Of a stretch of 28,781 nucleotides of DNA, positions 1 through 28,781 are shown one piece after another. Source of the DNA: a virus. The number at the start of each line of letters is the position of its first letter. The stretch's first letter is position 1. The notes under the pieces were generated by a model. It did no database searches, was not told the DNA's origin, and saw only the letters and a list, made by a program, of their open reading frames with translations. The stretch covers positions 1 to 28,781 of IMG/VR virus record IMGVR_UViG_3300006929_000076. The stretch is one strand, 5' to 3'. The position numbers and the translations under genes were made by a program.

Positions 1-2
1 AT

Positions 3-530
3 ACAAATGCTACAATTACAACTAATGGTACAGGCGATTTAACTATTTCAACAAATGGTGGAACAGATTCAGGCACGATAAAAATAGAAGATGGTGCAAA
101 CCAAAACATCACAATAGAACCTAATGGGACAGGTGACATATTATTAAATGGTGAAGTAGGTATAGGTTCAATGTCTGGTCAAACCGTTGATAGTGTAGTA
201 CACATCAGAGATGCCGAGGCAACCATAACACTCCAAAGAATTGGTGATACAGGTACGCCGGGTATTACTTTCCAAAGTAATGGCGGTAACGCAAGAGCCA
301 AAATGTATATGGACGGAACTGATGGAACAAACAAAGAAATAGTTTTTGAAAACAAAGTGAATACTACTATGGAAGAAAAATTCAGAGTTACACTAAGCGG
401 TGCAAAAGTTACAGGCAATTTTGAAGCTACTGGTGCTCAAATAGATTTTGGTGGACTTCCAACATCTGACCCTAGCGTTGCAGGCAGACTTTGGAACGAT
501 TCTGGTGCAGTTAAAGTAAGTGCGGGATAA
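3..530 (+). CDS. Tail-fibre-like structural protein, C-terminal part (5' end outside window)
   Basis: The frame is open from the first complete codon, so the gene starts upstream; the internal ATG at 171 is only an in-frame methionine. The visible part is rich in Gly, Thr and Asn, with short repeated stretches such as NGTGD (twice) and TNGGT, typical of beta-helical phage fibres. The end, with a GRLWNDSGAVKVSAG tail, resembles C-termini I know from marine phage structural proteins. Role as a fibre or virion adhesin is inferred from composition, this tail and position before the lysis genes. I see no chaperone or peptidase domain in the visible part. Confidence 0.6.
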   Translation, partial: TNATITTNGTGDLTISTNGGTDSGTIKIEDGANQNITIEPNGTGDILLNGEVGIGSMSGQTVDSVVHIRDAEATITLQRIGDTGTPGITFQSNGGNARAKMYMDGTDGTNKEIVFENKVNTTMEEKFRVTLSGAKVTGNFEATGAQIDFGGLPTSDPSVAGRLWNDSGAVKVSAG

Positions 531-547
531 GAATGGAGAGTAATTAA

Positions 548-1030
548 ATGTTAAAAATTTATATGTTGTTATTTGTTCTAGGAATAATCGGAGGTGTTGG
601 TTATGGTGGTTACTCCTACTATAAAGACACTCAATCAAGAATTGCTACTTTAACTGCAAACAATGCTAAGCTAGAAGTTGCTGCAAAGATGCAAGAAGAG
701 ACAATCAATACAATGATTGAGGATAGAGAGAAATTAGCAGAACTAAATAAAGGACTGCAAAAAAACTTACAGACAGCAGAGAAATACGGTGATCAATTGC
801 GTAATACTCTGCGAAAGCACAATTTAACACACTTGGCGAATAAACGTCCAAGTCATATAGAACGGAAGATGCAAAATGCGACTAATAGGTTATGGGATTG
901 TCTTGCTGACATCACTGACCCTACTGCAAGGGTGCAGTCGGAAGCCGGAACCAAAAGTAGTAACTGTCACAAAGGTAGTAAAACAGGAAGTTCCAATAGT
1001 AGCAAGACCAAAGCAAGTCCAGCTAAATGA
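548..1030 (+). CDS. Inner-membrane spanin (Rz-like)
   Basis: 160 residues. An N-terminal hydrophobic segment (about residues 4-26, Gly-rich) is followed by a long charged stretch with heptad character (about 30-95), the layout of an i-spanin: anchored in the inner membrane with a periplasmic coiled coil. The C-terminus is Ser/Lys/Thr-rich low complexity, and that part shares its DNA with the downstream lipoprotein in another frame (155 nt overlap, 876-1030). This nested Rz/Rz1 arrangement is the main evidence. Spanins fuse inner and outer membranes in the last step of Gram-negative lysis. Assignment rests on architecture, not on sequence similarity. Confidence 0.65.
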   Translation: MLKIYMLLFVLGIIGGVGYGGYSYYKDTQSRIATLTANNAKLEVAAKMQEETINTMIEDREKLAELNKGLQKNLQTAEKYGDQLRNTLRKHNLTHLANKRPSHIERKMQNATNRLWDCLADITDPTARVQSEAGTKSSNCHKGSKTGSSNSSKTKASPAK

Positions 1031-1262
1031 CGTTAAAATTTATGTAGTTTCAAAATTAAACTACGAAGAATTTATTAAGGCGTATGCAAAAAAGAATGGC
1101 GCTGATTCTTATATTGCAATATCAGTAAAGGATTATGAAAATCTTTCATTAAACTTTGCTGAGTTAAGACGATATATAGAACAACAAAAACAGATCATTA
1201 TCTATTATGAAAATGCAGTAGCACCAAATAAAAAAGGAAGTAAAAATGGGACAGTTCAATAA
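876..1262 (+). CDS. Outer-membrane lipoprotein spanin (Rz1-like)
   Basis: 128 residues starting inside the Rz-like gene in a different frame. The N-terminus is a lipoprotein signal with lipobox LLQGC (Cys20), followed by a Lys/Pro/Val-rich linker and a helical C-terminal half. A lipoprotein overlapping a membrane-anchored coiled-coil gene is the hallmark of o-spanins, which bind the i-spanin across the periplasm. At 128 residues it is longer than classical Rz1 (about 40-60 mature residues), so the C-terminal half is extra. The 3' end overlaps the DUF1353 gene by 17 nt. Confidence 0.65.
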   Translation: MRLIGYGIVLLTSLTLLQGCSRKPEPKVVTVTKVVKQEVPIVARPKQVQLNDVKIYVVSKLNYEEFIKAYAKKNGADSYIAISVKDYENLSLNFAELRRYIEQQKQIIIYYENAVAPNKKGSKNGTVQ

Positions 1263-1722
1263 TAAAATTTCAGCAGAATTTCATCCGCCCAAGAAATGGA
1301 TTTTGGAAAGAGCTTTGTCATATCAAAATGACAAAATATTTTCTTCTGCACTTCAAGATGTTGGTGTGAAAGTTGCTGCAAATAGAATTACTTGCAGAAA
1401 AGGTTTTGTAACTGATCTTGCAAGTGTGCCAAGGGCAATCTGGTGGTTGATTTCCCCTTGGGATATTGCTCGAGCAGCAATTATTCATGACCTTTTATAT
1501 CTTAGAATTCGTCAGTATCGTGCAGAGAATGAAGACCCAGAAGATATAAATATTAATCTTACTATTGCTAAATATAAAGAGGCAAAGAAAGCTGCAGATA
1601 AAGTATTCCTTATGGCGATGGAAGATGCTGACCCTGTTGTTCCAAAGTGGAAAATGAAAGCAGCTTACTATGCAGTTGTTTTGTTTGGTCGTTGGTCAAT
1701 TATTCCAAGAGAAGGGGATTGA
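1246..1722 (+). CDS. DUF1353 family protein
   Basis: 158 residues. The central motif FVTDLASVPRAIWW, followed by a Pro/Trp segment and an AAIIHDLLY motif, is the signature of DUF1353, a family common in phages and prophages and often found close to lysis genes. Conserved Asp, His and Asp residues (TDLASVP and HDLLY) suggest an active or metal site, but no biochemical activity is known to me. The C-terminus has a hydrophobic stretch (YYAVVLFGRW). It overlaps the spanin lipoprotein by 17 nt and is probably co-transcribed with it. Confidence 0.8.
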   Translation: MGQFNNKISAEFHPPKKWILERALSYQNDKIFSSALQDVGVKVAANRITCRKGFVTDLASVPRAIWWLISPWDIARAAIIHDLLYLRIRQYRAENEDPEDININLTIAKYKEAKKAADKVFLMAMEDADPVVPKWKMKAAYYAVVLFGRWSIIPREGD

Positions 1723-1723
1723 T

Positions 1724-1804
1724 ATGCAGAAGAAATTACCAAAAGATTTTTTTACTTGGTTGTTCAGAACATTGAATATCAAAGTTAAAAAAAATGATGG
1801 TTGA
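1724..1804 (+). CDS. 26-residue basic peptide ORF
   Basis: ATG at 1724 sits just after the DUF1353 stop, with GAGAAGGGG about 5-9 nt upstream as a plausible ribosome binding site. It encodes a small Lys- and aromatic-rich peptide (MQKKLPKDFFTWLFRTLNI...). It overlaps the next gene by 11 nt in another frame, like the gene junctions around it. I do not recognise it and nothing except spacing and the binding site supports it. Confidence 0.35.
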   Translation: MQKKLPKDFFTWLFRTLNIKVKKNDG

Positions 1805-1970
1805 TGAATGGGGTGTGACCTATTGTAAAAATTGTGGTCATGAATCACATTGTGGAACAAACAAAATGGCTGAACATCGTGGTTACAGTGTCGATGGCGC
1901 AATCATGGGTATGATAGAAGTTTGTAAATCTTGTCGTTGCGAAAAATGTAAACAACCCGATTGGGGCTAA
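1794..1970 (+). CDS. Small zinc-ribbon-like protein
   Basis: 58 residues (ATG at 1794 or 1797). Seven cysteines and several histidines occur in CxxCGHxSHC near the N-terminus and CxSCxCxxC near the C-terminus, which fits a two-knuckle zinc ribbon. It fills the gap between the 26-residue ORF and the gene at 1972 and ends 1 nt before that ATG. Small zinc ribbons are frequent in T4-like marine phages, but I cannot name a function. A structural or nucleic-acid-binding role is only a guess. Confidence 0.6.
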   Translation: MMVDEWGVTYCKNCGHESHCGTNKMAEHRGYSVDGAIMGMIEVCKSCRCEKCKQPDWG

Positions 1971-1971
1971 T

Positions 1972-2160
1972 ATGGGGTGGAGAGATACAGGATTTGCAGT
2001 TACACATGCTAGAAATATTCCATACTATGAGCTTGAGGAAATGAAGAATTCCGTTAAAAGATGTCATAATCTTTTTAGAAAGAAACTACCCATGTATGAT
2101 ACAATGTATCTTTTGAAGATTATGGATTACGGCCAACTACAAAGAAATTATAGGGGATAG
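1972..2160 (+). CDS. Conserved-type small protein, unknown
   Basis: 62 residues, mixed charge with several Tyr and Arg, no membrane segment and no recognisable motif. It follows the zinc-ribbon gene by 1 nt and precedes the Cys-rich ORF by 2 nt, so it is probably translated as part of the same tightly packed transcript. I do not recognise the family. Confidence 0.5.
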   Translation: MGWRDTGFAVTHARNIPYYELEEMKNSVKRCHNLFRKKLPMYDTMYLLKIMDYGQLQRNYRG

Positions 2161-2162
2161 GG

Positions 2163-2279
2163 ATGGTAGGAATAGATTGTAATAATCCAGAGTGTAATAA
2201 TCCTTTGTGTGTATGTGATCCATGTGATTGTACAGAGGAAACCCCTTGTAAATGTTGCATTGAACAAAATGACATTTAA
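2163..2279 (+). CDS. Cysteine-rich microprotein (metallothionein-like)
   Basis: 38 residues with nine cysteines, arranged as spaced single Cys (C6, C11) and then a dense C16-x-C18-xx-C21-x-C23-x5-C29-x-C31-C32 cluster, the remainder being mostly Asp, Asn, Glu and Pro. CxC and CC clustering without aromatic residues is the hallmark of metallothioneins and other metal-thiolate proteins. The upstream stop codon with GGGGATAGGG provides a close purine-rich binding site. It has no signal peptide, so it should be cytoplasmic. Metal binding is inferred from composition only. The stop overlaps the start of the next gene by 11 nt. Confidence 0.55.
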   Translation: MVGIDCNNPECNNPLCVCDPCDCTEETPCKCCIEQNDI

Positions 2280-2475
2280 TTTTAATCACCCTAAAGATGC
2301 CGGTATGGGTTATTGGGAACATCTTAGATTTGCTTGGGCAGAGATGTTTCGCTTAGGTTGTATGGAGTTTGTCATGTTTGTTCATGGTTTATTTCCATTT
2401 ATATGGGATAAAAAATTTAGTAATTATATAAAAAACGCAAAGAAAAGGATGGAACATGTGGATTTTTCTGATTAG
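2269..2475 (+). CDS. DUF6356-like membrane-associated protein
   Basis: I use the ATG at 2269 (68 residues) because the recognisable protein begins there, although the frame is open further upstream to 2209. The pattern NHPKDAGMGYWEHLRFAW followed by a hydrophobic segment ending in HGLFPF and a basic tail matches what I know of DUF6356 (His-Pro, EHLR, HGLFPF). Function is unknown. The hydrophobic stretch (about residues 22-45) could insert in the membrane. It overlaps the Cys-rich ORF by 11 nt and the next gene by 20 nt. Confidence 0.65.
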   Translation: MTFNFNHPKDAGMGYWEHLRFAWAEMFRLGCMEFVMFVHGLFPFIWDKKFSNYIKNAKKRMEHVDFSD

Positions 2476-2704
2476 TAGTATTGCTTCTTCTATTATTGGT
2501 AGTGCTGCAGACAGCTGGTTTGCAGATACTAAACTAGGTAAGTGGTTCTACAAAAAAGTTGATGATGTTGCATCATGGGCTTCTAAAAAGTTGGGATTGA
2601 AGGTCTTGCAAGATGAAGATAATTGGAGAGCAAAATACCCAAATGTCAGTAAGAAACTTGACGAACTTGAAGCCAGAATTAAAAAATTAGAAAAGGAGAA
2701 CTAA
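2456..2704 (+). CDS. Small protein with N-terminal hydrophobic segment and C-terminal coiled coil
   Basis: 82 residues. The first 18 are hydrophobic and small-residue rich (IFLISSIASSIIGSAA), followed by an aromatic/Lys-rich middle (WFADTKLGKWFYKKV) and a charged coiled-coil end (LDELEARIKKLEKEN). I have seen similar small proteins in pelagiphage and cyanophage genomes but no function is known. A membrane-attached helical adaptor is possible. It overlaps the preceding gene by 20 nt and stops 3 nt before the next start. Confidence 0.6.
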   Translation: MWIFLISSIASSIIGSAADSWFADTKLGKWFYKKVDDVASWASKKLGLKVLQDEDNWRAKYPNVSKKLDELEARIKKLEKEN

Positions 2705-2707
2705 TAA

Positions 2708-3085
2708 ATGACTAAAACAATCATCGCACTTGCAGCAGTACTTGGTTTGTCAACTACTGTTTTAGCAGCTGACAAAAAAGTGCCTGTTGTCGATCCAATG
2801 AGTGTGGTTGATCTCGCAATTGTATCTGATACAGAATATGACATTGATGCCGAAACAACAACTACAGAGCTTGGTGTTGAAGCAGGAATGGAAGGATTAA
2901 CCCTTTCATTACTACCAAAGTATGATTGGGATAAGAGCGAGGTTAGTAATATCGAACTTGGATTAAGTTATGATTGGAAGATAACCAAAACCTTAAATAT
3001 TACACCTTATGGCAAATACAATGTGGATAGTGACTTTGAAGAAAAAGGTAAAACTGTTGGTGTGAAGACTAGATTTACTTTTTAA
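2708..3085 (+). CDS. Secreted beta-barrel-like outer membrane protein
   Basis: 125 residues. A clear Sec signal peptide (about 1-20, cut after VLA-A) precedes a chain of alternating hydrophobic/polar beta strands and a C-terminal Phe (KTRFTF), the classic beta-barrel assembly signal. Strand patterns such as LTLSLLPKYDW, NIELGLSYDWKI and LNITPYGKYNV look like porin or small barrel strands; the mature length suits at most 6-8 strands. GGAGAA precedes the ATG. It could insert into the host outer membrane and alter receptor or permeability properties, but this is inference. Confidence 0.65.
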   Translation: MTKTIIALAAVLGLSTTVLAADKKVPVVDPMSVVDLAIVSDTEYDIDAETTTTELGVEAGMEGLTLSLLPKYDWDKSEVSNIELGLSYDWKITKTLNITPYGKYNVDSDFEEKGKTVGVKTRFTF

Positions 3086-3111
3086 TTTACCAACTAACAC
3101 AGGAGAAATAA

Positions 3112-3276
3112 ATGATTAACTGGATCAAAAACAGAGTAATGGAACGTACCTCATGGGACGGCGGCGCAATGATTGCTGTTGGACTTGTAGTATTGTTTCT
3201 TGGCCCTTTTGCAAAGTATGCTGCAATGGCTGCTATTGCATGGGGTGTTCTTACCATGTTGAAATCTGAAAGTTAA
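3112..3276 (+). CDS. Small membrane protein (holin candidate)
   Basis: 54 residues with a well placed AGGAGA upstream. After a short polar, charged N-terminus (WIKNRVMERTSWDGG), the rest is one long hydrophobic stretch with a Gly-Pro break (LFLGPFAKYAAMAAIAW) and a short charged tail, giving either one long or two short membrane helices. Small genes like this recur in T4-like marine phages. Proximity to spanins makes a holin role conceivable, but size and topology are the only evidence. Confidence 0.55.
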   Translation: MINWIKNRVMERTSWDGGAMIAVGLVVLFLGPFAKYAAMAAIAWGVLTMLKSES

Positions 3277-3281
3277 TAATT

Positions 3282-3716
3282 ATGCCAGAGTTGGAAACAG
3301 AGGTTGAACTTCTTAAAAAAGAATTGCATGACCAAAGAAAAATTCATGATCGTTTGGATGTTGCAATTGAGAAGCTGACTGATGTTTCCAACTCTATCAA
3401 CCGTATGCTCGCTGTGCATGAGGAAAAGATTGCAAGACAAGAAGAAGCAATCTTTGAAGCAGAACAAAAAATAGAAGTCCGTAGGAGCGAACTGCTTGTT
3501 AAGATAGATGAGCTCCATTCTAGAGTCACCACAAATACCAAAGAAATTATGACAGCAGCTGCAAATCAGCATATGGAACAAAACAAAGAAATACAAAAAA
3601 TTCGTGATGATATACATGCCCGTGTGGGTGTGTTAGAAAAGTGGAGATATGTTCTCATTGGAGGATCGATTGTCATAGGATTCATGTTACATAAATTTAT
3701 TGATTTTAGTCCTTGA
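3282..3716 (+). CDS. Coiled-coil protein with C-terminal membrane anchor
   Basis: 144 residues. Almost the whole protein (about 1-115) is heptad-rich coiled coil, followed by a basic motif and one hydrophobic helix (about 120-138), then a short tail. This tail-anchored layout resembles XhlA-type haemolysin/holin-associated proteins of phages, though I cannot claim homology. It lies between the small membrane protein and the primase, and its stop is at the -35 region of the primase promoter. Confidence 0.6.
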   Translation: MPELETEVELLKKELHDQRKIHDRLDVAIEKLTDVSNSINRMLAVHEEKIARQEEAIFEAEQKIEVRRSELLVKIDELHSRVTTNTKEIMTAAANQHMEQNKEIQKIRDDIHARVGVLEKWRYVLIGGSIVIGFMLHKFIDFSP

Positions 3717-3741
3717 CAATTTAACTTTAATCCTATATTAT
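3713..3741 (+). promoter_or_regulatory. Sigma70-like promoter upstream of primase
   Basis: TTGACA at 3713-3718, a 17-nt spacer and TATTAT at 3736-3741. The expected transcription start (about 3748) coincides with the primase ATG, so the mRNA may be leaderless. Four other promoters in the window have the same consensus and spacing. Confidence 0.6.
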
Positions 3742-3747
3742 TATGCA

Positions 3748-4740
3748 ATGGATTCATATATCGACATAAAATACCTTTCTATAATTTCCCCACAACTTCA
3801 ACTGTTTAAAAAGAAACAGGATTTTCTATGGAATTTTCGTTGCCCGTATTGTGGAGACTCCCAGAAGTCTCGTACAAAGGCAAGAGGATTTGTGTACCGT
3901 AAGAAAAATGACTTGTTTTTTAAGTGTCATAATTGCGGTGTGGGTACAACATTGGGTAAGTTGATTGAACATATAGACTCAAAAACTTACAAAGACTATA
4001 TAATGGAACGATATAAAAGTGGGGTTAAGTCAAATAACCCTGAGCCGGAGTTTACATTCAATGAGCCAGTCTTTCGTCCCAAGGGTATCCTCAAAAATCT
4101 CAAGTCACTTTCAGACTTATCCACAGATCACCCTGCACGGAAAATTGTCGAAGACAGAAAAATACCTGTTGAGTTTATGTCCGAATTATATTTATGTGAG
4201 TCATTTTACAAATTCACAAATAGTTTAGTATCAAACAAATTTCCTTCCTTGGATGGAGATCACCCAAGGTTGCTGATACCGTTTAGAGATGAGAAAGGAG
4301 AAGTGTTCGCATATCAAGGGAGAGCATTTGGAAAAGAACAACCAAAATATCTTACTATCAAGTTAGAGGAACGAGATAAGATATTTGGATTGGATCGAGT
4401 CGATAAAACTAAACATGTGTATGTGGTTGAAGGTCCACTTGATAGTTTGTTCATAGAAAATTGTATTGCAGCTGCAGGAGCTGATATTCCTTCTATGGAT
4501 TGTGATCATACAATTATTTTTGATAACGAACCAAGAAACGGTGCGTTACTAAAACAAATGGAGAAAGAGATTGACAGGGGTAGTAGAGTTGTAGTATGGC
4601 CCGATAACATGAAACATAAAGATATCAACGATATGATTATCGCTGAATATTCTAAAGAAGATATACAACAAATTATAACAAACAATACCTTCTCAGGTAT
4701 CGCAGCAAAGTTGAGGTTCGCAGAATGGAGAAGGATATAG
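3748..4740 (+). CDS. 61: DNA primase, T4 gp61-like
   Basis: 330 residues, close to T4 gp61 (342). An N-terminal zinc-binding domain carries C32-xx-C35 and C60-xx-C63 (CPYC, CHNC), and the Toprim-like catalytic core follows, with VVEGPLDSLF (E228, D232), an FDNEPRN acid motif and a WPDNMKHKDIND motif. It makes RNA primers for the lagging strand together with the phage helicase. I chose ATG 3748 rather than the upstream in-frame start at 3700, which would lie ahead of the promoter. The primase domain is a solid match; the gene number is assigned by analogy with T4-like marine phages. Confidence 0.85.
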   Translation: MDSYIDIKYLSIISPQLQLFKKKQDFLWNFRCPYCGDSQKSRTKARGFVYRKKNDLFFKCHNCGVGTTLGKLIEHIDSKTYKDYIMERYKSGVKSNNPEPEFTFNEPVFRPKGILKNLKSLSDLSTDHPARKIVEDRKIPVEFMSELYLCESFYKFTNSLVSNKFPSLDGDHPRLLIPFRDEKGEVFAYQGRAFGKEQPKYLTIKLEERDKIFGLDRVDKTKHVYVVEGPLDSLFIENCIAAAGADIPSMDCDHTIIFDNEPRNGALLKQMEKEIDRGSRVVVWPDNMKHKDINDMIIAEYSKEDIQQIITNNTFSGIAAKLRFAEWRRI

Positions 4741-4752
4741 GAGCAAATAAAA

Positions 4753-6558
4753 ATGGAAAACGCAACCGCTGAAGTTGTATACCTAGAAACCACAGAAGAC
4801 TACGTTGGAATTAAAATAGACAGAACCAAGGATCAGCATTTATCAGAACAAGCTAAGAAATTACTCAAAGATTATTATCAAACCAAAGAAGAAGTATCAC
4901 CACAACAAGCATATGCAAGAGCAGCGGTTGCGTATTCAAATGGTGACATGGAACTTGCCCAGAGAATTTACAATTATGTAAGTGATCGATGGTTTATGTT
5001 TGCTTCTCCTGTTTTGTCTAATGCACCCATGCCGGGAGAGAAGACACGAGCATTACCTATTTCTTGTTTTCTTACATATGTTCCTGATACTCTGGAAGGA
5101 TTGATTGACCACTCTGCTGAGTTGCGTTGGTTGTCTGTCAAAGGTGGTGGAGTCGGTGGACATTGGAGTGATGTTCGTGCAGTATCAGATAAAGCACCCG
5201 GCCCAATGCCATTTATTCATACAGTAGACGCTGATATGACCGCTTACCGGCAAGGGAAGACCCGTAAGGGGTCATATGCTGCATACATGGACATATCCCA
5301 CCCTGATATTGTAGAGTTCCTTAATATGCGTATTCCTACAGGAGATGTCAATCGTAAGAACCTTAATCTGCATCATGCGGTGAATATCACTGATGCTTTC
5401 ATGCGAGCAGTAGAACGTGATGAGATGTGGGACTTGGTTGACCCGAATGAACAGGAAGCCCGTGACAGTATGAAGGCAAGAAAGTTATGGGAAACTATTC
5501 TAGAGATACGTTATCGCACAGGGGAACCATATCTTAACTTTATAGACACAGCAAATCGTGCATTGCCTCAGTCTATGAAGGACAGGGGTTTGAAAATCAA
5601 TGGATCAAATCTATGTAATGAGATACATCTACCAACCAGTGATGATCGCACTGCTGTATGTTGTTTATCGTCTGTCAACATAGAGTTGTACGATGAATGG
5701 AAAGACACAACAATGGTTCGTGATCTTATTCGTTTCCTAGACAATGTTCTTCAGTTCTTCATTGACAATGCCGGTGATGAGATTAGCCGTGCAAGATATT
5801 CTGCCGAGCAAGAACGATCTCTTGGTCTTGGTGCAATGGGTTGGCACAGCTATCTCCATAAACATCGTATTGCTTTTGAATCCGACACAGCAACATTAAA
5901 GAACATTGAAATTTTTCAACATATCAAAAATCAAGCGGTAGAAGAAACAACAGAGTTAGCACAAGAACGTGGTGAGTGTCCTGATATGGAAGGGACAAAC
6001 AAACGCAATTCCCATCTCTTAGCAATTGCTCCTAATGCGAACAGTTCCATTATCTGCGGCACATCTCCATCTATTGAACCAAGTAAAGCAAATGCTTATA
6101 CACACAGAACTCGAGCTGGTTCACATCTGGTTAAAGACAAGTACCTTGAAGAAGAATTGGAAAATGTTAAAAAGAATGATGCAAAGACTTGGAGTTCAAT
6201 TATCACTAGTGGTGGTTCAGTGCAACACCTCAAGTTTTTATCACCAGAGATAAAAGAAGTGTTTAAAACTGCTATTGAAATTGATCAGAAAAAAATTGTT
6301 TCTCAGGGTGGTGATAGACAAAAGTTTTTGTGTCAGGGGCAATCTTTAAATATATTCTTTCCCCCAAATGCACCAAAGTCAGAACTACATAAAGTACACT
6401 ATAACGCATGGAAAGAAGGATGCAAAGGATTGTATTATTTACGCACAGAAACGTCAAACAAAGCAGAGAATGTATCAACCAAAGTAGTGCGTGATGCACT
6501 AAAAGATTATGAGAGTCAGACCATGAGTCAAGAGGAGTGTGTTGCATGTCAGGGATAA
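4753..6558 (+). CDS. nrdA: Class I ribonucleotide reductase, large subunit
   Basis: 601 residues. The catalytic site motif NLCNE gives the N286/C288/E290 triad; C105 (ISCFL) and C303/C304 supply the active-site redox pair, and a C-terminal C596-xx-C599 shuttles electrons from glutaredoxin. It reduces ribonucleotides to deoxyribonucleotides. It is much shorter than E. coli NrdA (761) because the N-terminal ATP-cone is absent, so dATP feedback inhibition through that site should be lost, useful to a phage. The start has an AGGAG upstream, and the 3' end overlaps nrdB by 13 nt, consistent with co-translation. Confidence 0.93.
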   Translation: MENATAEVVYLETTEDYVGIKIDRTKDQHLSEQAKKLLKDYYQTKEEVSPQQAYARAAVAYSNGDMELAQRIYNYVSDRWFMFASPVLSNAPMPGEKTRALPISCFLTYVPDTLEGLIDHSAELRWLSVKGGGVGGHWSDVRAVSDKAPGPMPFIHTVDADMTAYRQGKTRKGSYAAYMDISHPDIVEFLNMRIPTGDVNRKNLNLHHAVNITDAFMRAVERDEMWDLVDPNEQEARDSMKARKLWETILEIRYRTGEPYLNFIDTANRALPQSMKDRGLKINGSNLCNEIHLPTSDDRTAVCCLSSVNIELYDEWKDTTMVRDLIRFLDNVLQFFIDNAGDEISRARYSAEQERSLGLGAMGWHSYLHKHRIAFESDTATLKNIEIFQHIKNQAVEETTELAQERGECPDMEGTNKRNSHLLAIAPNANSSIICGTSPSIEPSKANAYTHRTRAGSHLVKDKYLEEELENVKKNDAKTWSSIITSGGSVQHLKFLSPEIKEVFKTAIEIDQKKIVSQGGDRQKFLCQGQSLNIFFPPNAPKSELHKVHYNAWKEGCKGLYYLRTETSNKAENVSTKVVRDALKDYESQTMSQEECVACQG

Positions 6559-7796
6559 GGATAGTAACAAAGTCAGATTGTCCTTTTTGCACCATGGCTA
6601 AGAATTGGTTCAAAGAACATGCATTTGAATACGAAGAAGATTTAATTGATAATGAGGAAGAACGTCTTGCGTTTTATCAGACCATCAATGGAGCAACAGA
6701 AGTTGTTGGAGAGAAACCATTTCGTAGAGTAAACTCCGTTCCTCAAATATTCATAGATGATAAACTTATCGGTGGGTACGATGATCTTATGAAAATGGGT
6801 GATGACCTGTTGAAAAAACGCAGTGGCGGTGGGTTGATGCAGTTCAGTGAAACATATAAACCCTTTCACTATCCTTGGGCTGTAGAGATTACCACACGCC
6901 ATGAGAAGGCGCATTGGATTGAGGACGAACTTGATTTATCAGAGGATGTTGCTGATTGGAAGTCAGGTAAGGTAACTGAGATTGAGAAAGAATACGTCAC
7001 TAACATTCTACGTCTGTTCACACAGTCAGATGTAGCAGTGGGTCAGAACTACTATGATCAGTTTATTCCCAAGTTCAAGAACAACGAAGTGCGTAACATG
7101 CTTGGTTCTTTTGCTGGTCGAGAAGGTATTCATCAACGTGCATATGCTCTGTTAAATGAAACTCTTGGTTTGCCGGACAGTGAGTATCATGCTTTTCTTG
7201 AGTACAAAGTAATGGTTGACAAGATTGAGTTTATGCAAGAGTCAGACAACAATACTATGAAGGGACTTGGCCTTGCACTTGCAAAGTCAGTGTTCAATGA
7301 AGGTGTTGCTTTGTTCGCATCTTTTGTTATGCTCCTTAACTTTCAGCGGTTCGGTAAGATGAAGGGTATGGGTAAGGTTGTCGAGTGGTCCATTCGTGAC
7401 GAGTCAATGCACGTTGAAGGTAACTCAAAGTTGTTCCGTCAATTTTGTGTTGAACATCCCAAGGTGGTTGATGATGATTTCAAATCAGAAATCTACACCA
7501 TGGCTAGAGTTGCAGTTAAGTTAGAGGACAAGTTCATTGATCTTGCTTATAAACTTGGAGAGATCGAAGGATTGGAAGCCTCTGAAGTTAAGACCTATAT
7601 AAGATATATCACAGACAGACGTTTGTTGCAGTTGGGATTGAAAACCAATTTCAAGGTAAAAGAAAATCCTTTACCTTGGTTAGAGTGGGTACTGAATGGT
7701 GCAGACCATACTAACTTTTTTGAGAACCGTGTCACAGAGTACGAAGTGGCTGGGTTATCTGGCAGCTGGGATGACGCATACGAGGCGGTTGCGTGA
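6546..7796 (+). CDS. nrdB: Glutaredoxin-NrdB fusion: RNR small subunit
   Basis: 416 residues from ATG 6546, which has GAGGAG 8 nt upstream; the in-frame codon at 6537 is less well placed. Residues 1-90 are a glutaredoxin fold: CPFC at 12-15, a cis-Pro segment (SVPQIFI) and a GGYDDL motif. Residues from about 100 are NrdB: ligands D162, E193, H196, E252, E286, H289 and the radical Tyr Y200 sit in the expected spacing. The fused glutaredoxin would reduce the NrdA C-terminal cysteines directly and free the enzyme from host reductants. Such fusions are known in a few bacteria, but are unusual. It overlaps nrdA by 13 nt. Confidence 0.92.
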   Translation: MSGIRIVTKSDCPFCTMAKNWFKEHAFEYEEDLIDNEEERLAFYQTINGATEVVGEKPFRRVNSVPQIFIDDKLIGGYDDLMKMGDDLLKKRSGGGLMQFSETYKPFHYPWAVEITTRHEKAHWIEDELDLSEDVADWKSGKVTEIEKEYVTNILRLFTQSDVAVGQNYYDQFIPKFKNNEVRNMLGSFAGREGIHQRAYALLNETLGLPDSEYHAFLEYKVMVDKIEFMQESDNNTMKGLGLALAKSVFNEGVALFASFVMLLNFQRFGKMKGMGKVVEWSIRDESMHVEGNSKLFRQFCVEHPKVVDDDFKSEIYTMARVAVKLEDKFIDLAYKLGEIEGLEASEVKTYIRYITDRRLLQLGLKTNFKVKENPLPWLEWVLNGADHTNFFENRVTEYEVAGLSGSWDDAYEAVA

Positions 7797-7954
7797 AATT
7801 AATAGTGTGCGAAGAGTGTGAAGCAGAGTTTCGCATTAAACATGATTTAAATGAAAATTATTACTCTATCAAGTTCTGTGTTTTTTGTGGCAACGAACTT
7901 GCTGAAGAACTTGAAGATGAAATAGAATGGGAAGATGAAGACACAGAGTGCTAA
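7793..7954 (+). CDS. Small zinc-ribbon protein
   Basis: 53 residues starting with GTG at 7793, overlapping the nrdB stop by 4 nt (GTGA). Two knuckles (C6-xx-C9 and C30-xx-C33 with FCVFCGNE) are followed by a very acidic tail (ELEDEIEWEDEDTE) ending in Cys. Small proteins with this start occur in T4-like marine phages. Function unknown; the acidic tail could mimic DNA or bind a protein. It overlaps the resolvase gene by 20 nt. Confidence 0.65.
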   Translation: MKLIVCEECEAEFRIKHDLNENYYSIKFCVFCGNELAEELEDEIEWEDEDTEC

Positions 7955-8270
7955 GGCAAAAGGTCGCAGATTACAGCAATGGTTTCGTGACCTTCTTATA
8001 GAAAAATTAGAAGTCCATCCAGAGGATATTGAGAGCCGTTCTATGGGTGCAGGCGGCGAAGATTTAATCATGGCTAGAGCTGCAAGAGAAAAATTTCCCT
8101 ATTCTATCGAATGTAAGAACCAAGAAAGCGTCAATATTTGGAAATCTTACGAACAAGCACAAGAAAATTCTGGTAATTATGAACCAATTGTGGTTTTAAA
8201 ACGTAATAATACTAAACCTTTAGTGTTAGTTGACGCAGATTATTTTGTAAAACTACATAATAAATCCTAA
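7935..8270 (+). CDS. PD-(D/E)XK nuclease, Holliday junction resolvase-like
   Basis: 111 residues. A GRRLQQWFRDLL helix opens the domain, then SMGAGGEDLI carries D43 and SIECKNQ carries E59-x-K61, matching a compact PD-(D/E)XK fold. Tiny nucleases of this type in marine phages are commonly annotated as resolvase-like endonucleases acting on branched DNA during recombination or packaging. Specific substrate is not visible. Start at 7935 overlaps the zinc-ribbon gene; the stop is followed by 46 nt without a gene, then the late promoter region. Confidence 0.65.
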   Translation: MKTQSAKAKGRRLQQWFRDLLIEKLEVHPEDIESRSMGAGGEDLIMARAAREKFPYSIECKNQESVNIWKSYEQAQENSGNYEPIVVLKRNNTKPLVLVDADYFVKLHNKS

Positions 8271-8284
8271 TATATCCCAAAAAT

Positions 8285-8292
8285 TATAAATA
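8285..8292 (+). promoter_or_regulatory. T4-type late promoter of the curli-cyclase operon
   Basis: Perfect TATAAATA match at 8285-8292, no -35 box, followed by a ribosome binding site AGGGGAG (8304-8310) 6 nt before the ATG at 8317. T4-like phages recognise TATAAATA with gp55/gp33/gp45; a gp33-like gene is present in this window. Confidence 0.6.
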
Positions 8293-8316
8293 TATAGTAT
8301 ATAAGGGGAGTGTCCT

Positions 8317-8595
8317 ATGGAAGCATTTAAGTTAATTGCTGACCTAGGCTTCTCTATCGCAGCTGTGTTTGGCGGTGGGTTCTTTATTATTATGCTACTG
8401 AAATACATTCTTGAGTCTGTAGTCAATAAGGCTCAAGGTTTGAATGGTATGATTAGTGCATTGGATAATAGAGTCAAAACTATTAATAATGAAATTGTGC
8501 GACTTGATGCTTTGATATGCCATGCTTTGGGTGTTAAACCAGATACCCGAAGATTGAGTGCAGCAGATGGTAAAGAAGATGCTAGGAAAGACTGA
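8317..8595 (+). CDS. Membrane/coiled-coil protein, first gene of the curli block
   Basis: 92 residues. One N-terminal membrane helix (about 12-38, SIAAVFGGGFFIIMLL) is followed by a coiled-coil with the repeating pattern LDNRVKTINNEIVRLDALI, and a charged tail. It is similar in layout and in its coiled-coil core to the next gene, so the two are likely paralogues. UviB/BhlA-type holins have such a layout, but position first in an export operon also suggests an inner-membrane accessory role. It ends with a 1-nt overlap onto the next start. Confidence 0.6.
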   Translation: MEAFKLIADLGFSIAAVFGGGFFIIMLLKYILESVVNKAQGLNGMISALDNRVKTINNEIVRLDALICHALGVKPDTRRLSAADGKEDARKD

Positions 8596-8930
8596 TGAAT
8601 GAATTTGTTAACGCAGTAAATCAGTATGGTGTGCCAACCGTTACAGCTGTGGGTATGGCATACTTTATATTTTACATATGGAAATATGTTACTAAGACAA
8701 TTTTGCCATCTTTAAATGAAGCAAGTGGTACATTGGTCGCACTTATAGATCGAATACGAATGTTAGATAATGACATGATACGATTGGACCAAAAGATCAA
8801 TACGATAATTGAAATTCAAGATCAACAAAATGACCCCTTTGAGAAGGCACAACAACAAAGAGATGCACAACAAGATAAAAGGATAGATCGAAATTCTCAA
8901 ACGATAGAAAAAATGAAAGGCAAAAAATGA
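8595..8930 (+). CDS. Membrane/coiled-coil protein, paralogue of preceding gene
   Basis: 111 residues. One membrane helix (about 12-32, TAVGMAYFIFYIWKYV) is followed by LIDRIRMLDNDMIRLDQKI, closely paralleling LDNRVKTINNEIVRLDALI in its neighbour, and then a Gln/Lys-rich hydrophilic tail. Tandem duplication followed by divergence is inferred. Function unknown; a membrane complex feeding the export system, or a holin-like pair, are both possible. It overlaps the csgF-like start by 4 nt. Confidence 0.6.
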   Translation: MNEFVNAVNQYGVPTVTAVGMAYFIFYIWKYVTKTILPSLNEASGTLVALIDRIRMLDNDMIRLDQKINTIIEIQDQQNDPFEKAQQQRDAQQDKRIDRNSQTIEKMKGKK

Positions 8931-9481
8931 GCAAGAATTTTTTGAATTTAAAAACAGGGCATCATGCTTCAGATGAATATTTCAAACACATGCCTATCTG
9001 GAATGATAGTGATATTCTAAAGACGTTTCTGTTTGGCTTGGGTGTTGGTGCTTTTTTGTTTTGGGTCGTAACACTTGTCACTTCAGTTTATGCTGCTGAC
9101 CTTACTCATACATGGAAGTCACCTGCCTTTAGTGGCACTGGTTATAGCCAACATGTTCTTACTATTGAGAACCAAGAGTTCTCTAGAACAAAAACTATTA
9201 AAGAAAAAAAAGAGGCAGCAGAAAGACAAGCAGCAAGAGATGCCGCAAACACAAACTTATCAAAGTTTATGAAAAATGTGGAGTCAAGAATTTACGCTCA
9301 ACTGTCGAAGCAGTTGGTAGATAGTATGTTTGGCGAATCTGCTTCCGAAACCGGCACAGTTACTTTTGAGGGAACAACGATAAGCTATGTCAAAAGTAGT
9401 GACACGGTAGATTTAACAATAGTGAGTCCAGATGGTAGCACGACTAATATTACCGTTCCTGTTGGCGACTTTACTTTCTAG
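8927..9481 (+). CDS. csgF: CsgF-like curli assembly protein
   Basis: 184 residues. A polar N-terminal extension (1-31) precedes a hydrophobic export segment ending SVYA-AD, a plausible signal peptidase site. The mature part starts as a CsgF does: SPAFSGTGY (compare the NPNFGG region of E. coli CsgF), an NLSKFMKNVESRIY helix, then the C-terminal strands TGTVTFEGTTISYV, VDLTIVSPDGSTTNITVP and a final DF. In E. coli CsgF caps CsgG outside the cell and links it to the nucleator. An internal ATG at 8990 would shorten the extension. Identity rests on pattern plus the CsgG neighbour, overlapped by 50 nt. Confidence 0.75.
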   Translation: MSKNFLNLKTGHHASDEYFKHMPIWNDSDILKTFLFGLGVGAFLFWVVTLVTSVYAADLTHTWKSPAFSGTGYSQHVLTIENQEFSRTKTIKEKKEAAERQAARDAANTNLSKFMKNVESRIYAQLSKQLVDSMFGESASETGTVTFEGTTISYVKSSDTVDLTIVSPDGSTTNITVPVGDFTF

Positions 9482-10220
9482 TTGTCAGAGTATCCCAGAG
9501 GATGCTCCTGTAACTAGCACAAAACCGCTAGTCAATGAACTATACAACTTGCAACCCCCTGTTCGTAAGGTTCCTATAGCTGTATATAAATTTAAAGATT
9601 TAACAGGACAAAGAAAATCAAGTTCATCACTTGCACTATTAAGTAGTGCGGTGACACAGGGTGGAGATATATGGTTGATCCAAGCCCTCAAGAAAGCAGG
9701 AAAGGGAGAGTGGTTTCGAGTTGTAGAAAGAATGGAATTAGAAAACCTAGTAAAAGAAAGACAAATCATACGAAGCACAAGACAAAAATACGATGGAGAT
9801 AAAGCAGAAAAAATTAAACCCCTGTTGTTCGCAGGCGTAATACTTACAGGGGGAATAGTTGGGTATGACACTAATACGAGTACAGGTGGGCTGGGCGTAA
9901 GGTATCTTGGTATTGGTGCGTCTGATGAATATCGCAAGGATATGGTAACAGTAGGCTTGCGTCTTATATCAACTCAAACAGGTGAAGTGTTACTAGCAGT
10001 CAGTTCTCAAAAAACTATTTTGAGTACAAAACTGTCAGCTACTGTATTCAAATTTTTGGATATGGGAACAAAGTTATTAGAAACAGAGGCAGGGATGACA
10101 GACAATGAGTCTACAACCTATGCTGTAAGAAAAGCAATTGAACAAGCAGTTCTAGAGATAATTAAAGAGGGCGAGAAGAAAAAATTATGGGAATATAAAC
10201 AAAAGGAGAAAATCAAATGA
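9432..10220 (+). CDS. csgG: CsgG curli secretion channel
   Basis: 262 residues. Lipoprotein signal with lipobox LLSSC (Cys18). The body carries the family signature almost intact: IAVYKFKDLTGQRK, SSAVTQGGD, WFRVVERMELENLVKERQ, LLFAGVILTGGIVGYDTN, RYLGIGASDEYRKD, TGEVLL, and YAVRKAIEQAV. In E. coli nine copies form a 36-stranded outer-membrane pore through which curlins are exported unfolded. The constriction and strand regions look complete, so I expect a functional channel. It starts within csgF (50 nt overlap) and ends with an ATGA overlap onto the curlin gene. Confidence 0.95.
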   Translation: MVARLILPFLLATLLSSCQSIPEDAPVTSTKPLVNELYNLQPPVRKVPIAVYKFKDLTGQRKSSSSLALLSSAVTQGGDIWLIQALKKAGKGEWFRVVERMELENLVKERQIIRSTRQKYDGDKAEKIKPLLFAGVILTGGIVGYDTNTSTGGLGVRYLGIGASDEYRKDMVTVGLRLISTQTGEVLLAVSSQKTILSTKLSATVFKFLDMGTKLLETEAGMTDNESTTYAVRKAIEQAVLEIIKEGEKKKLWEYKQKEKIK

Positions 10221-10900
10221 GAACGAGCATACTTACCGTACTCGCTTTTATGATTATGAGCAGTGTGAGTTATGCGAGTGACGTATATATCACTCAGTCA
10301 GGTGCAAGCTTGACTGCAAACATCAATCAAGATGGTCAGACAAATAAGGTGGGTAATGACACTACCGATTTTACAATGTCTGGCGACAGTCAAACCTATG
10401 ATATAGACCAAGTTGGTAATACCAATACGATCACTGGTTCGGTTACAGGTGATGATCAAAATTTGGTAGTAAACCAAACTGGCTCTAGTAATACTGCAGC
10501 TGTTAACGTGGGTACTAATTCTTCAGCATCAGACAACGATATTCGTCTGACACATACTGGTGACAGCAACACAACAACTGTTAACGTGGGTACAACTGCT
10601 GCATCAGGTGATGCAGATATTGACTTGACGGTTACAGGTAGTAGTAATACAGTGACCATCAATGAAAACAGTACTGCAACAATGTTGAACACTGATAAGA
10701 AAGTGACAAGCGTAACATTAACAGGTTCTAGCAATACTGTTACTTCAACACATACAGGTGCTGGAGATCACGATACCACATTGGCACATACTGGTTCTTC
10801 TGGAACTTTTAGTATTACTCAAGGTGGTGCTCATGATTCTGTAGTTGATATGACAACAAGTGGAGCAAGTCATAGTGTTACGATTACTGTTGACGATTAG
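10217..10900 (+). CDS. Curlin-repeat amyloid protein 1
   Basis: 227 residues. Sec signal peptide (cut after SYA-S, about 20) then VYITQSGASL and successive repeats of about 20-25 residues with Q/T-x-G-x-(S/T)-N-T, e.g. INQDGQTNKV, DQVGNTNTITG, NQTGSSNTAAV, LTVTGSSNTVTI, LTGSSNTVTS. This matches CsgA/CsgB-type beta-solenoid repeats, but the Gln of canonical curlins is often replaced by Thr. It is likely the substrate of CsgG. The protein is rich in Thr, Ser, Asp and has no Cys. It shares a start pattern (VYITQSG) with the second curlin gene in the same operon. Confidence 0.85.
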   Translation: MRTSILTVLAFMIMSSVSYASDVYITQSGASLTANINQDGQTNKVGNDTTDFTMSGDSQTYDIDQVGNTNTITGSVTGDDQNLVVNQTGSSNTAAVNVGTNSSASDNDIRLTHTGDSNTTTVNVGTTAASGDADIDLTVTGSSNTVTINENSTATMLNTDKKVTSVTLTGSSNTVTSTHTGAGDHDTTLAHTGSSGTFSITQGGAHDSVVDMTTSGASHSVTITVDD

Positions 10901-11939
10901 TCTCATTCTCTTTAGTACCAGTGCTTATGGTGCTATTGGGAATGTGGTTAAACATAAAGGCAACGCTTCTGTTGAGAGGTCGGGTGAAAGGACTTCTTTG
11001 CAAAGGGGTTCTGGTATTGAGTTCAAGGACAATGTGCGAACTGGCAAAGGTAATGTTGGTATCACTTTTGTTGATAAGACAAATGTGGCTGTCAGCGCAC
11101 ATAGTTCCTTGGTAATTGATGAGTTTGTATATGATCCTAATTCAAGGACAGGATCGAAGTTGGTTATGAATATTGCTCTTGGCACAGTGAGATATGCCAG
11201 TGGTAATATTGCAAAGTTGAATAACCAGAACGTGGATATTCGCACACCGACAGCAAGGATTGGTGTGTTGGGAACAGCGTTCAGTATGACGGTAGATGAG
11301 ATTGGTAAGTCACTGATTATCCTACTGCCCAACAAGGACGGATCGGTAGGCAAGATATCAGTGGAGACTGAAGCTGGACAGGTAATTATGAACCAAGCAT
11401 TTCAGTCTACAATAGTTGGTACAGGTGAGAGCAATCCTACCAAGCCTGTGATACTAGACCTTTCGTTAGATCAGATTAATAACCTGTTGATAATTAGACC
11501 ACCAAAGAAAAAACTCATTAAACTTCTCAGTGATTCAAAGAAGGGTAAGAATATACTTGATATCGATTTTCTTGAGTTTGCAGCGCTAGATAAAAATGAG
11601 TTAGAGGAAGACTTGTTTGAGTTTAACGAGTTGGATATTAATGATTTAGATGTAGAGCTGTTAGGTAACATACTTGATCAGATTGCTGCTGCTCTAGCAC
11701 AATCAGAAATGGTTGATGGTCGCACTAGTGGATTTAACAGAACAACACAAGTCAATACGATAGTGGATGGTAATATGACACGCATAATACGAAGAGTAGG
11801 AAACAGTACGATAGACCTAGATTTAATTAACGATTACGGATACACAATAAATTTAACACAGGGTGGAATACCTGTGCCGGAGATAACAACAAGAGATGAA
11901 GACGCTTCTAATACTATTACTATCTATCAGTCTGAGTAG
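10860..11939 (+). CDS. FecR-domain periplasmic protein
   Basis: 359 residues from GTG 10860 (GTG 10875 is an alternative). A signal peptide (LLLTISLILFSTSAYG) precedes a FecR domain: GNVVKHKGNASV, GSGIEFKDNVRTGKGNVGITFVDKTNVAV, then GTVRYASGNIAKLN and the family core TPTARIGVLGTAFSM. FecR domains sense or bind ligands in the periplasm and often lie beside CHASE2-cyclase genes. Residues 200-280 are acidic/Lys-rich linker; the end (LTQGGIPVPE, NTITIYQSE) resembles curlin repeats. No transmembrane helix besides the signal is visible. Overlaps curlin gene 1 by 41 nt and curlin gene 2 by 44 nt. Confidence 0.8.
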   Translation: MEQVIVLRLLLTISLILFSTSAYGAIGNVVKHKGNASVERSGERTSLQRGSGIEFKDNVRTGKGNVGITFVDKTNVAVSAHSSLVIDEFVYDPNSRTGSKLVMNIALGTVRYASGNIAKLNNQNVDIRTPTARIGVLGTAFSMTVDEIGKSLIILLPNKDGSVGKISVETEAGQVIMNQAFQSTIVGTGESNPTKPVILDLSLDQINNLLIIRPPKKKLIKLLSDSKKGKNILDIDFLEFAALDKNELEEDLFEFNELDINDLDVELLGNILDQIAAALAQSEMVDGRTSGFNRTTQVNTIVDGNMTRIIRRVGNSTIDLDLINDYGYTINLTQGGIPVPEITTRDEDASNTITIYQSE

Positions 11940-12618
11940 TGTAGCATATGCCAATGAGGTGTATATTACACAGTCTGGCGATGATTTAGATGTAAACATA
12001 TCACAAGATGGTCGAAACAATACCATTACCAAAAACATATGGACTGTGCCATATGATTGGGAAGGTGATGATAATACATTTGATTTGAGACAAAAGAACA
12101 CAAGAAACAATTCGTCAGATTCCAATTATCAAGGATTTCATATTGATGGGAATAATAACACTGTCAGAGTTGGACAGGGTTATGCAGATTATGGAAGTCT
12201 GGCTACAGCAGCAACTCAAGAATGGGACACAGATAATTGGGAAGGGGGTAATAATACAGCAATGATAGATATTCATGGTGATAATAATATTCTCAATATC
12301 GGACAGAGAAACGGAAGTCTAGGAAACTTTAATGGTCATGATGTAACCGCATATATATATGGTGACGATAATACAGCAAGGACAGTACAGGTACATGATG
12401 GAGCAAAGGATTTGACCTTAACACTTAATGGTGATGACCATACACTTTATGTAGAGCAAAGAAATACTGGTGCCCACAATGCAACAATTAGTTTAACAAA
12501 TGGCACTGATCCATATTCCTTTTCACTTTCACAAAATTCTACTACTGCTCAAAACTATTCAATGACAGGTACATGCTATACTAGTGGAGGCTGTTCAGTT
12601 TCAGTAACACAGGATTAA
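11896..12618 (+). CDS. Curlin-repeat amyloid protein 2
   Basis: 240 residues. Signal peptide (cut about AYA-NE) then VYITQSGDDLDVNISQDGRNN, parallel to the VYITQSG start of curlin 1. Repeats of the type GDDNTF, GNNNTVRVGQ, GDNNILNIGQRNG, GDDNTARTVQ, GDDHTLYVEQRN carry a G-(D/N)-(D/N)-N-T knuckle with terminal Gln, closer to canonical curlin motifs than those in curlin 1. Two cysteines near the end (CYTSGGC) may form a disulfide. It could be the nucleator or a minor subunit, with curlin 1 the major fibre, but the roles could be reversed. Confidence 0.8.
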   Translation: MKTLLILLLSISLSSVAYANEVYITQSGDDLDVNISQDGRNNTITKNIWTVPYDWEGDDNTFDLRQKNTRNNSSDSNYQGFHIDGNNNTVRVGQGYADYGSLATAATQEWDTDNWEGGNNTAMIDIHGDNNILNIGQRNGSLGNFNGHDVTAYIYGDDNTARTVQVHDGAKDLTLTLNGDDHTLYVEQRNTGAHNATISLTNGTDPYSFSLSQNSTTAQNYSMTGTCYTSGGCSVSVTQD

Positions 12619-12619
12619 T

Positions 12620-14671
12620 ATGAAAAAGTGGATTATATCATTATTTGTAATTTTATTATTGTGTGGGTTGCGTTTTGCAGACCCTTGGTTTCTGGATATG
12701 GTGCGGCTCAAAGCATTGGATCAACATCAACGTAATCAAGTATCCATGAACCTCTCTAACCTTGCTACAGTAGAGATCAATAACGAGACAATCAGAAAAC
12801 TAGGACAGTGGCCGTGGGATAGAAACAGGGTCGCAAACCAGATTATTAAGTTATATCAGGCTGGTGCTTCCATCGTGGTTGTTCCTATACTATTTGCAGA
12901 CCCAGACAGGTTTGGTAAAGATGCGGTCCTCGCAAGAATTCTCAAAAAAACACCAACAGTGATAGGACAGATACCCACTAATGACAAAAGTAATTCTGGT
13001 GTAGTGCGTGGAGTTGCTGCTATCGGATCAGACTGGCAACCGTGGGTATATCGATACACTGGTGTAGTCGGTCCCATTCCAGAATTAGCAAAGAGTGCCA
13101 ACGCAGTTGGTATGATGGTAATCGCACCAGAGAGGGATGGCGTAGTTCGACGTATGCCTTTGGTCGTTGCATCAGACGGAAAACTATACCCATCTATCAG
13201 TATGGAAATTCTACGCATAGCTGCTGGTGATGTATCGTTTCAGATGAAGACAGGTATTGCTGGTGTGGAGAAACTACGCATACCAAAATACAAGATGATC
13301 GACACAGATGCCAACGGTAATATCTGGTTGGACTTTAAGTGGAAAACACCAGTTCATCCACTGCATGAAAAACTACCAGACCTAAAAGGTAAGATCGTGA
13401 TACTGAGCATGACTGCATCTGGTCTTGAGAGTGTAGTGTCCACACCTGTTGGCAATATACATTCGCATGACCTTATTGCTGCATCACTTGCTACCATGAT
13501 GACAGGTCGCAATATCACCAGACCGTTCTGGACAGACCTCGCAGAACTCGCAGTCAGTGGTGTAGGAGCTCTTATTCTAACAGTGGTAGTATTGACATTG
13601 GCATGGTATTTTGGGGCAGTATTACTACCCCTTTTCCTTGGTGGTACATTCTATGGTTCGTCTTATCTGTTCACTGAGTATAGTTATCTGGTAGATTGGT
13701 CCTATCCTGTCCTTACTATGTTTGTGGTCTGGGCTATCGCTGCGTTTCTACGGTTCATGGAAGAATACAAACAGAAGATGGAGATCAAGAAACAGTTTGC
13801 AGGGTACGCTTCACCTACAGTAGTTCGATTGTTACAGGAGAATCCTGCACTAATCAAAGATGGTATGAAGAAAGAGATCAGCATTTGTTTCTCTGACCTT
13901 CGTGGGTTCACACCATTGGGTGAGAGTTTCGGTGATGATGTCAAGGGTCTTACTGAAATTATGAATGGATACATGGATGCAATTACGCAGCCTATTCTAG
14001 ACTCTGATGGTATGGTTATCAAATATATCGGTGATGCTTCTATGCACATACACAATGCACCGATTGACGATGATGACCATCCAAGAAGTGCAGTAAAAAC
14101 TGGACTACAAATGTTGAGTGCAGTGGAGAAGTTTAATGATAAAATCGTTTCTGAGGGCCGGCCTCCAGTTGGTATGGGTGCTGGTATTAATACTGGGCTT
14201 GGTTATCTTGGAGAGATGGGAAGTACCAAACGTCATTCTTACGATGTTCTAGGTGATGCAGTATCAACTGCTGCTCGTATCGAGTCCAAGTGTAAAGAGT
14301 ATGGATGTCTACTGCTGGTGGGAGAGTCAACCTATGATGTGACCAAGGATGACTTCTTCTATCTCAAAGTCGATGAATTGGCAGTCAAGGGTAAGACCGT
14401 AGGTATTCGTATTTACACTGTGCTATCTGATAATGAATGGGCACTTAAAAATACAAACTGGTTTGCTGCTCAACAACAACATGAGAAGATGCATGAGTAT
14501 TATAAGATGCAGCAGTTCGATAATGCAATTAGACTATGTAATGATCTAAGTATAGAGTTTGACGGAAAAATGAAGAACTACTACACCATGTGGATTGAGC
14601 GTTGTGAATTCATGAAGACCCAACCTCTAGAGGAGGATTGGAACGGAGTATTCATTGCAACGACAAAATAG
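12620..14671 (+). CDS. CHASE2-class III adenylate cyclase
   Basis: 683 residues. TM at 4-20; periplasmic CHASE2 sensor about 21-300 (GQWPWDRNRVANQI and GMMVIAPERDGVVRRMPLV); three helices about 310-375; then a class III cyclase domain about 400-590. Metal Asp D426 (FSDLRGFT) and D472 (KYIGDA), base-selecting K468 and D542 (SYDVLGDA) favour ATP, and transition-state R553 is present, but the usual Asn is Ser549. A helical C-terminal region follows. It would turn an envelope signal into cAMP in the host cytoplasm. It is last in the curli operon, 1 nt after curlin 2. Confidence 0.9.
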   Translation: MKKWIISLFVILLLCGLRFADPWFLDMVRLKALDQHQRNQVSMNLSNLATVEINNETIRKLGQWPWDRNRVANQIIKLYQAGASIVVVPILFADPDRFGKDAVLARILKKTPTVIGQIPTNDKSNSGVVRGVAAIGSDWQPWVYRYTGVVGPIPELAKSANAVGMMVIAPERDGVVRRMPLVVASDGKLYPSISMEILRIAAGDVSFQMKTGIAGVEKLRIPKYKMIDTDANGNIWLDFKWKTPVHPLHEKLPDLKGKIVILSMTASGLESVVSTPVGNIHSHDLIAASLATMMTGRNITRPFWTDLAELAVSGVGALILTVVVLTLAWYFGAVLLPLFLGGTFYGSSYLFTEYSYLVDWSYPVLTMFVVWAIAAFLRFMEEYKQKMEIKKQFAGYASPTVVRLLQENPALIKDGMKKEISICFSDLRGFTPLGESFGDDVKGLTEIMNGYMDAITQPILDSDGMVIKYIGDASMHIHNAPIDDDDHPRSAVKTGLQMLSAVEKFNDKIVSEGRPPVGMGAGINTGLGYLGEMGSTKRHSYDVLGDAVSTAARIESKCKEYGCLLLVGESTYDVTKDDFFYLKVDELAVKGKTVGIRIYTVLSDNEWALKNTNWFAAQQQHEKMHEYYKMQQFDNAIRLCNDLSIEFDGKMKNYYTMWIERCEFMKTQPLEEDWNGVFIATTK

Positions 14672-14674
14672 GCC

Positions 14675-14703
14675 TTGACAAAGTTACAATTTTCATGTAT
14701 TAT
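14675..14703 (+). promoter_or_regulatory. Sigma70-like promoter
   Basis: TTGACA at 14675-14680, a 17-nt spacer, and TATTAT at 14698-14703. Expected start about 14710, giving a leader of about 31 nt to the ATG at 14741. It separates the late curli block from the following short genes. GATAAATA at 14728-14735, one base from the late consensus, lies in the same leader. Confidence 0.65.
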
Positions 14704-14740
14704 AATAACATAGTCAATAATTCAGAGGATAAATAGTGAT

Positions 14741-14980
14741 ATGAATCCTATTACATACGCACTCATAACAGTCATATGTATGATGGCAAGTTTTTACTTT
14801 GCTAAATACTTCACTGTCAAGTCATATTTTGAGGACATCGTTACGAATACTCTTGATCGACTTGAAAGCGAAGGATTTATTTTAACCAAGACAGACAAAG
14901 ATGGTGAAAAGGAACTGGTTAAAGTATCCGAAGCCATTGTTGCTGCTGTAAATGAAGTAAAGAAGGAAGTGATAAAATGA
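14741..14980 (+). CDS. Small membrane protein, unknown
   Basis: 79 residues. One N-terminal helix (about 4-24, ITYALITVICMMASFYFAKYF) is followed by a charged, helical region (TLDRLESEGF and KELVKVSEAIVAAVNEVKKEV). AGAGGAT upstream serves as binding site. Proteins of this layout are common in T4-like marine phages but unassigned. It overlaps the glycine-zipper lipoprotein by 4 nt (ATGA). Confidence 0.65.
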   Translation: MNPITYALITVICMMASFYFAKYFTVKSYFEDIVTNTLDRLESEGFILTKTDKDGEKELVKVSEAIVAAVNEVKKEVIK

Positions 14981-15363
14981 AGAAGTTTCTCATGATTGCT
15001 GTTAGTGCAATCGCACTATCTGGCTGCATGGTAACAAACGCACAAAAAGGCGCTGTGATTGGTGGTGCAACTGGCGGTATCTTGGGCAACCATTTCGGTA
15101 AAGGTACAGGCAAAACTGTTGCAACAGGCGTTGGTGTTCTACTTGGTACAATGACAGGTGCAGCTGTAGGTGAAAGTATGGATAGACCTGTGACTGTTGT
15201 TCCAAACGGTAACGTGGTTAATCATAACATGGGTCATTCACATTCTAATTATCAGAGGCAATGCCTTTATGTGCCACACAGGTACGTTGATGCTCACGGA
15301 CATTACCATGATTACAGTCGCATGGAATGTCGTATGATTAAAGTTGGTCCACATTTTCATTAA
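14977..15363 (+). CDS. Glycine-zipper lipoprotein (17 kDa antigen-like)
   Basis: 128 residues. Lipoprotein signal with lipobox ALSGC (Cys17), then glycine-zipper repeats (GAVIGGATGGILGNHFGKG, GVGVLLGTMTGAAVGE) and a His-rich tail with two cysteines (QCLYVPHRY, HGHYH, MECRM). The zipper is the signature of 17 kDa surface antigen/YmgG-like proteins that sit on or in the outer membrane. A role in altering the envelope or superinfection exclusion is inference. His content could bind metal. Confidence 0.75.
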   Translation: MKKFLMIAVSAIALSGCMVTNAQKGAVIGGATGGILGNHFGKGTGKTVATGVGVLLGTMTGAAVGESMDRPVTVVPNGNVVNHNMGHSHSNYQRQCLYVPHRYVDAHGHYHDYSRMECRMIKVGPHFH

Positions 15364-15370
15364 TAAGGTC

Positions 15371-15399
15371 TTGACAAATTCTTACATATAGTTTATAGT
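15371..15399 (+). promoter_or_regulatory. Sigma70-like promoter
   Basis: TTGACA at 15371-15376, 17-nt spacer, TATAGT at 15394-15399 (TATAAT also at 15400-15405, but too far). Start expected near 15406, next to the ATG at 15407. The -35 region TTGACAAATTCT is repeated at 20987. Confidence 0.6.
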
Positions 15400-15406
15400 T
15401 ATAATC

Positions 15407-15760
15407 ATGAGCGGTATGCATTTGATGCCCGTGTACTATTCTACCACTAGTACACGCAGGCTTAAAAAGAAAAAGAAGACTGCTTCTGTCCTTGAGGCAG
15501 AACGTCAACACGAAAAGTTTCTCAAGAAGATGGGAATCAAACGGAGTGTAGCGCAGTCTGGTAGCGCATCTGCTTTGGGAGCAGAGGGTCAGGGGTTCAA
15601 ATCCTCTCACTCCGACCAGTTGCCTCTTTCTAACGATATACCAGTAGGTGTAACACCAAAGAGAAAAATACACAAACACAATTTCACAATTGCACCAGCA
15701 TACAACAAAGGTGCATATCAAGTTATTTCAAAGAAAGATATAAAGGATATCGGAAGATGA
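15407..15760 (+). CDS. Hypothetical basic protein with a tRNA-Pro embedded in its frame
   Basis: 117 residues (ATG 15407; ATGs at 15416 and 15425 are alternatives, the last giving MPVYYSTTST). The N-terminal half is strongly basic (RRLKKKKKT) with a helix ending KKMGIK; the end contains APAYNKGAYQVISKKDIKDIGR. I think both ends belong to one small protein type seen in marine phages, but I cannot verify it. Codons 46-71 coincide exactly with the tRNA-Pro gene (frame starts at its first base), producing RSVAQSGSASALGAEGQGF. Either the tRNA inserted without breaking the gene, or the middle is not translated as protein. The 3' end overlaps rpsU by 4 nt. Confidence 0.5.
   Translation: MSGMHLMPVYYSTTSTRRLKKKKKTASVLEAERQHEKFLKKMGIKRSVAQSGSASALGAEGQGFKSSHSDQLPLSNDIPVGVTPKRKIHKHNFTIAPAYNKGAYQVISKKDIKDIGR
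15542..15618 (+). tRNA. tRNA-Pro (UGG)
   Basis: 77 nt with encoded CCA. Acceptor stem CGGAGTG/CACTCCG, anticodon stem CTGCT/AGCAG around TTTGGGA with anticodon TGG, T-loop TTCAAAT. It closely resembles tRNA-Pro of Alphaproteobacteria, which supports host assignment or origin. It lies in frame within the ORF 15407-15760. Confidence 0.95.
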
Positions 15761-15981
15761 AACATGATGATAGCGGTCTTACAGTTAATGTTCGTAACAA
15801 TAATGTTGACCAAGCAATGCGAGTTCTTAAAAAGAAATTGCAAGAGGATGGACTCTTTAATGAGTTGAGAAAGAGAGAAGCATTTGTTTCTAAAGGTGAG
15901 AAACGAAGACGAGCAAAAGCTGCTGGTGCAGCAAGAGCACGAAAAGAAGAACAGAAAAGGCTTGAAAAAGAAGGTTACTAA
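15757..15981 (+). CDS. rpsU: Ribosomal protein bS21
   Basis: 74 residues. VNVRNNNVDQAMRVLKKKLQ and LFNELRKREAFVSKGEKRR are the conserved bS21 core, with a basic Ala/Arg/Lys-rich C-terminal tail. bS21 binds the 30S subunit near the anti-Shine-Dalgarno and helps initiation. Phage-encoded bS21 is known in pelagiphages and other marine phages; it could tilt host ribosomes toward phage messages. It follows the tRNA-bearing ORF with a 4-nt overlap and is 2 nt before the next gene. Confidence 0.93.
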   Translation: MKHDDSGLTVNVRNNNVDQAMRVLKKKLQEDGLFNELRKREAFVSKGEKRRRAKAAGAARARKEEQKRLEKEGY

Positions 15982-15983
15982 TT

Positions 15984-16265
15984 ATGGAATTGAAGGGACA
16001 TCATAATCCTTCTACAACTTCTACTCCATTAAAACACCAACATCCGTTAAGTTGGTATATTAAATGGATATCTTCTATAATTTTGATTGCAGCAATGATT
16101 GCCACAACAAATAATATGTATCCTTGGAACATGCTTTTGCAGTTTCTAGGTGTTGGTGGTTGGTTGTGGGTTTCAATCATCTGGAATGATCGTGCATTAA
16201 TTGTAGTCAATGCAGTTGCAACTGCAATTATGGCAAATGGTTTGGTTTCGTATTTAATAAAATAG
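15984..16265 (+). CDS. Small integral membrane protein
   Basis: 93 residues. After a polar N-terminus (HHNPSTTSTPLKHQHPLS), three hydrophobic helices are visible (about 25-43, 48-65 and 69-90), with motifs PWNMLLQFLGVGGWLWVS and NDRALIVVNAVATAI. I recognise similar small proteins in marine phages (possibly DUF6552) without known function. Start follows rpsU by 2 nt; the stop is within the AGGATAAATAG leader of the next gene. Confidence 0.65.
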   Translation: MELKGHHNPSTTSTPLKHQHPLSWYIKWISSIILIAAMIATTNNMYPWNMLLQFLGVGGWLWVSIIWNDRALIVVNAVATAIMANGLVSYLIK

Positions 16266-16277
16266 GATAAATAGAAC

Positions 16278-16919
16278 ATGGCAAAGCGTAAAATAACAGC
16301 TCAAACTGATAACAGTAAATGGGAAGCACCAAAGAAAAAACGCAAACCTCGTAAACCCATGACTGAGGAACAACGTGCTGCAGCTGCTGAACGTCTTGAA
16401 AAAGCAAGGGCAGTTCGTGCAGCAAATAATCCTGATTATGGTAAGTCTGGTGTTCATGCAAGTCTACGCAATTTATCTGATGATCACCAACTGAACCCTA
16501 ACAAAGTCAAGAAGTGGATTAAAACCCAAAAAGATTTGTTGAAGACTGAAAGACAAGCTGTCCGACAAAATGTTAAAGGTGCGATTGCAAAAGTAGCAGA
16601 GACAGAAGCATACATTCGCAATATGCAAAAGTATCTGAGGGACGGTGATTGGGTAGACATGTTCTATGGTGAATATGGTGAAAAGAAAATACGCAACCGT
16701 TGTGTTGCTTTAAGTTACTATTGGTATGGTCCTAAAAAGGGTGAACCTAAAAGAGATGTAGGAACTTTTTATCCAGATATGGGTTGTGTATATACACAAG
16801 AAATGGCAGATGAAGAAAGAGAGATTACTGATGTCAGACGAGATAGAAAAACCGACGGCCGAAGTGATTCAAGGACCGTGGCCAAAAACAAAAAGAAAAG
16901 TAAAAGTACCAGACGTTGA
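16278..16919 (+). CDS. Basic conserved phage protein, unknown
   Basis: 213 residues, very basic ends. The N-terminus is Lys/Arg-rich (KKKRKPRKPMTEEQRAAAAE), the middle has a helical region and conserved-looking aromatic segments (DGDWVDMFYGEYGEKK, ALSYYWYGPKKGEP, FYPDMGCVY), and the C-terminal 25 residues are low-complexity Arg/Lys/Ser. It may bind nucleic acid. Start has AGGAT in the leader. Its last 89 nt overlap the next gene in another frame, so the low-complexity tail may be shaped by that overlap. Confidence 0.65.
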   Translation: MAKRKITAQTDNSKWEAPKKKRKPRKPMTEEQRAAAAERLEKARAVRAANNPDYGKSGVHASLRNLSDDHQLNPNKVKKWIKTQKDLLKTERQAVRQNVKGAIAKVAETEAYIRNMQKYLRDGDWVDMFYGEYGEKKIRNRCVALSYYWYGPKKGEPKRDVGTFYPDMGCVYTQEMADEEREITDVRRDRKTDGRSDSRTVAKNKKKSKSTRR

Positions 16920-17253
16920 TCTGATCCAATTGCAAGAGAATATTGCTTTTGCAGATCATCTTACTGAATCACTAATGGTGCAAATGATACACACTATTGG
17001 TGAAAATGGTTATAATATCAGTGGGAAAAAGTTTGTTGGTAATATGGCATTTATTATAGAAACAGTTAAAGCATCTTTGTATGACGAATTGGGACTTGAT
17101 CACCCTATGACTACGATAATGAAAGCAGTCACTAAAGTCAGTATAAATAAAAAAGATGAAGACTTAATTGACACTGAGGTTGACTTGGATGAGATAGAAT
17201 TTCTTGCTCAAGTATTAGAGGATGATGAAGATGGCGGACCAGAAATCTCATAA
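16831..17253 (+). CDS. Conserved T4-like marine phage protein, unknown
   Basis: 140 residues from ATG 16831 (MSDEIEKPTAEVIQGPW), preferred over an upstream in-frame codon at 16786 because GAAAGAGAG precedes it. An acidic C-terminus (VDLDEIEFLAQVLEDDEDGG) and a central helical region follow. No catalytic motif is visible. It overlaps the preceding gene by 89 nt and the next by 23 nt. Confidence 0.65.
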   Translation: MSDEIEKPTAEVIQGPWPKTKRKVKVPDVDLIQLQENIAFADHLTESLMVQMIHTIGENGYNISGKKFVGNMAFIIETVKASLYDELGLDHPMTTIMKAVTKVSINKKDEDLIDTEVDLDEIEFLAQVLEDDEDGGPEIS

Positions 17254-17947
17254 TCGTTTTTCTGCACAAGCAGTTTTTAATAAAAAATTTCACAGACCCT
17301 TTTCCCCTATGATAATGGAAACTATGGTTCCAGAACGATTTGTCGAAATTATAAATCGAGTTGGGGATGATGTCTTGTCTGATGACAAAAAAAGTGAGCA
17401 GTGGGATTGGTCACACAAACTAGTAGGCAAGGTACGCAAGGAAGTACAAATCCCAATAACAGATAAGGAAGAAAAACAATACCTTTCTAATGTTATGAAA
17501 CAAGGTTGTCTTGATTATCTTAATGAAGCAATTTTTGATCGTAAAGCAAATGGTTGGGTAAAGATAGCAGGAGCTAAATCTCCACCACCAAATTTGTCTA
17601 ATATTCATTTGACACAAAGTTGGATCGTAAGTTCTTATGCAGGGGATTTTAATCCTTGGCATCATCATACTGGTGATTTTTCTGCTGTGATTTATTTAAA
17701 ATTACCAGATAATATGGTGGAAGAAATAAATGAAGATTTACAAGATCACTATCCAGCAAAAGGTATGATTGAATTTGCATATGGAGAGACACATGATTTC
17801 CGTAGCGACAATTTAAAGTTCATGCCAGAGGTAGGTAAGTTTGTAGTTTTTCCTTCATACCTAAAACATTTTGTTTATCCCTTTGGATGTGATGGTGAAA
17901 GAAGGAGCATGAGTTTCAATGCTCATATGGTGGTGCCACAAAAATGA
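17231..17947 (+). CDS. 2-oxoglutarate/Fe(II) oxygenase-like protein
   Basis: About 238 residues (ATG at 17231; 17222 and 17225 are in-frame alternatives). The motif NPWHHHTGDFSAVIYL (His144-146, Asp149) matches the iron-binding region of the phage 2OG-Fe(II) oxygenase family related to TIGR02466, and distal LKHFVYPF with ERRSMSFNAH supplies the second His and the 2-oxoglutarate-binding Arg. These enzymes hydroxylate proteins, nucleic acids or small molecules; substrate here is unknown. It overlaps rnh by 4 nt. Confidence 0.7.
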   Translation: MADQKSHNRFSAQAVFNKKFHRPFSPMIMETMVPERFVEIINRVGDDVLSDDKKSEQWDWSHKLVGKVRKEVQIPITDKEEKQYLSNVMKQGCLDYLNEAIFDRKANGWVKIAGAKSPPPNLSNIHLTQSWIVSSYAGDFNPWHHHTGDFSAVIYLKLPDNMVEEINEDLQDHYPAKGMIEFAYGETHDFRSDNLKFMPEVGKFVVFPSYLKHFVYPFGCDGERRSMSFNAHMVVPQK

Positions 17948-18789
17948 TATTAGTTGATATGAATCAAATCTCTTTGGCAAGTATGATGATGCATCTACAT
18001 ATGTCGAAGAGTAAAGAGCCAGATGATAGTGTGGTGCGACACATGATTCTTAATTCTTTGAGAATGTATCGTACTCGTTTTTCTTCTGAGTTTGGTGAGT
18101 TAGTTTTGTGTTACGACTCCAAACATTATTGGAGAAGGGATTTCTTTCCACAGTACAAAGCTAATAGAAAGAAAGACAGAAAAGAATCCTCTCATGATTG
18201 GGATGCTATTTTTGAATGTCTAAATGCAATCAAAAAAGAGCTAAAGAACAATATGCCTTACAAGTTTCTTGAGGTGTATGGTGCAGAAGCAGACGATATT
18301 ATTGCTACTATTTGCACAGAATATGCAGAAGAAATATTGATTCTTTCTGGTGATAAAGACTTCATACAGCTCCAAAGATTTCCAAATGTGAAACAGTACA
18401 GTCCCATAACTAAAAAGATGGTTAATGGTGAGAACCCTAAAATGTATCTTAAAGAACATGTGTTCAAGGGTGACTCTAGTGACGGTGTTCCTAATGTACT
18501 ATCGCCAGACAATACTTTTACAGATGGATTACGACAGAAACCACTTGCTAAAAAGAAAATAGCTTCATGGGTTGACCATGAATTTTCTGATGTTGCACCA
18601 AGTGATGAAGTCCTGAGAAACTATCAACGTAATAGGAAGTTGATAGACCTAACTTATACACCTGATGAGCTAACTGAGGAAATTCTTGCACAGTACAGAG
18701 AAGCACCAGAGGGTGATCGTAGTAAAATTTTAAATTACTTTATACAAAAAAGGTTGAAAAACCTGACTGAATCTATAGGAGAATTTTAA
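17944..18789 (+). CDS. rnh: RNase H / 5'-3' exonuclease, T4 Rnh type
   Basis: 281 residues (T4 Rnh is 305). FEN-family acids are all present: D5, D58 in YDSKHYWRRDFFPQYK, E115, D117 and D118 in GAEADDII, D137 and D139 in SGDKDF, D177 and D180 in KGDSSDGVPN. It removes RNA primers and trims 5' flaps on the lagging strand, partnering primase and polymerase. The start overlaps the previous stop as ATGA. Confidence 0.88.
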   Translation: MILVDMNQISLASMMMHLHMSKSKEPDDSVVRHMILNSLRMYRTRFSSEFGELVLCYDSKHYWRRDFFPQYKANRKKDRKESSHDWDAIFECLNAIKKELKNNMPYKFLEVYGAEADDIIATICTEYAEEILILSGDKDFIQLQRFPNVKQYSPITKKMVNGENPKMYLKEHVFKGDSSDGVPNVLSPDNTFTDGLRQKPLAKKKIASWVDHEFSDVAPSDEVLRNYQRNRKLIDLTYTPDELTEEILAQYREAPEGDRSKILNYFIQKRLKNLTESIGEF

Positions 18790-19283
18790 TGGCAGTCGAT
18801 ACATATACACCTTTGTTTTCTGAAATCTTAACAAAGGTATCAAAATTGAAAACAAAAAAAGAGAAAGTTGCACATCTGAGAAAATATAATTCAGATGCAC
18901 TTCGCATGGTAATCAAGTCTTCATTTGATCCAAAAATCAAATGGTCCTTGCCAGAAGGGGAAGTTCCTTTTATCCCTAATGACGCACCAGAAGGAACAGA
19001 ACATACAGACCTTGCATATGAAGCAAGAAAGCTTTATCATTTTATTCAAGGTGGTGATGGAGCGTTGCATCAGAACAAACGTGAGAGCATGTTCGTTCAG
19101 ATGTTAGAAGGTTTGCATCCAGACGAAGCAGAAATTCTTATTGCTGCAAAAGATAAGTCATTGCACCGTAAGTATAAAGGTTTATCTGAAAACGTGGTAA
19201 AGGAAGCATTTGATTGGGATGATAACTTTATGGTTGTAGAACACGATCAATACCCACAGGCGCCGGGCGCTGCCAACGGATGA
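18789..19283 (+). CDS. DUF6433-like protein
   Basis: 164 residues. Pattern LTKVSKLKTKKEKVAHLRKY, LRMVIKSSFDPKIKW, LPEGEVPFIPNDAPEG, MLEGLHPDEAEILIAAKDK and VVKEAF matches the DUF6433 proteins I know from T4-like cyanophages and pelagiphages. Mostly helical, no catalytic motif seen. It shares one base with the rnh stop and overlaps guaC by 4 nt, so it is in the same message as RNase H and GMP reductase. Confidence 0.6.
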   Translation: MAVDTYTPLFSEILTKVSKLKTKKEKVAHLRKYNSDALRMVIKSSFDPKIKWSLPEGEVPFIPNDAPEGTEHTDLAYEARKLYHFIQGGDGALHQNKRESMFVQMLEGLHPDEAEILIAAKDKSLHRKYKGLSENVVKEAFDWDDNFMVVEHDQYPQAPGAANG

Positions 19284-20314
19284 TTATTCTAGATGATATC
19301 AAACTAGATTATTCAGATGTATTGATTCGTCCAAAACGGTCAACGCTTACTTCACGGTTTGATGTTGAAATGGAACGAGAATATACATTCTGTAACAGCA
19401 AAAAGAAATGGAAAGGTGTGCCAATTATTGCCAGTAACATGGACACTACAGGTACGTTTGAAATACATAATGTATTAAGTGAACATGCCATGATTACTTG
19501 TATCGCTCGTCATTATAATAAAAGTGGTATGGAATGGTCACAATCAAAAAATAAGAATAAGCTGTGTGTTATGTCTGGTATCTCTGATATTGAGATACGA
19601 GAGATAGTTGGTGTATCTACTACATTTCCTGATGTTGCTTTTGTCGGATTAGATGTTGCAAATGGCTATACAATTAATTTTGTTGAAGCTATAAAACGTC
19701 TAAGAAATGAATTGCCTAATGCAACTATTATTGCTGGAAATGTCGTAACTGGTGATATGACAACAGAACTTATTCTTGCTGGTGCTGATATCATCAAAGT
19801 GGGTGTCGGGCCCGGAAGCGTGTGTACTACTCGTATCAAGACAGGTATCGGGTATCCACAATTAAGTGCAGTTATGGAATGTGCAGATGCGGCACATGGT
19901 TTGGGTGGACATATCATTGCAGATGGTGGATGTACATCGTCTGGTGATATTGTCAAAGCGTTTGCTGGTGGTGCAGACTTTGTTATGCTTGGTGGTATGC
20001 TTGCTGGTCACGATGAGTGTGATGGTGAGCTAGTATTTGAGGATGACGTAGAAGAACCTGTAGGAATGTGTTTCTATGGTATGGCATCTCGTACAGCAAT
20101 GGACAAGCATGGTCACTCTAACAGAGAGTATCGTGGTGAGGAAGGTAAGACGGTAACTGTTCCTTATCGTGGTCCTGTAAAGAATACTGTTCAAGATATT
20201 TTGGGTGGTGTGCGTTCTGCTTGCACTTATGTTGGTGCGAGGAGACTAAAGGACTTGACAAAGTGTGCTACATTTGTTAGAGTCAATCATACGCATAATA
20301 GAGTATATGAATGA
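19280..20314 (+). CDS. guaC: GMP reductase
   Basis: 344 residues, close to E. coli GuaC (347). Signatures: DYSDVLIRPKRSTL, VPIIASNMDTTGTF, GNVVTGDMT, KVGVGPGSVCTTRIKTGIGYPQLSAV (catalytic Cys182), DGGCTSSGDI, GGADFVMLGGMLAG, and YRGEEGKTVTVPYRGPV. There is no CBS insert, which separates it from IMP dehydrogenase. It reduces GMP to IMP with NADPH, letting guanine nucleotides from degraded host RNA or DNA be redirected to adenine nucleotides. It is uncommon as a phage metabolic gene. Confidence 0.95.
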   Translation: MIILDDIKLDYSDVLIRPKRSTLTSRFDVEMEREYTFCNSKKKWKGVPIIASNMDTTGTFEIHNVLSEHAMITCIARHYNKSGMEWSQSKNKNKLCVMSGISDIEIREIVGVSTTFPDVAFVGLDVANGYTINFVEAIKRLRNELPNATIIAGNVVTGDMTTELILAGADIIKVGVGPGSVCTTRIKTGIGYPQLSAVMECADAAHGLGGHIIADGGCTSSGDIVKAFAGGADFVMLGGMLAGHDECDGELVFEDDVEEPVGMCFYGMASRTAMDKHGHSNREYRGEEGKTVTVPYRGPVKNTVQDILGGVRSACTYVGARRLKDLTKCATFVRVNHTHNRVYE

Positions 20315-20535
20315 TGGAGGAAGAAGTGGCAGAAAAATATGAAATATTAAAAGCATTGCGTAAAAGATACGAAGCAGATGTGGCAGCTGCTGTTGCAAAT
20401 ATTGAGGTATATAATAAAAACCCTGTTGGAATTGGTGAACACTCAGATATAGTTTCAGCAGTAGATTGTGAGGTTGCCAAACTTACTGATGCAGTGGATA
20501 AACTAGAAACCCTGCAAGAATTTTTTAGAGTCTAG
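20311..20535 (+). CDS. Small helical protein, unknown
   Basis: 74 residues, charged and alpha-helical (EEEVAEKYEILKALRKRYEADVAAAVANIEVYNK, then LTDAVDKLETLQEFF). Start at the ATGATG overlapping the guaC stop. No recognisable domain. It may be a small regulator or structural protein, but nothing in the sequence indicates which. Confidence 0.55.
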   Translation: MMEEEVAEKYEILKALRKRYEADVAAAVANIEVYNKNPVGIGEHSDIVSAVDCEVAKLTDAVDKLETLQEFFRV

Positions 20536-20539
20536 TATA

Positions 20540-20971
20540 ATGCCCCTAACAAGAAAGAGAGTTATATATGATCGTGATGGTGAAACACCATACATGCATA
20601 GATGGCACTTATTTTTTAGAGAAAAATCTGACCACATGGAGAAGAATGTGAAGTTACCATTTAATGCGTATCTTCATAAGATCGTATTGTCAGATGAACC
20701 AATTCTTCATGACCACCCTTGGAATTGGGGTACGTTTATTATTAGTGGTGGTTACTATGAGCATACACCAGAAGGAACTTTCTGGAGAGCTCCCGGCACG
20801 ATGAGAACAAGAACATCTGTTGATTTACACTGGTTGGAGTTAAAAGATGATCAACCTTGTTGGTCTTTGTTCTGGCATGGTCCAAGAAAGAGAACTTGGG
20901 GGTTTCAAACCGATGATGGTTGGATGGATTATCGAACTTTTTTACAAAATCGTTTAGAAACAAGGACTTGA
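20540..20971 (+). CDS. Cupin-like protein
   Basis: 143 residues. The central HDHPWNWGTFIISGGYYEHTPEG gives a His-x-His cupin-type metal site, and LHWLELKDDQPCWSLFWHGPRKRTWGF a second motif, as in small phage cupin proteins often annotated as cysteine dioxygenase- or isomerase-like. A metal-bound active site is plausible, but no reaction can be assigned. It follows the small helical gene by 4 nt; a promoter starts 15 nt after its stop. Confidence 0.55.
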   Translation: MPLTRKRVIYDRDGETPYMHRWHLFFREKSDHMEKNVKLPFNAYLHKIVLSDEPILHDHPWNWGTFIISGGYYEHTPEGTFWRAPGTMRTRTSVDLHWLELKDDQPCWSLFWHGPRKRTWGFQTDDGWMDYRTFLQNRLETRT

Positions 20972-20986
20972 GAGATGGCTTTCTTA

Positions 20987-21015
20987 TTGACAAATTCTAA
21001 ATAGTATGGTACGAT
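20987..21015 (+). promoter_or_regulatory. Sigma70-like promoter
   Basis: TTGACA at 20987-20992, 17-nt spacer, TACGAT at 21010-21015, 27 nt ahead of the SprT-like ATG. The 12-nt TTGACAAATTCT at the -35 also occurs at 15371, pointing to a phage promoter family. Confidence 0.6.
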
Positions 21016-21042
21016 TAGATATAGTCAGAAAGAGAAACATCT

Positions 21043-21486
21043 ATGAATTATCTCACAGTAACAGGATCAACAAAAAGAAAAAGAGGACTTGCTGAGAGTG
21101 CCATGATACATTGTATCAATGAGTTGATGCCTCGTATGAGAACCCTTGACATTGAGTTGACATTAAAAAGTCTTACAGATGAAGAAGTTGTTGGTTGGTG
21201 TCATGAAGGAGAAAATAAACGAGAGTTTTTCATTGACATTGAGAAGTCTCTTGACGGTGAAGATTTGATTGAAACTGTCTGCCATGAGATGGTTCATGTG
21301 TGGCAGAGTGCCACTCGTAAGATGAAAGATAAGTTTCGGGGTGGTTACAAGAAACTCTGGAAATGTAAAGATGGTAAATATCGGAATTATTTGAATACTG
21401 CATATTATAAACAGCCTTGGGAAGTTGAGGCATACGAAATGCAGGGTAAACTTTTGGAATCCTTTAAGAAGGAATATGTGATATGA
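21043..21486 (+). CDS. SprT-like zinc metalloprotease
   Basis: 147 residues. CHEMVHVWQ supplies the HExxH zinc site (H81, E82, H85), with a third ligand likely in the downstream WEVEAYEMQ segment, as in SprT/Spartan-type proteases. Spartan relatives cleave DNA-bound proteins; that role for this phage protein is inference. It has no signal peptide, so it is probably cytoplasmic. It overlaps the next small gene by 4 nt. Confidence 0.75.
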   Translation: MNYLTVTGSTKRKRGLAESAMIHCINELMPRMRTLDIELTLKSLTDEEVVGWCHEGENKREFFIDIEKSLDGEDLIETVCHEMVHVWQSATRKMKDKFRGGYKKLWKCKDGKYRNYLNTAYYKQPWEVEAYEMQGKLLESFKKEYVI

Positions 21487-21662
21487 GTAAGATGAAAAAC
21501 TGGATGATGGACATCGAAGATTTCTGTAATGGATATTCTTACGGTGGCATGAACGACTTCACTGTTGATGAGGTGGTTGAGGATGTTGGGATGTACTTTA
21601 AGAGCAAAGAAGCATCCAACTATGCCAAACGGTATCTCACAGAACAATTGGGCGAAGCATGA
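21483..21662 (+). CDS. Small acidic protein, unknown
   Basis: 59 residues (MSKMKNWMMDIEDFCNGYSYGG then VDEVVEDVGMYFKSKEAS). Start overlaps the SprT stop as ATGA and its own stop overlaps the SleB start as ATGA, strong evidence that it is a translated gene in a coupled series. No motif or family recognised. Confidence 0.6.
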   Translation: MSKMKNWMMDIEDFCNGYSYGGMNDFTVDEVVEDVGMYFKSKEASNYAKRYLTEQLGEA

Positions 21663-22177
21663 ATCCTCTTGAAGCCTTAATTGTTGCAACTGCGATTGCT
21701 GCATCACCACCCATAGACAATCCCTCACCAGAGGGTGAATGTCTCGCATTGAATATGTACTATGAAGCAAGAAACCAAGGGACTGCTGGTCTTCTTGGTG
21801 TAACTGCTGTTGTATTGAATAGGGTCAATGACAAGAGATTTCCTAACTCTATATGTGAAGTTGTCAAACAGGGACCAACCAGAGAGAGCTGGAAAACCAG
21901 AAAGACCCTTGACAAAAGTGATGCAATATACTATCCTGTAAAGAATAGGTGCCAATTCTCTTGGTATTGTGATGGTAAGTCAGATGTTCCGAAGGAAAAG
22001 AAAATATACGCAAAGTTTTTGAATGTTGCAGAAGCAATTATTAATAATGAAATACCGTTCATGGATATCACGGATGGTGCTTTGTTTTATCATGCAGACT
22101 ATGTAACGCCGGGATGGGCTAAGTCAAAAACTAAAACTGTAGAGATACAGGATCATATTTTTTACAGGTGGAATTGA
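21659..22177 (+). CDS. Cell wall hydrolase, SleB family
   Basis: 172 residues. ECLALNMYYEARNQG, GVTAVVLNRV, FPNSICEVV and CQFSWYCDGK are the SleB/Hydrolase_2 motifs (MYYEAR with catalytic Glu). The N-terminus has a short Ala-rich hydrophobic stretch (ALIVATAIAASPP) that may act as an export signal. It probably cuts peptidoglycan glycan strands at lysis or entry. A T4-type lysozyme also occurs at 24449, so the phage carries two wall-lytic enzymes. Confidence 0.82.
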   Translation: MNPLEALIVATAIAASPPIDNPSPEGECLALNMYYEARNQGTAGLLGVTAVVLNRVNDKRFPNSICEVVKQGPTRESWKTRKTLDKSDAIYYPVKNRCQFSWYCDGKSDVPKEKKIYAKFLNVAEAIINNEIPFMDITDGALFYHADYVTPGWAKSKTKTVEIQDHIFYRWN

Positions 22178-22332
22178 TGAACAAGATAGATGAATATAAG
22201 AAAAAGATAAACTATGATGCTTGGGAAGATGTGACAAAGCTTCCAAGAAAACTTTTTCAAGATGCTATTTTAGAGTACCATGCATCTAATTCAAAAAAAT
22301 CTAAAAAATCTGAGGGGGAAACTGAAGAATGA
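22177..22332 (+). CDS. Small charged protein, unknown
   Basis: 51 residues, Lys/Glu-rich (MNKIDEYKKKINYDAWEDV, then SNSKKSKKSEGETEE). It begins inside the SleB stop codon (TGATG) and ends in an ATGA overlap with the next gene. Nothing else about it is recognisable. Confidence 0.5.
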   Translation: MNKIDEYKKKINYDAWEDVTKLPRKLFQDAILEYHASNSKKSKKSEGETEE

Positions 22333-22538
22333 AAGAATTTTTAATGATTATTTCTATGTGGGGCCAAACAGCTACAGGCGATTGGACATATATTGGTAAT
22401 CAATATATCAACAATACCCTTATGACACAAGCAGTGTGTGAGGAAAAGATTAAGAGAAAGAACTGGTCTGTGATTGAAAAGAACCAATATTACAGGGTAC
22501 AGTTTGATTGTATGCATATATCGAAGGAGGGCAAATGA
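22329..22538 (+). CDS. Small protein, unknown
   Basis: 69 residues with a hydrophobic, possibly exported N-terminus (MKEFLMIISMWGQT) and two later cysteines. Aromatic-rich middle (GDWTYIGNQYINN). Coupled by ATGA to the gene before and overlapping the next ATG by 4 nt. No function visible. Confidence 0.5.
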   Translation: MKEFLMIISMWGQTATGDWTYIGNQYINNTLMTQAVCEEKIKRKNWSVIEKNQYYRVQFDCMHISKEGK

Positions 22539-23041
22539 ACATATTCTATCTAGACAAAGACCCTATAGTTGCTGCACAGATGATGTGTGACAAGCATGTG
22601 GTCAAGATGATACTAGAGAGTGCTCAGATGCTCTCTACTGCTCATCGTGTACTTGATGGTGATGCATATGCAGACTTGGTAGGAATGTACAAGATGGCTC
22701 ACAAGAACCATCCTAGCACTATATGGGTCCGTTCTTCTGTGAAAAATTACAAGTGGTTATATGATCACATGATTGCTCTTATGAAAGAGTATACGCACAG
22801 GTATGACAAACATCATGCTACAGAGAGGTTGATAGAACCTCTTAAAGACCCACCCATAATGTTGTTGGAAACCTTGCAAAAAGAATTTACTGATCCCCCT
22901 CAATGTATGCCAGATTATTGCAAAGGGGTTGACACGGTATCAGCATATCAAACTTACTATATAGTAGAGAAATCAGACTTTGCGACATGGAAACGCAGAG
23001 CAAAGCCGGGGTGGTTCAATGCGGAGAGAGAGTTACAGTGA
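22535..23041 (+). CDS. Conserved phage protein, possible pyrimidine-dimer glycosylase relative
   Basis: 168 residues from ATG 22535, which has AAGGAGGG 5 nt upstream. MNIFYLDKDPIVAAQMMCDKHVVKMILESAQML is a very conserved start in T4-like cyanophages. The NHPSTIWVRSSVKNYKWLYDHMIALMKEY region resembles part of the pyrimidine dimer DNA glycosylase family (HP-x-W-x-R-S-x-NY-x-WL), so it may be a repair-related enzyme. This link is a resemblance I cannot test here. Confidence 0.55.
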   Translation: MNIFYLDKDPIVAAQMMCDKHVVKMILESAQMLSTAHRVLDGDAYADLVGMYKMAHKNHPSTIWVRSSVKNYKWLYDHMIALMKEYTHRYDKHHATERLIEPLKDPPIMLLETLQKEFTDPPQCMPDYCKGVDTVSAYQTYYIVEKSDFATWKRRAKPGWFNAERELQ

Positions 23042-23240
23042 TTACATGGTTCGCCGACTTCGTGAAGAAAGAAGAGAACCAGACACAGTAGAAGTTTTTA
23101 AGAAAGATGTAGAGGAACGAACAGAAACTCTATATAATTGTTATAAACGACAAGCACAACTTGCTGAAGAAGTTTATAGACTACAAAAAAAAGTTTTATT
23201 ATTGGGGGGTGATCCTCGACAATTGGAGTTAGATATATAA
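23019..23240 (+). CDS. Small basic coiled-coil protein
   Basis: 73 residues from ATG 23019 (ATG 23046 is an alternative start). Charged helical protein: MVRRLREERREPDTVEVF, then RTETLYNCYKRQAQLAEEVYRLQ. Overlaps the previous gene by 23 nt and the next by 1 nt. Similar small proteins occur in T4-like marine phages. Function unknown. Confidence 0.5.
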   Translation: MRRESYSDYMVRRLREERREPDTVEVFKKDVEERTETLYNCYKRQAQLAEEVYRLQKKVLLLGGDPRQLELDI

Positions 23241-23596
23241 TGCCAACATATATATTTCATGATGAAGACGAGGGTATAGAGTTTGAAGAATTCATGTCCA
23301 TGTCTGAATTGGATTCTTACAAGAAAAACAATCCACATTTAAAACAAGTTCCATACCCCACTGCGATGGTGGGTGATCATGTCATGGGTGTTGGGCCCAA
23401 GGTAGATGGTGGTTTTCAAGAGAACATGCAACGTATTGCTGCAGCACATCCAGACTCCCCTATGTCAGAGAGGTGGGGTGGTAGCACCATGTCTCATAAA
23501 GAAATTAAAACTCGTAGGGCAATTGAAAAACATGCTAAAAAGGTTGAAAGACATGGGTGGTCTGCAAATAAAGGAAAGACGCTTGCAGATAAATAG
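23240..23596 (+). CDS. FmdB-like phage protein, unknown
   Basis: 118 residues. MPTYIFHDEDEGIEFEEFM resembles the start of FmdB-type regulatory zinc ribbons but lacks the cysteines. The rest is hydrophilic, Lys-rich at the end. Related proteins appear in cyanophages near structural or replication genes. No function is known to me. Its stop codon lies within GATAAATAG, the promoter-like element before the RNA gene at 23602. Confidence 0.55.
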   Translation: MPTYIFHDEDEGIEFEEFMSMSELDSYKKNNPHLKQVPYPTAMVGDHVMGVGPKVDGGFQENMQRIAAAHPDSPMSERWGGSTMSHKEIKTRRAIEKHAKKVERHGWSANKGKTLADK

Positions 23597-23601
23597 ATAG
23601 G

Positions 23602-23730
23602 TGGTGCGGGCGAGAAATCATACTTCAGCACCGATGCACAGCATTGAAGTAAGCTTGGAAGTCACTCCGCCCCTGCACCAGAGAGGGGGTAGTCTACCGC
23701 CCCCGACTCCCCCTCTCGCTTTTATTTTTT
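23602..23730 (+). ncRNA. Candidate structured RNA upstream of phoH
   Basis: No ORF fits this 145-nt gap (23597-23741). GATAAATA (23588-23595, near the late consensus) would start transcription about 23602. A long closing stem follows: 23602-23612 pairs with 23668-23680 (11 bp with a CT bulge). Inside, ACTTCA (23622-23627) pairs with TGAAGT (23645-23650), with ATGC/GCAT nested. GCACC at 23628-23632 could compete with GCACC at 23675-23679 for GGTGC at 23603-23607, a switch-like feature. A strong terminator closes the unit. It could be an sRNA or a phoH leader riboregulator; it matches no class I recognise. Confidence 0.5.
23681..23730 (+). terminator. Intrinsic terminator before phoH
   Basis: GAGAGGGGG (23681-23689) pairs perfectly with CCCCCTCTC (23709-23717), 9 bp, followed by GCTTTTATTTTTT. 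The loop holds a second CCCCC (23700-23704) that can pair with the same G-run, an alternative hairpin. Confidence 0.75.
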
Positions 23731-23741
23731 GAGGATTTACA

Positions 23742-24452
23742 ATGGCTAGTAAAAAGAATAAAGAAATCAATCAAAGCAATCTAGTTGCAGTCAAACCTAT
23801 TACGGACAATCAAAAGGTAGTTTTTGAGTCTTGGAAGAAGGGAAAGAACCAGTTCCTATTTGGTGCTGCTGGTACAGGTAAAACCTTTGTATCATTATAT
23901 CTTGCACTTAAAGATGTGATGGATTTAAAGAAACCACACGATAAAGTTGTTTTAGTTCGTTCTCTCATTCCTACCAGAGAAATTGGTTTTCTCCCCGGCG
24001 ATGAGGAAGATAAAGCTGCACTATATCAGGTGCCATATCAGAACATGGTACGCTTTATGTTTGAAGCAGCAAATGAACAACAGTTTAATTCCCTGTATGA
24101 CCGTCTAAAGGGACAGGGGAGTCTGTATTTTCTATCAACTTCTTTTCTAAGGGGGTTGACATTTGACAACAGTATCATTATAGTAGATGAATGTCAGAAT
24201 TTAAATTTTCACGAACTAGATACAATTATTACAAGAGTTGGACAAGACTCAAAGATTGTATTCTGTGGAGATTTTGGCCAGACAGATTTAGTGAAACAAA
24301 ATGAAAGGAATGGACTGCATGACTTTCTGCGAATTTTGGAAGAAATGGAAGAGTTCAATTGTCTTGAGTTTACCATTGGTGATATTGTTCGTAGCGGTTT
24401 TGTTAGGTCTTATCTTATTAACAAAATTAAATTAGGAATTGATATAGAATGA
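23742..24452 (+). CDS. phoH: PhoH family ATPase
   Basis: 236 residues. Walker A GAAGTGKT at 41-48, Walker B IIIVDECQN, and the PhoH motifs LVRSLIPTREIGFLPGDEEDK and FCGDFGQTDL. PhoH proteins are predicted ATPases or RNA helicase/nuclease partners, widely carried by marine phages; the biological role in infection is unresolved. The gene sits just after a terminator, so it may depend on readthrough or on a separate initiation point within the RNA leader. It overlaps the lysozyme by 4 nt. Confidence 0.93.
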   Translation: MASKKNKEINQSNLVAVKPITDNQKVVFESWKKGKNQFLFGAAGTGKTFVSLYLALKDVMDLKKPHDKVVLVRSLIPTREIGFLPGDEEDKAALYQVPYQNMVRFMFEAANEQQFNSLYDRLKGQGSLYFLSTSFLRGLTFDNSIIIVDECQNLNFHELDTIITRVGQDSKIVFCGDFGQTDLVKQNERNGLHDFLRILEEMEEFNCLEFTIGDIVRSGFVRSYLINKIKLGIDIE

Positions 24453-24892
24453 ACATAGAACAACTTAGAGAACAATTAGAAATCGATGAAGGGGTTAAAT
24501 ATGAGGTATACCTTGATCATCTTGGTTATGCTACTTTTGGCGTGGGCCACTTGGTTATTGAATCAGACCCAGAACATGGTGCCGAAGTCGGTACTGCCGT
24601 CAGTGAGTCCAGAGTCATTGAAGCCTTCGAGCAAGATTGCGAAAACGTCTTGCGAGACTGCAACATCTTATACGAAGATTTTGCCGATTTGCCAGAGGAA
24701 GCTCAGCAAGTGATTGCCAATATGATGTTTAACATGGGCCGCCCAAGGTTAAGCAAATTTAAGGGTATGAAACGTGGTGTGGATTCAAGAGATTGGAACG
24801 CAGCCGCAGATGAGATGGTTGACTCGGCGTGGTATCGTCAAGTAACCAATCGAGCAGATAGACTTGTTGAAAGGATTAGAGCTCTAGCATAA
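24449..24892 (+). CDS. e: T4-type lysozyme (GH24)
   Basis: 147 residues (T4 gpe is 164). Catalytic triad spacing as in T4: E14, D23 and T29 in DEGVKYEVYLDHLGYATFGVGH. Downstream the MMFNMGRPRLSKFKGM and WYRQVTNRADRLVERI motifs match GH24. It cleaves the glycan backbone of peptidoglycan from the cytoplasm after holin opening. It has no signal peptide. It overlaps phoH by 4 nt and the exonuclease by 1 nt. Confidence 0.88.
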   Translation: MNIEQLREQLEIDEGVKYEVYLDHLGYATFGVGHLVIESDPEHGAEVGTAVSESRVIEAFEQDCENVLRDCNILYEDFADLPEEAQQVIANMMFNMGRPRLSKFKGMKRGVDSRDWNAAADEMVDSAWYRQVTNRADRLVERIRALA

Positions 24893-25611
24893 TGTTTAAT
24901 CATGTAGGGATAGAGTTGCAGCCTATAACAGCAACAACTACAGATGGTGTGCGTCTATATGAAACACCAGAAGGTAATAAGTATCCATCAATCACAACTG
25001 TTCTATCAACTCGTAACAAGAAGGGTTTGATGGAGTGGCGTAATAGAGTCGGTAACGAAGTTGCAAACTATGTTGCTGGTAAGGCCGCGGCCCGTGGAAC
25101 TAAGGTTCACCATATGTGTGAGGATTATCTTAACAATATGGAAAGCAACTTTCCTGATAAGTGGGAAAAACACAAGAAGAATTTTCTACCGTTCTGTCTT
25201 TTTAAGCAGTTAAAGGAAAAGGTATTATGCAATATTGACAACATCTATGCACAAGAAGCCGGTCTATATAGTGATAAATATAAAGTAGCGGGCCGTGTTG
25301 ATTGTGTTGCGGAATACAATGGTGTATTGTCTATAATAGACTTCAAGACATCAACTAAGGAACGTAAAGATGATTGGAATGACAGTTATTACATTCAAGG
25401 CTCTGCATATGCAGAAATGTTCAAGGAGAGAACAGACATTGAAATTGATCAAGTAGTAATTTTAGTAGTCACAGAAGATGGTACTGTGCAAGAGTTTGTA
25501 AAACAAAAACACGATTATCTAAATGCGTTAACGGAATCCGTTGAAGTATGGAGAAACCAAAATGAAACACCTAATATCAATAATGGCGGTGTTTCTGTTA
25601 ATGGGATGTAA
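24892..25611 (+). CDS. PD-(D/E)XK exonuclease, Cas4/RecB-like
   Basis: 239 residues. YPSITTVLS and AARGTKVHHMCEDYL give the conserved N-terminal region with a catalytic His, then GRVDCVAEYNGVLSIIDFKTS carries D137 and D150-x-K152, and SYYIQGSAYAEMF the C-terminal motif. This matches phage exonucleases related to MGME1/Cas4, which degrade ssDNA ends in recombination or host DNA breakdown. It overlaps the following lipoprotein gene by 50 nt. Confidence 0.82.
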   Translation: MFNHVGIELQPITATTTDGVRLYETPEGNKYPSITTVLSTRNKKGLMEWRNRVGNEVANYVAGKAAARGTKVHHMCEDYLNNMESNFPDKWEKHKKNFLPFCLFKQLKEKVLCNIDNIYAQEAGLYSDKYKVAGRVDCVAEYNGVLSIIDFKTSTKERKDDWNDSYYIQGSAYAEMFKERTDIEIDQVVILVVTEDGTVQEFVKQKHDYLNALTESVEVWRNQNETPNINNGGVSVNGM

Positions 25612-26005
25612 TGTAACCAACAATATTCCCAAACAAACAGCGCCTGATAACAAAGTAAATGCTGTACACCTCATTAAAGATGAGGATAAGGAACCAATTA
25701 GTCCTAAAACACCTGATAAATTTTCTTTTGTCACGGTTCCAAAAGCTATAAGTTGTGCTCCGAATAACAAAATTCTAAAAAAACTTATGGAAGTGGAAGA
25801 AAAACCAATTGCATTATGGAAAGATGCTTTTCAAGGACATCAAGTTATGGTCTTTACAAATCAAAAAACAGGCACAACAACTATTCTAGAATATCCACCC
25901 TTGTTTGAAGGTGACTACGCATGTTTACTATCTATTGGTGTTGAAACTATATTATTACATAAGCCAGAGACACAAGGTATTAAAATAAAGTACTTGACAA
26001 ATTAG
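25562..26005 (+). CDS. Lipoprotein, unknown
   Basis: 147 residues from ATG 25562, which begins a clear lipoprotein signal MKHLISIMAVFLLMGC with lipobox LLMGC (Cys16); an in-frame codon at 25541 lies further up. GGAGAAA precedes it. A hydrophilic linker is followed by a beta-rich domain with two more cysteines. I do not recognise the family; it should be anchored in the periplasm or outer membrane. Its 5' end lies within the exonuclease gene (50 nt), another case of a signal peptide encoded inside an upstream gene. The tmRNA promoter begins inside its 3' end. Confidence 0.65.
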   Translation: MKHLISIMAVFLLMGCNVTNNIPKQTAPDNKVNAVHLIKDEDKEPISPKTPDKFSFVTVPKAISCAPNNKILKKLMEVEEKPIALWKDAFQGHQVMVFTNQKTGTTTILEYPPLFEGDYACLLSIGVETILLHKPETQGIKIKYLTN

Positions 26006-26024
26006 CTATAATGTGGTATAAATA
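25994..26024 (+). promoter_or_regulatory. tmRNA promoter combining sigma70-like and late elements
   Basis: TTGACA at 25994-25999, exactly 17 nt, then TATAAATA at 26017-26024. The -10 region is at once a TATAAA-type box and a perfect T4-type late promoter, so the gene may be transcribed both early and late. Confidence 0.65.
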
Positions 26025-26030
26025 TAATAC

Positions 26031-26092
26031 AATTCGATGATGTGGATTGAAAGTCGGACAGGACGGGGGTGCGATACCCCCCGCCTCCACCA
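26031..26092 (+). ncRNA. ssrA: Permuted tmRNA, acceptor piece
   Basis: Contains the 3' tRNA-like half: T-stem GGGGG (26065-26069), T-loop TGCGATA, CCCCC (26077-26081), then acceptor strand CGCCTCC (26082-26088), discriminator A and encoded CCA (26090-26092). CGCCTCC pairs over 7 bp with GGGGGCG at 26252-26258, including the G3-U70 wobble that alanyl-tRNA synthetase reads. AGTCGG (26052-26057) pairs with TCGACT (26267-26272) as helix 2. Acceptor lying before the coding part is the circularly permuted order of alphaproteobacteria. The 5' end is estimated from the promoter. Confidence 0.9.
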
Positions 26093-26133
26093 AAAGGAGA
26101 TTAGTGTGGAACAGATATTGTTAGGGGGTTGTG

Positions 26134-26250
26134 ATGAAGAACCCCTTAGTACGAAAGGTAAGTAAGTGGATGTTTAGAGCATATATCGTTTGGAGCATAT
26201 GTGCAGATATAACCTTACTTGCCGGGATAATATACCTAGTCTTTTTTTGA
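26134..26250 (+). CDS. 38-residue membrane peptide inside the tmRNA intervening segment
   Basis: ATG 26134 with AGGGGG 5 nt upstream; stop at 26248-26250, one base before the tmRNA coding piece. Basic start (MKNPLVRKVSKWMF) then a hydrophobic helix (IVWSICADITLLAGIIYLVFF). It lies entirely between the two tmRNA pieces, in sequence normally removed by processing. A 19-codon GTG ORF (26106-26165, AGGAGA upstream) overlaps it in another frame. It looks like a real small membrane protein, possibly holin-like, with no assigned function. Confidence 0.5.
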   Translation: MKNPLVRKVSKWMFRAYIVWSICADITLLAGIIYLVFF

Positions 26251-26251
26251 T

Positions 26252-26448
26252 GGGGGCGAAATAGGATCGACTGACGGTGAATAGAAAAACGGAGAGTTGT
26301 GGATTGGACGCCTCATAGTCCACTATAGTAAATGCAAACGATAACTTTGCATCTCAAGATTTCGCACTAGCTGCGTAATCGGATAGGGTTTCGGGGGTTT
26401 CCTAGTAACAGAATAACCCCCACTTTAAGGATTGCCACGTGGCGATTC
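26252..26448 (+). ncRNA. ssrA: Permuted tmRNA, coding piece
   Basis: Starts with GGGGGCG (acceptor 5' strand) and a D-loop-like AAATAGGA, then helix 2 and a pseudoknot region (GTGGA/TCCAC around 26299-26325). The tag reading frame follows at 26334-26378. Downstream are hairpins 26393-26399/26415-26421 and 26429-26436/26441-26448. The true 3' end is not visible; I stop at the last hairpin, since RBS and start of the next gene follow at 26464-26480. Confidence 0.85.
26334..26378 (+). other. tmRNA proteolysis tag reading frame
   Basis: Resume codon GCA at 26334, preceded by TAGTAAAT, encodes ANDNFASQDFALAA and TAA. The ANDN start is typical of alphaproteobacterial tags; ALAA is the ClpXP/ClpAP degron end. 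Ribosomes stalled on broken mRNAs would add this tag. Confidence 0.92.
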
Positions 26449-26479
26449 AAACTTTGTCATGATAAGGAGATATTAAATT

Positions 26480-26734
26480 ATGGCTACTACTACCCAGACC
26501 GCTAAGGTCGCTAATGCACTTGTGAATGGTGCAGAACTAACCGCAAAACAGATTTCTTCACGCTATGGTGTGAAAAATGTTCGTGCAGTTATCAGCAAAC
26601 TTCGTTCAGAAGGTTTTTCAATCTATCTGAATAAGCGAGTATCGTCTTTTGATGGTGAGACATATATGAAGTATATGATCGGAACACCAACAAAAGCAGT
26701 TGTTGCTGCTGGTTACGCCGCTCTTCGTGGTTAA
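26480..26734 (+). CDS. Winged-helix/HTH protein
   Basis: 84 residues. LVNGAELTAKQISSRYGVKNVRAVISKLRSEGFSIYLNKRV is a helix-turn-helix followed by a short wing, a pattern I know from small marine phage DNA-binding proteins. AAGGAGAT is 9 nt upstream of the ATG. It may regulate transcription; target unknown. It follows the tmRNA coding piece directly and may be expressed from the same promoter. Confidence 0.7.
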   Translation: MATTTQTAKVANALVNGAELTAKQISSRYGVKNVRAVISKLRSEGFSIYLNKRVSSFDGETYMKYMIGTPTKAVVAAGYAALRG

Positions 26735-26837
26735 AGAGCACTTCATACTAACGCACTAAGGCGAGTATGATTTTATCCCAATGAACGAATTGTAACACAT
26801 ATCGTATCATATGGGTTAACATAAAAGGAGATAGTGT

Positions 26838-26912
26838 GTGAGTTTAGAAGCCTTCGTAAGAAAATCATTTATTCCTTCTGGCTTGAGGAACACACGAAGG
26901 GTGATGCCTTAA
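26838..26912 (+). CDS. 24-residue peptide ORF
   Basis: GTG at 26838 with AAAGGAGAT 6-7 nt upstream (26824-26832), stop at 26912. It encodes a basic peptide (GTG start, then SLEAFVRKSFIPSGLRNTRR). The strong binding site is the main support. The rest of the 26735-26962 gap holds the hairpin at 26922 and no other gene that I see. Confidence 0.35.
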   Translation: MSLEAFVRKSFIPSGLRNTRRVMP

Positions 26913-26921
26913 TACATCCGT

Positions 26922-26944
26922 GGGGGGTCAACGGTTAACCCCCC
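26922..26944 (+). terminator. Hairpin ahead of gp33-like gene
   Basis: GGGGGGT (26922-26928) pairs with ACCCCCC (26938-26944), extended by AA/TT around a CGG loop, followed by AACTTTT. The short T-run makes it a weak terminator or a leader structure. Confidence 0.5.
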
Positions 26945-26962
26945 AACTTTTAAAGGAACAAA

Positions 26963-27181
26963 ATGAGTTTAAACACACCCAAGACATTCACATTAGAAAT
27001 TGAAAAAATTGCAAAAGAAAAAGCAATTACACATATGGATGCTGTTTTGTGGTATTGTGAAAAAGAGGGTATTGAACCTGATACTGTTGGTTCACTAATA
27101 TCAAAAGGTCTTAAAGAGAAGATCGAAGCAAACGCAAGAGAATTAAATTTTTTACCAAGACAGGCTCAACTACCGATATAG
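26963..27181 (+). CDS. 33: Late transcription co-activator, gp33-like
   Basis: 72 residues. FTLEIEKIAKEKAITHMDAVLWYCEKEGIEPDTVGSLISKGLKEKIEANARELNFLP matches the small gp33-type co-activator I know from T4-like cyanophages (T4 gp33 is 112). gp33 binds RNA polymerase and connects it to the sliding clamp at TATAAATA late promoters. Gene order 33-59 as in T4 supports the call. Shorter than T4 gp33, as is usual in marine relatives. It would act on the late promoter at 8285. It ends 3 nt before the next gene. Confidence 0.7.
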   Translation: MSLNTPKTFTLEIEKIAKEKAITHMDAVLWYCEKEGIEPDTVGSLISKGLKEKIEANARELNFLPRQAQLPI

Positions 27182-27184
27182 ACA

Positions 27185-27760
27185 ATGGAACCGATTGACG
27201 TTTACCTGATGTATTGCGCCATGAAAGCTCACTTCAGTAAAAGTAATTATGACTATGTGAAGTATGATGGAAAGACCAAAGTTTCCAGAGATTCCTTTTG
27301 GAAACGCAAGGACAGGTATTTCTTTGTTAAGATATCAAAGAAGTATGATGATCCAAAAGATTACTTCCTAGCAAACTTTATCAAAGATCGTAGAGGATAC
27401 ATTGCTAATTTCAGTGACGAAAACTATGAGTCATGGAAACTAAAACGGCAAGGGTTCTTTGATGAATTTGTTATTGAGATGACTCCTTTGGTAAAGGAGT
27501 TTGAACCATTGTTTAACTGTGTGGGCAGTCATCCTAAATTGTTAAGAGAATATCTTGGTAAGAGGATTTCACTAGAGACTATGATTATTCTTGATGAGTT
27601 GGTTGATTTTAGTGATAAGTGGGATAAAAAAATGTCTGATGATGTTGTCTGGCCAGATGTAAAAAAATTGATGAAAGATTATCAAAGGTTCTTGACAATT
27701 GATAAAAATAAGTATAAGATAAAACTATTGAAACTTATAGAGGAGTCCAGTTGTGGATAG
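27185..27760 (+). CDS. 59: Loader of DNA helicase, gp59-like
   Basis: 191 residues (T4 gp59 is 217). The start MEPIDVYLMYCAMKAHFSKSNYDYVKYDGKTKVSRDSFWKRKDRYFF is a hallmark of gp59 (DVY...MK.HF...YDY.KY..K...F..RKDR). It loads gp41 helicase onto gp32-coated forks and gates polymerase. The small helical C-terminal domain follows. It is preceded by gp33-like and overlaps the next small gene by 8 nt. Confidence 0.85.
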   Translation: MEPIDVYLMYCAMKAHFSKSNYDYVKYDGKTKVSRDSFWKRKDRYFFVKISKKYDDPKDYFLANFIKDRRGYIANFSDENYESWKLKRQGFFDEFVIEMTPLVKEFEPLFNCVGSHPKLLREYLGKRISLETMIILDELVDFSDKWDKKMSDDVVWPDVKKLMKDYQRFLTIDKNKYKIKLLKLIEESSCG

Positions 27761-27956
27761 CAAAGTTGAAAGGGTATTTGATTACCCAGACGAAAAAGAA
27801 ACCTTGATCAAAAGGGTCAGGGAACTTGAGTTTGATCTTGCAGAGATGTCTGTAAAGAACGAAGAGCTGATGGAGAGAGTTAAGAAACTCGCAAACCGTC
27901 AACCCTCTTGGCCAAAGGGGTATCGCCCTCAACGGAGATTCCATAAAAACAAATAG
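27753..27956 (+). CDS. Small coiled-coil protein, unknown
   Basis: 67 residues, GTG start at 27753 with AGGAGT upstream. A short heptad helix (LIKRVRELEFDLAEMSVKNEELMERVKKL) is followed by a basic, Pro-rich tail (PSWPKGYRPQRRFHKNK) that may bind nucleic acid. Its stop is 6 nt before the tRNA-Thr. Confidence 0.55.
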   Translation: MDSKVERVFDYPDEKETLIKRVRELEFDLAEMSVKNEELMERVKKLANRQPSWPKGYRPQRRFHKNK

Positions 27957-27962
27957 AGTTTT

Positions 27963-28036
27963 GCCTCTATAGTTAAACGGTATAACAGTTGATTTGTAAT
28001 CATCAGTTCTTAGTTCGATTCTAGGTGGAGGCACCA
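27963..28036 (+). tRNA. tRNA-Thr (UGU)
   Basis: 74 nt with encoded CCA. Acceptor GCCTCTA/TGGAGGC, D-stem GTTA/TAAC, anticodon loop TTTGTAA (anticodon TGT), T-stem CTTAG/CTAGG with loop TTCGATT. One T-T mismatch in the anticodon stem. It reads ACA codons. Confidence 0.9.
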
Positions 28037-28047
28037 TAAGGAAAATA

Positions 28048-28638
28048 ATGCAAACTGACAATTTCATAATGGAGTTTGATAACTTCTATTCTAAAGAAGA
28101 GTGTGAAAAACTCATAACCATGTATGAGAGACATGCTGAAGCAGGACTTGTTCTTAATCGACAAGAGGGACAAGGTGCTTCTAGCAGTCTGGTTGACGAT
28201 ACTCAATTATTTTCTGATGATTTAATGTCATCGTTAGAGGTTAACGTCAATTCATGCTCATGGGTTGGTGAATTTGATAGACTTTTTTGGAAATATGCAT
28301 ATCCACCTTATAATAAAAAATATGGTATTCTTAATGATTATGAGGCTCATGGTAACAGGTACATGAAAATACAAAAGACGAAACCAGCACAAGGTTATCA
28401 TATCTGGCACTGTGAAAACACATCTAAGGTTCATACTACAAGGATATTAACTTGGATACTTTACCTCAATACGATTGAAGAGGGTGGTGAATCTGAATGG
28501 TTGTATCTTTCCAAGAGATCAAAGGCACAAGAAGGTAAACTGGTCCTTTGGCCTGCTGGATTTACACATACACACAGAGGTAATCCTCCGTTGAAAGAAA
28601 CCAAATACATTATGACAGGCTGGGTGGAGATGCATTGA
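28048..28638 (+). CDS. 2-oxoglutarate/Fe(II) oxygenase, prolyl hydroxylase-like
   Basis: 196 residues. AAGGAAA precedes ATG 28048. The MKIQKTKPAQGYHIWHCE segment gives an iron-binding H-x-E/D type site, LTWILYLNTIEEGGESEWL follows as in P4H-like phage enzymes, and VLWPAGFTHTHRGNPP supplies the distal His; TKYIMTGW lies at the end. Widespread in T4-like marine phages. Substrate unknown. It is the second dioxygenase in the window and overlaps thyX by 1 nt. Confidence 0.75.
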   Translation: MQTDNFIMEFDNFYSKEECEKLITMYERHAEAGLVLNRQEGQGASSSLVDDTQLFSDDLMSSLEVNVNSCSWVGEFDRLFWKYAYPPYNKKYGILNDYEAHGNRYMKIQKTKPAQGYHIWHCENTSKVHTTRILTWILYLNTIEEGGESEWLYLSKRSKAQEGKLVLWPAGFTHTHRGNPPLKETKYIMTGWVEMH

Positions 28639-28781
28639 TGGAAGTTAAATTAGTAGATCATATGGGTAGTGACTTGTCTGTAGTCAATGCTGCTCGTGTA
28701 TCATTTGCAAAAGAACACAAGGAATTTAATGATGTGGCAGATACCAAACTTATTAATTATCTTGCAAAACATAATCACTGG
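28638..28781 (+). CDS. thyX: Flavin-dependent thymidylate synthase ThyX, N-terminal part (continues past window)
   Basis: 48 residues before the window ends. MEVKLVDHMGSDLSVVNAARVSF is the typical ThyX start, and LINYLAKHNHW the beginning of its substrate region; the catalytic RHR motif lies outside. ThyX makes dTMP from dUMP using folate, NADPH and FAD, matching the phage's other nucleotide genes. The start overlaps the preceding stop (TGATG). Confidence 0.85.
   Translation, partial: MEVKLVDHMGSDLSVVNAARVSFAKEHKEFNDVADTKLINYLAKHNHW

Follow-up and report, generated by a model that had tools for sequence, protein, structure and literature searches.

Why should a phage carry, in one uninterrupted run, genes for a curli-type secretion system together with those for a FecR protein and a CHASE2 cyclase, and what might such a set do in the infected cell? 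The question is raised by a 28,781-base IMG/VR virus record, called the window below. The best matches of its primase and RNase H among phage isolates are found in the Methylophilales phage Melnitz (54% and 61%, respectively); the next-nearest isolates for the primase are the Pelagibacter phages Mosig and HTVC008M. Because of this protein kinship the window is assigned to a T4-like phage of the Melnitz group, related to the pelagimyophages.

Eight ORFs follow one another on the plus strand from 8317 to 14671, in the order m1, m2, csgF, csgG, curlin 1, fecR, curlin 2, cyclase. Neighbouring genes overlap by 1, 4, 50, 4, 26–41 and 44 nt, in gene order, and a 1-nt gap precedes the last. An earlier note on this DNA had read the same genes in the same order, with no gap larger than 1 nt, and both layout and identities were borne out (Pfam domains, plus a family profile and a model for curlin 1). 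HTVC008M and Melnitz, both of them phages in culture, share the arrangement with dozens of viral contigs; it is therefore not an assembly join. The comparison with related phages that the note had proposed thus yielded matching synteny, the eight-gene order being kept in HTVC008M, Melnitz and long viral contigs at CsgG identities down to ~50%. CsgG is encoded by at least 553 viral stretches. Pairwise dN/dS values against close relatives are low for csgG (0.07–0.13), curlin 1 (mostly 0.14–0.23) and the whole cyclase (0.05–0.07); the phage NrdB, taken for comparison, gave 0.02–0.10.

Curli-related clusters in pelagimyophages, which the note had mentioned, are on record: CsgF/CsgG clusters were reported by Zaragoza-Solas et al. 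in 2020 (PMC7029224). The note had also held that the combination with FecR and cyclase was not known to be described. This is wrong, and the finding is already known, since the complete module HK(x1–2)-CsgF-CsgG-CsgA/B-FecR-CsgA/B-AC was published by Wittmers et al. in 2022 (PMC9599517). These authors found it in pelagiphages of two families, both podo- and myoviruses, often with the second CsgA/B, and with an adenylate cyclase, and reported its metatranscriptomic expression. The window matches their order from CsgF to AC, and the GenBank record of Melnitz annotates csgF, csgG, both curlins, FecR and cyclase. A literature search retrieved no paper joining phage, CHASE2 and CsgG. What is added here concerns the FecR tail, the non-kinase slot, the Caulobacteraceae operons, an empty site, the cyclase forms and the host cAMP gap; the tail, a cyclase substitution, the empty-site relative and the Caulobacteraceae operon make the question of function testable.

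The note had placed all eight genes under a single late promoter. The late-type element TATAAATA lies at 8285–8292 on the plus strand. In the window alone it occurs 4 times versus 2.3 expected, which is chance level, and it was therefore tested across relatives. There, 14 of 44 distinct upstream regions carry it no more than 80 nt 5' of the first gene, where ~1.0 would be expected, and internal genes hardly ever have it ahead of them. The claim, not significant on the window's own count, is thus supported by enrichment in the relatives. Directly 3' of the cyclase stop resides a sigma70-like promoter (14675–14703, plus strand; TTGACA-17-TATTAT, 11/12), which fits a new transcription unit starting there. 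The eight genes probably form one operon, transcribed late.

The first two genes encode small proteins with an N-terminal transmembrane segment and a coiled coil, as the note had read them. They are paralogues of the same family (phrog_18771): m1 (8317–8595) measures 92 aa, m2 (8595–8930) 111 aa. Both occupy the slot upstream of CsgF which Wittmers et al. assigned to one or two histidine kinases (PMC9599517). No histidine kinase domain was detected in m1 and m2 of the window, nor in 12 members scanned, and no HATPase_c domain in four module-bearing records (HTVC008M, Melnitz, two other large viral contigs). Judged by domain content, the slot holds no kinase in these four or in the window. The mistake seems to lie in the label rather than in the gene, so that membership of the window in the published module stands. 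m1 and m2 are close companions of the module, at times found downstream and on the opposite strand; at loci of at least 16 kb a cyclase match was found in 24 of 24, and CsgG also in 22. Four m1-m2 loci (L268, L271, L272, L273) have no downstream curli gene within reach, and the two proteins were rejected as obligate curli partners: the linkage is strong, not obligate. L273 keeps the order of the window (p7935-m1-m2-p14741-p15757-p16278) and lacks exactly the stretch from csgF to cyclase, which indicates that the cassette comes and goes as one block.

The csgF product (8927–9481; PF10614, 4.8e-16) is a CsgF homologue with an N-terminal extension and a signal/transmembrane segment, and has no convincing sequence match in the PDB. 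The csgG gene (9432–10220; PF03783, 2.5e-56) encodes the predicted outer-membrane lipoprotein pore, with a lipobox (LLSSC) encoded across the csgF stop codon; the structure-level check proposed in the note matched E. coli CsgG chains at 1.4e-43. Curlin 1 (10217–10900) and curlin 2 (11896–12618; PF07012, Curlin_rpt, 1.2e-8) feature curlin repeats and Sec signal peptides, the latter called by inspection. Curlin 1 alone is weak in Pfam (0.0076, below cut-off), and its family profile retrieves curlin-repeat structures (8c50, 2.4e-9; CsgA 8enq, 0.019). Its AlphaFold model is a regular beta-strand repeat (pLDDT 87, pTM 0.82); a fold search with it is unspecific, as generic beta-helices rank first and the CsgA fibril has an E of 1.3. 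Curlin 2 appears to be exchanged among relatives by recombination, judging from dS values of 0.31–0.33 for two of them (L011, L025) versus ~1 in most neighbouring genes. Of the features of type VIII (curli) secretion, a CsgG lipoprotein pore, CsgF, and curlin-repeat subunits with a Sec signal are present. No Pfam match to CsgE or CsgC was obtained among the ten ORFs scanned in the window, which is a genome fragment; alphaproteobacterial modules have been reported without CsgC, CsgD and CsgE (PMC9599517). That the module secretes subunits of a fibre is highly likely. Neither cytograms nor TEM revealed clumping in Melnitz cultures (PMC9004378), which counts against a surface fibre.

The fecR gene (10875–11939) encodes a putatively exported FecR-domain protein (Pfam FecR, 1.5e-6). 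The ORF caller had set its start at GTG 10860; GTG 10875, which aligns with the ATG of relatives, is more likely the true start. The FecR domain was detected in all 28 family members, and no second Pfam domain is common to them. Its predicted fold corresponds to that of the PupR CSSD (6ovk; Z 15.6, rmsd 2.6, 136 residues aligned), and a further match to the N-terminal FecR domain comes from an ice-binding adhesin, in its anchoring domain (5ix9; Z 7.7, profile E 0.0029). An N-terminal cytoplasmic anti-sigma domain is absent, a signal-peptide-like helix running straight into the FecR domain, and the Pfam scan of ORFs picked up neither a sigma factor nor a TonB receptor beside the gene. In the AlphaFold model, residues 290–359 make a separate beta domain (pLDDT about 77–88) after a low-confidence linker.

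This domain closes with a curlin-like strand (NTITIYQSE in the window). The pattern of the tail, hydrophobic-x-hydrophobic-x-Q, was found in 34 of 39 distinct curli-linked FecRs. It marks the C-termini of curlin 2 (35/57) and curlin 1 (16/57), and none of those of CsgF, CsgG, m1 and m2. In bacteria, only 4 of 71 FecR reading frames that lie apart from curli genes have it, all with a different sequence, VVVGQ. Scores from a weight matrix of the tail are biased upward, as positions past the C-terminus go unscored; the pattern counts are free of that bias. Since the tail is so much more frequent in curli-linked FecRs, the protein probably touches the fibre, as both sequence and model suggest. It is a more tentative idea that FecR is not an iron regulator, that its tail anchors or nucleates the amyloid, and that it reports the state of the fibre to the CHASE2 cyclase. 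If so, the phage would carry a monitor for the amyloid that it exports, and Caulobacteraceae would have the counterpart of this device.

The cyclase (12620–14671; PF05226, 9.5e-38; PF00211, Guanylate_cyc, 7e-17) has a CHASE2-TM-class III architecture, both CHASE2 and catalytic domain being present. The catalytic set is kept (FSDLRGFT, IKYIGD, SYDVLGD, AAR), including, by the residue roles usual in class III cyclases, both metal-binding Asp, the substrate Lys/Asp, and the Arg. The transition-state Asn is replaced by Ser (GDAVSTAAR). Two forms of the catalytic domain were found among 77 readable cyclases of these loci, the Ser type in 36, including the window, and the Asn type in 41. Identity between the Melnitz and window cyclases is 38% over the CHASE2 half against 85% over the catalytic half, a pattern which points to exchange of the catalytic half, in two exchangeable forms, independently of CHASE2. 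The Ser-type domain of the window is nevertheless under strong purifying selection (omega 0.03–0.05).

According to the note, cAMP might modulate host physiology. In the best-documented hosts no known route supports this: class I or class III cyclases occur in 0 of 147 Pelagibacterales genomes, and cNMP-binding domains in only 10, where they reside in long proteins (an 870-aa reading frame in nearly all), unlike CRP. A phage-encoded receptor was rejected for HTVC008M and Melnitz, in which neither cNMP_binding nor GAF domains were found. The absence of a known cAMP receptor from most Pelagibacterales and from these two complete phages favours a view in which the cyclase acts independently of the fibre, by enzymatic drain or through an unknown host receptor, its location merely reflecting shared ancestry; the independent swapping of the catalytic domain points the same way. 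The linkage of FecR, cyclase and curli genes, which persists over large divergence, argues against it, as do the retention of the CHASE2 half and the curlin-like tail of FecR. Such independence is rather unlikely, yet of the alternatives it survives best. Of 73 FecR loci in bacteria, 18 have a CHASE2 cyclase alongside, never more than 4.4 kb away, and clusters of the two have been described in Campylobacterota (PMC9239204), so that the note was right in regarding the pair as known in bacteria. Because the pairing recurs, CHASE2 may be expected to read FecR or the state of export; by this analogy the case for a coupling of the two is evenly balanced.

The best overall explanation, which we would put at the midpoint between doubt and acceptance, is a phage cassette for type VIII (curli) secretion to which a FecR/CHASE2-cyclase pair is coupled. 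A single transcript, made late in infection, would supply the outer-membrane pore of CsgG and CsgF along with both curlins; the curlins, by homology, would pass out of the infected cell and form amyloid on its surface. FecR, judging from sequence and model, would also be exported, with the N-terminal FecR domain in the periplasm, and the beta domain at its C-terminus would contact, cap or nucleate the curlins. The periplasmic CHASE2 of the inner-membrane cyclase would then read FecR, or the state of export, and switch cAMP synthesis. The likeliest benefit would be a sticky, altered surface of the infected cell, which may block rival phages or keep neighbouring hosts near; any given ecological benefit is doubtful. 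A superinfection barrier, sibling capture and import had been proposed earlier (PMC9599517). Weighing against the whole are the lack of a recognised CsgE or CsgC in the operon, the Ser in place of the transition-state Asn, and Pelagibacterales devoid of known cAMP synthesis. A lytic phage installing amyloid export absent from its host could alter sticking, aggregation and phage resistance of infected marine bacteria, and few cells on Earth are as abundant as those of SAR11.

Alternatively, as the Melnitz authors proposed after modelling the pore and considering its gene context (PMC9004378), CsgG-CsgF may be repurposed into a lysis timer, either a gated pore or a pinholin-like device, with curlins, FecR and cyclase as accessories. 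That model presumes no curlins; two are encoded in the operon, not only in the window but also in HTVC008M and Melnitz, and they evolve under constraint. CsgG, moreover, is an outer-membrane lipoprotein, and the syntenic relative without cassette (L273) indicates that lysis does not, as a rule, depend on the cassette, which makes a timer improbable. Least probable is an uptake device, in which CsgG serves as an ungated pore for bringing in cofactors or siderophores and FecR responds to iron (PMC9599517), as the missing CsgE gate (Pfam scan), the FecR name and an iron-poor ocean would suggest: it leaves the curlins without a role, and FecR has a signal-peptide-like start, a curlin-like tail, no further Pfam domain common to the 28 members, and no recognised sigma factor or TonB receptor next to it.

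The cassette, read as fibre export coupled to FecR and cyclase, can be set beside several known systems. Closest is the pelagiphage T8SS module (PMC9599517; in part PMC7029224 and, for Melnitz, PMC9004378), carried by T4-like and podovirus phages of SAR11 and OM43, which has the gene set and order of the window; its published "HK" slot, however, is filled here by genes that do not encode kinases. Bacterial T8SS operons were stated to contain neither the histidine kinase nor the adenylate cyclase (PMC9599517); for FecR and cyclase, two Caulobacteraceae MAGs (L035 and L036; Jr-25may17) are an exception. Amid bacterial-looking genes both have csgF-csgG-curlin-curlin-fecR-cyclase, the cyclase with CHASE2 and the FecR tail reading INVTQD; unlike the window they lack m1 and m2, both curlins precede fecR, and the neighbours are bacterial. 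Their CsgG nests in the phage CsgG clade beside T4-like viral contigs (support 99/96), which indicates transfer between phage and bacterium, in either direction, the tree being rooted by midpoint. Ordinary alphaproteobacterial curli operons share CsgF, CsgG and curlin-repeat subunits; FecR or CHASE2 cyclase was found near 0 of 36 sampled (~9 kb on each side where the contig allows), and they were rejected as the source of these two genes. The Campylobacterota clusters share the exported FecR-domain protein next to a CHASE2 cyclase; in place of curli genes they contain those for a phosphodiesterase and a TPR protein (PMC9239204). FecR/PupR anti-sigma factors of cell-surface signalling resemble the phage FecR in domain fold; the latter differs in dispensing with the cytoplasmic anti-sigma domain and in carrying a C-terminal beta domain with a curlin-like end.

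Curlin2, the second curlin gene of the module (window 11896-12618), shows a bimodal identity to its counterparts in the relatives L011, L012 and L025, of about 90% or about 35%, while the genes adjoining it remain steady at 80-90%. This pattern reflects a recent replacement of curlin2 alleles, like that of an exposed surface protein. The catalytic domain of the cyclase (window 13820-14430; loci L031, L034 and L150) is exchanged independently of CHASE2, and in its Ser form a Ser takes the place of the transition-state Asn. A small ORF lies 3' of the cyclase in L029 (4812-4955) and L112 (near 13380). It is similar only to the N-terminal leader of the window CsgF (48% over 44 aa for the L029 ORF), which suggests that the leader is common to CsgF and a second small membrane protein.

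Operons of the order csgF-csgG-curlin-curlin-fecR-CHASE2 cyclase reside in two Caulobacteraceae MAGs, L035 (6013-12070) and L036 (6086-12106), and are flanked by different neighbours. The relative L273 features an empty site (8001-9100), in which a homologue of p14741, the window gene found beyond the cyclase, directly follows the small paralogous genes m1-m2. A CsgG match is contained in a 1.5-kb phage record (OR851715.1, 'Salmonella phage'), which is probably a host fragment. Ten of 147 Pelagibacterales genomes, L259 (919-3264) among them, encode a long protein (870-aa frame) in which an acyltransferase-like stretch comes after a cNMP-binding domain.

By sequence inspection, the window also encodes an IMP dehydrogenase/GMP reductase-like ORF (19280-20314), and a similar ORF was observed in L155. 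No glutamine riboswitch reached threshold in the window. The tmRNA gene (25990-26469) is of the alphaproteobacterial, permuted (two-piece) type; a permuted tmRNA and a glutamine riboswitch have already been published for the cultured Methylophilales phage Melnitz.

Follow-up and report, generated by a model that had tools for sequence, protein, structure and literature searches.

Permuted tmRNA gene and its genomic setting

The window, by which we mean the whole 28,781-nt stretch of the virus record IMGVR_UViG_3300006929_000076, comes from a marine phage and carries a phage-encoded, circularly permuted tmRNA of the alpha type at about 25990-26448, in which the tRNA-like 3' half with its CCA comes first, followed by a spacer and then by the tag-bearing half (Table 1). 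A permuted tmRNA was called by ARAGORN at 25999-26469 with the tag ANDNFASQDFALAA, the frame of which is intact and has LAA at its end, and Rfam gave matches to RF04321 (tmRNA_permuted) at 26031-26378 with 109.5 bits, the gathering cut-off being 47, and to RF01849 (alpha_tmRNA) at 25990-26424 with 104.6 bits, the cut-off being 50. The third pair of the acceptor stem is G.U, as in alanine tRNA, and the T-loop is intact according to both ARAGORN and Rfam. With Rfam, no match to any intron family, group I introns included, was obtained in the window. We infer that the tmRNA is processed to two pieces and, by analogy, that the spacer is missing from the mature RNA. The permuted, tag-bearing phage tmRNA claimed in the preliminary description is thus borne out by ARAGORN, by both Rfam models and by covariation, and the stem, the G.U pair, the 159-nt spacer, the tag and the coordinates given there were all found to be correct on re-reading the sequence. 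The two checks by which that claim could fail were also made: the covariance search gave matches above the cut-off for both models, and the two halves were found to covary among 31 relatives.

Table 1. Positions of the tmRNA pieces, spacer reading frames and associated elements in the window.
Feature	Position	Strand	Basis or remark
Promoter-like boxes TTGACA (25994-25999) and TATAAATA (26018-26025), 18 nt apart	25994-26025	+	Read in sequence
tmRNA 3' piece (helix-2 strand, T-arm, acceptor strand, CCA)	26031-26092	+	Sequence, ARAGORN, Rfam, covariation; the exact mature 5' end may differ from 26031
Acceptor 3' strand CGCCTCC	26082-26088	+	Read in sequence
Encoded CCA	26090-26092	+	Read in sequence
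Intervening segment (spacer), 159 nt, carrying ORF-A and ORF-B	26093-26251	+	Read in sequence
Spacer closing helix, 5' strand, covering AAGGAG	26093-26103	+	Pairs with 26237-26247 (ORF-B 3' end)
Ribosome-binding site AAGGAG, right after CCA and six nt before the ORF-A start	26094-26099	+	
ORF-A, leader VEQILLGGCDEEPLSTKGK (19 aa), GTG start, TAA stop	26106-26165	+	Overlaps the ORF-B start in a different frame
Predicted hairpin AGGGGGTT...ATG...AACCCCTT around the ORF-B start codon	26123-26149	+	Fold prediction
ORF-B, 38-aa putative membrane protein MKNPLVRKVSKWMFRAYIVWSICADITLLAGIIYLVFF, ATG to TGA	26134-26250	+	
tmRNA 5' piece (acceptor strand, helix-2 strand, tag frame, 3' part)	26252-26448	+	ARAGORN, Rfam, covariation; 26448 is the figure of the preliminary description, the RF01849 match stopping at 26424 and ARAGORN at 26469
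Acceptor 5' strand GGGGGCG	26252-26258	+	Read in sequence
Tag reading frame ANDNFASQDFALAA and stop	26334-26378	+	ARAGORN

The tmRNA is surrounded by genes for a PhoH-like protein, an exonuclease, a late promoter regulator and a helicase loader, with ribonucleotide reductase and primase genes located farther away. The nearest cultured phages found were the Melnitz phages (Kyanoviridae), to which the identity was 77% for the large subunit of ribonucleotide reductase and 45.5% for the helicase loader, and the gene order in Melnitz is similar (tmRNA, late-transcription gene, helicase loader). No SmpB gene was found in the 28.8-kb record, which is possibly a fragment. The nearest tag seen was ANDNVASQDFALAA in an alphaproteobacterial MAG (L171). 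The suggestion in the preliminary description that the permuted form points to a host with the same processing enzymes is a weak one, as Melnitz has an alpha-type tmRNA and yet infects a Methylophilales host.

Promoter-like boxes of the form TTGACN-N17/18-TATAAATA were present in 77 of the 93 relatives having enough upstream sequence. Those of the window went unlisted in a simple promoter scan because it accepts only a second hexamer that has T as its last base. The sequence TATAAATA is also the late-promoter motif of the T4 type, and it could double as a -10 box and a late motif, so that the tmRNA would be made both early and late.

Some other features of the record were also observed. A putative lipoprotein (MKHLISIMAVFLLMGC...) is encoded at 25559-26005, directly upstream of the tmRNA, and had no PHROG at E below 0.03. 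Downstream, a second small ORF, MCEFRSLRKKIIYSFWLEEHTKGDALIHPWGVNG, is located at 26834-26938 with its 3' end inside a GGGGGTcaacggttAACCCCC hairpin, and L271 has a similar stretch (KGDALIHPWGV and the hairpin). A 117-codon ORF at 15407-15760 shares its strand and part of its length with the tRNA-Pro gene (15542-15618), and one of the two is probably not a gene.

Covariation of the tmRNA halves across the spacer

The covariation between the two halves was evaluated by aligning 31 relatives of equal spacer length and counting base pairs. Standard pairs were present in 99.3% of the alignment cells, the pairs of the acceptor, T-arm and helix 2 being kept in 98.7-100%. Seven pairs in total were changed on both sides, namely four of five in helix 2, the strands of which flank the spacer on each side, two of five in the T-arm and one of seven in the acceptor, in which the G.U pair was invariant. 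The observed pairing or covariation score was reached by none of 500 shuffles, and only 48-66% of the cells were paired in slid versions of the alignment. Thus, the covariation across the spacer indicates that the tmRNA is under selection, and that its two halves evolve together and are selected as RNA.

Two overlapping reading frames in the spacer

The spacer codes for two overlapping ORFs, a point which had escaped the preliminary description. Upstream of ORF-A, the AAGGAG site was invariant or nearly so among 50 distinct spacers. In the same 50 spacers, the ORF-A start codon was GTG in 33, ATG in 14 and TTG in 3, its last two letters being invariant, and the ORF-A frame was open in all 50, compared with 3 and none for the other two frames. 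The pN/pS upstream of the overlap was about 0.9, indicating that the peptide itself is unconserved. The simplest reading would be that the act of translating ORF-A matters, rather than the peptide.

For ORF-B, a search with its relatives indicated that they are encoded in 264 viral contigs, of which 80 were kept. The TGA stop of ORF-B ends 1 nt short of the acceptor stem, and the acceptor strand was found 1 nt past the stop in 76 of the 80 kept loci. The pN/pS was 0.136 in the ORF-B frame, compared with 1.14 and 3.8 for the two alternative frames (38 distinct sequences); it was 0.22 in the set of 159-nt spacers, which takes in more distant members, and 0.24 in the same set when the part within the closing helix was left out. 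In family 1, to which ORF-B belongs, 86 of the 94 members have a spacer length that is a multiple of three. A chance ORF is ruled out by the pN/pS together with the spread over 264 contigs, and the substitution pattern indicates that ORF-B is under protein-level selection. In its C-terminal region the hydropathy reaches 2.15 over a stretch of 19 residues. We regard ORF-B, with low confidence, as probably a small protein of the inner membrane that is related to host takeover or lysis, the function having been guessed from this single hydrophobic C-terminal segment. It had no match in PHROGs, and no relatives were found in cultured phages by tblastn.

Two secondary structures are associated with these ORFs. 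The closing helix of the spacer was paired in 99.1% of the cells, with one pair changed on both sides. It was rejected as a phage-specific switch, since paired ends are also present in bacterial spacers and the helix is, hence, unspecific. In the hairpin predicted around the ORF-B start codon, one arm contains AGGGGG, which resembles a ribosome-binding site, and the three core pairs were paired in 97.8% and nearly invariant, so that there is little support from covariation. The spacer was also considered as a terminator or an intron and rejected as both, having no terminator-like site and no intron family match.

Mobility of the spacer genes and other gene families

The ORF-A/ORF-B cassette was also found outside the tmRNA, just upstream of it, in L309, L310, L311 and L318. 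In L250 and L271 an extra cistron precedes ORF-B, and in L307 a 72-codon ORF precedes the whole cassette. The tmRNA pieces of the sibling L008 share 87.5% and 89% identity with those of the window, and its spacer is 80 nt long with paired ends and no ORF.

Other phages appear, from their sequences, to have other small genes in the same slot. Family 2 (MDEVLLWQFRQKCVEYICINNYSIYHARLIMMGAK), with a pN/pS of 0.237 (nine sequences), and family 3, a VKGH...DGFEEAY protein, were each found in tmRNA spacers and also as genes without an adjoining tmRNA. One member of family 4 (...PKYLSG) is located in the spacer of the cultured phage Melnitz (MZ577097.1), namely the ORF MFKWLSKTRLVVITRDYFRERNRKADAKIPKYLSGTRSVYD... 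at L002:14867-15050, which is unannotated, is led by TTGGAG, includes the peptide stretch MFKWLSKTRLVV... and continues into the 5' piece of the tmRNA to a stop 42 nt inside it. Its relatives were found in L017 and L043, and perhaps L097. Other contigs have single longer spacer ORFs of up to 120 codons. The spacer proteins had no confident match in PHROGs, and tblastn with families 1-3 gave none of note in cultured phages.

Two individual spacers may be mentioned here. At L386:2001-2219, the frame of a family-2 spacer ORF stays open across the whole 5' piece, continues into the tag and ends in ANDESYALAA; this is a single case of reading through into the tag, and chance is a possible explanation. 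The spacer of L119 contains, 5' of the acceptor at reverse-strand position 3299, a stretch that looks tRNA-like by eye (GCACGTGA...GGTTCGAATCC...TCACGTGC), and it was rejected as a tRNA, being called by neither ARAGORN nor Rfam.

Frequency of permuted tmRNAs and spacer ORFs in phages

The preliminary description regarded a phage with a permuted tmRNA as unusual, which does not hold. The two-piece tmRNA of Melnitz has been described together with a count of 53 such tmRNAs among isolated phages, 50 being of marine or aquatic origin (PMC9004378, 2022), and one exact 20-mer from the acceptor region was present in more than 120 stretches of viral contigs in our search. In addition, 79 phage tmRNA sequences have been given in the study in which RF04321 was built (PMC11915505, 2025). 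Permuted tmRNAs of phages are, therefore, known and not rare. ARAGORN also called permuted tmRNAs that are unannotated in the records of cultured phages (L579, L580, L581, L582, L585, L586 and L587; the phages are DSS3P8, RcXuper, RcSimone-Hastad, MD18, Cp1R7A-A1, HTVC008M and vB_RpoS-V10). In Rhodobacter phage RcRudolph, the annotated hypothetical protein RCRUDOLPH_61 (L584:703-1038) overlaps a tmRNA called by ARAGORN at 715-1129, and the protein is possibly a miscall.

The generality of spacer ORFs was evaluated in a sample that was blind to the spacer, consisting of contigs found by the acceptor 20-mer, and an ORF was counted when it had at least 25 codons and was led by a ribosome-binding site. 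Such ORFs were present in 27 of 106 viral spacers, a count that includes members of the same family and, hence, events that are not all independent, whereas dinucleotide shuffles gave 3.2 on average and at most 8; 19 of the viral spacer ORFs begin within 25 nt of CCA, compared with a shuffle mean of 0.7. Three quarters of the phage spacers in this sample were without such an ORF. The same 20-mer yielded 104 bacterial spacers, none of which had a ribosome-site-led ORF, and the median spacer length was 34 nt for bacteria and 86 nt for viruses. The spans listed for a sample of 240 genomes of one bacterial class were mostly short, and reading five of the longer ones revealed no convincing spacer ORF.

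In the open-licence literature, from which subscription papers could differ, we found no description of a permuted tmRNA with protein genes in its spacer; for spacers, PMC11915505 notes a tRNA gene as well as a repeat, and ORFs go unmentioned there. The protein genes inside the tmRNA spacer thus appear to be the new part.

Proposed mechanism and alternative explanations

We consider it likely that the locus is a functional-looking permuted alpha-type phage tmRNA, the spacer of which doubles as a small operon. As judged from sequence, the two halves are selected across the spacer, and the spacer has a translated-looking leader and a conserved 38-aa putative membrane protein. It is established that the precursor of a two-piece tmRNA is cut by tRNA-processing enzymes and loses its spacer (also PMC11915505). 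In the proposed mechanism, a single transcript from the upstream promoter would serve as pre-tmRNA and mRNA at once. Ribosomes would enter at AAGGAG beside CCA, translate ORF-A, open the hairpin and start ORF-B, although the coupling of ORF-B to ORF-A translation is an interpretation. Host RNase P would cut before G26252 and a 3' nuclease would trim to CCA, and the freed spacer would retain the ORF-B stop codon, followed by a single nt. The two tmRNA pieces would then reassemble and, together with the SmpB of the host, rescue ribosomes during infection. Because the entry site AAGGAG lies within the closing helix, competition would be expected between translation of the spacer genes and the folding and cleavage of the tmRNA. 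A switch between translation and processing is put forward as a hypothesis only, because bacterial spacers have the closing helix as well.

The spacer may instead be a tolerant landing place, in which two RNA genes stand in an operon and small genes have lodged between them with no regulatory link. We give this somewhat less than an even chance, and it amounts to the small-operon explanation above with the competition step taken away. Small phage genes likewise lodge between phage tRNA genes, and the several unrelated families, the cistron combinations in L250, L271 and L307, the movement in and out of the tmRNA, and the ORF-free spacer of the sibling L008 all agree with it. However, the exact 1-nt distance from stop to acceptor in family 1 and the ribosome-binding sites right after CCA in unrelated families suggest genes fitted to the slot, regulation being unproven in either case.

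Beyond the small operon considered likely for the window, it is conceivable, though we regard it as unlikely, that phage permuted tmRNAs in general are dual-function precursors that are either translated or cut, ribosome availability setting the balance, and that in some phages the cut spacer message becomes a nonstop substrate of their own tmRNA. A distinctly improbable version, confined to families 2 and 3 and Melnitz, would be feedback on the uncut precursor, in which the RNase P cut yields a nonstop spacer mRNA and its product is tagged by the tmRNA. The stops of families 2, 3 and 4, which lie 13 nt or 42 nt past the cut site, and the frame of L386 that continues into the tag itself are consistent with such feedback; however, ORF-B of the window stops ahead of the cut, the tail ATG GGG GCG AAA TAG comes with the conserved acceptor and may be passive, and some members read beyond TAG.

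The phage tmRNA could also be a decoy that binds SmpB and so blocks the tmRNA of the host, a role that has been proposed in the case of mycobacteriophage DS6A (PMC4131195, PMC11915505), and the lack of an SmpB gene in the record, possibly a fragment, agrees with such a role. We consider this very improbable here, since DS6A has little beyond the tRNA-like domain, whereas the tag frame of the window is intact and its relatives keep ANDN...LAA tags. Finally, that the spacer is conserved only as an RNA structure guiding processing, with the ORFs as by-products, is hardly credible despite the well-conserved closing helix, given the pN/pS of 0.14-0.24, which extends outside that helix, the same protein encoded outside the tmRNA, spacer lengths varying in steps of three, and the paired spacer ends of L008 without any ORF.

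If the spacer operon is as proposed, a translation-rescue RNA and an mRNA share one precursor, which forces a competition between translation and RNA processing, and the permuted form gains a use unavailable to the unpermuted form, namely room for genes. The interior of a tmRNA escapes gene calling because tmRNA genes are annotated as non-coding. These spacer genes would represent a class of unannotated small phage proteins inside tmRNA genes, one of which is in the cultured phage Melnitz and is testable.

Comparison with known systems

The locus shares with the two-piece alpha-type tmRNA (RF01849 / RF04321) the gene order, the tRNA-like domain, the G.U pair, the CCA and a tag of the ANDN...LAA kind, and differs in that its spacer is 159 nt long with two ORFs, whereas the spacers of that type are short and non-coding (bacterial median, 34 nt). 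The spacer genes can be regarded as a variant of the permuted tmRNA that has good statistical support and for which we infer processing, expression and function. The ssrA of Melnitz (PMC9004378) is likewise a phage permuted alpha-type tmRNA in the same neighborhood, and its 142-nt spacer has an unannotated ORF, which was not reported in that paper; however, the spacer proteins of the two differ, and Melnitz has a glutamine riboswitch 3' of the tmRNA, whereas the window is without one according to Rfam. The permuted tmRNA of a nominally archaeal MAG (PMC11915505) likewise has another gene in its spacer, which is a single RNA gene (tRNA-Ala) in that case, in contrast to the several protein families in many phages here. 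The tmRNA with a group I intron carrying a homing-endonuclease ORF (PMC11915505) is similar in that a protein gene within the tmRNA gene is removed from the mature RNA, although it resides there in a self-splicing T-loop intron and here in a permutation spacer that has no intron match.
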